Below, in pieces: positions 1 to 64,000 of a stretch of 64,000 bases of DNA (its first letter is position 1; each line of letters opens with the position of its first letter). Position numbers and translations under genes: made by a program. A model generated the notes under the pieces. It was not told the DNA's origin, ran no database searches, and saw only the letters and a program-made list of their open reading frames with translations. This DNA is from Sphaerolaimus hirsutus (Eukaryota; Nematoda; Chromadorea; Monhysterida; Sphaerolaimidae): contig OZ038455.1 in the NCBI GenBank assembly GCA_964036195.1, forward strand, positions 7,643,855-7,707,854, given 5' to 3'.

Positions 1-1638
1 GACATTGGCTCTTGCGATGACCAAAATGTCCAGGTCTTGGGCACCACGGATCATTTGTCGATGATTGTAAGATCTGTCACATTCCACGCTGCATTGTTGT
101 GGAACTCTTGAGCACATTTTGAGACTGATTTTGAGTTGTCGGTTTGATGAATTCGATAAAGTATTCTTCCACAATCCTGACAACTTTTGCAATGGGCAGA
201 GGTTTTTGGGAAAACTGTTTGCGAAAATTAGCCATCACAAATTTATCGAACCGTGTGGAGTCATAGCGAGACCAGATTTTGGCTGCCACTAGGCATTCCA
301 AACATTCACGTGAATTGAGAACACTGTCTTTCATTTCAACAGGCACCTTGGATAACAAGCGAATGTAAAACTCCGTCAGAGATTCATTGCGGGTCATGGC
401 TGCATTATCCCATTCTACCATGGTGTAACTTTGCGATCGATCCCTGAATACATCAGCCAGCGCTGAAAGGATTTCTGAAGTGTCTGGCAATTTATCTGGC
501 TGAAACAAAGTGGTGAAAACCTTGTAAGCTTCTCCGGTCAACTTGGTGCTGAACACATCCCACCAAAAATGCACGAGTAATTGCGCATCCGGTATAGAAT
601 TGGCTGTGGCTGACACATGTCTTTGCCACTCTGAAAACTTCACACTATCCGCTTTCCCCTTGTAAACTGGCACCTTGTCGAGTAAGTGTGGCTTAATCAA
701 CATCCACTGGTGCAGGATGTCCATGCCAGTGGACTTCGCCATGGCTTGTGGTGCTTTTGAAAGTCCATGCAAAAACCACGGGTCGGGTTCAACCGCAGTG
801 ACAGGTACTGGCAAAAAAGTTTTGTCTTCATTCTGTTTGTTGTCTGAAATGACTTCGGGTGTGTTTTCCAGCGTTTGCGGTGACGTGATGCAAGAAAACT
901 TGTCCGCAGATTGTTTCGTGTTCATGCGTAATTCTTTCATTTCCTGGACTGCGACTTCAAACAAATTTTCCATGCGTGCAATCCTGGCATCAAAGCTAGT
1001 GACAACTTGTTGCATTGAAGGTGTCAATTCGGACCTGATGACTTCATCATCTGGTGACGGTGACAAAGGGCTGGTCATGACAAAATGGTTCCCGGAAAAA
1101 TGGTCAACAAAATCCACTTCATCCAATATCTGTCCAGCAGGAAATCTGTTACTGTCCACAAGAAAAGGTGTTTTCGGATGTGGCGACAAAATGGACATAT
1201 CCTGGAAAAATGCTGTCTGATTTACACTGCCCGGCATGCGAGCCGATTTGAACTCCTCCAAAGAGATAGGCACTTGCTTCACCGCAGTGAACTGTGGAGG
1301 CGGTGAATGAACAAAAGGTACAGTCGTGGGTAATCCTGATCGGTCAACTCAAATGGGTGGTAAAACGAATTGCGGTACTGGCAGCGAACGCGAAACTATA
1401 GAACCAGTTAGTGTATCACGAGCCAAAACATCCTGGGCTCTGGACAATGGGTGTATAGCCAAAACTTCTTTGGCTGACTGGCATCTAAAACAACAGGTCT
1501 CCGATGAGCATTCCTCAAATTCGACTCTTGGAGCTGGCGCTCTGCCGCGGAATGTGGGTTGAAATCCGAGATTGGGTTCACCGGGTGTGAACGAGTATGG
1601 CGGCGCGCAAACTCCTGGCTCGAACTAGATTGAGACAT
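1..1638 (-). pseudogene. Degenerate retrotransposon Gag-like gene, runs off the window start
   Basis: The longest open stretch is a 401-codon frame (77-1282). An upstream frame beginning MSQSSSSQEFARRH at 1638 reads toward it but is separated by a frameshift near 1470 and a stop near 1345. The protein has a Ser/Pro-rich N-terminus, a possible short coiled segment around residues 90-125 (SFDARIARMENLFEVAVQEM), and then an all-helical region with W-x-x-H, FWWDVFSTKLTGEAYKVF and a later RVVEEYFIEF stretch. That layout resembles Gag of LTR retrotransposons, where a 'W...L.G.A...F' region lies in the capsid-like domain. After the stop at 77 the minus strand continues with Cys/His-containing frames that could be a damaged zinc knuckle. 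No protease or reverse transcriptase is inside the window. The superfamily is unresolved; 'retroelement Gag' is inference from layout and composition. Confidence 0.5.
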
Positions 1639-1969
1639 GCTCCAAACTTACCTCGCCGGCCTGGGCAACAACTACTTGGCAGTAGAAATTTGTCCCCAGG
1701 TCGTCCACCACTTTTGCAATGCTGTTTAGTTCATTTTAAGCATGGCATTGCATTGGCGAGGTTTTATTTGTCATAGTGTTTATTTCGACCTCTCGTTCAA
1801 CGGCTTTACCCAATTAAATAACAATAAAATGAGAACTTCAACAAAGTGCGTTTCACAACAACACCTGTCCACTTTTCGAAAGGGCATATTTGTGGATGTG
1901 TCCATTTATGATGTTACAGTTTCTGCACCAGGTTAGAGAAAAGTGGAAAAATTGTCAAGTTTTACACTT
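1639..1969. other. Presumed leader of the gag pseudogene; no gene seen
   Basis: This lies upstream of the minus-strand gag start. A strong splice-donor-like GGTAAGT occurs on the minus strand just before the MSQSS start (about 1645-1655). I found no clear LTR boundary or primer-binding site. Confidence 0.3.
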
Positions 1970-2045
1970 AAAGCCGGAGTTACAGCATAACAATTTATAG
2001 AAGGTGAAGCGACAAATACATGTCGCCGCAACTTCGATTACTCAA
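1970..2045 (+). repeat. Inverted repeat, left partner of 10540-10620
   Basis: About 75 bases (containing GAAGGTGAAGCGACAAATAC) recur in reverse complement at 10540-10620 with scattered mismatches. The pair brackets the whole 2-10.5 kb block of satellites and foldbacks. I saw no target duplication at the outer edges. Confidence 0.6.
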
Positions 2046-2078
2046 GAACGCTTAAATATATCCATGCCTAAATTGACA

Positions 2079-2494
2079 TCAGTAAAAAAATGGCTAAAGC
2101 CAAACAAAAAGTGGACACTGCCTCCACAGCAAATAGACATGAAGTGTGTCTCTCAAATGGACATGAAGTGCATCCCTCAAATGGACATTAATATATATTG
2201 GATGCACAAAAGAAATGTATCATTGCTTAGAAAATGGCATACACTTCACTGATAACACACTTTACTGTGGTTACATATCCCACCTGAATAAAGAAACTAT
2301 TTGTATTACATCACAAGAGTTACATGTATTGACTGTTAAATGCACAAAAGCAATATATCATTACATCTGCATTGTGAGAAATGTCTCACATGGAACCCAG
2401 ACTTTTATTTATTCAATAGTTTTCAAGGCAGATTACAGTGTTAGACGTACAAATATATGTAAAAAAAGTTTCACACCCTTCAACTATCTGAGAC
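2079..2494 (+). repeat. Left arm of a ~415-bp long inverted repeat
   Basis: This is nearly identical to the reverse complement of 6868-7291. Both arms keep a frame starting MYHCLENGIHFTDNTLYCG that stays open for about 85 codons with very few differences. High arm identity means either recent origin or arm-to-arm conversion. No known domain is recognised. The outer boundary lies near CAGTAAAAAAATGG; the inner boundary is the shared CAACTATCT. Confidence 0.8.
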
Positions 2495-2618
2495 AAAAAG
2501 GAAAAAAATTCACTCAAGTTTATCACAGCTGCGTGAGCTATGCTATGTGTGTGTTTAAAACCAAAAAGCTCACGCTGCTATGATAAACTTGAGTGAATTT
2601 TTTTCCTTTTTGTCTCAG
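2488..2618. mobile_element. Short foldback (MITE-like hairpin), 131 bp
   Basis: Arms 2488-2539 and 2567-2618 are inverted copies, beginning CTGAGACAAAAAGG and ending CCTTTTTGTCTCAG, around a 27-bp loop. It abuts the end of the left inverted-repeat arm, and the partner arm lacks it, so it looks inserted. Confidence 0.7.
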
Positions 2619-2620
2619 AC

Positions 2621-3094
2621 TAGCAGGATTCTCTCCGACCTTCGGTCGGGTTTTGTGGTTCTCTACAATTAATACCATTGGAGAAAATATGATACTTTAG
2701 TTAAGTTTGCCCACATGCTAGGCATGTGTTTTGAAATGCAGTATGTAATGTACCAACAATAACAAGACCAATACCAAAGATGCAATGTTTTGGAATGGAT
2801 TTTTGTAAACTTGGTTGGTAAAATGTAAAACTGTTAACTGTAAAATGGTTGGGCATGAAACTCGGTAGTAAAATGTGGACAGTTTGCGATTTGGTATGAT
2901 GGTGTGCAGTGTGCATTCTGTGTGGTATAGGTTTTGTGATATGATAGTGTGGTTTTTGCAAGGTGTCAAACTTTGTTGTAATCTTCAATTGGTTACATTT
3001 GTGCTTTGCTGTTCTTTTTGTGTTTGTAAATCCTTGTGGTATTAATTGTAGAGAACCACAAAACCCAACTGAAGGTTGGAGAGAATCCTGCTAT
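2621..3094. mobile_element. TA-flanked MITE with ~50-bp terminal inverted repeats
   Basis: The left end TAGCAGGATTCTCTCC and the right end GGAGAGAATCCTGCTA are inverted copies. The similarity continues through GACCTTCGGTCGGGTT and TGGTTCTCTACAATTAAT. The flanking TA on both sides fits a Tc1/mariner-type target duplication. No transposase frame is inside. Confidence 0.65.
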
Positions 3095-3122
3095 AGGTAC
3101 CCACTACTCAGAGGCTTGCAAA

Positions 3123-3650
3123 AACTGACACCCCAATGGGGACCCCCCTCCAAATGGCACCCCCCGGGGAACCCCCCAAAAGTGGCACCCCCTGGGAACC
3201 GCCCAAAAATGAGACCCCCTAGGGCCCCACAAATATGGCACCCCCTGAGGACCACCGAAAAATGGCACCCCTTAGGGACCCCCCAAAAATGGCACCCCCT
3301 TGGGACCCCCCAAAATAGCACCCCCTGGGGACCCCCCAAACATGGCACCCCCTAGGAACCCCCACAAAAATGGCACCCCCTGGGGACCCACCCAAAGTTG
3401 GCTCCCCCTGGGGACTCTCCAAAAATGGCACCCCCTGGGGACCACCCCAAAATGGCACCCCCTTAGGACCCCCCTGCAAAAAAAAATATAGCACCCCCCT
3501 GAGGACCACCAAAAAATGGCACCCCTGGGGACCATTCAAAAAATGGCACCCTATGTGGACCCCCTTGAAATGGCACCCCCATATGTACCTCCAGAAAATG
3601 GCACCCCCTGGAGACCCCCCAAAAATGGCACCCCATGGGGACCCCCTCTA
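3123..3650. repeat. Minisatellite, ~26-27 bp GC-rich unit
   Basis: About 20 degenerate units of the type AAATGGCACCCCCTGGGGAC lie in tandem. Long open frames across it in several frames are products of the repeat, not genes. Confidence 0.9.
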
Positions 3651-3654
3651 AATC

Positions 3655-4062
3655 CTGTAAACACAGCCCCTAGTTTGGAAACTCCTGTAAACTCAGCCCC
3701 TAATTTGGAAACTCCTATAAACTCAGCCCCTAACTTGCAAACTCTCGTAAACTCAGCCCCTAACTTGCAAACTCCCATAAACTCACCCACTTATTTGTAA
3801 GCTCCCATAAACTCAGCCTCTAATTTGAAAACTCCCATAAACTCAGCCCCCAATTTTGGAAACTCCTGTAAACTCAACCCATAATTTGGAAACTGCTGTA
3901 AACTCAGCCCTAATTTGGATACTCCAATAAACTCAGCCCCTAATTTAGAAACTCCCATAAACTCAGCCCCTAATTTGGAAACTCCCTTAAAATCAGCCCC
4001 TAATTTGGAAACTCCCATAAACTCAGTCCCTAATTTGGAAACTCCCGTAAACTCATTTTCAG
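3655..4062. repeat. Minisatellite, ~30 bp unit (AAACTCAGCCCCTAATTTGG)
   Basis: About 13 units follow the previous array directly. The same motif returns at 6458-6640 beyond the intervening satellite, so two blocks of one repeat flank a third array. Confidence 0.9.
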
Positions 4063-6450
4063 GTTTATGGTAATGTAGTGTGAAAATGGTATGAATATTT
4101 CAAAAAATCACTATCATCAATCCACAAATGCATCAATTCACAATTTTCAATTTTTTAGCCCCAAGGGTTAGACTTAAAAGGTTATGGTAATGTAGAGTAG
4201 AAATGGAGTGCACATCTCAAATCACTGCAATAAAAAACCCACAAACGCATCATTTCACAAATTGAAAGTTTTTGTGCCCAGGGGTTCATTATCAGGGTTT
4301 TAGTAATGTGGTGTCAAAATGGAGTGCATATTTGAAATCGCTACAATCAGAAACCCACAAACACATCATTTTATGATTTGAAAATTTTTGGCCCTGGGGG
4401 TTCATTTTCAGGGTTATGGTAATGTAGTGTCAAAATGAAGTGCATATTTCAAATCAAGGCAATCAAAAAGCCACAAATGCATCATTTCACAATTTCTAAT
4501 TTATTAGCCCCATGGGTTCAATTTAAGGCTTACAGTAATAAGCCATTGAAATTGAGTCATTTCAAATCAGTGCAATAAGAAACCTGCAAAATGCATCATT
4601 TTACAATTAGAAATTTTTGGGTCTAGGGGTTCAATTTCAGAGTTTTAGTAATGTAGTGTCAAAATGGAGTGCATATTTGAAATCGCTACAATCAGAAACC
4701 CACAAATGCATCATTTTATGATTTGAAAGTTTTTGGCTTAGGGGGTTCATTTTTATGGTTATGGTAATGTAGTGTCAAAATGAAGTGCATATTTCAAATG
4801 AGTGCAATCAGAAACCTGAAAATGAATGATTTCACAAATTGAAAGTTTTTGGCTCCAGAGGTTCATTTTCAGGGTTATGGTTATGTAGTTTTCAGGGTTA
4901 TGTAGTGTCAAAATGGATTGCATATTTCAAATCAGTGCAATTAGAAACCCACATCAAATCATTTCACAATTTCTAATTTTTTAAGCCCTGGGCATATTTG
5001 AAATAGCTAAACTCTGAAACCCACAAATCCATCATTTTATGGTTTGAAAGTTTTTGGCCCAGGGGGTTCATTTTTAGGGTTATGGTAATGTAGTGTCAAA
5101 ATGAAGTGCATATTTCAAATGAGTGCTATCAGAAACCCGAAAATGCATCATTTATCAAATTGAAAGTATTTGGCCCCATGGGTTCATTTTTAGGGTTATG
5201 GTAATGTAGTGTCAAAATGGAGTGCATATATCAAATTGGTGCAATCATAGACCCAAATTTGAAATCAGTGCAATCAGAAACCCAAAAATGAATGATTTCA
5301 CAAATTGAAAGTTTTTGGCTCCAGAGGTTCATTTTCAGGGTTATGGTTATGTAGTTTTCAGGGTTATGTAGTGTCAAAACGGAGTGCATATTTCAAATCA
5401 GTGCAATTAGAAACCCACATTGAATCATTTCACAATTTCTAATTTTTTAAGCCCTGGGCATATTTGAAATCACTACACTCAGAAACTCACAAATCCATCA
5501 TTTTATGATTTGAAAGTTTTTGGCCCAGGGGGTTCATTTTAGGGTTATGGTAATGTAGTGTCAAAATGAAGTGCATATTTCAGATGAGTGCAATCAGAAA
5601 CCCGAAAATGCATCATTTCTCAAATTGAAAGTATTTAACCCCATGGGTCCATTTTGAGGGTTATGGTAATGTAGTGTCAAAATGGAGTACATATATCAAA
5701 TCAGTGCAATCAGAAACCCAAATTTGAAATCAGTGCAATCAGAAACCCAAAAATGCATCATTTCACAAATTGAAATTTTTTGGCCCCAGTGGTTCATTTT
5801 CAGGGTTATGGTAATGTAGTGTCAAAATGAAGTGCATATTTCAAATGAGTGCAATCAGAAACCTGAAAATGCATCATTTCTCAAATTGAAAGTATTTGGC
5901 CCCATGGGTTCATTTTTTGGGTTATGGTAATGTAGTGTCAATGGAGTGCATATATCAAATCAGTGCAATCAGAAACCTAAATTTGAAATCAGTGCAACCA
6001 GAAACCCAAAAATGCATCATTTCACAAATTGAAAGTTTTTGGCCCCAGTGGTTCATTTTCAGGGTTATGGTAATGTAGTGTCAAAATGGAGTGCATATTT
6101 CAAATGAGTGCAATCAGAAACCTGAAAATGCATCATTTCTCAAATTGAAAGTATTTGGTTCCATGGGTTCATTTTTTGGGTTATGGTAATGTAGTGTCAA
6201 TGGAGTGCATATATCAAATCAGTGCAATCAGAAACCTAAATTTGAAATCAGTGCAACCAGAAACCCAAAAATGCATCATTTCACAAATTGAAAGTTTTTG
6301 GCCCCAGTGGTTCAATTTCAGGGTTATCGTAATGTACTGTCAGAATGGAGTGCATATTTCAAATCATTGTAATCAGTAACCCACAAATGCATTATATCAC
6401 AATTTATATTTTTTAGCCCCGGGGGCCTCACTTAAGGATTATGGTAATGT
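4062..6450. repeat. Satellite array, ~110-150 bp units
   Basis: About 18-20 head-to-tail units share GGGTTATGGTAATGTAGTG, then an ATGGAGTGCATATTTCAAAT segment, then AATGCATCATTTCACAAATT. Unit length varies, and some larger blocks (for example around 4790-4990 and 5250-5450, or 5820-6060 and 6080-6320) recur almost unchanged, indicating higher-order amplification. Non-coding. Confidence 0.9.
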
Positions 6451-6457
6451 TATTGTT

Positions 6458-6640
6458 AACTCCCATAAACTCAGCCCCTAATTTGGCAAACACCCATCAA
6501 CTCAACTCCCATAAACTCAGCCTCTAATTTTTAAACTTGTGTCAACAGCCCCTTATCTTTAAACTTCTGTCAACTCAACCCTAATTTATCAACACCCATC
6601 AACTCAACCCTGAATTGTAAACTCAGCCCCTAAAAACTCA
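6458..6640. repeat. Second block of the 30-bp minisatellite, degenerate
   Basis: CCCATAAACTCAGCCCC-type units reappear here after the 110-150-bp satellite. The next 230 bases up to the right arm hold no recognised feature. Confidence 0.75.
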
Positions 6641-6867
6641 AGTCAACCCCCTATACATGTGCAATTGCATTCTTGGGAAGCAACTTTGACATCTACTAAC
6701 CCTGTTTGTCAAGATTGTAAATCGTGTTTGTAAAGGGCATTTGTACTAATAAATAGTGACTGCATTGTGTGCAAAAACACACACGAATCGGGCACAATGA
6801 GGCCTGTGATTGTGCCTCCTATCTTTTGCATTGAAGCATCCTTAGCGTGCAGTTCTCTCGAAATTGT

Positions 6868-7291
6868 ATAGGTGGAGATAGTTGAAGGGTGTGAAACTTT
6901 TTTTACATGGATGTGTACATCTAACAGTGTAATCTGCCTTGAAAACTATTGAATAAATAAAAGTCTGGGTTCCATGTGAGACATTTCTCACAATGCAGAT
7001 GTAATGATATATTGCTTTTGTGCATTTAACAGTCAATACATGTAACTCTTGTGATGTAATACAAATAGTTTCTTTATTCAGGTGGGATATGTAACCACAG
7101 TAAAGTGTGTTATCAGTGAAGTGTATGCCATTTTCTAAGCAATGATACATTTCTTTTGTGCATCCAATATATATTAATGTCCATTTGAGGGATGCACTTC
7201 ATGTCCATTTGAGAGACACACTTCATGTCTATTTGCTGTGGAGGCAGCGTCCACTTTTTGTTTGGCTTTAGCCATTTTTTCACTGATATAC
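6868..7291 (-). repeat. Right arm of the ~415-bp long inverted repeat
   Basis: Reverse complement of 2079-2494. It retains the same 85-codon frame on the minus strand, with a few changes near its C-terminus. Confidence 0.8.
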
Positions 7292-7377
7292 TTCTTTTGT
7301 GTGGCCAGTGGCCCAGGCTTCCCCGAATGACACCCAGTAGGTGTCTTGCTCAACAATATATATATATGCTGGCGAGT

Positions 7378-7545
7378 AGATGGTGCCACTCCACAAAAAT
7401 GGTGCCATTTTGGAGTAGATGGCACTGCCGTTTTGGAGTAGATGGCGCCACTCCATGAAAATGATGCCGTTTTGGAGTAGTTGGCGCCACTTCATGAAAA
7501 TGGCACCATTTTGGAGTAGATGGCACCACTCCATAAAATTGCACA
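7378..7545. repeat. Minisatellite, ~39 bp unit, four to five copies
   Basis: Units contain GGCGCCACTCCATGAAAATG followed by CCGTTTTGGAGTAGA. A (TA)n tract lies just before it (7360-7368). Confidence 0.85.
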
Positions 7546-7914
7546 ATTTGAAATCATAACCCTTGAAGACCCATATAGTGGCAGTATCACATCAAACAGC
7601 ACTATATTTTGATCAAAAATATGCAACCCATAACTTGGATGAGGGCCAAGTTTATATGTGACCGGGTGAATTTCATCCTAGAAATATCGGCTGGCATGGT
7701 GCCAGCGCGTGCCAATGATACTTGCATATGCGTTGTGTTAAATGACATATCCAAAACTCATTGAGAAATGTCTCTTAAACCAATATGGTCCGCCATTAAG
7801 AGTTAAGGAGTGTATCATAATTCTATGTACAACTATATTTGTGACAATAGCATTATGTGATTGTTCACAAAAAAATTAACTAGAAATATGGATCACAGTT
7901 CAGTATCCATTTAT
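7546..7914. other. Intervening sequence, nothing recognised
   Basis: No supported gene. The string CAGTATCACATCAA occurs here (about 7582) and again near 9900, so the TTGACATTT array between them may have expanded inside a duplicated or once-continuous sequence. Confidence 0.4.
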
Positions 7915-9860
7915 CAAAGTTTTTCAATTTAATTTTTTACTTGCCATTTCACTTCTCATTTGACTTTTGTTGATTTTCGTTGCAATTCACTTCTCACTTC
8001 TTTTTTTACTTGCCATTTGACTTGACTTGAGACTTGACATTTATAACTTGACATTTGACTTGATATTTGATCACTTGACATTTAACTTTACATTTGACTT
8101 GACATTTACCACTTGAAATTTGACTTGACATATGACTTGTTATTTGACTTGACATGAAATTTGTCACTTGACATTTGACATGACATTGATCAGTTGACAT
8201 TAAACTTGACATTTGACTTGGCATTTGACATGACATTTATCACTTGACATTAAACTTGACATTTCACTTTAAATTTATCACTTGATGTAAAACTTGACAT
8301 TTGACATGACATTTATCACTTGACATTAAGCTTGACATTTAACTTGACATTTGACTTGACATTTGACTTGAAATTTATTACTTGACATTTCACTTGAAAT
8401 TTATCATTTGGCATTTGACTTGACATTTCAATTGAAAGTTATCACTTTGTATTCACCTTGAAATTTATCACTTGACATTTGACTTGACTTTAGACTTGAC
8501 ATTTACAACTTGACATTTGACTTGACATTTATAACTTGACATTTGACTTGATATTTGATCACTTGACATTTAACTTGACATTTGACTTGACATTTACCAC
8601 TTGAAATTTGACTTGACATTTACCACTTGAAATTTGACTTGACATATAACTTGTTATTTGACTTGACTTGAAATTTGTCACTTGACACTTGACATGACAT
8701 TTATCAGTTGACATTAAACTTGACATTTGACTTGACATTTGACATGACATTTATCACTTGACATTAAACTTGACATTTCACTTGAAATTTATCACTTGAC
8801 ATTTGACTTGACATTTGACATGACATTAATCACTTGGCATCAAACTTGACATTTCAGTTGAAATTTATCAGTTGACATTTGACTTGAAAGAAATCACTTG
8901 ATATTTGACTTGATATTTTATCACTTGATTTTTTATAACTTGACATCCATCACTTGACATTTATCACTTGATATTTATCACATGAAATTTATCACTTGAC
9001 ATTTTTCAATTGACATTTGCCTTGACATTCATCACTTGACATTTAACTTGACATTTCACTTGAAATTTATCACTTGACATTTATCACTTGACATCCAAAA
9101 CTTGACATTTGACTTGACTTGACTTTAGACTTGACATTTACAACTTGACATTTGACTTGACATTTGACATGACATTTATCACTTGACATTAAACTTGACA
9201 GTTCACTTGAAATTTATCACTTGATGTTTAACTTGACATTTGACATGACATTTTTCACTTGACATTAAAGTTGACATTTCAGTTGAAATTTATCAGTTGA
9301 CATTTGACTTGAAAGTTATCACTTGATATTTGACTTGATATTTTATCACTTGATATTTTATAACTTGACATCTATCACTTGACATTTATCATTTGATATT
9401 TATCACTTGACATTTATCAATTGATATTTGTCTTGACATTCATCACTTGACATTTAACTTGAAATTTATCACTTGACATTTATCACTTGACATCTATAAC
9501 TTGACATTTATCATTTGATATTTATCACTTGACATTTATCAATTGACATTTATCAAGTGATATTTGTCTTGACATTCATCACTTGACATTTAACTTGAAA
9601 TTTATCACTTGACATTTATCACTTGACATCTATCACTTGACATTTTTCACTTGAAATTTCACTTGAAATCTACCACTTGACATTTATCACTTGATATTTG
9701 ACTTGATATTTTATCACTTAATATTTTATCACTTGACATCTATCACTTGACATTTATCACTTGACATTTGGCCTGACATTTATTGCTTGACATTATCACT
9801 TGACATTTGACTTGACATTTATAACTTGACATTTGACTTGACATTAACCACTAGACATTT
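7915..9860. repeat. Large degenerate array of TTGACATTT-type short units
   Basis: Nearly 2 kb consists of (A)CTTGACATTT with alternating spacers such as GACTTG, ATCACTTG and TATAACTTG, giving a basic period near 10-12 bases and longer repeated blocks of tens of bases. Spacers are neither constant in length nor unique, so it is not CRISPR-like. Confidence 0.92.
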
Positions 9861-10534
9861 ATGACCCGATAGTAATCACCATGCAAGGTCACATGCTCAG
9901 TATCACATCAAGCAGTAGTTCAGGCATGTTTGCGCATTTTACACAAAACAAGCAAACTTGAATAACTTTTGTAAATCTCAACCAAAATCGCCAAAAATTG
10001 GCTCATTTGAAAGCTCTAGTCATGGCGCACATCAACAAATTTTTTTTATTGCTGCATTTGTATTCAAATTTTAAATTTATTGAGGTTTGAAAATTTCAAA
10101 CAGATACCGTCCCAAAGTGGGCGGAGCCTGTGAAAAAAATTCCCGAAAATAAGAAATGGCATCATATGCTCTTTCATAAAAGCCATCAACCATGAAAATC
10201 GGTCGTGTTTCAAAGAAGTTATTGCAGTTTGAAGATTGTCGGGAGAACAAGAAGAACAACAACAACATTACTTGAAAAAAAAAATCCGTAATAACTTCCT
10301 TCGAACTCAACCGTTGGATCTGAAAATTTGCATGGTGGTACTTTTCGACACGGGCTTTTTAATGGTGCAGTCGGTTCTGCACTAGCGCATTGCGTTCCGA
10401 AGTTATTGCGATTTTAAATTTGCGATTTCCGCATTTTGGTGTGTCCGACCATATTATGGGTGGGTCGCTTGCGCCCTCCCTCGGCAGCGAGGGATGGCGC
10501 TGGCGCGCCCACCCGATGTTGAAAGCACTAACCG
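9861..10534. other. Mostly unique sequence with a GC-rich hairpin at 10455-10512
   Basis: No gene seen. At 10455-10512 GGGTGGGTCG pairs imperfectly with CGCGCCCACCC, with an inner CCCTCG/CGAGGG stem, giving a strong hairpin. It lacks tRNA features. Confidence 0.45.
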
Positions 10535-10539
10535 ATCAA

Positions 10540-10620
10540 AGTTCTTGTGTAATCGAATTTGAGGCGACATGTATTTGTCGCTTCACCTTCTATTTATCGT
10601 TATGCTGTAACTCTGGCTTA
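10540..10620 (-). repeat. Inverted repeat, right partner of 1970-2045
   Basis: Contains GTATTTGTCGCTTCACCTTC, the reverse complement of the left partner. See that entry. Confidence 0.6.
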
Positions 10621-10881
10621 ACGTTGATAAGATTGGTTGGAGCCTACCGTATGGCCAGTCTTTTCACCGGGTGTTACAGTCTCCAAACAAGGGCCCTCTA
10701 ACACTGTACAATTGTCTGGCACGCCAGACCACTCACCTGCATTTCTCATTTGTTAGTGTGTGGTGTGATGAATTGATATTTAAACATGAAATAACACACC
10801 ATTTTTATCACATGTAAGTTCACTTGTCTTTTCATTCCAATGCCTTCCAAATGCAGCATCTGATTGACATCGAAATGTGAC

Positions 10882-11070
10882 TAACGATGGCAAAAAAAGA
10901 TTCGAAAATGAGAAAACATTTTCGAATTTTCAAATTTTTTCGGAATTTTCAAATTTTTATTTCACCCCTGGAAAAAACACTTAAAAATCGATTTATTTTT
11001 CAAAAAATTCAAAAATTCGAAAATTCAAAAATTCGAAAATTATTTTCGAATTTTTTAAGGAACTCAAGGC
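10882..11070. mobile_element. Partial AACGATGG-family element with TTCGAAAA array
   Basis: The left end CTAACGATGGCAAAAAAAG and the body of TTCGAAAATT-type repeats match the left part of the complete element at 35745-36923. The right end with its CCATCGTT terminus is missing, so this is a truncated or derived copy. Confidence 0.6.
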
Positions 11071-11834
11071 CACAACAGTGTATAGAGAACGTGAACGACA
11101 AAAGCTGAGCTTTGTGATCTGGGAAATGCATAACACACGTCAAAAACAATTGACTGTGTTATGTTAGAAAGGGTTTATACCATTTACGTACTTAAATAAA
11201 TTCTCTAGAGTCTTATACATGGTGCTTTTTGTTGGCAAAAAATAAACCCCCCTCAAAATTTCCACTCTGAGAAGAAAAAAAACCCTGGGCGTAATTTGAG
11301 GAAATAAGGTAGCAGATGACTGTATGGTAGCATTATTTGTGGAGGGGGCGGGCTGAAGCCACAGAGCACGTGGTTATAACTTGGGAACCGCTCAGCGAAA
11401 ATTGCTCAAATTTGAAAATGATATGGTTTGTGGTCAGGGCTAAACGGTAAATCAGAGGCCACTCAATACGACTGCCCTTACTAGGGATAGCGTGTTTGAA
11501 AAAATGTACGTATTTTTTTCTCGATATTTGGGTGTCACCTGATTTGACCTCAGAAATGAACTGAAATGAACTCTCCACAACTGTGTGATTATTTTAAAAG
11601 ACAAATAGCAACAATCAGTTGAGAAATAAATGGCTGAGTTGTTGAGGTGCAGATTTTGCATGTTTCTGGCAATGCGCAAAAAGTTTGAAAAATTTACTTC
11701 TTTCAGATCAATCTCAGGTCTGGGTATGGAGTATAGAGTATAGAGTCGCTTCCAATTTACCTGTTATCCCTGCCCGGAAACCATATCATATTAAAATCTG
11801 AGCAATTTTGCCAAGCAGTCCAAGTGAGCTGCAG
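11071..11834. other. Non-coding stretch upstream of the receptor exons
   Basis: No exon supported. Fragments near 11080-11290 (ATAGAGAACGTGAACGACAA, TTAGAAAGGGTTTATACC, CCCCCCTCAAAATT) match the interior of the TA-flanked CCGTAT family seen complete at 27473-27899, so a decayed copy is likely. Confidence 0.4.
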
Positions 11835-11950
11835 CAATGGCTTCTCAGTCACTGAGCTCCATATCTTTATTTGTCATGCTGTCTATTCTACTGATCATAT
11901 TCCTTGTTCTATGCGACTTCACACTTCCCAGGCTGTTTCACATGGTGGAG
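11835..11950 (+). CDS. Exon: first transmembrane helix of an adhesion-type 7TM receptor
   Basis: The acceptor GAGCTGCAG precedes CAATGG and the donor GAG|GTGAGA ends the exon at a codon boundary. The peptide holds a strong hydrophobic helix (SLFVMLSILLIIFLVL), then a short Cys/Arg loop ending LFHMVE. Joined to the next exon it reads LFHMVE-ELSLLLAHALIQPG, like the TM1-loop-TM2 passage of adhesion/secretin-family receptors. An ATG at 11837 could be a start, but it more likely lies inside a larger gene whose N-terminal exons are upstream or unrecognised. Confidence rests on matching splice phases with the next two exons. Confidence 0.5.
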
Positions 11951-12190
11951 GTGAGATCAAAAAGGTTTATGTGAAAATGCATTTATGAATTCCTAAAAGC
12001 TAATATTTTGAAACTTCTGATAGTATGGTCACGTCATGTCAACTGTATTTTTCATAGCTCTATGCATCAGCTGTTATCATCATATCCAGTTTTAAGCAAA
12101 TCACCCACCCCAGTATCACTGCATTGAGACATGCCATTGTTTTTGTGTTCATGTGCACATTCATGTACAGTCTAATATCACCATACTCAG

Positions 12191-12327
12191 GAATTGAGTT
12201 TGCTACTTGCACATGCACTGATTCAGCCTGGAGGAAGATCAACCACCCTATTTGATCTGGGTGCATTCTGTGATCCAGCCGCATCGCCAGATTATCAACC
12301 TCCACAATTGAGCCCAACAATGTGCAG
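12191..12327 (+). CDS. Exon: TM2 and first extracellular loop of the 7TM receptor
   Basis: The acceptor CATACTCAG|GAATTG is in phase 0 with the previous exon; the donor TGCAG|GTTTGT leaves two bases. The peptide runs from ELSLLLAHALIQPGG to a loop with Cys (LFDLGAFCDPAASP) and ends SPTMC. The cysteine right before the next exon is where family B receptors have the conserved TM3 cysteine. An alternative frame from 12057 (LYASAVIIISSFKQI) is also open but meets a stop at 12252 and does not splice in phase. Confidence 0.5.
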
Positions 12328-12450
12328 GTTTGTAAAAAATTACAATGTGAATTAAGGTTGCCATCCTTTTTGTGTTTGCAGTTTATTTTGGCACATTATT
12401 GGGTGTATTGGCATGAATAGATTCACAGACAACTGTATCAGTATGATAGA

Positions 12451-12927
12451 TACCGTATATCCTCGAAAAAGTCCCCAGGGAATTTATTATTCTAGGTGGA
12501 GGAGTTATTCAAGGGGGGAGTTATTTTTACCTCAGAAAACTTGAACTTGATTTATTGTATGAATGCATTTTGTCAACTTATGTATTCCAGGTATTTAACA
12601 GTTCTACAACAACTAAAAGGCATAGGCGGCGTAAGTGCTTGTGCGCTTGTGAATGTCACAAGCGGAATTTTTGGTGTCACATCTGCTGTCTAAATATCTG
12701 CTGTCGCTACCATATGCTAACATTCTTTTGTATTTTCATGCAAGATTTTGTCAATTTTGTGGCATATTTCTCACCCAGAGGGGGGGAGTTATTGAAGAGG
12801 GGGGAGTTATTGAAGAGGGGGGAGTTATTCAAGGGAGGGAGCTATTATTTCATCAGAGGTTTTGAGGGGGGAGTTATTCAAGGGGGATGAGTTATTTGAG
12901 GGGGGTCTTATTTGAGGATATACGGTA
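12451..12927. mobile_element. TA-flanked CCGTAT-family MITE
   Basis: The ends TACCGTATATCCTCGAAAA and TATTTGAGGATATACGGTA are inverted copies with TA at each border, as in Tc1/mariner-type elements. The body has GGGGGGAGTTATTGAAGAG repeats on its right side. A fragment of another repeat (GGCGGCGTAAGTGCTTGTG, about 12625-12700; complete at 41622-41788) sits inside. Confidence 0.75.
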
Positions 12928-13006
12928 ACCTGTTTCATTCTAGCTTGCTTTTTAACTGAACCATTTCTGCATGCAAACTTTAGAATAGCCATTTGATCCC
13001 GCTCAG

Positions 13007-13241
13007 GATTATTGCAACAACACTGCACTCACTGTTTGGAATTCATTTTGGAACACTCTTTCTGGAATCATTGCACAACTACACAACCTACACAAATGTA
13101 TTTACAGTAAAACCACTGTTCAGTAGACTAACTATGCCTCTAACAGCTCTGATCATAACTGCTATAATAGTCACAACTACATGTATTGGATGGTTTGAAA
13201 CTTATACCACAGAGGTTATTGCCTTTGCCTGCAACATTGTT
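13007..13241 (+). CDS. Exon: TM3 to TM4 of the 7TM receptor; 3' end uncertain
   Basis: The acceptor CGCTCAG|GATTATTGC supplies the one base needed by the previous exon, giving C-R-I-I-A-T-T-L-H. The peptide has a TM3-like helix (LHSLFGIHFGTLFLESLHNY), a basic turn (VKPLFSR) and a TM4-like helix (LTALIITAIIVTTTCIGWF), then a loop. 'LH...F...FLES.H.Y' recalls the TM3 pattern of adhesion/secretin receptors. The donor is not clear: phase-0 GT sites at 13239 and 13242 are weak, and an 8-bp-duplication element begins at 13251 only a few bases away. Confidence 0.5.
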
Positions 13242-13250
13242 GTTCAGAGC

Positions 13251-14219
13251 CAGGGTTGGTTTTATAAAACTTCATTTGAGTAAAATTGTATAAAAGTTGT
13301 ATAAAAATTTTATTTTATTTTTATTTTATTCTTGTTTCATTTTATTTTATTTTATTTTATTCCCAAAAGTCATTAATAAAATAAAATGACACATTTTACA
13401 AAAATTTTACAAAAATTTTACAAAAAATCAGAAACATGCATTGGAGGCCAGAAAAATGTTCTAATTAGACCTATACATGAAAAACCTGTGACAAATTTTT
13501 CCCTTACATTTCAAAAGTTGCATGCAATATGTATTGTTAGCTAGCTGCAAGTTTAAAGTTACAATTATAGATAAGAATGGTTTGCATTTTCAGTAGAAGG
13601 ACTACTGGAGTGTGCTAGGCACATTTGTAAAATGTCATGCAAAGTGTCAATTGTCTGACAAATGTAAAGTAAAGTATCAATTGTCATGCAAAATGTCAAG
13701 TGTCATGTAAAATTTCAAGCAAAGTGGCAATTGTCATGACAAATGTCATGCAAAGTGTAAATTGTGTATCCAAATCTTGTGTTCTTGTAGATTTGGATTC
13801 AATTTGGATACAAAACATAAGATTTCGAAATAAAACATGAGATATGAACCCAATTTGCTTGACAATTTATACTTTAATTTTTACATGTCATGACAATTGA
13901 CACTTTGCATGACATTTTACATGACATTTGACACTTTACAATGCTTGGGACTGCCCCCAGATCCATGAATAAACAGGTAGAGACTCAAGCAATGAGACAA
14001 AATTTTACAAAAAATATGAATTTTTATACAATTTTACAAAAATACAAATTTTTATACAATTTTACAAAAATTTTACAAAAATTCGAATTTTTATACAATT
14101 TTTAATTTTATTCTTAAATTTTCCATTTTATTTTATTTTATTTTATTATTGAATTTTCCATTTTATTTTTATTTTATTTTTATTTTTTTCTAAGATTTTG
14201 CCAACCCTGTTCAGAGCCC
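13251..14219. mobile_element. hAT-like non-autonomous element, CAGGGTTGG termini, TSD TTCAGAGC
   Basis: A perfect 8-bp duplication TTCAGAGC (13243-13250 and 14220-14227) flanks CAGGGTTGG...CCAACCCTG. Eight-base duplications and CAG-type ends are hAT hallmarks. The body is TTTTATTTTA and ACAAAAATTTT arrays at both sides and an inner inverted block (13600-13960) built of GTAAAATGTCATGCAAAGTG-type repeats. No transposase. The insertion lies immediately 3' of a receptor exon. Confidence 0.88.
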
Positions 14220-14366
14220 ATTTACACTGTAGTAAAGCTGTTGTAAGCTTGCTCTAATCAATCACCTATGCTATTTTACAATTTTTTCTACAATTAGCTT
14301 TGGGAATTTTCTAAGTTTTCTATGGGTCATGAACAGGTCCAATGTGCACATTTCACCTTATTGTTT

Positions 14367-14685
14367 ATAAACACCTTCCCGGACAAGTTCACCACCCATT
14401 TTTTTATTTCACGTCGAATGCAATATCTCCGTCCATGGGGGTGTTATGAGGCTGAAACTTTGTATATATAAAGTTGTAAGACCCCCTTACTCCCCAACAA
14501 TGGGGGGAGGTGCGGCGACTGACTACAGGGTGGGTCGCCGCACCTCCACCATTGTTGGGGAGTAGAGGGGTCTTACAACTTTATATATACAAAGTTTCAG
14601 CTTTATAGCACCCCCATGGACAGAGATATTGCATTCGGAGTAAAATAAAAAAATGGGTGGTGAACTTGTCCGGGAAGGTGTTTAT
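14367..14685. mobile_element. Near-perfect 319-bp foldback element
   Basis: The arms (about 14367-14515 and 14529-14685) are inverted copies with very few mismatches, from ATAAACACCTTCCCGG to CCGGGAAGGTGTTTAT, around a roughly 13-base centre. A GTCGCCGCACC stem lies at the tip. No coding potential. Confidence 0.88.
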
Positions 14686-14823
14686 TTCAAAAGTACTGAT
14701 AATTTAAGTTAATGAGTTGTTGGAGTACAAAATGGGCAGAATCAAGATAGATGTTCTGTCATTTTCATAGTTATTTATAATCAGGCTCCTAAGAAATTAA
14801 GAAACGTTTTTTAAACATTTCAG

Positions 14824-14974
14824 GATACATGCTGGTTGAACTTTGACTCCACAAATATGTACTTAGAGGTCATTCCATTCGCTATATCCGGTCTCTCTGC
14901 AATTGTAATTGGAGAAGCCACTACAATGAGGAAATTTCCAGAGTGCATTTCTTTTGATTTAACTCATCAATAGC
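14824..14974 (+). CDS. Exon: second extracellular loop and TM5 of the 7TM receptor
   Basis: The acceptor ACATTTCAG|GATACA opens a phase-0 frame D-T-C-W-L-N-F, then MYLEVIPFAISGLSAIVIG. 'CW(L)' in the second extracellular loop followed by a helix containing a proline is characteristic of adhesion/secretin-type receptors. The frame meets TAG at 14972; an in-frame donor ATT|GTAATT exists after GLSAI, so the exon may be shorter. TM6 and TM7 were not found, so the gene is either broken or continues in exons I could not see. Confidence 0.45.
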
Positions 14975-15378
14975 TTTAATTCAGCAGTAAAGTCAGCGGA
15001 CATTTCACCCTACAAAATCGGAGAGTTAGAATTTGCTCGTGAATAGAGCGAACACCGAAACTTGTGTCCCACGCGGACGCTAGAAATTGAAAAAGAAAAT
15101 CATATTAGAAGAAAAATGGACGTTTCGCTGCGTCCGCGCGTGCCACGCCCTAGTTATCTACATTTTCAACGTTGCTCGTAAAGAATTTGACCATTCAAAC
15201 TACCGTTTTACCGTTCAAACTACCGTTTTTGTTTTTATTTTATTTTTCATTCATTGGCTCCGTTCCAACAAAAGAGAACTTTCGGCAGCCGGCCAAAATT
15301 TCGAAATCCGCTATTAATATGAATAAAATAGGCTCACAATAGCTATATAACCGCAAAATGTACAACAACGAGGTCACG
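14975..15378. other. Unassigned sequence with a TATA-like motif
   Basis: GCTATATAACC at about 15341 precedes the acidic frame at 15387 by about 45 bases, which could be a promoter for that frame. CGCGGACGC/GCGTCCGCG at about 15075 and 15130 form a short inverted repeat. Weak evidence throughout. Confidence 0.25.
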
Positions 15379-15621
15379 AAAATAAAGTGGAAGCTGATGC
15401 GGCCATTGATGCAAATGATATGTTTTCTGAATCTCAAGGCAACTCTGAGAATGATGTGAAGAAGGGTTCAAATCCCAATGATGATCACAAATCCAGTGAT
15501 ATTGATTCTGATGGCAACAATTATGTGACTACAGATAAGAAAAATGTTGATGATGAGCGTGATGATGATACCAATGATAAGCATGATGATGATACCCATG
15601 ATAAGCATGATGATGATACTG
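15379..15621 (+). CDS. Acidic Asp/Asn/His-rich coding segment, 5' part, interrupted by a transposon
   Basis: The frame from ATG 15387 (MEADAAIDANDMFSESQGN) ends in repeats of D-K-H-D-D-D-T. Removing the element at 15622-16379 and one target copy restores an open frame into 16388-16479 (DDEPDMRRAIARHTVY, stop at 16477-16479). Continuity of the frame across the insertion supports real coding sequence. It could be the cytoplasmic tail of the upstream receptor or a separate small gene; neither is shown. Confidence 0.4.
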
Positions 15622-16379
15622 CAGAGTTGCGAAAGTGTATTTACACTTACCCGAAATACCTGGGTAAATGGGTATTTATATTTACACTTACACTTTCATA
15701 AAATACCCATACACTTTTTTTACACTTTCCTGAGCAAAATACCCGGGTACAGAAAGTGTATTTTTTTCTTTCAGATGGCCCTGTTTTATGCTTTTGAGAA
15801 ACTGTACAAAAAAAAACTGCACAGTGCACACATGCAGTCATGCATTGAATGTAGAAAATTTGGCAAATGTACAAACTAGTCTTTGATCAGTACTCATGGT
15901 ATTCTACGGTTTCATCATACTTTTGTAAAAAGGACAAGATCAATGGAAATTCACCAGCTGGACACAAAGTCAACTGGCTTTTGCATTGACATTTGCTGCA
16001 TGTCCATTCTTGCATTTAAACAGTGTGTATCGCATTGCTTAATCAGTAAAATATCAACACTGAAAAGGTGCCATTATTAGGGAACTTCATACCACTACAG
16101 TATTTGTTACAGTCTGAAATGTTTCATAAAAGGCAGTAAAATGTGAAATAATGCATGAAAATGACAAATAAATTGATCTAAAGGTAAAAATAGTGGTGTT
16201 TTCTAATGCTCAACAGTGAGAGCTCTTTCTAAAAAAAATTTTACACTTACACTTTTTTTTACACTTTCCTAGGTATTTTTAAAATACCTTACACTTTTTG
16301 TATCCATACTCACAATTTGGAAAGTGTATTTACACTTACACTTACACTTTCCAAAAATACCGGTATTTTAACAACTCTG
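15622..16379. mobile_element. hAT-like element, CAGAGTTG termini, TSD TGATACTG
   Basis: A perfect 8-bp duplication (15614-15621 and 16380-16387) flanks CAGAGTTG...CAACTCTG. Both ends are filled with AAGTGTA/TACACTTA arrays and versions of AAATACCCGGGTA. The middle matches the copy at 43388-44167 in opposite orientation, including a 40-65-codon frame (MISTHGIL..FHHTFVKRT) kept in both. Confidence 0.9.
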
Positions 16380-16479
16380 TGATACTGATGATGAGCCGGA
16401 TATGAGGAGGGCCATCGCAAGGCACACTGTGTATGCTGCTGAAAGTGATTCTGATGCAGTTCCACCTAGGATTTCTTGA
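16380..16479 (+). CDS. Acidic coding segment, 3' part
   Basis: Continuation of the 15387 frame: D-T-D-D-E-P-D-M-R-R-A-I-A-R-H-T-V-Y, ending SDSDAVPPRIS then TGA. No polyadenylation signal was noticed close by. Confidence 0.4.
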
Positions 16480-16765
16480 ATGTTTATTGAAAATATCTTG
16501 GAAGGAGATGTTTTAAGGAATGTTCTACATACGAAGTGTATAATCTTGTTAGTGTAGCTGAGAATATATTTATCGTCAATCTTTAAACCCTCTTGGAATC
16601 CATGGAATCCAGAATTGGTCATGGTATGTTACTATGAAGCGAATGATGCAAAGAAATGTTCCATGACATGATTTTGATATTTACATCCTACCTACAAATC
16701 TTACAAAATGCAACCTTGGCGCGTTCTTTTTCTCTGACGTCCCTGGTGCCTAGCGGGCTGGCGCC

Positions 16766-17212
16766 TACTGTATTTCCTCGAAATACCCCCGGGGGGTGAT
16801 TGTTTCAGAGTGAGAATTTTGAGGGGGGGGGGGGTTAAACGAGGGGGGGTCTTTCGAAGGGGGCTTATTATTTCGCCAGAAATTTGTTGAAATTTGAGTA
16901 CTAATTTGTTGTTTGTAACATACGCAGACGCGGAAAAATGCATCAAAAACCACTATGTATGAGACTCTATTGACTTGTATAAGTATGTAGTTGGTATAAA
17001 CAATGTTCTAACGTAACACAGACATAGTTTTTAATGTATGTTCTGCATTACCCGGATCACAAACCGCAGCTTTAGTCATGTATGTTCCCTTTACATACAA
17101 TTGGGGGGGGGGTAATTTGAGGGGGTGGGTAATTATTTCAGTGTGTCCATTTTGAGGGGGAATATTTCGAGAGGGGGGTATTTTGAGGGGGGTATTTTGA
17201 GGAAATACGGTA
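16766..17212. mobile_element. TA-flanked CCGTAT-family MITE
   Basis: TACTGTATTTCCTCGAAATA at the left pairs with TATTTTGAGGAAATACGGTA at the right, with TA borders. G-runs with GGGGTATTTTGAGG repeats fill the right side and their complement the left. Confidence 0.8.
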
Positions 17213-18072
17213 GTTACCGAATGTTCCCATGGCACGATTGGCGCTTGGCATAATTTTTCTGGTGTTTTTCCATCAATGGCACCACACAAGCTGGTTTTCA
17301 ATGTTCCCTCTGTGAAAAGCCATTATTTAGTTTTCAAATTCATTTAAACACTCTGTGTAATCAGCAAAACGGCCGCCATCTTTTTTTTCTGCCAGTAGAA
17401 CACATATTTGAAAACTCTGGTAAAATGCTGCAAACAAAATATTTTTTTTGTGGAATAAGTACACATATGTAGGACAAGCTGTAAACAGCATGTGATGCAG
17501 AAAATTATGCTTGATTTTTGGGACTGTATTGTATATTTTTAGTGCTGTGATACATTTTTTTTAAATTAATTCATTTTCTAACTATAAATATTTTTTTAAA
17601 TTCTGTTTTCAATTGTAGATGAGATCCGTCTCATATATATGTCCAGTTTTTTTTTCTCTTTCATTTGATACCATGTTTCGCGATAGAAGTTCAAAGATGA
17701 TGAAGAAATTGTTGTGATGCACAAAACATTAAAAAAATTTTTAAATTATATCTGTGTATCTGTAATTATAGCATTGTCACAGTAAAAAGCCCTTATTTTT
17801 GCACTTCGAACAAAAAAAAACTGAATTCAATAACATTTCCGCAAAACAAATAATGATATTTTTATACAATCAACTTTATAATTTTTTTAAAAATCACAAG
17901 TGCAATTCAGACAGCCAAATTTGTATGTAAATGAAAGCCAAAAAAGTGAACAACAAGTGAACACTGACTGCAACAATTTCACATTGAATACACTAGCTCA
18001 AAAAAATAAAAACAATTTTATTGTATTGTTTTCAAAAATGTTTTCATTTCATAGTAACATGTGTCACAAAAT

Positions 18073-18435
18073 TTAACATAAATGTGAACATTTTTGAAAA
18101 CTCAAAAGTTTTTTGGATCTATCCATGGAACCCTGCCATGAGTAGATTTCAACCTGTCTTTCAGTTTCTCTTTCTGTTTGGTCACATAGACTTTGTTCTT
18201 CAACAGCGCGCACAGGTGGCTTTTCATTTCTTTCCTTGTCAAAGTGATCCGATACATTTGTGCCACACAAATCATTGATAAAATTGTGCAAATAACACAC
18301 AGCAATAACCAGTTTGCTGACCCTGTGTAGTTCCATTGGAATTTTCATTAGCAGGATGCGCCACCAAGCAGCCAAAATCCCAAAAATGCATTCTACACAG
18401 TGGCATGCATGGGACAACCTGTAATGCAAGATCAT
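18073..18435 (-). pseudogene. PIF/Harbinger (HARBI1-like) transposase C-terminal fragment
   Basis: The 120-codon frame contains LHYRLSHACHCVECIFGILA, A-W-W-R-I-L and VIAVCYLHNFI. These correspond to the end of the DDE_Tnp_4 domain, whose family pattern is 'N..LSRAR...EN.FG.L..R(W/F)R.L' followed by 'A...LHN'. In that pattern the E of 'VEN' is the third catalytic residue; here it is seen as VEC. The first two catalytic aspartates should lie upstream (above 18435 on this strand) but no continuous frame was found there, so the gene is truncated or frameshifted. The C-terminal tail is acidic/basic low-complexity. Confidence 0.75.
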
Positions 18436-18960
18436 TCATAATCATTACATGGTCCACACAAATTTCACGAAGATAAATTTAACCAGTAGTTGTGCCTTTG
18501 AATCCTTTGTAACAGTAGTACCAAGTCCAAGATTCTGTGTTGTTGATAAATGCATGAATTCTTTCATTTTATAAATACTTTTCAAAATTGGTAATAAGTT
18601 GTGGAAACAGGTGACATATGCAGTTATTGCCTGAAACGTAGCCACAGCGACATAATTTTAATAAAAATTTTATTTTATATAAATCCCAAGTTTTCTACAA
18701 CCCTATCATTAGATGCAGCAAAAAATACTGCATCTACAGTGTCAATTTTACATGAACCCATTTATCCAGTGGTTTTTAAAGGATTTTGATGTAAGTTGGT
18801 GAAATTTTGTAAACTGGTGATGCTGGGTGACAATTTTGCTACTTTTGGTGTGTACGGCGACGCATTTTCACATATGTTCCACAGATATTGAAAACTGGCA
18901 TGTACAGCGATGTACAGCGACGTACAGCAACGTCTCCATACGTTGCTGTACATCACCCTC

Positions 18961-20239
18961 TGTGATGAAGCCACCAAAGACAGTGTCTTCTTCCACCGAT
19001 TCCGGCAACTCCAAGACCGTAGTGAGTGACGGTCTCTAGAGTGGTTAGATTTTCCCGTTGTAGCCAAATGTCCACTTGTCGACAGCCAAGTTGAGTTTAT
19101 TTTGTTGTTGCAGGTTGGAAAGGGGTTTTCAAATTGTTTCAGGTACTTTATTTTGATCAGTTACAGCAATGATACAAAAGCGCAAAGTTAGCAAGCTTCC
19201 TAGTCAAAGTTTCTATCGCTAGCTTATTTTTCTTCACAAGCTTGGGGTCAGAAAACTTGGGTCATAAGACTGAAGTAAAAACTTCTAAAGTTGCCGAGAC
19301 ACGGAAATTGTGAATAAAAACATGGCTACAATAATTCCCTAAATACAAATGCACAAATAAGACAGAAATGCACCAATAAGACACATTTAGCCAAAACAGT
19401 TGGCTTACACTGCGCGTGTGTATATTCAAATAAGTATGGTAACGAAATACTAGGTACAAATTGGGCGAATAGAAAACTATTAATCTTGTGAGGCGCGAAG
19501 TCAGCAAACTCGGCCGATTTACTAATCTGTTTCAATTTGTCAGAAAACATTGATGCACTTTGGAAACTAATATGATAGAGTTGGAAATTGTAATTAGCAA
19601 TGTAAATGCTCCTAATGATGTAAGTAAAGCAAGGTATATCCAACATGATAATAATCACTTCCTGAAAACATATATTTGATAGTTGATCAATTGAGATTCA
19701 TTCGAGGTAAAAAGGTATATTAATTGAGCAGGGTTAATACAATGTATTTAAACACATAAAGCATTGAAGCTATAACAAATATGCCTACGCGAAGGGCTTA
19801 GTAAATACGTGCTAGTTATACACAGGGCACTATTTCTCCATTTGGACACTGGCCTAAGTAAATACATAGCGTGTAACATTTTACAAGATTTGAGTTTCCC
19901 AAATTGCAAGTAAACCATATGAACATATATATAATAATAATCAGAAAATTATGGCAAGTTGAATGAACCTAATTTCATGTTTATAAACCTAAATATAACA
20001 TAATTGACATTTAAACTTAAATATTCCACATAAACCTATCAATAACTTATAAGACACTTTATTAATCAAATATTCTCCATGGATAAATAATATAGTGCAT
20101 GAATTAGAAATAGTTGCGTGGTTAATTTATATAGTGCGTGAAACAAATTTATATTGTGCAAAAAAATAAACGGGTAAATTGAACCTAATTATCAAATCTC
20201 TGTATATCTTGATCCATCCATTTTGCCACGGTCAACACA
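18961..20239. mobile_element. Solo LTR, 1279 bp, TSD CCCTC
   Basis: It begins TGTGATGAAGCCAC and ends CGGTCAACACA (TG...CA with TGTG/CACA ends). It is flanked on both sides by the perfect 5-bp duplication CCCTC (18956-18960 and 20240-20244). A second copy with different flanks is at 49864-51158. No internal retroviral genes adjoin it, so it is a recombined solo LTR. Confidence 0.9.
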
Positions 20240-20463
20240 CCCTCCAGGTTCAGTTTTCAAAAATGTTTTATACATTTGAAAACTGGAATGTACATTTTTG
20301 AAAACTACATTATTCAATTTTAAGTTTTCAACATTGTCTTCTGAGTATTATATTGGTGACGCGTCGCCGCTACAGAGGCAAATTGCACGCTTTTGAAAAC
20401 CGTACAGCGACGCGTTGCCCAGAAGAGTTTTCAAAAAGGAACATTGAAAACCAGCTTGTGTGG

Positions 20464-20768
20464 CCACACTACAACTAATGCAAGCACTCCAGTATGCTGG
20501 CAACACTGTGCTCATGCCATGAAAACGAAAATTAGACAAAAGAAGCCAATATCTACTTACATTACTTAAACCAGAGTTAAGTTTACCTGAATACTGCGAC
20601 AATGTGCGGGTGAATCTGTCAGCTGTTAAATTATTTAATTGATCCCTTTGTCCACTCTCTGTTGCCCATAGCTGCATCCATAATGATCAGTTTCCATGCT
20701 ACCATTTAACGACCAGTTTAAATCCTTTGAAGCAGTCAATTGCAAACTTAATTATTTACGTAAAGTAT
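20464..20768. other. Unassigned; minus-strand exon-like frame
   Basis: A minus-strand frame (LWATESGQRDQLNNLTADRF) ends at donor-like GTAAAC/GTAAGT sites. It could be a small exon of a transposon-associated gene. Not identified. Confidence 0.2.
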
Positions 20769-21027
20769 GTATACTCGGCGGACCGCAAAGTATGCGCCCA
20801 AAATGATTTATGTCTTGGTCGATAATGCGCGAGCAGGATACTTATGTATCCAAATTCACAAAAAAGCATTTCAAAAAGAAAAAAAAGCAGAGTAATGTAC
20901 AAGTGTCTAATGTTTGTTCCTGAAATGTTTTTTTTTGTGCTGGAACAATTCTTATTTTATTAACGATGACATCATGATGGAATGTTTCCTTCAGAAAAAT
21001 GCATAGTCTGCGGTCCGCGGAGTATAC
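20769..21027. mobile_element. MITE with ~27-bp inverted ends (GGCGGACCGC)
   Basis: GTATACTCGGCGGACCGCAA at the left is inverted at 21001-21027 (CTGCGGTCCGCGGAGTATAC). The next element inserted into its right terminus, so AGTATACC of this end became that element's target duplication. Confidence 0.6.
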
Positions 21028-21028
21028 C

Positions 21029-21865
21029 CAACGATGGCAAAAACACACATATTAAATACGGAAACTCGATCAGTTTCCGTGTTTTTGTTTAACACAGAAA
21101 CACGGAAACTCAACACTTTTAAAAAACACGGAAACTCAAATGAGTTCTTTTTTGGAGAACACGGAAACACGGAAACACAGAAATCACGGAAATGTTTTTT
21201 GAGTTTTTTTTTATCCAAGCAATTGAAAGCACAAGATTTGAACTGAACAATGTGTGTGTGTGCATACATAAGGCATGCATGTATGTATAGTATGTAAATA
21301 TGTACATAGTATCCAACTTTAATGATGAAATAAATCTCCAAAAAAATAATGGTGTCCACATCTCCTGGTGGTTTCGACAATTTCAGGGACTGTGATCGAA
21401 GTGTTGAGGAGTGTCCACCAGGGTCTGCTAGCTCACACAATGGAGCTGAGCGCTCCTCACCTCCCAAGCTGTCAAAGGTATTGGTCACCAATTTGGAACT
21501 ACCTCCAGTAAACTAATGAAAATTTCCCAATACACGACAAAAAGGCATGCAGAACAAATATTTGTTCAGAAAACCACTGTTTCAACAGTAAAATGCTGTA
21601 AAATGCAACTTTTTGTAAAACAACTTGAGTTTTTACCAAAAAAACTGAGTTTTTATCAAAAAACTTGAGTTTTTACTGAAAAACTGAAGTTTTTGTCAAA
21701 AAAACTTGAGTTTTTACCAAAAAACACAAGTTTTTTCAAAAAACACAGAAATAAAACACAGAAACTCAAGTTATTTTCGTGAAAAAAACTCAAAACACAG
21801 ATATTTATTTTTGAAAAACTCAAAATACAGAAAGTGTTTTTATTTTGAGAACTCACCCATCGTTC
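21029..21865. mobile_element. hAT-like element, AACGATGG termini, TSD AGTATACC
   Basis: A perfect 8-bp duplication (21021-21028, 21866-21873) flanks CAACGATGGC...CCATCGTTC. The left body is ACACGGAAACTC repeats and the right body AAAACTTGAGTTTTT repeats. The middle (21200-21480) matches 39450-39640 of the family member at 39299-39787. Confidence 0.88.
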
Positions 21866-21934
21866 AGTATACCTATGTGCAAAAGTTTTAAGGGTCAGTC
21901 AGTCATAGCAAAACAGTTGAAAAGAGATTAAAAT

Positions 21935-22105
21935 ATGGATTACACAGAGAAGATCCTATCACTGATTTTGTTATGGATGCCCAGTTTGATCACTTTTGTA
22001 GATTGCGGAAGTGAGAACTGTTATCAAATACAGAGATGTGGAAAACCTGTAAAATCGTGCACAGGATGTGAGCTAGATGAGCCAAATGAAACAGCTTACG
22101 AGTTG
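21935..22105 (+). CDS. Signal-peptide first exon of a secreted/Cys-rich protein
   Basis: ATG at 21935 starts MDYTEKILSLILLWMPSLIT, a typical signal peptide, followed by a Cys-rich stretch with cysteines in DCGSENC, QRCGKP and KSCTGCEL. The frame ends TTG|GTTTGA, a phase-0 donor candidate, or stops at the TGA two codons later. It lies upstream of, and on the same strand as, the sushi-domain exons, so it is the best candidate for their first exon. No exon linking it to 32320 or 34671 was found. Confidence 0.45.
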
Positions 22106-22779
22106 GTTTGAATTTGATAAAATTTTGATGTGTTTCAGTTGTATCTACCGTATTACATCGAAATGCCCCCATGGAGGTTTATTATTTCGCCAGCAAAATT
22201 TGAGGGGGGTTAATTCGAGGGGGGTTTATTATTTCGTCAGAAATTTTCACAAGTAGTAAAAAGTAGGCATTTTTGTACCCAAAACAGGTAATAAATGCAT
22301 CTAAACAGCATATACTCGTACAAAAAAAACGTTAATAGCTACACAACATAGTTGTTCAAACATATTTACATTAACTTGATAAATACAGATACTTGAGTAC
22401 TGCGTAAATATGTTTACGTTTCCTCCCAAAAGAAATACCGGTACTCACTTACTCGCGTACTTTTTGAAAGTTTCAACCGGGGTATATTAGCTGGGATTCA
22501 TTCAAGCATAACGTTTTACCTTGAAATTGATTACATAAAAGTGGATCCAGTACTAATCCATCTCTAAATTGTGTACAAACACAACGTACACGGTGCACAG
22601 TTACCGGAGTAATCGTTTTTCAAAAAAAATTATATGTAAAATCAGTGAGAAACATTTTGTTGGAGACATGTATTATCATCCATTTTTATGGTAATCATTT
22701 CCGCGTTTAGGTTCTTTATTCTTGAGTTTTACATGTAGCTGTAATGCCAGCTCGTGAAACCTCACGTCACGACCAGGGG
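22106..22779. other. Intronic sequence with half of a CCGTAT-family element
   Basis: TACCGTATTACATCGAAATG (about 22147) and GGGGGGTTTATTATTTCG look like the left half of a TA-flanked MITE whose right end is absent. ACTCGCGTACTTTTTGAAAG at 22455 resembles the array element inside 46708-47001. Nothing coding. Confidence 0.5.
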
Positions 22780-24836
22780 GCACTCCCAGACCCTGTAAAA
22801 GATCCTGTAAAGTGTCAAATGTCATGCAAAGTGTAAAAGACCATGTAAAAGACCCTGTAAAGTGTCATGTGTCATGCAAAAAGATAAAAATCACATAAAA
22901 AAATAATAAAATAATGACATTGTCAGATATTTTACGTTTTTACTAATTTTACTAGTTTCCGTTTTTTCTCACTAATTACACCACTCGTCGGATTGCTGCG
23001 GCAGAGAATTGGAGTTTCCGGTCCCAATGCACTAAATGCATGTTAATTAATTAATTGGTTGTTTTTATGGTACGGGGATTTTTACACGCAATTCAGGAAC
23101 AGCACCAGTACCCCTTGAGGTCCTGGCAAGTTCCCGAGGACGGACACGTCAACTTACCAACCCTTTTCGTGATTACAGCTGTTGTTTTTGTTTCAGTTAA
23201 TTGTTAATTAAGCCCAGAATTAAACTGTAAATAATTCAATTGAAATCAAAGCAGTTAGTAATGCTTCAGGGGGACCAAGTTGGTTTCACAGGAACTTTAT
23301 TTAGCGAAAGTCGGAGTCAATTTACAATAGCACAAATGAGTTGTAAACCTCTAGTGGGTGCAAAAGCTGCAAAATCAGCCTGTTTTATAATCACTGAAAC
23401 CTTACCATAATACAAATGAATACTGAACCTCAAGACATAACAAATGACCATAATTAAAATAATGTAAGGCAAAAATTTGATCACTGGAAAATGAGTAACT
23501 TGACATAAAATAAGGCACATAAATAGATAGTTGTCGGATAAGTGACAATAAACCTAAATGAATGACTAAGAATGAAAACGTAAATATAATTAACATATTG
23601 CACTAATTAACACTGCGGGGAGTGTCATAAACTGGGCTTCTATTCACTAATTACAGTACAATTGGAACAGGTGGCGTGTCACTATGTTATCACCTCGCGC
23701 AATTTTAGGTGAAATATTTTCACAGCCCACCCGACCAAGGTCACTGAAAAATATGTCTCGCGGGGTTTGTTCAAGGTTGTTTCATTGCCAGGTAAGGGGT
23801 TGGAACTTCAGGCATGGACACGCTCTACAATGACACTAGCACTTTTGATTTCACCAGATCACCCTAGGTGATGGGAAATAATTATTTGGCACCGCTGTGC
23901 TTTTCACTTCATGCTGTGCTCTGCATGTGTTGTGTGTGCGCACTTAACAAAAAAGTTGGTTTTGAGCCACTTTCCTGCCCATTACCCAATCCTAAATAAA
24001 AATGCACCTGGTCGGGGGGAAATTTCCGAATGTTATCTCTTGGGGCGCTAAAGTGTGTTAACAAAGTGCACACCTTTTTCACTTAGCAAGAATTTTCAAA
24101 ACCTTTCTAGCCCATTTTCAGACACTACACCTTTTGAATAAGAATGCAAAATAATCGAAAATGGAACTCAGAATAACTGTCGACGTAAAAACAAAAACGA
24201 AGATGATCAATTCAATTTATTCTATCTAAGTAAATGCATGTCAAAACTAATTTGATTATACATAAAAAATGAAATGCGTGGGGGTAATAATGTAATTAAC
24301 GGAAAAATAATAATTATGTTTCATGGCCGCAACAGTTCCATTCAGGCATACCGTCCTGGGTCTGCAGCCTCGTTGGCAGAGTAGCAGTGCACAGCAAACT
24401 TCGCGTTCACTGTGACTTCCCTGTGCACCATGTGTCTTCATTCGGTTGCACATGGTCATTTTTGAGTTGTCAGGTTGTCTGCACAAAAGTGTCATTACGT
24501 TTTTTCGCATGGTTGACTAGCCATATTTCTACCTACAACATGGGATATGGCAGCTGGCCAAAAGTTCAAATTTGTTCTATAAACGAGTTGAAAATAGCTA
24601 AAATATACTAAAAATACTAACGATCCAACTCCGACTTCGATCATTCATTATATCGTTCATTGATGTTATTTTGCAAATTTTGGCTGGCTGCCAAGTCCCA
24701 TATTGTTCTTTTATCTTTCATTTTTGACCATGACACATGACACTTTACAGGGTCTTTTAGGCTATTTACACAGGTCCCAGCCCAGGCCAAAAATAAGAAT
24801 TTTCAAAAGTCTTAGTTGGCATGTATTGGTTGTCTG

Positions 24837-25677
24837 TAGTGATGGAAAAGCGCCAGAAAAAATGGCGCCAGGCGCCAAGGGCGCCATGGCGCCATTCGGA
24901 AAGTGGGCGCCAAGCGCCAAGGGCGCCACAGAAAAAGGGCGCCAGGCGCCAAGGGCGCCATGGCGCCATTCGGAAAGTGGGCGCCAAGCGCCAAGGGCGC
25001 CACAGAAAAAGGGCGCCAGGCGCCAAGGGCGCCAGGAAAAATAAGTGCCTACAACACCCTGCTTGTGCTAAAAATGTTGCTACAGCACCGTGGTACACGC
25101 ATTCACGTCTTAATTCACGTTCTTTAGGATGTAATGAACAAAAACACATCTGGCAACAAAAAAAATTTCAATAAAATCCACATGACGAATTCCAAACACA
25201 ATGGAAATTGTCATTTGATAACAATCCATTCACTTCAAATAGGCTTTTCCAATCAATATTTCTCTGAAATGGACAAAAACGGAATTGCAACGATTCATTC
25301 TTGTCTTCTGATCCGTCCGACACATCTAATGAAACGTTGGACAAAAGATTTCCACCGACTCACACCACTTCGTCCATTTTTCTGACGAATTTAGATCATC
25401 CACAGATGCATTTTTCATTATTTTTTTCATTTACACAGCACTCACCTTGAAACCCTGCTGGCGCCTTTTTGGCGCCCTTTTAAAGCAGGGCGCCAGGCGC
25501 CAAAGCGCCACGGAAAAAGGGCGCCAAGCGACAAGGGCGCCATGGCGCCTTACAGTATGTGGGCGCCAGGCGCCAAGGGCGCCACAGAAAAAGGGCGCCA
25601 AGCGCCAATGGCGCCATGCCGCGTCGCCCTTTGGCGCCCTCAAATGGTGCCAGCGCCATGGCGCCATTCCATCACTA
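24837..25677. mobile_element. hAT-like element, TAGTGATGGAA termini, TSD GTTGTCTG
   Basis: A perfect 8-bp duplication (24829-24836, 25678-25685) flanks TAGTGATGGAA...TTCCATCACTA. Both sides (24846-25035, 25450-25670) are arrays of GGCGCCAAGGGCGCC-type units, much richer in GC than the neighbourhood. The middle, 25040-25440, is AT-rich. Confidence 0.9.
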
Positions 25678-25984
25678 GTTGTCTGCATGTTACTTAGGTG
25701 AATTATCACCAAATTAGCATGCACAACAATTTTGCAAGACGGTTGCACACACCCATGCACATTTTTTTGGGGTGTGTGTAAATTTATTTCAATTTGGCTC
25801 AAATTTGGCATGCATGTGAGGCATCTAGTTCCGAATGTCGGTGAAGACCAAAGTGTAAAAAAATGAGTTAAGTGCGGATCTGTGATAAGTGCACTTATTT
25901 CTTCATGATAGCAAAAGCATTTTTTCAATATCTTATACTGTTCCCGAGATATATATATGCCGTTTTTTAGAGAAAAAAAAACAA

Positions 25985-26300
25985 AAAAAATCATCCGAAA
26001 CAGGGTATCTCCACCCTCAAATTGGAAAAAATTCACTCGAAGCAGGGTATCTCCACCAACGGAAAAAATCATCCGAATTACGGTATAGATTTGAAGCAAA
26101 CAGTCCAAATTCCCATACAAAACAGAAAAAATCATCCGAATTACGGTTAGCATTTGCAAAAATCACCGATTTTTTGGAAAATATATATAAATATATCACT
26201 CCAATATTGGAAAAAATATAAATATATATAAATCACTCTAGGTCTCCAGAAAATATAATTAAATTACTGAAAAAATAACTCTAAGCTCGAAAAAATCTCA
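25985..26300 (+). repeat. Short repeats, left partner of 28750-29130
   Basis: Several copies of AAATCATCCGAAACAGGGTA and TATCTCCACC; the complement-ordered block at 28750-29130 is its inverted partner in the foldback. AT-rich ATATATAAATAT runs follow. Confidence 0.7.
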
Positions 26301-27472
26301 AAAAATCACTTGCGCTTTATTTCAATTTCAAGCAATTTTCTGGGCTTTATTTACCATTTGTAAGCACAAAAAATGTACTAATATACCACAGTCCATTTAT
26401 TTTCATTCCACAAGTGAAAACATCAAGCAAATATCACAGAAAAATTCAACCTTCAGTTCAACCTCAATGAAAACTTCAAAAATATTTTTCACTGCAAATA
26501 TTTAGCACTCAACCTATAGCGCCTGGTTGTGGCAATGGATGTTTGACTAAATAGGTGCTCATGCTCAGCACTTTTTCAATAATGATGTGCTGTGAAAACT
26601 CATTTTTGGACACATGGCTACACTTTGGCAACATTGTGATGACACTAGTGGCACTGGTGACACCATGGTGACAGTTTTCCACAATTGTTCCCCATATTTG
26701 AAAACAGCTCACATTGGTTTATGTCACCAAGCATTGTTGGTTTTCAAAAATGGTAAACTGAGTATTCAATTAATGTAGATAAATTTTGATCAAATCAAAT
26801 TGGTATTTTTTGATTCAAAGTCATGTTTTATTTCAGAAAAGTATGTTATAAGATAGAGAGATGCTTTATACCTAAAAGATAGCCATAGAATTCATAGCAC
26901 AATGACATAAATAAAAAGTTACTAAAACAGTTTACATTTTTGTCACATAAAAAATGAAAACTAATTGATGGTGATGTCACCATTTGTCATCATTTGAGTT
27001 TTGTAATCAAACTAGTGATTTGCCAACACCACCCACCAAAATTCATGCCATTTGTGAAAACTGAACATACCAGGTGGCACATGTCAGATGCACAGTTTCA
27101 ATCTGCTCCCAACATGTCAATTTTTAATGAAAAGTGCTGAAATTTGGTATATCAGTAGATAAATGTACCCCATTTAGTATGTTAAGAGCACACATTCATA
27201 TCGCTAAATTTTCACATACATCAAACCATATGAAAGAACGTCACTCCACCGAACCACCACCATTATCGCAATATGACAATACCCAAATGATTAAGCATTT
27301 CACCCACAACACATGCTAGGCAAAATTTCATTGAATTGCTGGACCATCAGATGCTTCAACTGCTTGATGTCCATCATTTTGGGCAACTGTGGACTGTGGA
27401 CCTTCTCCTTCACATAACTCCAAAGGAAAACATCCATTCAATGTGCTACATGTTCCAACATAAAAATCTTGC
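26301..27472. other. Foldback interior; inverted arm at 27075-27210
   Basis: No gene. The sequence around CCCCATTTAGTATGTTAAGA (27168-) is inverted at 27900-28030, so the CCGTAT MITE between them sits at the local axis. Confidence 0.6.
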
Positions 27473-27899
27473 TACTGTATTTCCTCAAAATACCCCCCCT
27501 CGTTTGACCCCCCTCCCCTTTCGAGACCACTATGAAACAATCACTCCCCCTCGAAATACCCCCCCCCCCAAATTGAGTGTAAAGAGAACGTACATGAAAA
27601 TTCTGTAGTTTGTGTTCTGTGTAGTGCAGAACAGACGTTAAAACAATGTAGGAATCACGTTAGAACAGTGTTTATACCATCTACGTACTAATATTAGTCT
27701 ACAGGAGTCTTTACATGTCAGTTATTGATGGATTTTTCTACCCCAGCGCACATCACAAACAACGATTTTGTAGTAGGATTTCAGAAAAGTTTTTGTGAAA
27801 TAATACCCCCTCAAAATACCCCCCCCTCGTTTACCCCCCCCCCTCTCGGGAGCACTATGAAACAATCACCCCAGGGGGGTATTTTGAGGAAATACGGTA
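27473..27899. mobile_element. TA-flanked CCGTAT-family MITE
   Basis: TACTGTATTTCCTCAAAATA...TATTTTGAGGAAATACGGTA with TA borders. C-runs separate CCTCGAAATACC motifs. The internal ATTGAGTGTAAAGAGAACGT also occurs in the copy starting at 63716. Confidence 0.8.
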
Positions 27900-28313
27900 T
27901 ATGAATGTGTGCTATTAACATACTAAATGGGGTGCATTTATCTACTGCCATACCAAATTTGAACAGGTTTCATTTAAAATTGACTTGTTGAGAGCAGATT
28001 GAAACTGTGTGCCTGACGTGCACCACCCTGTATATAGCTTTCAATAGTGGAAACATGTCACCATTTTTGGCCATTTCAGTTTTCAAAAAAGTCAGGGTGA
28101 AAACTAGTGTGTAGGCACAATATTTACCTACTTCAAATACAATTTTAACCCAATAATGCTCTACATGAACAGAGAGATTTTCTGGAGAAAATAACTTGCA
28201 AATTTATCTTGCACAGATTACATGTTTTAGTCATAAAGCGCAATAATTGCACCACAATGTATCAAGTATGAGTGATTTTCTCAGTGATTTTTTTCAAATT
28301 TAAAAAATATATA

Positions 28314-28743
28314 TACCGTATTACCTCGAAATACCCCCAGGGGGTTTATTATTTCGCCAGCAAAATTTGAGGGGGGGATAATTCGAGGGGGGGGTTTATT
28401 CGAGGGGGGGGTCTATTATTTCGCCAGAAATTTTCGGAAATTCCCCATACGCAGACGTGGAAAAATCGAACAATCACATAGATTTATATGTGTTTATAGG
28501 CATATATTACTGTATATACACAAAAACCCTTCCCTAACATCACTTAATCATCAGTGTTAACGTGTGTACTGCATAGTACAGATCACAAACTGCGGTATTC
28601 GTCATGTACGTTCACGTTACACTAAATTGTAGGGGGGGGTATTTTGAGGGGGGGGTTTATTATTTCCTCAGCCGAAATTTAGGGGGGGTATTTCGAGGGG
28701 GGGGTTAATTCAAGGGGGGGGGATAATTCGAGGTAATACGGTA
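28314..28743. mobile_element. TA-flanked CCGTAT-family MITE
   Basis: TACCGTATTACCTCGAAATA at the left and AATTCGAGGTAATACGGTA at the right, TA on each side. G-runs with TTATTATTTCG repeats fill it. Confidence 0.85.
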
Positions 28744-28749
28744 AATATA

Positions 28750-29130
28750 TCACTCAGAATTTGGAAAAAATATAAATATATATAAATCACGGGTTATTTA
28801 TATTTATTGTGATTTTCGAAAATATAAATCACGGGTTATTTTTCGAATGCTAATTACGGTATAGAATTCCAAACCAGTTTTTTGAGAAAAATCATCCGAA
28901 ACAGGGTATCTCCAAAAAAATCTTTGTCGGCAACTGGGTATCTCCAAAAAGTCTTTGTCCGAAACAGGGTATCTCACTGCTCTCAGGGTAAGAAATTTGC
29001 TCTTAAGTGGGGCCAGCAGAATGGCAGCACCACCACCCAGTTGATCGATCCCATGGACTAAGTGGAGATAATCTGTTTCGAGTGAATTTTTTGAAAAAAA
29101 TCACTTGAAACAGGGTATCTCCACTGAATC
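28750..29130 (-). repeat. Right partner of the CATCCGAAACAGGG repeats
   Basis: Inverted relative to 25985-26300; CCGAAACAGGGTATCTCC recurs several times. Confidence 0.65.
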
Positions 29131-29399
29131 TGCTGACCTGCTATCTATCGAATCATCATTCATCATATACGTATATATCATATCGAATCATCATCATAAC
29201 TATATACGCTGGCCGCAGGGTTTAAAATATGGAAAATGTAGACAATTTCATAAGCTTTTCAAAAAGTCTTGGGCAAGACTTGTCACTTTAAAGTTGCACG
29301 CTCGGGCCAACTTTGAATTTTCAAATGCAATTTTGGAAAAACCTGAAATGATGGAGATACCGACATTCAGAACTAGATGCCTCATGTACTCCTTTCGCA

Positions 29400-29560
29400 T
29401 GCAAATTTTTAGTCCCCTGCCAGGGACAAATGTCCCCAGTCGGGGACCAAAATTGTTTGTTTAATGAAAAAAATTTTTCTCACTGGGGACGTTTGACCCC
29501 GGTCGGGGCCATTTTGACATTGCCGGGGACTGGTCCCCGGCAGGATTTTGATCACTATAC
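29400..29560. repeat. GGGGAC-rich inverted motif of the foldback family
   Basis: Contains GTCCCCAGTCGGGGACC, GGGGACGTTTGACCCCGGTC and GCCGGGGACTGGTCCCCGGC. The same motif set lies at 45960-46190, 51160-51385 and 62090-62335, so it is a shared module of these foldback elements. Confidence 0.75.
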
Positions 29561-29889
29561 AAAAATACAGTGATTGATGAAAATTAAAGTGTAAATAAAA
29601 TAGGATTCACTAATTGCCCTGAGCTGAAATTTAGCATATGAAGGGTGTGCTTCTAAAAGTACCAATCTACAAAAAATCGATTTCGAGATAATCGCAATTG
29701 AAAGTTTGGAGTATGCAATACCCATACACGGGTATTGGGTATGGGAATTTTGGGTATGGGTATTTCAGCCATATTGTTGGGTATCCACATGCATGGGTAT
29801 AATCATTGATTATACACATAACACTAGCTATATAAAATTTAGTGAATTATATTTTTGTAGTACAGTACATTTTAAAGGAACAAATTGGT

Positions 29890-30085
29890 AATAGCATGTA
29901 GATCAGTATTTTTTAAAGCACAAAATCAGACAGCCGTAGATCGGTACTTTTAGAAGCACAAAAAATAATGTGCAGATCGGTACATTTAAAAAAACAATTT
30001 TGAAAAAAGTGTGTAGATCGGTACTTTTAAAGACACAAAAGCTGAAAAAGCTTGTAGATCGGTACTTTTAAAATTACAAAAACTG
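29890..30085. repeat. Tandem repeat of GTAGATCGGTACTTTTAAA, ~5 copies
   Basis: Units of 35-45 bases. A single copy next to GAAGCACACCCTTCATAT at 31690-31725 is in opposite context, part of the foldback symmetry. CCCATAC/GGGTATTGG repeats precede it at 29715-29800. Confidence 0.7.
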
Positions 30086-30154
30086 AATTTTGCAATTTTT
30101 TACCTTTTTTCGACCCCCCATATCTCAAAATTGAATTTCGCACCCCCCACATTA

Positions 30155-30365
30155 TATACAGGGGTGGGCATCTTCAGTTACCGCTGGGAAAATGCGATAG
30201 ATTGAGCTACGGTTGAGCTATCAGAATGAAATTTTAACACAATGGAGTAGACTCCATAGGACACCTATTCTGAAGTTTGCAACCCAAACGGCCACATTTT
30301 GGGTGAGTTGTGGAACACACGGTTTTTAGTGTAATTTTGTGACTTGGCGTCACCCATAGGATAAA
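30155..30365 (+). repeat. Inverted pair with 31435-31630
   Basis: GAGTAGACTCCATAGGACAC and GCAACCCAAACGGCCACA recur inverted at 31435-31630. The pair encloses the next element. Confidence 0.8.
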
Positions 30366-30398
30366 TCGAGGGTGGCATTTGAGGGGGGGGGGCATAGG

Positions 30399-31302
30399 TA
30401 GTGATGTTAAAGGCACCGGGAAAAATGGCACCGCACCGCACCGGCACCTTTGCCGACGCATGCAAAGGGCACCTGGCACCCTGGGGCACCGGCCAGAAAA
30501 TGGCACCGCACCGCACCAGCACCGGTGCCTTTTGAAAAAAATGGCACCGGCACCGAAAGGCACCGCACCGGGCTGGCATTTCTGAAGTACATATCGGGCA
30601 GTTTCTCAGTGGTCTCACCTTTGGAAGTGCATATTTCCATGAATTTGCAACCGATTTTGATGGTTGAGCACTTTAAATGATCAGAATGATGTGGCAATCA
30701 CTTTTATGAAGCAATTACAATGATTACAAATGAAGGATAAAATATTTAATTCACTGCAATGTCCATTGCCACTTTTGTCTACTGATCGGAGTCGTTGCTG
30801 TACAGAGAATGGAACTATCTCTGTCGTAAACTGACAACAAATTTTGAACAAACAAGCAAGATAAATATAAAATATCAAAATGATTCAAAATTCAACAAAA
30901 ATTTAGATTCGCTCATCAGAACACGTATCGGGTATAATGGATTTCACAGTAGGTATATTTATTTGATGGGAGGTTTACAAAATAGGCAAAAACGGTTGGG
31001 TAAATATATCGCTGTTTTTTGAAATATGAATAAGCACATACTATGGACAAAATTGCACAGCACATGAAGCCTTGGCCGGTGCCTTTCCCGGTGCCTTTTA
31101 CTTTGGCCCTGGTGCTAGCACCTTTGGCACCGGCAAAAAAATGGCACCGCACCGCACCGGCACCGGTGCTATTCTGAAAAAAATGGCACCGGCACCGGCA
31201 TGGCACCCCTGAAGATTGCAATGGCACCGCACCAGCACCGGTGCTGGTGCCCTTCGGTGCCCAGCACCGGGGCACCGGTGCCCTGGTGCCTTTACATCAC
31301 TA
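30399..31302. mobile_element. hAT-like element, TAGTGATG termini, TSD GGCATAGG
   Basis: A perfect 8-bp duplication (30391-30398, 31303-31310) flanks TAGTGATGTTAAAGGCACCG...GGTGCCTTTACATCACTA. Both sides are GGCACCGCACCGGCACC arrays (30410-30570; 31080-31290) around an AT-rich core. It shares only the outer TAGTGATG with the element at 24837. Confidence 0.92.
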
Positions 31303-31434
31303 GGCATAGGTCGTTGGTGTCGTCCCATTCTGTCGTACATCGGCCGATTTTGATGCCCTTTGAGTATGTTGTGGTCGCGCCTACTACCAAATTCTTTTTT
31401 TACTCGAACAGTCCCCACGTCCCGAGATAAGGGG

Positions 31435-31630
31435 GGTGAAGTCACAAAATTACACTAAAAACTGTGTGTTCCACAACTCCTCCAAACTGTGGCCGTTTGG
31501 GTTGCAAACTTCAGCATAGGTGTCCTATGGAGTCTACTCTATTGTGTTAAAATTTCATTGTGATAGCTCAACTGTAGCTCAAGCTATCGCGTTTTTCCAG
31601 CGGTAACTGAAGATGCCCACCCCTGTATTT
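31435..31630 (-). repeat. Inverted pair with 30155-30365
   Basis: Reverse complement of the earlier arm; see that entry. Confidence 0.8.
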
Positions 31631-32319
31631 TTTTGAAGCGCATGTTTATGGGGACCCCAAAAATGGTCCTAACTCAAATTTGAAAAATTTGTAGATCGGT
31701 ACTTTTAGAAGCACACCCTTCATATTTATGAACTCTATAAGCGAAGGAGTACACGCATGCCAAATTTGAGCCAAATCGAAAAAATATTACACACACCCCA
31801 AAAAATATGCATGGGTGTGTGTAACCGTGTTGCAGAAATTTTGTGCATACAAATTTGGCATTAATTCACCTAATTTACATGCAATCAACTCATACACACC
31901 AATTACTGACTTTTGACAATTTTAGTTTTTTTGCCAGGGACCGGTCCCCGGCCGGGGCCTGTGTAAATAGCCGGTCTTTTACATGACACATGACATTTTA
32001 CAGGGTCTGGGAGTGGCACCAGAGACGATGCTATGAGAGACGAGCCAGAACCCTGTAAGGGCACATAAGCCAGGCTGGCGCCTTTCCATCACTAGGTGCA
32101 GGATTTGTTGCGGGCGGTGAAAATCTCATAAAAATCGCTGTCGCCCCGCTAGGGAGGGTGTGTCGGCTACATCACCCCAAATTTCATCTCGTAGCTCCCC
32201 CTATAGCGGGAGTAATGGCGTCATCAGAAGTCAGTTAAAAAGTTCAGGACTTCAAAATGTCAATGTTAGGTAGGGAAGGGACATTGCCACCTCATGAGAA
32301 TTTTCCATTTTGTGTGCAG

Positions 32320-32446
32320 TATATGCAATGAGAGAAATCAATGTATTATGACAATAATTGGGAGGATCTGTGATGACAAATTCATCTTTCCGTGCGGACT
32401 ATCATCAGATAAGTGTACCTGTGATGGATACTGCCAATCGAAAACT
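32320..32446 (+). CDS. Cys-rich exon (LDLa-like spacing), host gene
   Basis: The acceptor TTTTGTGTGCAG precedes T-ATA-TGC, and the donor AAAACT|GTATGT ends the exon at a codon boundary (phase 2 in, phase 0 out). The peptide begins ICNERNQC and ends CGLSSDKCTCDGYCQSKT. Eight cysteines in 42 residues, with 'F..PC' and 'CDGYC', recall a shortened LDL-receptor class A module, but the acidic calcium-binding end is missing. It lies on the strand of the sushi exons; the incoming phase does not match the signal-peptide exon, so at least one exon lies between or it belongs elsewhere. Confidence 0.5.
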
Positions 32447-33404
32447 GTATGTTTCATTTGGGATAGAGACGTCGATTGTGTGTTAGTTTGCTGATTTTTA
32501 CCAAAATACTGTATTTTCTCGAAATAAGTCCTGTAAGAAAAGTGACGAAATAAAAATTCCCCCCCCAATGTATAATCCCCCCTTAAGAGATTTGATCAAT
32601 TTGTTGTGCCCTATTTCAGCAAAAGTGGCACGTTATAGTGTTAATAAAGCGTTTTAGTGAGATAAGACGATAGAAACATGATTGCAAATTTTGACGAAAT
32701 AAAAATCCCTCCTTGAAAAATTCACATCTCAAATAGTTCCCTCTCAAAAAAGTATGATGAAATAATAATTGCCCAGGGGGTAATAAAAGTAACGACATAA
32801 TAATTCCCCAGTGTTTAGGTATGTACTTATATTCACAATAATTCCACCATGAAAAGGACACTATCGATAATCTAAGAAGTACAATCTGTGTAGCTAGATA
32901 TTTGCCCAAAAGCATATTGTACATGTGTTAATAGAAGAAAAAATTGAATGTGCATAAACATAAGTAAATAATGTACCGTATCACCTCGAATTAACCCCCC
33001 TCGAAATACCCCTTCAAATTTGGCTGAGGAAATAATAAACCCCCTCGAAATACCCCCCCATAAAATTTAATGTGAAGTATAGGCAGCGTAAGTGCTTGTG
33101 CGCTTGTGAATGTCACAAGCGGAATTTTTGGTGTCACAAGCAGAAATTTCACTGTCACATTGTCACATTCACAAGCATGTATTGTACAAATGAGAGTGAA
33201 AGCTCAAAATCGCTAAAATTTGCTCTATTTTGCCAATTTTCACTTTTATAATCACTTTTGTCATCTATATACATGGTTATATGCCTATTTTTAGCTAATT
33301 TTATTTATATTTATATTGCTCGATATTCCTTTATATTTATTTTAATGCCTCGATTTACCCCCCCCCCCCCCTTGAATTAACCCCCTCCCCCCACGAAATA
33401 CCCC
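32447..33404. other. Intron with CCGTAT-family remnants
   Basis: TACTGTATTTTCTCGAAATA (32507) and TACCGTATCACCTCGAATTA (32974) are left ends without intact right ends. AGGCAGCGTAAGTGCTTGTG (33083-33180) is half of the element seen whole at 41622-41788. C-runs at 33358-33405. Confidence 0.6.
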
Positions 33405-34622
33405 CAGGGGCCAGATTTAATACTCCCTACAGATTTGTAGGGTAAGGCGTACACCCGACAGATTTTTTAAAGTTTAGCCGCATCGACGCACATGCACCGA
33501 GAGCAAGGAGGTTTGTAAATTATACGAAACCATCCCTTGAGGTTGGTGATATTGCAATATGACGTATATCACTTCGATTTTGGCCCGGAAATCACGATTT
33601 CGTCATTTCTTGGTCGTCTGCCAATTCGTTTTTTATTTTATTTTGTTGGGCGGGTTACTCGCATAAGTCGCGCTTTTGTACGCTCGTGCATGCATTTCTT
33701 TCTTGTCGCTGCCCTCNNNNNNNNNNNNNNNNNNNNNNNNNNNNNNNNNNNNNNNNNNNNNNNNNNNNNNNNNNNNNNNNNNNNNNNNNNNNNNNNNNNN
33801 NNNNNNNNNNNNNNNNNNNNNNNNNNNNNNNNNNNNNNNNNNNNNNNNNNNNNNNNNNNNNNNNNNNNNNNNNNNNNNNNNNNNNNNNNNNNNNNNNNNN
33901 NNNNNNNNNNNNNNNNTCGTTTTCCGGCAGAAAATTTTTTTTTACCTTTCCGTTTTCCGTTTTCCGTAAAGTGAAAAAATTTTACCTTTCCGTTTTTTGT
34001 TTTCCGTAAAAAAAGATTTTTGACACCCTAGGTAAAACGGAAACAGAAAGGTAAAAATTTTTCAGCCGGAAAACGAAAAAATGGGCTGGAAAAACGGAAA
34101 CGGAAAGGTAAAAAATTTTCAGCTGCCGGAAAACGGAAAACGGAAAGGTAAAGTTTTTTCGGCTGCCGGAAAATGGAAAATGGAAAGGTGAAAATTTTTC
34201 GGCTGCTGGAAAATGGAGAACGGAAAGGTAAAAAATTTTCCTGCGGAAAGGCGGAAACAAAAAACGGAAACGGAAATTTGACACCCTAATAGTCCCATGC
34301 GCACTACTCAGTTTTCACTGCCCTACAGCTGAAACGAGGGCAGTGGAAATAAAGGAATGCATGCATGAGCATACAGAATCGCGAGTAATGAGCCCAACAA
34401 AATCGAAAAAAGAAGAGTTGGCCAACGACCAAAAATGACAAAATCATGATTTCTCGGCCAAAAGTAAAACACGTCATATTGCAATATCGGCAACGTCGAG
34501 GCAAACTTTCATGTATTTCACAAACTGCTTTGCTCTCAGTGTGTGTGCGTCAACCTAGCGAAACGTGGAAGATTTAGCGGGCACACGCCCTACCCTACAA
34601 TATCTGCAGGGAGAATAAAATC
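33405..34622. mobile_element. Foldback element with ~300-bp arms, containing the N gap
   Basis: Arms 33405-33716 and about 34290-34622 are imperfect inverted copies (ATTGCAATATGACGT in both; ends CTCCCTACAGATTTGTAGGG and CCCTACAATATCTGCAGGGAG). Between them lie 200 N (33717-33916) and pieces of the TAGGGTGTCAAA family (33917-34288). The gap has a round length, so its true size is unknown. Confidence 0.7.
33917..34288. mobile_element. Rearranged ends of a TAGGGTGTCAAA-family element
   Basis: A left end in minus orientation (TTTTTGACACCCTA, ending 34031) directly abuts a right-end segment in plus orientation ending AATTTGACACCCTA at 34288. CGGAAAACGGAAAGGTAAAA arrays fill both. Either two ends of different copies are joined or the assembly collapsed at the gap. 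Confidence 0.6.
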
Positions 34623-34670
34623 TTTTTACTGGCACTTTTGCATCACAACACCATCACTCTCGCACTACAG

Positions 34671-34795
34671 TGTGTGACGCTGAAGATTTGACAGATAAAA
34701 ATAGATATGGTGACAAAAGAAAAGTCGACAGTGTTGGATCAGACTTGAATGATGGCCTTGAATATGATTATGGTGGTGGTGGACCAAAGTTGAAG
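34671..34795 (+). CDS. Sushi/CCP gene exon: first half-domain
   Basis: The acceptor CGCACTACAG|TGTGTGAC (phase 1) and donor TTGAAG|GTAATT (phase 0) bound a frame starting C-D-A-E-D-L-T and running through DSVGSDLNDGLEYDYGGGG to KLK. The next exon (36942) continues in phase with AGAYAVLVCEDGYVF, giving the Cys1...(V)xC(xx)GY spacing of a CCP module. The glycine/aspartate insert makes the Cys1-Cys2 loop longer than the usual 25-35 residues. CCP modules mediate extracellular protein-protein binding. Confidence 0.6.
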
Positions 34796-35063
34796 GTAAT
34801 TGTCTAAATTTATTTGATGGTTTCTATTTTCACTAAATTTTCAGAGGGTTCAGAATCCAGAAATTTTAATTATCTGGAAATCCTGGCCACCCTGATTGAG
34901 TACTGATGCTAATGTTACCCTCTAAAAATAAAACCCTTTATGTGACACATAAATTAATGCGGATTAAATATTTACTGTGTTCTCCAAAACACCTTGGGTA
35001 AGATTTAATGCGTGAGTGCCCTATTAAATACATGCCTGACTAAAAAAATTTAAGTAGCTGTGA

Positions 35064-35575
35064 GTAGGGCGTCAACAAAAACTTTTCGACGGGAAACGGA
35101 AACAGAAAAATTTTTGCACCTGCTGGAAAACGGAAACGGAAATGGAAAAAAATTGCACTTGCCGAAAACGGAAAATGGAGAAATGAAATACCGGAAAACT
35201 GAAACAAACAATTTGCTAAAATCTTTGTTGAATGCTGAACTTTGTGAAAAATTTGCTGAAATTATGCCGGAAACACAAAATTTTTGCTGGAAATAGAAAA
35301 AATTCACATAATTGAGAACCATCGGTGAATAGCGCTGGGGGTCAGAAAAACGCCATGGCGCTTTGAGCACTTGATGCTAGGGTGGCACTCGGTACGGCTT
35401 TGCGGTAAACGGTATAGTACGGTAAATCTTCAATTTTGCGGTAAATGGTACGGTATGGTGAATCCCAAAAGTGCGGAACGCGGTACGGTATGGTAAATTT
35501 CTAAAAGTGTGGTAAACGGTATGGTACGCTATGTTAAATTTTCCAAAAATGCGGTACGGTTTCCTACTTGGCGCC
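35064..35575. mobile_element. Two partial TAGGGYG-end elements with CGGAAAC and GGTACGGT arrays
   Basis: TAGGGCGTCAACAAAAACTT (35064) leads a body of CGGAAACGGAAA-type repeats to about 35300; TAGGGTGGCACTCGGTACGG (35378) leads GCGGTACGGTA repeats to about 35575. Right ends and target duplications were not found. Both look like relatives of the TAGGGTGTCAAA family. Confidence 0.45.
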
Positions 35576-35744
35576 AATGTCCTGGCGCTTTTTACAGCAC
35601 CAATAAGACCACAAAGCACTGTCACCTGTTCAATATACCTGTATGTATAAACTCATTAGCATATCTGTGAGCTTAAAAAGTGTTTTTTTTTTTTTTAAAA
35701 ACCAGATCGTTGGAACAAAGGGTTTTTTCCATCCCCACTATGGA

Positions 35745-36923
35745 CTAACGATGGCAAAAAAAGATTCGAAAATTCGAAAATATTTTCGAATTTTCGAATT
35801 TTTTCAGAATTTTCGAATTTTTATTCCACCACTGGAAAAAACACTTAAAAATCGATTTTTCTTTGAAAAAATTCGAAAATTCAAAAATTCATAAATTCAA
35901 AAATAGTTTTCGAATTTTTCAGGGAATTCAAGGACATAAAACACATTCTTAGATTCTATGTGCTAAATCGATTGATATTGATACGCGGTGCATCTGAAAA
36001 AGTCTATCAAAACAAAAAAAGTCAATGAATATTGAAATGGCATCTGTGGCAGAGCCATAGCTGGAATCGGGGAAAGCATTTTAGGGGGTGAGTCCACCAG
36101 ACTTTGTGTCACCCCATTCTGTTGCACATCAACCAAATTGTTTTGTTTCCTTGAATCGTTCCACAATCCCAAGAAGGGGGGTCGATAAAAAGGTGTTGAC
36201 TTTACATGACCAATCTGGCTAGTTGACGATAAAGCTTAATAACTCGGCCATTTCTTGGCTGATTTGAACTGTTAAATACTTAAAATGATCTGCACAACCT
36301 GTAGATTCCATTTTTGAGGTTGGATTAGTGATGTATAAATTCATTATGCCAGGGTGACCCAGTATTTCAACGTGTAAAATAAATTTTTCAGGGGGGGGGT
36401 ATTTTTTGTCAGTGATTTTTGAGGGGACTTATTTGAGGGGGACTTATTCAAGGATAAATGGTAAATATATCAAATAAATCAAACAAATCACATAAAAACA
36501 GGTCAAATTGCATAAAATTTTTGCAATTACATAATCAGCAAATGTACAAGCGAAAAGAATGACATAAAAGTCTGGTGGACCCCCCCCCCATAACAGCCAC
36601 CCACAAATCCAGCTGTCTGCAGACTCGGTCACATTGAAGAATGCACAGGAATGCACCGAGCACCCATAACTATTTCAACATAACTACTTAATAGCTTCAA
36701 AAAGCTCTTAATTCAATATTTTTCCAAAAAATTCGAAAAGTATGTAAAAAAATTCGAAAATTACCCAAAAAAATTCGAAAATTGCCCAAAAATATTCAAA
36801 AATTCGAAAATTAAATTCGAAATTCGAAAATTCATTTGAGAAAAAATTCGAAAATTCGAAAATTCATTTTGGAAAAAACACTTAAAAATTTAAATACATT
36901 TTTTCGGAGGGTTTGCCATCGTT
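35745..36923. mobile_element. hAT-like element, AACGATGG termini, TSD ACTATGGA, 10 bases before the AG of a splice acceptor
   Basis: A perfect 8-bp duplication (35737-35744, 36924-36931) flanks CTAACGATGGC...GCCATCGTT. TTCGAAAATT arrays lie at 35760-35925 and 36725-36880, in opposite sense. The middle carries part of the 39788-40815 foldback repeat (36100-36370) and a CCGTAT remnant (36400-36465). The second target copy ends 10 bases before the exon at 36942, separating the original pyrimidine tract (GGTTTTTTCCATCCCC, 35721-35736) from its AG. Confidence 0.9.
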
Positions 36924-36941
36924 ACTATGGACACATCGCAG

Positions 36942-37092
36942 GCTGGTGCATATGCAGTGCTGGTGTGTGAAGATGGCTATGTTTTCCAAGATACACTGAA
37001 CAATGATCAAAGAAAATCATACTGTGTTACAGGGGAAAATGCATGCTTCAGGCATTTTACTATCGATCAAATTGGAATGTGCATTACAGAGG
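36942..37092 (+). CDS. Sushi/CCP gene exon: second half-domain
   Basis: The acceptor ACACATCGCAG|GCTGGT (phase 0) follows the 34671-34795 exon in phase; the donor ACAGAGG|GTGTGT is phase 1. Exactly 50 codons plus one base. The peptide AGAYAVLVCEDGYVFQDTL has the 'V.L.C..GY.F' CCP core. Later cysteines (SYCVTGENACF, GMCITE) are the Cys3/Cys4 candidates, although the usual W between them is not evident. Upstream, an 8-bp-duplication element has displaced the polypyrimidine tract; downstream, another begins 15 bases into the intron. Confidence 0.6.
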
Positions 37093-37106
37093 GTGTGTCA
37101 AAGGAG

Positions 37107-38930
37107 TAGGGTGTCAAAAATCTTTTTTTACGGAAAACGGAAAACGGAAAGGTAAAATTTTTTCACTTTACGGAAAACGGAAAACAGAAAGGTAAAAAAA
37201 AATTTTCTGCCGGAAAACGGAAAACGGAAAGGTAAAAAAAAATTGTCGGCCGGAAAACGGAAAACGGAAAAATGAAATGCCGGAAAACGGAAAGTTTCAC
37301 GGAAACGGAAGCAAAATTTTCACGGAAACGGAAAAAAAATAAAGTGAAATTAGCACGGTAATAGACAAATTTGCAGAAGGAAAACCTGCATGCAGGTTTG
37401 CCTGTTTGGCTTTGATTGTGGTAGTTGTACATTCTGCAACTATGGATCATGCCTGTAACTTCACTTGTAGTTCAAGCTTAACTGAACCAACAAAAAATCA
37501 TCAAGAAGTAGCCATAGTGGCCATAGGAAAGGAAACACTACGACAATTTCACAGTCTAGAAGCAGTGGGAATCACTGATGACCCCTATGCAATTGATGAC
37601 AACATTGCAGAGGAGATGATAATAAATAGCATAAAATTCAACGACAACAACAAACAATACTATATTGACTGGCTGTATAAAGAGAGTATCAGTGACCTGC
37701 CCACAGGAAAAGCAGAAGCCTTGGTGCAGTTTAAATCACTGATAAGAAGATTCAACAAAGATCCAAACTTATTCAAACAATACCGGAAAGTTTTGGACAA
37801 CCAACTAGAAAAGAGAATAATTGAGATCTGTGATGACAAAACAGACAACAAGGGGATTCATTACCTGCCACACCAGCCAGTAATCACGCCGGGCAAATCG
37901 ACATCCTGCAGAATCGTGTACAATGGGTCGGCAGGTAAGCCCAGTTTCAACGAGTGCTTTTTTAGAGGACCAATTACAACACAATTAGCACTGGGCCTAC
38001 TCCTGAGGTTCAGGGCAGACAATCTAGCATTAATTGCCAATATTGAAAAGGCATTTTTGCAAATAGAATTGCATGACCAAGCTAGAGACTACACACGATT
38101 TTTCTGGCTGAAAGATGCCTCAAAACCAGTAACTGAAAATAACTTAATAGTACTTCATTTTAAACGTGTACTGTTTGGACTTGTCTGCAGCCCAGCAATT
38201 TTGGGAGCAGTCATAAAATACCATTTAAATGTGACAATAAACAACATGAATGAATATGAAGAAAATGAAGGGGAACAAAACCAGTTGGCAATGATAATAA
38301 ACAACATTTACGTCAATAATTTCATCATGAGTGTCACGAATGAAGTTGAAGCTTTAAAGCTATATTACAAAGTCAAAGCTTTATTTAACCAATGTTATAT
38401 GAACATGAGGGAATGGCTGTCAAACTCCAGATCAGTCATGAATGAAATAGCAGAAAACGACAGGAGTCCAAAGGTGAATAAAATTGTCGCAGTAATGGGC
38501 ATGAAATAAAATCACCAAACAGACATGCTGGCAATATCAACACCAAAATTGCAAATTGACAGCATCACAACACCAACCAGACGAAGCTTGAATAAATTAT
38601 TGGTGTCAGCATATGACCCAATTGGGTTCACAGCACCTGTTTCACTGACCCTGAAATCCCAGTTGTCAATGCTGCTCCAAGAGACACAAACAACACAATG
38701 GGATGAGCCAATTGAAGATAAATACGGATTGGAAAAACAATGGAAAAATGCCAGAAAACGGAAAATCGAGCCAGAAAATGGAAAAATGGCCTGGTAAAAC
38801 GGAAACGGAAAGGTAAAAAAATTTCAGCCGGAAAACGGAAAAATGGGCCGGAAAAACGGAAACGGAAAGGTAAAAAATTTTCCTGCAGAAAGGCGGAAAC
38901 GGAAAACGGAAACGGAAATTTGACACCCTA
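37107..38930. mobile_element. hAT-like element carrying a BEL/Pao pol fragment, TSD CAAAGGAG
   Basis: A perfect 8-bp duplication (37099-37106, 38931-38938) flanks TAGGGTGTCAAA...TTTGACACCCTA. Sub-terminal regions (37130-37330; 38750-38920) are CGGAAAACGGAAAGGTAAAA arrays. The centre is a segment of BEL/Pao retrotransposon pol. A sister copy with deletions is at 51822-53137 with its own duplication, so the captured segment moves with the element. No hAT transposase is present. Confidence 0.9.
37406..38797 (+). pseudogene. Captured BEL/Pao pol fragment (reverse transcriptase and connection), catalytically dead
   Basis: A 367-codon frame, one in-frame TAA (38507-38509), then the same frame continues to about 38797. 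Recognisable BEL/Pao blocks in order: LEAVGITDDPYAIDD (about residue 50), HYLPHQPVITPGK (150), CRIVYNGSAGKPSFNECFFR with GPITTQL (165-195), NIEKAFLQIEL (215), FKRVLFGLVCSPAILGAVI (250-268), then after the stop SAYDPIGFTAPVSLTLKSQL, the BEL/Pao signature between RT and RNase H. The motif A aspartate reads N (ANIEKAF) and the motif C box reads YVNN, so polymerase activity is not possible as written. No protease, RNase H or integrase is present. The fragment begins and ends inside the CGGAAAAC arrays. Confidence 0.85.
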
Positions 38931-38992
38931 CAAAGGAGTTATTCACTCGTATTCATGTTCAAATGTTAAAACAAAAGTATCTATTTTTGCAG

Positions 38993-39025
38993 ATGGATTT
39001 TGTACCAAACCAATTGTACTTCATG
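38993..39025 (+). CDS. Sushi/CCP gene exon, start of a module; 3' end uncertain
   Basis: The acceptor CTATTTTTGCAG|ATGGAT is phase 1 and joins the 37092 donor to give I-T-E-D-G-F-C-T-K-P-I-V-L-H-G, a typical CCP start (Cys1, K-P/I, L-x-G). The frame stays open to TGA at 39078 (through TVEPDTDKNVLL). The only phase-1 donor compatible with the next exon is CATG|GTACAG after 39025, which would make the Cys1-Cys2 loop unusually short. The real end may be further on or an exon may be missing. Confidence 0.5.
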
Positions 39026-39298
39026 GTACAGTTGAGCCAGACACTGATAAAAATGTCCTTTTGCTGCAACAAATATTATGAGAATATCTGTGCATGAGCT
39101 TTATCGAGCTAAATTAATAGTTCTCAGTCTCAGAGGTGCTCTGAATATTTTACAATGTTGTTTGTAACATTGTGCACTTTTGCACAGTTGTTAACAAATA
39201 ATATATTAGGCGGTAAACTAATAAAGTGTCTTTTTTCGATTTCATACAAATATACATTCGTTCATCCCTCGTTCTATTTTACGTTGACCGATTTTGAT

Positions 39299-39787
39299 CA
39301 ACGATGGCTGAGTTCTCAAAATAAAAACACTTTCTGTATTTTGAGTTTTTCAAAAATGAATATCTGTGTTTTGAGTTTTTTTCATGAAAAAAACTCAAGT
39401 TTATGTGTTTCCTCAACCTCAACACTCAAAAAACCTCAACACTTCAATCACAGTCCCTAATATTGTCGAAACCACCAGGAGATGTGGACACCATTGTATT
39501 TTGGATACTTATTTCATTGTTAAACTTGGATACTATGTACATATTTACACACTATACATACATGCATACCTATGTAGGTATGCACATACACACATTGTTC
39601 AGTTCAAATTTTGTGCCTTCAATTGCTTGGATAAAAAAAACTCAGAAAACATTTCCGTCTTTTCTGTGTTTCCGTGTTTCCGTGTTCTCCAAAAAAACTC
39701 ATTTGAGTTTCCGTGTTTTTGTGTTAAACAAAAACACGGAAACTCAATGAGTTTCCGTATTTAATATGTGTGTTTTTGCCATCGTTG
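39299..39787. mobile_element. hAT-like element, CAACGATGG termini, TSD ATTTTGAT
   Basis: A perfect 8-bp duplication (39291-39298, 39788-39795) flanks CAACGATGG...CCATCGTTG. Shorter, inverted relative of 21029-21865, with AAACTCAAG and ACACGGAAACTC arrays at the two ends. Confidence 0.9.
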
Positions 39788-40815
39788 ATTTTGATGCCAT
39801 CTGAGTATGTTGGGTTTTGGGGTTTGGGCTATGAACAAATGTTTTTGTTTGCTTGAATAATCCCCCAGTCCCAAGATAAGGGGGTCTATAAAAAGGTGGT
39901 AATTTTGCATGGCCGATCTACACATTCACTTTGAAGCTTACTCACTCAGCCATTTCTGGGCCAATTTGGATCGTTCAACACTTAAAATAATCGGCACGAC
40001 CAGTGGATTCCATTTTTGTGGTCGGATTAGTGATGTCTAAATTCTGTATGCCGATTTGACCCAGTTTTTAAACACCAAAAATAAATTTTTCTGAACATGC
40101 TATAATATACATTAGACAATTGGGATTCATGTAAATTATGAAAAAATTATTCCAATATCTCTTTCCAATCAAAAGTAACAGAACTTTAAACTTCCACCTC
40201 ACATACATGTACCTAAATAACTAATCAAGAACGATGAATACAGATAACCTGAGCATAAAAATGAAACTTCCAGGTTTTTCTGATCATTTTAAGCGTCCAT
40301 TGGTGGAAATGGCCGAGATATATGGATTTCTGAAGTCACATGCATTGCTCGTCATGCAGATTTTTCTATTTATTGTTGGGAGGCGAATGTTTAAAGTTCT
40401 ATAACTTTTGACTGGTGAGAGATATTGAAAAACTTTTTGGGCCAGATTTATTCTGTTTGTCTATAGTATATGATAGCACCTTCAAAAAAACCGTCTTGAA
40501 AAATTATAATTACGATTATTTTTCATGTTCAAAAACTGGGCCAAATCGGTATACGGAATTAAGACATCACTAATTCGACCACAAAAATTGAATCTGCAGG
40601 CTGTCCTGATCATTTTAAGTTTTGAACGATACGAATCGGCCCAGAAATGGCTGAGTTATTAAGTCAATGAGCATATTGGCCACGTAAAATGACCACCTTT
40701 TTATAGACCCCCGCTTATCTCGGGACTGGAGGATTATTGGAGCAAACAAAAAACATTTCATCATAGCCCAGACCCGAAACCCCAACATACTCGAATGGCA
40801 TCAAAATGGGCTGAC
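39788..40815. mobile_element. Foldback with ~290-bp arms
   Basis: Arms 39790-40080 and 40535-40812 are imperfect inverted copies (CCAACATACTC / GAGTATGTTGG; AGTGATGTCTAAATT / AATTAAGACATCACT). A related single arm is at 36100-36370, and another within the palindrome at 47090-47450 and 55100-55450. The previous element inserted at its left edge. Confidence 0.75.
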
Positions 40816-40843
40816 GTACAAAAGAATGGAAAGCACAAATGTA

Positions 40844-41298
40844 TACCGCAAATCCTCGAATAAGACCCCCCTCGAATAACCCCCCCCCCCTTGAATAACC
40901 CCCCCTGTTGGCGAGGTGGGGAAAAAATAACTCCCCCCTGTTGGCGAGGTGGGAAAAAAATAACTCCCCCCCTCGAATAACTCTCCCCTCTTGAATAACT
41001 TTCCCCTCCGGATGAAAACTATACAATACAAAAATACAAAAGAATATTATCATACAGCAGCGACAGCAGATACATGATGTGTATGCAGTGTATACACATC
41101 TTTTTGTTGTTGTTGGAACGTTATATACCTGAATTATATGAGTTTACAGACTGCACCAATACAATGAATGAAGTCCAAGTTTTATGAGGAAAAAATAACT
41201 CCCCCCTCAAATAACTCCCCCCCCCTTGAAAAACTCCCCCCTCCAAAATGTCTGAGGAAAAAAAACTCCCCTGGGGTCTTATTCGAGGATTTAGGGTA
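40844..41298. mobile_element. TA-flanked CCGTAT-family MITE (divergent ends)
   Basis: TACCGCAAATCCTCGAATAA at the left, TTATTCGAGGATTTAGGGTA at the right. CCCCCCTCGAATAACT repeats fill the left and right. Confidence 0.7.
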
Positions 41299-41621
41299 TT
41301 TGAATAAGATGGCAAAAAAGACACTTTATTAGTTTACAACATAATAAATAAATAAAAGCATTTATGTTTTGTATCTTTTATTTTAAAAAGGAACACATAC
41401 TCGATTGATAACACTGATAAATGTGGAGTGATAGATTCCTTCCAAAAAAGCGCTTGTAGTCAGATGATATACCTAACCAAGAATAAGGTCACAGGGGAGT
41501 GAATTTTTTAGGGGAGTTATTCAAGGGGGATCTATTTTATCATCAGAATCACAGTATCATCAGAATCTGCTGTCACTGCCTCCCAGTCAGGCTAACATCC
41601 CTTAATATTTTTCGTTCCACA
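41299..41621. other. Intron, nothing coding
   Basis: Contains AGGGGAGTTATTCAAGGGGG (41511-) fragments of the CCGTAT family. No exon seen. Confidence 0.5.
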
Positions 41622-41788
41622 CCATAGGCGGCGTAAGTGCTTGTGCGCTTGTGAATGTCACAAGCGGAATTTTCGGTGTCACAAGCAGAAATACCTATGT
41701 TTACCTAGTAAAAGGTGTCACAAAGTCAAATTTTGGTCAATGTGATTGTGAATGTCACAAGCACAAATTGGGACCTTGCGCCGCCTAT
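41622..41788. mobile_element. 167-bp MITE, ATAGGCGGCG termini, TSD GTTCCACA
   Basis: A perfect 8-bp duplication (41614-41621, 41789-41796) flanks CCATAGGCGGCGTAAGTGC...TTGCGCCGCCTAT. Internal repeats of GTCACAAGC. Partial copies at 12625 and 33083. Confidence 0.85.
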
Positions 41789-42097
41789 GTTCCACACACT
41801 ACACTGCATTTGCATTCGTTGAACCAGTAAAGGTACAGTTACATTTGATCTGTCTAATTTCTTGATCATTTTTTAAATAATTTTGCAACATTACTTCCAC
41901 CAATCACAGATGAGGGGGTTGATTCAAAGGGGGTATTTTTTCTCACCCAGCCAGCTGGGGGTGAGAAATTCAAAGGGCTCTTATTTGAGGATATTTTGAA
42001 GAGTAAATATTCCCAAAAACACAGACCATGGTGTGTTTCGAGGGGAAGGTAAATTCAAGGGGGGAGGGGGTTGTTCGAGGGAACTAGGGAATACATA

Positions 42098-42265
42098 ATG
42101 TCTAGTGTCATATTGACACTGTTTGTTGCAACTTCTCTGTTCTATATGAGCGCCGAGTTGAGACAACATGCCGTGAAATATGCATACCTGTTGGAACAGA
42201 TCCTCAAGAATGCCGATCGAATCACGCACTTGACCATACAGACGCACCCGCGGGTGTACCAGATG
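42098..42265 (+). CDS. Exon-like frame with signal-anchor start, unidentified
   Basis: ATG starts MSSVILTLFVATSLFYMSAE, then ELRQHAVKYAYLLEQILKNA and THPRVYQM, ending ATG|GTATGT, a good phase-0 donor. The base composition is more balanced than its surroundings. It lies inside an intron of the sushi gene, so it is not part of that gene in phase; it may be the first exon of a nested or dead gene, or a captured exon. No family recognised. Confidence 0.35.
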
Positions 42266-42878
42266 GTATGTTTCAGTGACTCAGTCCTGCCTATCCATGA
42301 CAAGCATAAATTTGAAAACATTTTTTTACTTTCTTTTTGTTGATTTTTTGACCTTTTAAAATACATTCCTCCCTCAGATGAAATCTGTATTATCAAAAGT
42401 AACAAAAATCAGATTAGCTTTAAGTATTGCTAAATTTTGCCATCTGGCTGACAAAGGTGTTTAAACAAATTGTAAGTACTTTTCCTTAAATATTTTTAAA
42501 AGTTTTGATTCTTTATCAAAAACTATTTCTTCTAAATTTTGACAATTTTTGAATAGAGTCCGAATTTTCAACACTTGTTTCTCAATTATTTTTTTTACAA
42601 TTACTGAATTCAACAATATTCAATGTTTACAATACTAATATGCAACACGTTTTACATACAACTTTTATGTTTATCTTACAATGAATTGGAAAATTTTAAG
42701 AATGTTTCCTCAAACCTTCAAAAAATGTTGTTTCTGCCATTGTTCCCTCTTCAAGGTTTACTATTTATTTTTAAGTTGTATGATTCAATTCCATTTGATT
42801 GAATCTGATATTATGCAGCGACACAGTTAACAATGAAACATTTATTCCATTTTCATGTTATTTCGTGTTGTTTTGCAG
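42266..42878. other. Intron, nothing recognised
   Basis: AT-rich, no repeat noticed, ends in the acceptor GTGTTGTTTTGCAG. Confidence 0.6.
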
Positions 42879-43058
42879 GTACAAGAACCTTCATAAGGTG
42901 CAAGACAAACCTTGTTTGGGAAGGGGTAAATCCAAATCAGGATGGAGGGTTCACTGCTGAACAGACAAAGAAAACAGCTATATGTGTTGAAGGAGCATGG
43001 TACACTGATGATGAAAATCCAACACCAATAACTGGCACTTGGCCAAAATGCATAAGCA
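42879..43058 (+). CDS. Sushi/CCP gene exon: Cys2-Cys4 half
   Basis: The acceptor GTTTTGCAG|GTACAAG (phase 1) and donor AAGCA|GTGAGT (phase 1) give 59 codons. The peptide begins GTRTFIRCKTNLVWEG (Cys2 context), then AICVEGAWYTDDENP (Cys3 then W) and ends TGTWPKCIS, where 'C...W...W..C' is the CCP terminus. It is a clean match to the second half of the module. Confidence 0.7.
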
Positions 43059-43115
43059 GTGAGTTCGATTTAATTACATGGTAGCAGCAAATTTCAAATG
43101 AAAAACAATTCACAG

Positions 43116-43268
43116 CATGCCTTGGACTGACAGAAATTGTTGGTGGTACATTGGCTTATACAGATGGAAGCGGAAATTCAGCTCGAAATTATGGGGATTC
43201 TCCATATTTGTATGACGTTGGTACAATTGTAAGATTGACCTGTCAAGGCAGTTTTGTCATGCCTCCAG
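43116..43268 (+). CDS. Sushi/CCP gene exon: first half of the next module
   Basis: The acceptor AATTCACAG|CATGCC joins the previous donor in phase 1 (S-T-C-L-G-L-T-E-I-V-G-G); the donor CCTCCAG|GTGATG is phase 1. The peptide holds Cys1, an acidic/Gly loop (YTDGSGNSARNYGDSP) and YDVGTIVRLTCQGSFVM, the 'Y..G..V.L.C..G..' heart of a CCP module. The intron before it is only 57 bases. Confidence 0.75.
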
Positions 43269-43387
43269 GTGATGGTGTTTACCTAGAAATTTCCGTTTTC
43301 CACATTCCAATTTCTGGAAAATTTGTTCACAAATATCCTAATTGCAGTTTATTTATAATCATGCAATAATGTATTATTACTTTAAGG

Positions 43388-44167
43388 CAGAGTTGTTAAA
43401 ATACCGGTATTTTTGGAAAGTGTAAGTGTAAGTGTAAATACACTTTCCAAATTTTGAGTATGGATACCAAAAGTGTAAGGTATTTTAAAAATACCTAGGA
43501 AAGTGTAAAAAAAGTGTAAGTGTAAAATTTTTTTTAGAAAGAGCTCTCACTGTTGAGCATTAGAAAACACTGCTGTTCTCACTTTCAGATCAATTTTTTT
43601 ATCATTTCCATGCATTATTCCACATTTTACAGCCTTTTATGAAACATTTCAGACTGTAACAAATACTGTAGTGGTATGAAGTCCCCTAATAATGGCACTT
43701 TTTCAGTGTTGATATTTTACTGAATAAGCAATGCGATACACACACATCATGATCACACACGATGTTTAAATGCAAGAATGGACATGCAGCAAATGTCAAT
43801 GTAAAAGTTGACTTTGTGTCCAGCTGGTGAATTTCCATTGGACTTGTCCTTTTTACAAAAGTATGATGAAACTGTAGAATACCATGAGTACTGATCAAAG
43901 GTTATAGATCAAAGGCTAGTTTGTGCATTTGCCATATTTTCTACATTCAATGCATTTTTTGTACATGACCCTATTTTATGCTTTCTCAAAAGCATAAAAC
44001 AGGGCCATCTGAAAGAAAAAAATACACTTTCTGTACCCGGGTATTTTGCCCAGGAAAGTGTAAAAAAAGTGTATGGGTATTTAATGAAAGTTTAAGTGTA
44101 AGTGTAAATATAAATACCCATTTACCCGGGTATTTCGGGTAAGTGTAAATACACTTTCGCAACTCTG
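43388..44167. mobile_element. hAT-like element, CAGAGTTG termini, TSD CTTTAAGG
   Basis: A perfect 8-bp duplication (43380-43387, 44168-44175) flanks CAGAGTTG...CAACTCTG. Opposite orientation to the copy at 15622-16379; same AAGTGTAAGTGTAAATA arrays. It sits in the intron between two halves of one CCP module. Confidence 0.92.
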
Positions 44168-44175
44168 CTTTAAGG

Positions 44176-44814
44176 TAGACCACAAAATAACTGAAAATAG
44201 GCAATGAAACACATGTTGAAGGTGATAACTATAAAAAGGTATGAAAATTAGCCATTTTGAGTGAAAATTGGAGAAAAATTTCTCAAAAATCGCTCCAGAT
44301 AGGTAGACAGCTGAACGATTTGCGGGAAGGAGGGTTCGGGGGATAGTAGCCAAAAATTCTGCCTTTGGGATAGATAGATAGCTGAGCAGCCACCGGCAAA
44401 GGTAGATAGCTTGTGGATTGGGGGGCATAAAGAGTGGGGCAACAAATATCATCTGTCTACCTCTGTTCACATAGAGGGTCTCATTTTTAGAGGTAACAGA
44501 ATGGTTGGCTGGCATCATTACTCAATATCAGGGTAGCCAAGATTTTCAGAGAATAAACAATTCAGGATTCCAAACCCTCTGAAATATTAGTGAAAATGGA
44601 AACCTTCAAATGGAAAGTTAAACCTTCAACTTTGGTCCTTTACCACCATACTCATATTCAAGGCCATCATTCAATTAGGTTAATATTTCAAATTGCCTTT
44701 ACCTTGTCTTGCATTTAAACATCCCCTCACTGCCATTTTAATCTTTATGGCAAAATCCATTTTCCCTTATCCCATTTTATCCTTCCAATTTTTGATGGCT
44801 GACACCCATACCTG
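44176..44814. other. Intron, nothing coding
   Basis: ATAGATAGATAGC-type short repeats at 44300-44420. A fragment similar to 34800-34870 in inverse sense (about 44560-44660: CCAAACCCTCTGAAA, ACTTTGGTCC), including the complement of the 34671 exon end, suggests an inverted partial duplication of that exon-intron junction. Confidence 0.45.
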
Positions 44815-44889
44815 GTGGTACTGATTTTGCCACATGTGCGGCAGCAGCAAATGTTGATTGGAACAGTACATTAACAGCGTGTGAAGAAG
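44815..44889 (+). CDS. Sushi/CCP gene exon: Cys3-Cys4 end of module; acceptor not canonical
   Basis: GGTDFATCAAAANVDWNSTL then TACEE, ending G|GTAATA (phase 1). 'C.....W......C' is the canonical CCP ending and completes the module begun at 43116 (..VMPP-G-GTDFATC). No AG lies directly before the frame; the sequence reads ACCTG|GTGG. Either the acceptor is mutated or non-canonical, or the start is elsewhere. Confidence 0.55.
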
Positions 44890-45623
44890 GTAATATTTAT
44901 TTTATACCATATTTCTTCCGATGAAAGGGCATCCTTCTATTTTTTCATCACCTGTTTTACCCGCCCTTCTACTCGAGATGCCCGTTGAGTGTCACTTCCA
45001 ATGACAATGCATGGAACTTTTCATTACTAAAATAGCACCAGATCAATGGACAAAAATCACTGAGATTTTTTATTTTTATGCATTTGGCACAATTCCAACA
45101 GTTTTTCCCTTCTTTATATTTAATCGGCCAAGTAAAGTCAATAACTGTGCCTTCTAGTTGGTGTAATTTTCATAGCCCAAAATTCCCGGAACACTAGACT
45201 AAGGTTGACCCTACTAGTGCTACCTTTGTATTATAAAAAACTGGTACCATGGGCTGCGGTGATGCTTCTGTCAGACAGTACAGTGGTGGTAAGAAATGTG
45301 ATTTATTTACTCAAATGTGAAAAAAACAAGACTTGAGTGCAAAAAGACAATAAAGTACCGACAACTTGTATATTTTGCAATATTTTGCATATAATACACA
45401 TCTAGATCTAGAATTCAGACAGAGCTGAACAGCAGTTGACGCAAGTTGAGGAGTTATTCGTTTTGCAATTTTTGCATTTTTGCTCAAGCTGAACAGCAGC
45501 TACATATTTAGTAATCATTATGCTCCTATTAATGTGATCATGTTTAAAAATGGTGGAGCACATCAATGTATTTACTCGAATATTTACCTTGGAGAAATTT
45601 TTTTATCAGAGGGAAGTTTTTTT
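44890..45623. other. Start of a 17.8-kb intron, nothing recognised
   Basis: No exon or repeat recognised before the foldback element that fills most of this intron (44890-62723). Confidence 0.6.
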
Positions 45624-46634
45624 GGCTATTTACACAGGTCCCGGCCGGGGACCGGGACCCGGCAAAAATTAAAATTTTTCAAAAAACAATAATTTGTGTG
45701 CATGGGTTCTTTGTGTGTTAATTAGGTTAATTAACACCAAATTTGCATGCACAAAATTTCTGCATGACGGTCAAACACGGCGATGCAAATTTTGTTTGGG
45801 GGGTCTATAATTTTTTTTGATTTTTCTCAAATTCGGCATGCGTGTACTCCTTCGTCGAGTGAGTACGCATGCCAAATTTTAGCTCAGAGCAGTTACTGAG
45901 TATCTTTTTATTTACACTTTAATTTTCGTTGATTACTGTATTTTTTTATAGTGCATGAAATCCTGCCGGGGTCCGGTCCCTGGCAATATTGAAATGGCCC
46001 CGACCGGGGCCAAACGTCCCCGGTGAGGAACGTTTTTTTTCAGTATACAACGAATTTTGGTCCCCGACTGGGGTCGTTTGGCCCCGGTACCACACAAAAA
46101 TTTATGGTACTTTTTGGGACTTTGTGGTAATTGTCCCCGGTCGGGGCCAAACGACCCCGGCGAGAAAATTTTTTTTTAGTAATCAGAGAAGTAAACAGAG
46201 AACGGGCAGAAAAGTACCTGGACAGTGCTCGCCATTCGCGCTAGGGGCGAGCTACTGTCATAAAATTTCAACACGTATACATATCAGGTGTTTTGAGTTT
46301 TTACCCAAAATTTCACCCCTCTAGCTCCACCCACTGCGGAACTGTGGGTGTTACAATTTCGGTCATTTTGTACTGATGTATACATGGTGCTATAGCTCAA
46401 CGCTGCTTTCAGTTGTGATCATGTAACTTTGGCTAGTGTAAGCCAGTGTGTTGGCAATGTGCTGATAGTATTCAACACTTTTATCAACATCATTGCTATC
46501 AAGGTAAAATTAATATGCAAATCAGGGTGATGTGCAAGAAACGTGGGAACTGTGATGGATGTTTTGGTGATCATCTGAGATCATGTTGTATTGCAGTGAT
46601 TTTAATGTTGTTTTGAAATCTGCAGTAAATAATT

Positions 46635-47056
46635 GGGGATGGTCCGGCCGTAAAGTAAACCCGGCCGTAAAGTAGAGGGTGCTACTTTAGGCTGGGCATT
46701 ATTACGGCAGAGTTGTTTAAAGTACTGAACTTTTTTCAAAGTAAACGTAAACGTAAAGTATTTTATTTTTGTTACACCTGAATACAGAAAACGTAAAGTA
46801 AAATTTTTCTATTTTTACGCTGTGTAAAAGGTGAGTAAACGTAAGTATTTGTAAATACTCGTTTTCTGTACTCGCGTACTTTCAAAAAGTACGCGAATAA
46901 CTGAGTACCGGTATTTTTTCGGGAGGAAACGTAAACGTATTTACGCAGCACTCGAGTATATGTATTTATCGAGTAAACGTATATACGTTTGTACAACTAT
47001 GCTTTACGGCCGGATTTACTTTACGGCCGGGTTTACTTTACGGCCGAGTTTTCGCC
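46635..47056. mobile_element. 422-bp element, TSD TAAATAATT, absent from the opposite arm
   Basis: A perfect 9-bp duplication (46626-46634, 47057-47065). Ends contain repeated CGGCCGTAAAGTAAACCC and its complement. The mirror site near 55490-55500 is uninterrupted. Inside is 46708-47001, a CAGAGTTG...CAACTATG element filled with GTAAACGTAAACG arrays, with an imperfect target duplication (TATTACGG/CTTTACGG). Confidence 0.85.
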
Positions 47057-47454
47057 TAAATAATTATGTACATTAAATTTCATTTGTGTTGTGACCAAAT
47101 ATTTTTGTTTGCTCAAATAATCCCCCACTCCTGAGATTAGGGTGTCTATACAAAGGTGTTCATTTTGTATGCCTTATCTGGACATTGCTTTTGAAGCTTA
47201 ATAAGTTGGTCATTTATGGGCTGTTTATGAGCAGTCAACAATTAAAATGGTCAGGACAGCGTGCAGATTCAATTTTTTTGGTCGGATTAGTGATGTGTAA
47301 ATTTCATATGCTGATTTGATCCAGTTGAATGAAAATGCATGCAATTTCAGAACTCGATATCTCAGCTATTTCTCAACCGATTTTCACCAATAAACACTTA
47401 AAATGATCAGAATCACCTGGAGCTTCCATATTTATGTTCCGATTATCAGCTGCC

Positions 47455-47825
47455 ACTCCTAGACGCTGTAAAAAAACCTTGAAAAGTGTCAAAGACCCTG
47501 TAAAATGTCATGTGTAATGTAAAATACACTGTAAAGTGTTATGTGTATCCAAATCTTATTTTATAATATCCAAATCTTATGTTTTTGTATCCAAATCTTA
47601 CGTTTTACATAAGATTTGGATACAAAAAACGTAAGATTTGGATACAAAAACATAAGATTTGGAAACACGTGACACTTTACAGGGTATTTTACATGACATT
47701 TGACAATTGACAGGGTCTTTTACATGACACATGACATTTTACAGGGTCTTTTACATGACACATGACATTTTACAGGGTCTTTGACACTTTACAGGGTCTT
47801 TTATAGGGTCTGGGAATGCCCCAAG
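47455..47825. mobile_element. GACCCTGTAAAA-family element (mirror copy 54725-55100)
   Basis: The ends CTCCTAGACGCTGTAAAAAA and TTTTATAGGGTCTGGGA are inverted. The centre has TATCCAAATCTTA/TAAGATTTGGATA repeats. Present in both arms, so older than the palindrome or copied with it. Confidence 0.7.
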
Positions 47826-48169
47826 CATGTGGTCTATGCTCTTTCTAGTTTTACTAGGTGTGTTTTACTCTGCTCCAACCTGATAGACACATGGTTTCTG
47901 CATGGTACTTTTACAAATTGCAGAAAACTTGTAACCTACATGTTTCATTGTCAAAATTGAAACAGCTACTCAATTGAGCCCTCAAAAAATTCCACTTTGA
48001 ATACCCCCATGGTGCTTTTGGCATGCGAGCACAAAGCGCCAATAGCGCCAGCGCCAAAAGCAAGACTATGCCTAATCAAGTCAAGTTTTCTTATTTTTGT
48101 GATGTTATTTTACAGCTGAGAGTTCTGGTTGACAATGGAAAGCCATCGCGGAGAAAAGTGCTTAGATTT

Positions 48170-48690
48170 GTATAGATAATGTCATGTGTCACATAAAAAA
48201 CTGTGTTTAGTGTCAAATGTAATGTAAAAGACCCTTTAAAGTGTCATGTGTATCTAAATCCGATTATATAGTATCCAAAACTTATGTTTTTGTATCCAAA
48301 TCTTACTCTTTTACATAAGATTTGGATACAAGAACACACAGTTTGGATATGATAAAATGAGATTTGGATATGATAAAATAAGATTTGCATACACATGACA
48401 CTTTACAAGGTCTTTTACATGACACTTAACATGGTTTTTACATGACACCTGACCTTGGTTGGTTGTATAAGAATTATTTGTATATAAATTGTATGAAAAT
48501 TGTTTTTTATTTTAATTTTATTCTTCAATTTTCCATTTTATTTTAATTTTATTTTTATTTTATTTTTTATTTTGCCAGAGATTTTGCCAACCATGCACCT
48601 GGCATTTTGCAGGGTCTTTTACACTTTACAGGGTCTGTTACAGGGTCTGGGAGTGGCACCGGGTACATTGCACATTAACATATAATATCA
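48170..48690. mobile_element. GACCCTGTAAAA-family element with nested CCTTGGTTGG unit (mirror 53850-54360)
   Basis: Same family as 47455-47825. Nested at about 48472-48592 is CCTTGGTTGGTTGTATAAG...GATTTTGCCAACCATG with near-duplicated flanks (CACCTGAC/CACCTGGC), a relative of the CAGGGTTGG element at 13251. Confidence 0.6.
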
Positions 48691-48924
48691 ACAATAAAGC
48701 TTGATTTTCAACACAACGCAACACCATGCATTTGAACATCTCTCATCTGCCCATTATTTGGGAAAGTGTTGAATATCCTCGCAATTGCATGAACATGTAT
48801 ACAAAATAAGCAGTAGAGGGTTTGTTCTTCCTGAATACACTTACAGTAACACATTTACTTCTGAAAATCATGCACACAAAATCTTTTCACATAAAATAGT
48901 GATATATTTTTTGAACTCCTTGGC

Positions 48925-49130
48925 GCTTATTTGGCACTTTTTAAAATGCTAGCGCCAAGCGCCAATGGCGCCACGGCATCACAGCGCCAAGCGCCAAAAG
49001 CACCATGGCGCTTTTTCGTAACACAGCGCCAAGCGCCAATGGCACCACAGCAAAAAGGCGCCAAGCACCAAAAGTGCCATGGTGCTTTTTGCTTTGGCGC
49101 TAGCGCCAGGCGCTTTTACGTCACTCACCT
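48925..49130. repeat. GCGCCAA array (mirror 53425-53620)
   Basis: Arrays of GGCGCCAAGCGCCAATGGCG like those in the element at 24837-25677, bounded by TAGTGATATATTTTTTG and TTTTACGTCACT, so probably an old TAGTGA-end element. Present inverted in the other arm; open frames here are repeat artefacts. Confidence 0.7.
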
Positions 49131-49863
49131 TGAATAACACCCCTTGAATAAATCCCTTCTCATTGAGTAATTCCTTGTTTGAGTAAAATGTGATTGAGAT
49201 TGATTAGTCCTTGGTTGGTTAATTTTGTGCACAATTCCTGCGTGGTACTTGCAGACAGTGCAAAGAAGTTGTAACTTACATCTCTCTTTGCCAAAATTGA
49301 TAGAGCTACTGTATTTACTCCAATTTATCCCTCTCTAACTCCCCCATGTTAGTTGAGTGTAGAAAAAATAAAAAATACTTGCTCCCTCTAAAAACCCTAC
49401 TCCCGAGTAAAACTTTTCTCCGATTGATGTCTGTGAAAACATCCATGTGAAAAAAATATGTTTTGTTTGTTTTCTTTTTGGTCATTATATTCTTTTGTAT
49501 GTATGTTGGGGCTTTTTACAGCAGCCCCTATAAAAGACTGGTCCCCGGTGAAAAATTTTTTTTTTCAAAAGTCAATAATTTGTGTGTATGGCTTGTTTGC
49601 ATATTAATTTTGTTTATTATCATTATGTGTTTATTATGTGCAAAATTTCTGCACGATGGTTACATGCACTGATGCATATTCTTTGGGAGGGTGTGTAGCA
49701 ATTTTTATTGATTTGTCACACATTTTGGCATGTGTTTACTCCTTCATTTACTGAGTACGCATGCCAAATTTCAGCTCAGAGCAGTTAGTGGTTCTTATTT
49801 TTTAGTGCTTTTATTTTTGTCATACACTGTACTTTTGTATAGTGATTGAACTCCCAATGGGAC

Positions 49864-51158
49864 TGTGATGAAGCCACTGAAGTTAGCGACCTCTGCCACC
49901 GATTCTGGCAACTCCAAGACCATAATGAGCAATGGTCTCTAGAGTGGTTAGATTTTCTTGTTGTAGCCAAACATCCACTTTTCAGCAGCCAGTTACGTTT
50001 ATTTCATTGTTGCGTGTTGGAAAAGGGGTTCAAAGTTGTTTCAGGCACTTTATTTTGATTAGATCAGAGGTTTCAGATCAGATACAGCATAAAAATACAA
50101 AAGCGCAAAGTTAGCAAGCTTCCTAGTCGAAGTTTCTATTGCTAACTTATTTTATTTGCAAGGTCAATTCCAGACTCGGGGTCAAAAGACTGAAGTAAAA
50201 ACTTCCAAAGTTGCAGAAACATGGAAATTTGTATAAAAAACATAGCTACAGTACTTTCCTAAATACAATGCACAAATAAAACACATTTAGCCTAAACAGT
50301 TGGCTTATGCAGAGTGCGTGTACATTTGAACAATTATGGTAAAGAAATACAGCGTACAAATTGGGCAAAAAAACATTAATCTTGCGGGGCGCCAGATCGG
50401 CAAACTTGGGCGAGTTGTTAATCTGTCAGAAATTTGTCAGAAAGCATTGACACACTTTGGAAACTAATTTGATAGAGTTGGAAACTAGAAATAGCATTGT
50501 AAATTGTTCCTAATGATTTAGGTAGAGCAGGGTATGTATTAAATATAATTATCACTTCATGGAAATGTATAATTAATAAATGAGCAAGTTGGGACTTATT
50601 TGAGGTAAATGGGTATCATAGTCAAATTAGGTTTGAAATTCTGTATATAAATATATTAAATGAGCAGGGTTTATAATATGATATTTACTTGCCTTAAATA
50701 TCTAAAGCGGTGCAAAGTTGAACGTATATGCCTATGCAAAGGGCTACGTAAATACATGCTAGTAGAACCGCACATTAGTTGACTAAACATTTGACCTTTC
50801 CAATTTACATGTAAACTGCATAAATGTATATATTAAATTGATCAGAAATTTGCGGCGAATCAGGAAGAGCCTAAATTTATGTCCATAAACCTAAATACAA
50901 CATAATTGACTTTTTAACTTAAATATCCTGCACAATTCTCCAAATAACCTATAAAACACTTTATGAATCAAATATTCTCCATGGATAAATAATAGAGCGC
51001 ATGAAAACCAAATATTAGTTGTGGTTAAATAATATAGTGCAAATTAGAAATAGCTTGTGCGGATAAATCACACAGTGGATGAAATAAATATGGACAAATT
51101 ACTCCTATTAATCAACTCTCTGTATTCTCTCTCTATCCCTTCCACTACGGTCAACACA
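49864..51158. mobile_element. Solo LTR, 1295 bp, TSD GGGAC, near the palindrome axis
   Basis: TGTGATGAAGCCACTGAAG...CGGTCAACACA with a perfect 5-bp duplication (49859-49863, 51159-51163). Same LTR family as 18961-20239, with clear divergence. It splits the GGGGAC-rich module at the axis. Confidence 0.9.
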
Positions 51159-51821
51159 GGGACCGCTCCCTGGTCAGAACAGAAAAGTCCCTGACACAGT
51201 TCAAACATCCCCGGTGACAAATTTTATCAGTACCACAAATTATTGTGGCACCATGTCTGAATGAACCGTGTAAGGGACCAACATTTTTGTTTACTGAGAA
51301 AAAAAATTTCTCACCATGGATGTTTGGACTGTGTCAGGGACCTTTCTGTACTCACCAGGGACCGGTCACCAGTGGGATTTTTTTCACTATACAAAAATAC
51401 AGTGATTGACAAAAATAAAAGCATTGAAAAATAAGAACCGCTAACTGCTCTGAGCTGAAATTTGGCATGCGTACTCAGTAAATGAAGGAGTAAACACATG
51501 CCAAAATTGAGACAAATCAAAAAACTTCTATACACACTCCCAAAGAATATGCGTCAGCTGTGTAACCATGTTGCAGAAATTCTGCATGTGCAAATTTTGT
51601 GATGATTAATGTAATTAATATGCAAACAACCCATACACACCAATTATTGACATTTGAAAAAAATATTTTTCACCGGGGACCAGTCTTTTATAGGGGCTGC
51701 TGTAAAAAGCCCCAACATACAGACAAAAGAATATAATGACCAAAAAGAAAACAAACAAAACATATTTTTTTCACATGGATGTTTTCACAGACATCAATCG
51801 GAGAAGAGTTTTACTCGGGAG

Positions 51822-53137
51822 TAGGGTGTCAAAAAATTTTTTTTACGGAAAACGGAAAACGGAAAGGTAAAATTTTTTCACTTTACGGAAAACGGAAAAC
51901 GGAAAGGTAAAAAAAAAATTTCTGCCGGAAAACGGAAAACGGAAAGGTAAAAAAATTTCACTCAGCGGAAAACGGAAAACGGAAAGGTAAAAAAAAATTG
52001 TTGGCCGGAAAACGGAAAACGGAAAAATGAAATGCCGGAAAACGGAAAACGGAAAGCAAAATTTTCACGGAAACGGAAAAAAATAAAGTGAAATTAGCAC
52101 GGTAATAGACAAATTTGCAGAAGGAAAACCTGCATGCAGGTTTGCCTGTTTGGCTTTGTTTGTGGTAGCTGTACATTCTGCAACTATGGATCATGCCTGT
52201 AACTTCACTTGTAGTTCAAGCTTAACTGAACCAACAAAAAATCATCAAAAAGTAGCCATAGTGGCCATAAGAAAGGAAACACTACGACAATTTCACAGTC
52301 TAGAAGCAGTGGGAATCACTGATGACCCCTATGCAATTGATGACAACATTGCAGAGGAGATGATAATAAATAGCATAAAATTCAACAACAACAACAAACA
52401 ATACTATATTGACTGGCCGTATAAAGAGAGTATCAGTGACCTGCCCACAGGAAAAGCAGAAGCCTTGGTGCGGTTTAAATCACTGATAAGAAGATTCAAC
52501 AAAGATCCAAACCAATTCAAACAATACCGGAAAGTTTTGGATGACCAACTAGAAAAGGGATCTGTGATAACTTCATCATGAGTGTCACGAATGAAGTTGA
52601 AGCTTTAGAACTATATTACAATATCAACACCAAAATTGCAAATTGACAGCATCACAACACCAACCAGACGAAACTTGAATAAATTATTGGTGTCAGCATA
52701 TGACCCAATTGGGTTCACAGCACCTGTTTCACTGACCCTGAAATCCCATTTGTCAATGCTGCTCCAAGAGACAAAAACAACACAATTGGATGAGCCAATT
52801 GAAGATAAATACAGATTGGAAAAACAATGGAAAAATGCCCAAAAACTGAAAATCGAGCCAGAAAATGGAAAAATGGCCTGGTAAAACGGAAACGGAAAGG
52901 TAAAAATTTTTCAGCCGGAAAACGGAAAAATGGGCCGGAAAAACGGAAACGGAAAGGTAAAAAATTTTCAGCTGCCGGAAAACGGAAAACGGAAAGGTAA
53001 AATTTTTTCGGCTGCCGGAAAACGGAAAACGGAAAGGTAAAATTTTTTCAGCTGCCGGAAAACGGAAAACGGAAAGGTAAAAAATTTTCCTGCGGAAAGG
53101 CGGAAACGGAAAACGGAAACGGAAATTTGACACCCTA
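51822..53137. mobile_element. hAT-like element with deleted BEL/Pao fragment, TSD CTCGGGAG
   Basis: A perfect 8-bp duplication (51814-51821, 53138-53145) flanks TAGGGTGTCAAA...TTTGACACCCTA. The left arm of the palindrome keeps the empty site (TTTTACTCGGGAGTAGGG in complement near 49388-49405). CGGAAAACGGAAAGG arrays at both ends. Confidence 0.93.
52150..52884 (+). pseudogene. Internally deleted copy of the captured BEL/Pao pol fragment
   Basis: Nearly identical to 37406-38797 up to LDDQLEKG (52560). It then jumps to the region after the motif C box (a deletion of about 500 bases) and again to ISTPKLQIDSITTP (about 150 bases lost). It retains SAYDPIGFTAPVSLTLKS. No reverse-transcriptase core remains. 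Confidence 0.85.
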
Positions 53138-55689
53138 CTCGGGAGTAGGGTTTTTTAGAGGGAGCAAGTATTTTTTATTTTTTCTACACTCAACTAACAT
53201 GGGGGAGTTAGAGAGGGATAAATTGGAGTAAATACAGTAGCTCTATCAATTTTGGCAAAGAGAGATGTAAGTTACAACTTCTTTGCACTGTCTGCAAGTA
53301 CCACACAGGACTTGTGCACAAAATTAACCAACCAAGGACTAATCAATCTCAATCACATTTTACTCAAGCAAGGAATTACTCAATGAGAAGGGATTCATTC
53401 AATGGGTGTTATTCAAGGTGAGTGACGTAAAAGCGCCTGGCGCTAGCGCCAAAGCAAAAAGCACCATGGCACTTTTGGTGCTTGGCGCCTTTTTGCTGTG
53501 GCGCCATTGGCGCTTGGCGCTGTGTTATGAAAAAGCGCCATGGTGCTTTTGGCGCTTGGCGCTGTGATGCCGTGGCGCCATTGGCGCTTGGCGCTAGCAT
53601 TTTAAAAAGTGCCAAATAAGCGCCAAGGAGTTCAAAAAATATATCACTATTTTATGTGAAAAGATTTTGTGTGCATGATTTTCAGAAGTAAATGTGTTAC
53701 TGTAAGTGTATTCAGGAAGAACAAACCCTCTACTGCTTATTTTGTATACATGTTCATGCAATTGCGAGGATATTCAACACTTTCCCAAATAATGGGCAGA
53801 TGAGAGATGTTCAAATGCATGGTGTTGCGTTGTGTTGAAAATCAAGCTTTATTGTTGATATTATGTGTTAATGTGCAATGTACCTGGTGCCACTCCCAGA
53901 CCCTGTAACAGACCCTGTAAAGTGTAAAAGACCCTGTAAAATGTCAGGTGCATGGTTGGCAAAATCTCTGGCAAATAAAAAAATAAAAAATAAAAAAATA
54001 AAATAAAAATAAAATGGAAAATGGAAGAATAAAATTAAAATAAAAAACAATTTTCATACAATTTATATACAAATAATTCTTATACAACTAACCAAGGTCA
54101 GGTGTCATGTAAAAACCATGTTAAGTGTCATGTAAAAGACCTTGTAAAGTGTCATGTGTATGCAAATCTTATTTTATCATATCCAAATCTCATATTATCA
54201 TATCCAAACTGTGTGTTCTTGTATCCAAATCTTATGTAAAAGAGTAAGATTTGGATACTAAAACATAAGTTTTGGATACTATATAATCAGATTTAGATAC
54301 ACATGACACTTTAAAGGGTCTTTTACATTACATTTGACACTAAACACAGTTTTTTATGTGACACATGACATTATCTATACAAATCTAAGCACTTTTCTCC
54401 GCAATGGCTTTCCATTGTCAACCGGAACTCTCAGCTGTAAAATAACATCACAAAATAAAAGAAAACTTGACTTGATTAGGCATAATCTTGCTTTTGGCGC
54501 TGGCGCTATTGGCGCTTTGTGCTTGCATGCCAAAAGCACCATGGGGGTATTCAAAGTGGAATTTCTTGAGGGCTCAATTGAGTAGCTGTTTCAATTTTGA
54601 CATTGAAACATGTAGGTTACAAGTTTTCTGCAATTTGTAAAAGTACCATGCAGAAACCATGTGTCTATCATGTTGGAGCAGAGTAAAACACACCTAGTAA
54701 AACTAGAAAGAGCATAGACCACATGCTTGGGGCATTCCCAGACCCTATAAAAGACCCTGTAAAGTGTCAAAGACCCTGTAAAATGTCATGTGTCATGTAA
54801 AAGACCCTGTAAAATGTCATGTGTCATGTAAAAGACCCTGTCAATTGTCAAATGTCTTGTAAAAGACCCTGTAAAGTGTCACGTGTTTCCAAATCTTATG
54901 TTTTTGTATCCAAATCTTATGTTTTTTGTATCCAAATCTTATGTAAAACATAAGATTTGGATACAAAAACATAAGATTTGGATATTAGAAAATAAGATTT
55001 GGATACACATAACACTTTACAGGGTATTTTACATTACACATGACATTTTACAGGGTCTTTGACACTTTTCAAGGTTTTTTTACAGCGTCTAGGAGTGGCA
55101 GCTGATAATCGGAACATTAATATGGAAGCTCCAGGTGATTCTGATCATTTTAAGTGTTTATTGGTGAAAATCGGTTGAGAAATAGCTGAGATATCGAGTT
55201 CTGAAATTGCATGCATTTTCATTCAACTGGATCAAATCAGCATATGAAATTTACACATCACTAATCCGACCAAAAAAATTGAATCTGCACGCTGTCCTGA
55301 TCATTTTAATTGTTGACCGCTCATAAACAGCCCATAAATGACCAACTTATTAAGCTTCAAAAGCAATGTCCAGATAAGGCATACAAAATGAACAGCTTTG
55401 TATAGACACCCTAATCTCAGGAGTGGGGGATTATTTGAGCAAACACTAATATTTGGTCACAACACAAATGAAATTTAATGTACATAATTATTTACTGCAG
55501 ATTTCAAAACAACATTAAAATCACTGCAATACAACATGATCTCAGATGATCACCAAAACATCCATCACAGTTCCCACGTTTCTTGCACATCACCCTGATT
55601 TGCATATTAATTTTACCTTGATAGCAATGATGTTGATAAAAGTGTTGAATACTATCAGCACATTGCCAACACACTGGCTTACACTAGCC
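53138..55689 (-). repeat. Right palindrome arm, segment between the hAT-like and Penelope-like insertions
   Basis: Reverse complement of about 46430-49395 minus the 422-bp left-arm insertion. It holds mirror copies of the GCGCCAA array and both GACCCTGTAAAA elements, and a mirror of the foldback arm (55100-55450). Confidence 0.85.
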
Positions 55690-56270
55690 AAATTTGAAAG
55701 GTAAAATCTCACCCAAAAGTTTTTTGAATTTTGAAAATTGTGAATTCGGACTGGGGAACTTTTATCCCCGCACTGGAAGAGATGGGGGGGATTGGCAGTC
55801 CGCCAAATAGCTAAGTTTGGAAGGTGTGTTCCAGTGGTGCCTCGCAGTACCCTGAGCGCTTCTTCCGAACTAAGTTCAGCCAAAAATTGACAAAAATTAT
55901 TAAAGTGTCAACTACTTCTTTTAAAGTACCAAAAAAGAAAACTAAAAACTCCCAACTGACTCTGAAATCTCCCCATCTCTTTTTCTGTTCATCCGTGAAA
56001 TCATCTTCATAATTACGTTGAATTGCGGTGGAGCTACTAGCGCCGCCGCCGCGAGACAAAGCGCCGCGCACCGCAGCGCCGCGTGTCATTTTGCCGCGTC
56101 CCTGTCCGCGAATGTTGATCGACATGATTGTTCACGTTTCTGCAAAAACCGGTTTTTATTATTTTTAATTATGAATTTGCTAATGTCGAAAATTAGGCAG
56201 GTGTAAATTGGGTCAAACTGTGAGATTGCGAAATGCGTGGTTATCTTAAATAAGATGTTATATTTAAAAA
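55690..56270 (-). repeat. Penelope-like terminal direct repeat, 3' copy
   Basis: On the minus strand it begins about 10 bases after the RT gene stop and contains the leader and the 104-codon frame MSINIRGQGRGKMTRG (56125-55811), then is cut at the junction with the target. In effect it is the start of a second, truncated head-to-tail copy. Confidence 0.88.
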
Positions 56271-56277
56271 CCGAAAG

Positions 56278-59226
56278 TTATTTAAAAAGCTGATTAACCC
56301 AATCAGTTCTTTGTTTTTTGCTGACTATATCATATTTATGAAAAAGTGGGGAATATTTATTAGAAAAAGCGATCAATGTTTTCTTCATTTTTAAAATATT
56401 GTATCCATGACTTATTAGATGGTTGATTAATAAATTGATACGAAAATTGCTGTCTGAGATTTTGGTACAGATGCGCATAAAGCGTAGGCTTTGTGAATAT
56501 AAAACGTTGTAGCAAACAGATTCTTTTATGTTTGAGTGAATGAAAGGCATTGTTATAATCGGAAAATTGTAGTCATCAGTTTTATTATAAATTTTAAAAA
56601 CAGGACGGTTTTCCGAAATTTCAACATCTAGGTCCAGAAAATGGCTTTTTAGGCCATTTTGCAAACAAGTAAACTCTAAAGTTAAAGAACTGTGGTAAAT
56701 TAATTTTGAATACTCACTAAAATCCGGTAAGTCTATACACAGTGTGTCGTCAATGTATCTTAAACATTTATTGTTTAAATATTTTAAAACCACTCTGTCT
56801 GTGCAATTTTTTTAAAAAGTAAATTCCATCATAGCTAAGCTGAGATTGCAAAACTCTGGGGACACAGATGACCCCATTGTTATGCCACACGTTTGTTTAA
56901 AAAGCAGGCCCGCAAAAGAAACATACGTGTTGTCAAGTAAAAAGTGAAGAAGCTCAATTATCTTGGAATTGTCAAACCAGATAGTGTCCCGGTCGTCCAA
57001 ATGATGCCGTTTCGTTGCATAGACCCTGGAATTTTTTATCAGTAAAACGTCATCAAATTTTAGTAGCAGATTTACCAATCGTGATATTTGATATTTAATT
57101 TCGTTAATATCCAATGACGTATATGCTTGGGAGAAATCGGCTGACTGTAAGTGGGAGATTTTATTGAAATCCGACATTTTGTCTATAGCTTGGGAACTGT
57201 TTTCTATGATCCAGAAACGATTGAAACCACCATTTTCCACTATTTTGGTACAGTAAAATTTAAACATTTTTTGTAAATGAGCCAAAATAAGATGCAAATA
57301 CCAAGATAAACCATTAATTGATGCAGATTTTGCTCCCGCAATGAAGCGGAATTTTGGGGGGCTTTTATGGAATTTCGGTATAGCATAAATAATAGGTACA
57401 GTAGCTTTATACTTAGCATCAATACATTGGAAGTAGTCATGAGTATTTTTGTGGAGTTCAAAAAGCGAGTTTAACTCTAAATCGTTGATATTACAATAAG
57501 AATAAGTTTTATTTCCTAATGAATTTGTTGAAGAATCAATGCTCACGCCAAACTCATTGCAAATTACCTGAGCGTATAGTTTTTTACAAATGAACGCGTA
57601 AGTTCCAGCCGCCTTGTCAATACATGTCACGACATAGTTTTGGTGGAGCTCTTTCAACTGGTTATCACATTCTTGCGTCCAGTTATCTGTGTGCAGGCGT
57701 TCGAATGGAGTTGAGTAGGATTTAAGTTTACAGCAAATGCCGCGTATGGCTCGGTCTTTAAAGCACCGAACCAACTCAACATTCGCATTTGGAAAAGTAC
57801 ATAGATGATTGCATATTTTGGATACAGCATCAATAAATTTGTTATACGTCAACTTTTTATTGGGTTTATTAGGTAACCTATATTTGGTACCAAATGACAA
57901 GAATTTTTTCAACGAACTGTTTTTTATAAAATTTAAATTACCGGTTAAAACATGGTCAAAATGAGGATGTTTAAATGGGTTTGACACGCAGTCACAAACA
58001 CTGTTTAAAAGTAACTTTAAGTCCTGATAAGAAAGATTTTTTAGAAAATGATTATAGTTAAATATTTTTAGGGAGAGTGGAGTATCATAACAAACCCTAA
58101 TTTGCAATCTATCTAGATAATTAAGTTGTTTTTCAGTCAACTGAGATTTAAAAGTATTTCGATGCAAAACATTGAGTGAAATCACATCGTCAGTAGGTGT
58201 ATCGTACTTAATTGATACATTAATTGGATTTAGTTTTTTCCGATCTGAAAAGTAAAGTCTCCTACGTTTTGCCTCTGAGCCAAAACGTAGACAAAGGTAA
58301 ACAATTTTGGATATTTTACCATTTGAGTATGAAGTTTGTGCCAAGTAAAAAACAATGGATAAAAATGACTTTTTCAGTGAATTAACGTACTTGTACACTT
58401 CTCTTGGTGATGACAAAACTTCAATGTCCGCAGTTGTTGGAGGTTGCGAAGTGTTATGGTGTCTTTTCGGGCGACTTCGTGGGAATCTGAGTAGTTTTGT
58501 ATTGAAAAATGGCAATTGTTTATTATTGCTTAATAAGTCAAATTTGTCAATTAGGCCAAGATTTTTAATTTTTTGATTAAGGCCGAAGGGGTAAGAAGTA
58601 TTTAAAATTGTAATCCAATAAAATTCGAAATTTAAAAAGTTTTTGGGTTTAGTATTCCCTTGAAATGCTTCTAGACAATGAATTATTTGAATATAGAGTA
58701 GATCCGGATTACAAGTAGTATCCAAAAAATGTGAGTAAAATTTATTTGTATTGGATTTTCGACGTAAATGGTACAGATGCTGCTGAAAACGTTTATCGAG
58801 TGAATTTTTAGTCTCACCTACATATTGTACTCCACATTCACAAGTTATAAGATAAATTACGTTTTTTGTCATGCATGATAAGTTTGTAAAAAGATGTATA
58901 AAAGATTTTCCGGTGATAGTAGAAACAAAATAATTTGATTGATTGATATTTGGGCAGGTCCGGCAGCCTAACCTGCCGCATGGTTTTGTGGGGGTCCCCG
59001 AGTATTTATCCGCTAAAACAGCCGTAAATGCATCAAAATCAACAAAGTAGGCAGCCAAGTGCCTACTAGCAACAAGCGAAAAAGACGGCGAATCGACAAA
59101 CCGAAAATTTAAAGTTGAACGAGGCCGTGTATCCAATTTATCACTGTCATCCAACGGCACTGACAGCGCGTCGCTTTGTGGGTACGCCATAACATTATCG
59201 CTGGAAGTAGGTTCTGTCAAGTCCAT
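56278..59226 (-). pseudogene. Penelope-like GIY-YIG endonuclease + reverse transcriptase, one in-frame TAA
   Basis: One frame of 981 codons from ATG 59226 with a single TAA at 56812-56814; the 171-codon remainder is in the same frame. Order: a Cys cluster CGRLGCRTCP (residues 83-92); a GIY-YIG domain at about 121-215 (NVIYLITCECGVQYVGET, KRFQQH, FEFYWITILNT then P-F-G-L-N); then RT motifs: AIPKFHKSPPKFRFIAGAKS, the motif A aspartate in SADFSQAYTSLDI, motif B QTCGITMGSSVSPEFCNL, and after the stop motif C LRYIDDTLCI. Catalytic D and YIDD are intact. The endonuclease precedes the RT, as in Naiad/Chlamys-group elements; canonical Penelope has it C-terminal. The stop falls between motifs B and C, so no full RT is made without readthrough. 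TAA is not a selenocysteine codon. Confidence 0.9.
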
Positions 59227-59459
59227 GATAATGTTTCAAAAAGCCGCCTTACAAAGATGGGGACATAGATAAGAATAATTGAGTTATAAATACTCATAAT
59301 TCATGAAGAATGAAAAGTAATTCAAAAATCACAGAATGTATTTATTTCATCAACAGCGCAATGTAAACAAAAATAGAATCAGGTTCAATTCAAATAATCA
59401 AAAAATCGTCAAATAACAGCATACATTGTAACCCTTTCAAAATCGATCATGCACATTGT

Positions 59460-59789
59460 CTAGTCACCGCGAGTCAAGGACCGTCCTGTGCCGAGATTGC
59501 GATAGTTTACTTTAGGTTTGAGTGCAAAACGAGATGCTCGACGCAGGTTACGGTTCGAATCATCAAAAGAAAGAGAACTAGTAGCCGAAATTTTTGAAAT
59601 CAGATTGTCACTGCGTAAATTAGAGACAATTTCACCGGCCGAATTGACACCATTGGGCGAGGGGGTTGTGGCATTGAAGCCACGCCCCTTAGTGGATTTC
59701 GATTGACTAAAATTGGGGTCTGACGGAGCTGATTCATTTGACGAGCGCGGCCGCACCACGCCCCTATCAACTGGTGTCGAGTTGACCAC
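59460..59789 (-). CDS. Penelope-like element ORF1 region, last exon
   Basis: A 109-codon Ser/Asn/Arg-rich tail (VVNSTPVDRGVV ... NLGTGRSLTRGD) ending in a stop at 59460. It joins in phase 0 to the preceding exon through a 59-base GT-AG intron (59790-59848; GTATTTTTC ... AAAATTAAG): SMEE|VVNSTP. Likely nucleic-acid-binding tail by composition only. Confidence 0.55.
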   Translation of the reverse strand: MVNSTPVDRGVVRPRSSNESAPSDPNFSQSKSTKGRGFNATTPSPNGVNSAGEIVSNLRSDNLISKISATSSLSFDDSNRNLRRASRFALKPKVNYRNLGTGRSLTRGD

Positions 59790-59848
59790 CTTAATTTTGA
59801 AAATAAATGCCCAAAGAAACGAATGAAAAATGCAAAATTGAAAAATAC

Positions 59849-60264
59849 CTCTTCCATGCTGGCGTTTTGCTTAGAAGAAGCGGCGGCGCCAGCAGAGCTC
59901 GATGAGAAAACAGGGGCCGCACCTTGCGGGACCGTATCTTCATTCAATTGCAAATCATTCATGGAATTCACCAGAGGAGCTCTTTTGCCAGCCGCAATTT
60001 ACGACCAATGTCAATGTATTGTTTGTAGTCTGTAGCAAAATTGGCCAAAGTGCACCAGTCAACATGACCGTTTTTCGATTTGTCACCGCGCTGTTTGACC
60101 ATGATTTTGCCCACATAATTATCGGGGTCGCGTCTCCAACGCGCAGTGTTTTGCAATTGGCCCGCATTAAACAATTTCGAGAGCTCAGTTCCATGAGCTC
60201 GTTCTTGGCGCATTTCGATGGTTTCGTCCATGGCCAAACTGATTTTGCTGCCATTAATCCTGAT
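59849..60264 (-). CDS. Penelope-like element ORF1 region, middle exon(s), frame-disrupted
   Basis: The acceptor TTTATCAG|GATTAATGG (about 60265) opens INGSKISLAMDETIEMRQER continuing through WRRDPDNYVGKIMVK and IGRKLRLAKELLW to a stop near 59968. An overlapping frame (GKRAPLVNSMNDLQLNEDTV ... QNASMEE) leads to the donor at 59848. A +1 shift, mutation or unseen short intron is needed to join them. Unknown family. Confidence 0.45.
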
Positions 60265-60520
60265 AAATGGGTAAATAATACAAAAGAGGTGTATATTTTA
60301 AAAACCGAGTGACTAAAAGTTTTGTGGAAGTACTTTTGAAATAACGTTTTTTAGAAAATTTGACAAAAACACATAGGAAAATACTCATTGACGCAGGTAA
60401 AATAATCGAAGTAAAATAATACTACATTATTTAAAATAAGAATAATTTTTTGCACAACTCATTGACAAATTGCTTGTAAAAGTGAAGGATTGGACAATTT
60501 TAAAAAACGACTAAAATATT

Positions 60521-60954
60521 TTAAAAAACTGACGAAAAATTTTCCGGTATCGGTTTTTTCAGAACTTGCATCGCCAGAGAGTGCGTGGCAAAGCGCACTT
60601 TTAAGGAACCACCCAATTGTTCAACTTTGTCGATGGCGCCCAGGGGCATGCCATCGGCATTCGTCCAACCTTGCGCGTGCATCAAAATCTGTTTTGCGGT
60701 GCTCAATAGATCGTTTTTCTTGATCCGAGGTTTACCAACGCCATGGATGAGCACGTGAAACGAGGCCACATAGGTTTCAGTTTGTTGGGTGCGTTGCCAC
60801 AGTTGACCGAAATTCGGGCGTTCAGGCTGGAATGCAAAAAACGTTTTGTTTGTAACCACCTTGGCGTTAGCTTCAAGTGGTTACTGGATAAAAAGGTGGA
60901 GCGCAGGGGGTACCGTACGCTTGGAGCCACCTTCCAAACTTAGAACTACCCCGG
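60521..60954 (-). CDS. Penelope-like element ORF1 region, RRM-like segment, one stop
   Basis: A frame from about 60954 (VLSLEGGSKRTVPPALH) meets one TAA near 60888, then runs PLEANAKVVTNKTFFAFQ to NFSSVF at 60521. The stretch FHVLIHGVGKPRIKKNDLL, a helix, and LGGSLKVRFATHSLAMQVLK looks like the beta-alpha-beta pattern of the RRM-like domain in LINE ORF1 proteins ('vvIhGvpe ... r.g ... RpilVrF'). A resemblance only. Donor candidates lie near 60535. Confidence 0.4.
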
Positions 60955-61255
60955 AAAGTGGTGTTACCGCACAAAGGGTGTTCTATAAAATGAAAAGTAG
61001 TTGAATTTCATAGCTAGAAATAGGGTTTAGTTAAATTAAGACTCAATGTGGGAAAGGGAGGAATCGAAATGGGAAATTAAAAAAGAAATAGGTGAAGGCA
61101 ATGTGAAACTAATTGAAAAGTAAGTTAAAGCCAGAAAAAGGAAAGTTGGTGAGAATACTGAAGTTAGTAGAGTCGATAAAAATTAATATTTTGGCATTTC
61201 ACGGGTCGACCCAGTCTGGGTTACCCACACGAGCTGGGTCGATTGCCGTTAGAGC

Positions 61256-61836
61256 AAATTTGAAAGGTAAAATCTCACCCAAAAGTTTTTTGAATTTTGA
61301 AAATTGTGAATTCGGACTGGGGAACTTTTATCCCCGCACTGGAAGAGATGGGAGGGATTGGCAGTCCGCCAAATAGCTAAGTTTGGAAGGTGTGTTCCAG
61401 TGGTGCCTCGCAGTACCCTGAGCGCTTCTTCCGAACTAAGTTCAGCCAAAAATTGACAAAAATTATTAAAGTGTCAACTACTTCTTTTAAAGTACCAAAA
61501 AAGAAAACTAAAAACTCCCAACTGACTCTGAAATCTCCCCATCTCTTTTTCTGTTCATCCGTGAAATCATCTTCATAATTACGTTGAATTGCGGTGGAGC
61601 TACTAGCGCCGCCGCCGCGAGACAAAGCGCCGCGCACCGCAGCGCCGCGTGTCATTTTGCCGCGTCCCTGTCCGCGAATGTTGATCGACATGATTGTTCA
61701 CGTTTCTGCAAAAACCGGTTTTTATTATTTTTAATTATGAATTTGCTAATGTCGAAAATTAGGCAGGTGTAAATTGGGTCAAACTGTGAGATTGCGAAAT
61801 GCGTGGTTATCTTAAATAAGATGTTATATTTAAAAA
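61256..61836 (-). repeat. Penelope-like terminal direct repeat, 5' copy
   Basis: Contains the leader and ATG at 61691 (MSINIRGQGRGKMTRG, then Gly/Ser/Ala and Q-K-K-R-W), with a GT-AG pair (TTTTTG|GTACTT ... AACTTAG|TTCGG) that would splice this frame to the overlapping frame at 61449 (MAELSSEEALRVLRG). Such a short intron would explain the two overlapping frames. Confidence 0.85.
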
Positions 61837-62657
61837 ATTTACATGATTTTAAAAGTTACATGATCACAACTGAAAGCAGCGTTGAGCTATAGCACCATGT
61901 ATACATCAGTACAAAATGACCGAAATTGTAACACCCACAGTTCCGCAGTGGGTGGAGCTAGAGGGGTGAAATTTTGGGTAAAAACTCAAAACACCTGATA
62001 TGTATACGTGTTGAAATTTTATGACAGTAGCTCGCCCCTAGCGCGAATGGCGAGCACTGTCCAGGTACTTTTCTGCCCGTTCTCTGTTTACTTCTCTGAT
62101 TACTAAAAAAAAATTTTCTCGCCGGGGTCGTTTGGCCCCGACCGGGGACAATTACCACAAAGTCCCAAAAAGTACCATAAATTTTTGTGTGGTACCGGGG
62201 CCAAACGACCCCAGTCGGGGACCAAAATTCGTTGTATACTGAAAAAAAACGTTCCTCACCGGGGACGTTTGGCCCTGGTCGGGGCCATTTCAATATTGCC
62301 GGGGACCGGACCCCGGCAGGATTTCATGCACTATAAAAAATACAGTAATCAACGAAAATTAAAGTGTAAATAAAAAGATACTCAGTAACTGCTCTGAGCT
62401 AAAATTTGGCATGCGTACTCACTCGACGAAGGAGAACACGCATGCCAAATTTGAGAAAAATCAAAAAAAATTATAGACCCCCCAAACAAAATTTGCATCG
62501 CCGTGTTTGACCGTCATGCAGAAATTTTGTGCATGCAAATTTGGTGTTAATTAACCTAATTAACACACAAAGAACCCATGCACACCAATTATTGTTTTTT
62601 GAAAAAAATTATTTTTTGCCGGGTCCCGGTCCCCGGCCGGGACCTGTGTAAATAGCC
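61837..62657 (-). repeat. Outer part of the right palindrome arm
   Basis: Reverse complement of 45624-46425. It contains the GGGGAC-rich module (62090-62335) and GCATGCGTACTCACTCGACG. The frame GEERFFSVYNEFWSPTGVVW is identical in both arms and is a repeat artefact. Confidence 0.9.
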
Positions 62658-62723
62658 AGTTTTTTTAATGCAGGTTGGATGGTTTGCTCAATATTGCTCA
62701 AACTTTTTAACATGTCTTTTCAG

Positions 62724-62839
62724 TGTGCACTCACATCATACCTAGCAACAATGTGGATACTCAAATATCATATGATGGAATGATGGATGGTACATCATAT
62801 GTGCAACTTGGGGGCACAGGCGTTATCAGCTGTATGCAG
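62724..62839 (+). CDS. Sushi/CCP gene exon: first half-domain
   Basis: The acceptor TGTCTTTTCAG|TGTGCACTC (phase 1) fits the 44889 donor (C-E-E-V-C-T-H-I-I-P); the donor ATGCAG|GTTTGT is phase 0. The peptide CTHIIPSNNVDTQISYDGMM ... GGTGVISCMQ has Cys1 and the 'G..V...C' of CCP. It has the same phase pattern (1 in, 0 out) as 34671-34795. A terminus resembling the Harbinger-derived element (ACACAAGCTAGTTTTCATGG) lies in the next intron at 62893. Confidence 0.7.
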
Positions 62840-63092
62840 GTTTGTGTCATGTTCATAGTGAATTCTTTTTAAAGTGTTAATAATGTGGCCACACAAGCTA
62901 GTTTTCATGGTTCCCATTTGAAAACTTGTTCAGAAATTGAATAGTGATGCAAATGCTGATTGACGGTTCCACCATCATGATAGATCTAGTGCAGTAGTAT
63001 TGGGATGCAATTATTTGTTTACAGAAATGATCAGTCCATGCACTACTGTTAAAGGAAACTGACAAGATTTCAAATGCGTTTTCAAATTCTAG

Positions 63093-63315
63093 CCATACAA
63101 ACTAGTTTGTGTGGCACCAACGTCGATAAAAACTGCTGGTGGTGATCCATTCTACCACCATTATTTTCAGAATTTTGTTTGGTTTCTAAAACCCAGAGAT
63201 GAAGCACGTACAGTAGAGTGTAGGGAGCATAATCAGTGGAATGGAGATTTGATGAACTGCAGTTACACATATGATAATCTAACAATGAAATGCAGGTCAA
63301 GGAATTGTTTTGCCA
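63093..63315 (+). CDS. Sushi/CCP gene exon: second half-domain
   Basis: The acceptor TTCAAATTCTAG|CCATAC (phase 0) and donor TTGCCA|GTATGT (phase 1), 74 codons plus one. The peptide PYKLVCVAPTSIKTAGGDPF ... RTVECREHNQWNGDLMNCSY carries 'V.C...(H)..W.....C', the CCP Cys3-Trp-Cys4 signature, then a short Cys-containing tail (MKCRSRNCFA). Confidence 0.7.
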
Positions 63316-63376
63316 GTATGTGAATGAATGACATTTTTAATCAATCCTTTGTCTGTCAACTATGACTGTTTTTCAG

Positions 63377-63531
63377 CGTGTGCACATTCAGCTGCCCAAA
63401 CGATAGATTTCGGTTTTAGGGTGTCTTCCATCAACACAGAAAACTTTACAGAAATAGTATATGGAGACAGGACATCAATAAATGGCACAGCTACAGTATA
63501 CTGTCATGATGGGTTCGGCTGGTCTGACATG
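63377..63531 (+). CDS. Sushi/CCP gene exon: start of another module
   Basis: The acceptor ACTGTTTTTCAG|CGTGTGC joins the previous donor in phase 1 (A-T-C-A-H-S-A-A-Q-T). It continues FRVSSINTENFTEIVYGD to NGTATVYCHDGFGWSDM; 'V.C..G(F/Y)' is Cys2. ATG|GTGTGT at 63531 is the likely phase-0 donor; without it the frame stops at TGA 63547. Confidence 0.65.
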
Positions 63532-63715
63532 GTGTGTCACTATGAATGAATGTAATGATGTGTCATTTTTGAGCTGTCAATGAGAGATGTGCATACATTT
63601 TTTGAGGACAATCAATATCATTTTTGAAATCTGAGAGAAGACATCTTAGGTTCCACAATGCACATATATTTAGAAGACAACAGACACAAATGGTGCTATG
63701 AGACATCAGACAACA
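63532..63715. other. Intron, nothing recognised
   Basis: Short AT-rich sequence between the last exon and the final element. Confidence 0.5.
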
Positions 63716-64000
63716 TACCGTATTTCCTCGAAATACCCCCCCCCCCTCGAAATACCCCCCCCCCTCGAAATACCCCCCTCAAAATGGACACTATGAACTT
63801 ATAAACACCCCCTCGAAATACCCCCCCCCCCCAAATTTAGTGTATAGAGAACGTAAATGACAAAGGCTGCGGTTTGTCATCCGGGCAATGCAGAACACAC
63901 GTTAAAAACGATGACTCTGTTATGTTAGAACAGTGTTTGTACGTCTACACACTTATAAATGTCTTTAGAGTCTTATAAATGGCGATTTGTGTTGCATTCT
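63716..64000. mobile_element. CCGTAT-family MITE, runs off the window end
   Basis: TACCGTATTTCCTCGAAATA with C-runs and CCTCGAAATACC repeats. The interior TAGAGAACGTAAATGACAAA matches 27585-27700. The right end lies outside the window. Confidence 0.75.

Follow-up and report, generated by a model that had tools for sequence, protein, structure and literature searches.

The minus strand of the window analysed here, a 64,000-nt stretch of Sphaerolaimus hirsutus DNA, carries at 61836-55689 a Penelope-like element (PLE) in which an endonuclease-first ORF2 lies between direct repeats. Very probably this is a fairly recent copy, no longer active, from a family of endonuclease-first (Naiad-type) PLEs with an upstream spliced ORF1. 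Unexpectedly, the repeats also hold a structured RNA of ~130 nt, which lies within ORF1 intron 1. Dozens of relatives of the window PLE are present in the host genome and, because all PLE copies compared come from this one genome, the evidence for linkage and covariation rests on related families. The PLE family is diverse in this genome and, judged by its open frames, possibly active there; the window copy itself is dead, with a frameshift in ORF1 and a stop codon in ORF2.

The two direct repeats (55689-56270 and 61255-61836) are 582 bp long and differ by one mismatch, in keeping with the first-pass annotation of this DNA, which had described near-identical terminal direct repeats. The RNA structure, the 5' leader and the first exon of ORF1 all lie in the 5' repeat, or pseudo-LTR (61255..61836, minus strand). 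The 3' repeat (55689..56270, minus strand) is where the next tandem unit begins, and on its 3' side it ends within ORF1 intron 1. A unit opens with a repeat, which carries the leader, the first exon of ORF1 and, in intron 1, the structured RNA; exons 3-5 of ORF1 come next, then ORF2 (endonuclease-RT), and last the beginning of the following unit, which breaks off a short way past the structured RNA. Pseudo-LTRs are present in the family and tandem units are found at loci L011, L025 and L028. The 3' ends are often AATTTG-like, with AATTT missing at 3 of 11; no clear target-site duplication was found at 11 full units, and around the window copy 5-bp matches were the most that could be found.

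ORF2 (56278..59226, minus strand) runs from an ATG at 59226 to a stop at 56278 and encodes a Cys cluster (CGRLGCRTC), a GIY-YIG endonuclease, a CxC motif (CDC...HVLTGNL) between endonuclease and RT, and an RT with YIDD. As had been claimed from the first reading, the Cys cluster precedes the endonuclease and the endonuclease precedes the RT: GIY-YIG is matched by Pfam (E 9.5e-6) at residues 120-173 of the piece read from 59220, and YIDD lies downstream of it, near the C end. An in-frame TAA at 56812-56814 interrupts ORF2 in the window copy, and the frame is open over 980-987 aa in 14 of the 15 copies used. Three pairs were available for dN/dS of ORF2, one of them not computable. No relatives of the RT were found in viral and prokaryote contigs. 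A search of ORF2 against PDB sequences returned a 46-residue match to a MarR regulator (E 0.0014), which we take to be chance.

Naiad-type elements are defined by a CxC motif between endonuclease and RT, an insertion in the fingers domain and the lack of a canonical hammerhead; Craig and colleagues reportedly described such N-terminal-endonuclease PLEs (Naiad/Chlamys) in 2021. In two RT trees, which were quick, had long branches flagged and included no named Naiad or Chlamys references, the window RT clusters with endonuclease-first PLEs and apart from C-terminal-endonuclease PLEs (SH-aLRT 100). A placement within canonical Penelope is thus not what the trees return. Among 64 database matches, the endonuclease stands before YxDD in 39 and after it in 7, with 18 undecided. 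The motif CxC-H(V/I)xTG occurs in 45 of 54 related rows (P0001-P0054) and in none of the nine rows of the C-terminal group, seven of which are C-terminal by motif check. With the fingers insertion gauged by spacing alone, RT motifs A and B lie 76 residues apart in the window, 73-81 apart in endonuclease-first elements (44 rows) and 51-60 apart in the four C-terminal rows where both motifs were found. No canonical hammerhead was matched by Rfam at gathering score in the window and nine loci; Rfam returned four low-scoring rows of other families in the element, with E up to 10. The original description of a permuted-order PLE of the Naiad type, bounded by repeats and with a multi-exon ORF1 upstream of the RT gene, is supported.

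ORF1 begins within the repeat with exon 1 (61527..61691, minus strand), which encodes 55 aa rich in RG/RGG and whose end and GT donor position are common to the 7 other loci shown; most likely it is spliced directly to exon 3. Comparison of copies places exon 3, the first half of a conserved core, at 60534..60826 and exon 5, including the stop codon, at 59460..59789, with exon 4, the second half of the core, between them at 59849..60259 (all minus strand). The exon 3 acceptor is AG in 10 of 10 loci looked at and its donor GT in 11 of 11, while the exon 4 acceptor is AG in 10 of 11. The 59-nt intron noted at the outset (59790..59848, minus strand) holds up: it is phase-consistent, its acceptor is AG in all five copies shown, and a GAG|GT donor fits in both relatives tested. 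Ten further copies, with 97.7-100% identity between their paired repeats, also retain introns. ORF1 is open over ~390-400 aa in both copies tested, and comparison with two read-through copies locates a frameshift in exon 4 of the window copy between ~60003 and 59985. A 74-nt intron at 59971-59898 would keep the frame open, but two relatives carry the exon through this position, which rules it out and leaves the window ORF1 frameshifted. A candidate 60-nt exon at 61338-61279 is most likely not an exon, as its reading is not kept in other copies of the conserved RNA block; its matches in L011, L013 and L014 span 11-13 residues and coincide with that block.

An RRM-like segment had also been proposed for this region, and for this we found no support. 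ORF1, searched as a single sequence and as 10 copies, gave no outstanding Pfam match and no PDB match, no RRM or L1 ORF1p-type profile matched it, and single-sequence fold models reached pLDDT values of only 48 and 41, a confidence too low to inform; by sequence, an RRM- or L1-type ORF1 was dropped. No ORF1 homologues appeared in a database of 5.8 billion proteins, where the length limit of one search excluded full-length relatives. Its RGG-rich start suggests that ORF1 may be an RNA-binding helper, a role that is a guess since the protein has no recognisable domain.

We located ORF1 at 41 places in the host genome. At 27 of these an RT lies 783-1395 bp downstream in the same orientation (chance about 0.01), and ORF1 adjoins an opposite-strand RT at two more. 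The other 12 have no listed RT, and RT sequence was found in all six of them inspected, five on the same strand (at L034, only ~60 residues from the RT protein start) and one as an inverted fragment (L035). RT sequence is thus nearby at all 35 of the 41 places examined, so that ORF1 was not seen there in unrelated contexts. Seen from the RT, ORF1 exons lie upstream in 15 of 20 copies, and the ORF1 core is present at 16 of 25 loci, nine of which are included in the profile. An ORF1-core match is absent upstream of 29 of 56 RT rows; some of the rows lacking it are truncated at the 5' end, and two that rank among the most divergent have another upstream ORF. In the four of 45 pairs that were unsaturated (41 were dropped, with dS at or beyond 1.8 or not computable), ORF1 dN/dS is 0.02-0.07, indicating strong purifying selection alongside conserved splice sites. 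Given the RT linkage, the splice sites and the low dN/dS, we judge from sequence that ORF1 is part of the PLE, and the earlier assignment of the upstream region to the same repeat-bounded unit is borne out by the linkage of core and RT across copies. It is hardly credible that ORF1 is instead a host gene, captured by the PLE between its repeats. There is precedent for host genes with introns that are flanked by PLE repeats, such as an NRPS gene of Adineta vaga that lies between Penelope repeats (PMC3846280), and ORF1 itself contains introns and lacks a known domain; a captured gene would, however, sit poorly with the narrow gap to a same-strand RT, with the purifying selection, with an exon 1 inside the repeat, with the absence of any RT-free place among those examined, and with an ORF1 core found beside RTs 40-69% identical to that of the window.

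The structured RNA is present in both repeats, at 61307..61436 (minus strand, ORF1 intron 1; E 2.7e-12 with a model derived from other copies) and at 55741..55870 (minus strand; E 4e-12, or 1.4e-24 with a model including it). The second copy ends 52 nt short of the element's 3' end; across copies this distance is 24-85 nt, with strand and position constant. A 7-copy model finds matches in 17 of 19 other sources, and a second model finds the remaining two. Covariation is strong. In an alignment fitted to the RNA model, both sides have changed in 18 of 24 pairs, values reached by none of 500 shuffles, and sliding the structures along the alignment lowers the paired fraction to 38-55%. When the copies were simply aligned with MAFFT, each of the five pairs in the long-range stem showed changes on both sides, and 97% of the stem's cells stayed paired. 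Of five shuffle measures applied to the 7-copy structure, one was reached by 52 of 500 shuffles. As single-strand folding energies are no better than, or close to, those of shuffles for four of seven sequences, it is covariation and the blind model search that carry the case for the RNA. The fold is junction-like with near-invariant unpaired bases; it matched no Rfam family at gathering score, and its core pattern was not found in viral contigs.

We consider two other readings of this block. It could be a DNA element, a promoter or an endonuclease target, in which pairing is incidental; a promoter would be expected in the repeat, which is where the block lies, and the four unremarkable folds would fit. 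Against this stand the two-sided changes in both alignments, the loss of pairing when structures are slid, and the constant strand and position, and we regard it as very improbable. A self-cleaving ribozyme that replaces the canonical PLE hammerhead, rather than (or beyond) an RT-binding element, is unlikely, if less so. The block occupies the position that a hammerhead takes up in an anole PLE, at the junction of repeat and ORF (PMC11167929), and the junction-like fold, the near-invariant unpaired bases and the lack of any Rfam match, hammerhead or other, at gathering score are what such a ribozyme might present. On the other hand, the sequences match no ribozyme family, and hammerhead mutants of the anole PLE left in vitro insertion unchanged (PMC11167929).

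Our own tentative proposal, which we hold to be possible though somewhat short of probable, is that endonuclease-first PLEs carry a conserved cofactor-like RNA of their own, unrelated to hammerheads, within an intron of ORF1, a gene required by most of these elements, that splicing separates message from template, and that the RT is loaded on this RNA and started just downstream, a cis counterpart of the RNA that guides telomerase, a relative of the RT. Within the main explanation given at the start, the template would be an unspliced transcript reading into the downstream repeat; the ORF1 message would lose the structured RNA by splicing while the template RNA retained it. The RT would bind the structured RNA and begin cDNA 24-85 nt downstream, often at the AATTTG-like end. 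Another PLE, PAc of the green anole, was found in vitro to begin reverse transcription at an internal site close to the repeat-ORF junction, and its insertion ends fall at the same place (PMC11167929). A conserved, covarying RNA close to the insertion end offers a direct target for tests of PLE copying, and its place inside an intron provides a simple link to the known intron retention of PLEs. A second selected gene makes at least this lineage a two-protein system, and the window element is a concrete place to study copying in a little-studied PLE class.

In titles and abstract openings of the literature, we found no RRM-type or spliced ORF1 and no structured RNA announced for endonuclease-first PLEs. 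Canonical EN+ PLEs (Penelope, Poseidon PAc) resemble the window family in their pLTRs, tandem units and a 3' end that falls within the first part of the coding region, but have a C-terminal endonuclease and usually one ORF, and PAc has a hammerhead at the repeat-ORF junction (PMC11167929); a 2019 review gives EN+ PLEs a single ORF and EN- PLEs two. Athena/Terminons and Neptune-like PLEs likewise have extra ORFs beside the RT, such as a GDSL esterase or DEDDy exonuclease, although these are other proteins, Athena lacks an endonuclease, and the accessible part of the description holds no such RNA (PMC5408684). LINE-1 ORF1p is similar as an upstream ORF with an inferred RNA-binding helper role and, by eye, a similar beta-alpha pattern; the window ORF1 differs in having introns and no sequence-profile match to it. 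Naiad/Chlamys elements, as generally described, share the endonuclease before the RT, the CxC linker, the longer A-B spacing, pseudo-LTRs, tandem copies and the lack of a hammerhead match; relative to that description, the window family is set apart by an ORF1 that is spliced and under selection, and by the conserved structured RNA of its repeats.

The Penelope-like element (PLE) spans positions 61836-55689 on the minus strand and comprises repeats, ORF1 and ORF2. Its two direct repeats of 582 bp each (55689-56270 and 61255-61836, minus strand) differ by a single base, in agreement with their first-pass annotation as near-identical terminal direct repeats; the unit thus measures 5,566 bp, and the 582 bp behind it are the start of another unit. 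ORF2 (minus strand) extends from an ATG at 59226 to 56278, leaving a 7-nt gap between its stop and the second repeat (oriented positions 6623 and 6631). Using ORF2 queries that start at 59220, two codons inside ORF2, Pfam places GIY-YIG at residues 120-173 of the queried piece, with the YIDD motif of the reverse transcriptase (RT) farther downstream, so the endonuclease does lie ahead of the RT as had been noted. Because ORF1 exon 4 (59849-60259) has a frameshift that lies between about 60003 and 59985 and ORF2 carries an in-frame TAA (56812-56814) ahead of YIDD, the window copy is dead. No further copy of the PLE was found within the 64-kb window; copies with intact frames are present elsewhere in the host genome.

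Several other features share the window. GC-rich direct and inverted repeats (CCGGGG...CCCCGG) adjoin the element at 62105-62290, and at 54118-55080 direct and inverted repeats interleave around AAAGACCCTGTAAAGTGTCA in a MITE-like cluster. Two ORFs (37343-38509 and 52087-52581), near-identical where they overlap in content, are presumably BEL/Pao-type pol pieces by eye, and stretches on the plus strand at 62720-63550 resemble, also by eye, sushi/CCP exons from an animal gene.

When 5.8 billion proteins were searched, 64 matches were returned, the long ones at up to 31% identity, while database rows of PLEs with the endonuclease after the RT (C-terminal-type) covered just 13-22% of the query at 31-39% identity. 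Motif positions put the endonuclease ahead of the RT YxDD in 39/64 matches and behind it in seven, with 18 undecided. In a quick tree of 65 rows, in which long branches were flagged, the window RT and database matches P0001-P0054, a group whose label was checked by motif for part of its rows, fall on one side of a branch with an SH-aLRT of 100. In a second quick tree, built from 16 host rows including the window and 36 of the 64 database matches, the host rows form one clade within the endonuclease-first group (support 100); in both trees the window RT groups with endonuclease-first PLEs. The window ORF2 also contains the CxC...H(V/I)xTG(N/D)L motif, and its A-B spacing is 76, compared to 73-81 in 44 N rows and 51-60 in four C rows. 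Four database matches (P0004, P0005, P0013 and P0016), occupying two separate positions in the 65-row tree, bear a ubiquitin hydrolase (UCH) domain, which is C-terminal to the RT in both matches scanned (P0004 and P0005).

The host genome (348.5 Mb in 762 contigs, with 56 of 464 candidates scored) contains at least 57 RT rows at 34-100% identity, many with open frames near 1,000 aa. We fetched 20 places of 9 kb each (L009-L028), five upstream pieces whose RT is 34-43% identical (L029-L033) and six pieces downstream of ORF1 places (L034-L039). Five of the 20 places (L010, L012, L014, L025 and L026) were excluded from the second tree; among the 15 fetched copies within it, 14 have an open ORF2 of 980-987 aa and L021 has one of 890 aa. 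Direct repeats flank 5'-truncated copies in L010 (3459-3721 and 7959-8221; 263 bp, 100%) and L012 (3573-4234 and 8091-8752; 662 bp, 99.7%), both oriented with RT on the plus strand; the repeats consist of DNA from the flanks and might be target-site duplications of great length. In L022, direct repeats of about 975 bp (94-1067 and 8024-9001; 98.6%) surround a full unit.

We then considered whether ORF1 belongs to the same unit as the RT. By tblastn, ORF1 exons 3, 4 or 5 lie upstream of the RT, ordered and on the same strand, in 15/20 copies, and none of these exons was found there in L012, L014, L016, L021 and L026, of which L012 and L014 look 5'-truncated. A profile search recovered exons 3 and 4, complete or partial, in 16/25 loci, nine of which had been used to build the profile. 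Across the whole host genome, the window ORF1 core (exons 3 and 4) gave 54 rows that merged to 41 places including the window, and 27 of these have a same-strand RT row 783-1395 bp downstream (about 0.01 expected by chance), two adjoin an opposite-strand RT, and 12 have no RT row among the RT matches listed. ORF1 in contexts lacking the RT was looked for by fetching six of those 12 places; all six contain RT sequence, on the same strand in five, including L034 with just ~60 residues from the protein's start, and as an inverted fragment in L035. Conversely, 29 of 56 RT rows (57, with two adjoining rows merged) have no upstream ORF1-core match among the matches listed. As judged from sequence, ORF1 is part of the PLE, as first proposed. 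A different upstream ORF, without a match in a Pfam scan, occupies L029:1562-2404 (-) and L030:2271-2714 (-), with 54% identity between the two.

Predicted splice sites were inspected in 11 loci with exon matches. Their positions are constant, while intron length and sequence vary: the exon 1 (61527-61691) donor is GT in 7/7 loci shown, the exon 3 (60534-60826) acceptor AG in 10/10 and its donor GT in 11/11, the exon 4 acceptor AG in 10/11 (the exception being L025), and the exon 5 (59460-59789) acceptor AG in 5/5, consistent with the original description of a spliced upstream region. A lineage farther off (31-34% identity) has exons 3 and 4 as a single open frame, indicating that the family has gained or lost the intron between them. 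This intron is retained in 10 fetched copies whose repeat pairs are 97.7-100% identical; if repeat pairs date insertions, the template RNA is unspliced, a reading that gene conversion between repeats could weaken. Four of 45 ORF1 pairs had dS < 1.8, and the dN/dS of the ORF1 core in these was 0.023, 0.072, 0.073 and 0.051; that of ORF2 was 0.10 in two of three pairs (dS > 2). In L009 and L011, ORF1 is open for about 390-400 aa (394 and 398 if the last donor that fits is taken).

The RRM-like character initially ascribed to ORF1 is not supported: no PDB match was found with a single sequence or a 10-copy profile, and a Pfam scan of the entire ORF1 protein gave no match. Weak Pfam lines for the core, namely OxRdtase_C with a single sequence (E 0.1) and, with 10 copies, a Ku beta-barrel (best E 0.0033, in two members) and two others (E 0.12), were taken as chance. 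Single-sequence fold predictions were of low confidence (pLDDT 48 and 41), and any likeness to LINE-1 ORF1p is by eye alone. An RG/RGG-rich exon 1, seen in the window, L009, L011 and L020, suggests that ORF1 binds RNA.

Between ORF1 exons 1 and 3, within the repeat, lies a nucleotide-conserved block of about 130 nt (window copies 61307-61436 and 55741-55870). In the alignment, an outer stem and a GNRA-type hairpin can be seen, together with a five-pair long-range stem surrounding a hairpin whose loop is GCC, and a GGGG-UAARAGU-CCCC hairpin. With 13 copies as input, RNAalifold recovered the outer stem and the last of these hairpins, and these showed covariation (4/16 pairs changed on both sides); the long-range stem and GNRA hairpin were drawn by eye. 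In seven copies (L016 and L020-L025), 97% of cells are paired; shuffles give 91%, and slid versions no more than 52%. Both sides changed in 5/5 pairs of the long stem. Four of five measures were attained by none of the shuffles, and the remaining one (further pair types) by 52/500. A covariance model from these seven alone, whose E-values are rough, finds the RNA in 24/26 sources at E up to 0.02 (the seven training sources and 17/19 others), the weakest being L032 (0.0011) and L031 (0.012); both window repeats match (E 2.7e-12 and 4e-12), with the next-best window matches near E 1. A second model, trained on 23 of the 24, finds it in the remaining L029 (E 6e-9) and L030 (E 2e-6), which belong to the most divergent RT lineage and share the structure despite their different upstream ORF, and not in the stretch behind ORF1 in L034-L039. 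In an alignment of 36 matches (28 distinct rows), fitted to the model and hence biased towards it, 93% of cells are paired and both sides changed in 18/24 pairs, values that none of the shuffles reached. Since a single genome supplied every copy, the cells outnumber the independent changes. Single-strand folding energy is unremarkable in 4/7 copies. No Rfam family matched at gathering score in the window and nine loci; with E up to 10 allowed, four rows from other families, all low-scoring, came up in the element.

The RNA ends 24-85 nt ahead of the repeat end in 12 fetched copies, at an identical distance in both repeats in 11 (80 and 85 in L023), and 52 nt ahead in the window. The repeat end lies 272-325 nt past the exon 1 donor in the six copies with a located exon 1, including the window, placing the insertion 3' end inside intron 1. 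AATTT occurs in the last ten bases of 8/11 3' ends (absent in L009, L024 and L025); the window copy ends in CAAATTTG. We infer a copying route that would yield this arrangement: transcription from the repeat would produce ORF1 message in spliced form, along with a longer RNA, left unspliced, that extends through ORF2 into the repeat beyond, the ORF2 protein would recognise the structured RNA of that downstream repeat, its endonuclease would open the target, and cDNA would begin shortly behind the structured RNA and proceed back through ORF2 and then ORF1. A precedent is the green anole PLE, in which reverse transcription starts at an internal site close to the repeat-ORF junction and the ends of genomic insertions agree with this (PMC11167929); PLE repeats are also known to mobilise intron-bearing genes (PMC3846280).

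By the tests made, the element is Naiad-type with two additions, a spliced ORF1 and a structured RNA. Among the papers listed in the literature searches, none announces either of these for endonuclease-first PLEs. A 2019 review describes EN+ PLEs as having a single ORF and EN- PLEs as having two (PMC6431247), and additional ORFs beside PLE RTs are known, such as the esterases of Neptune-like elements and the several ORFs that Terminons carry (PMC5408684).
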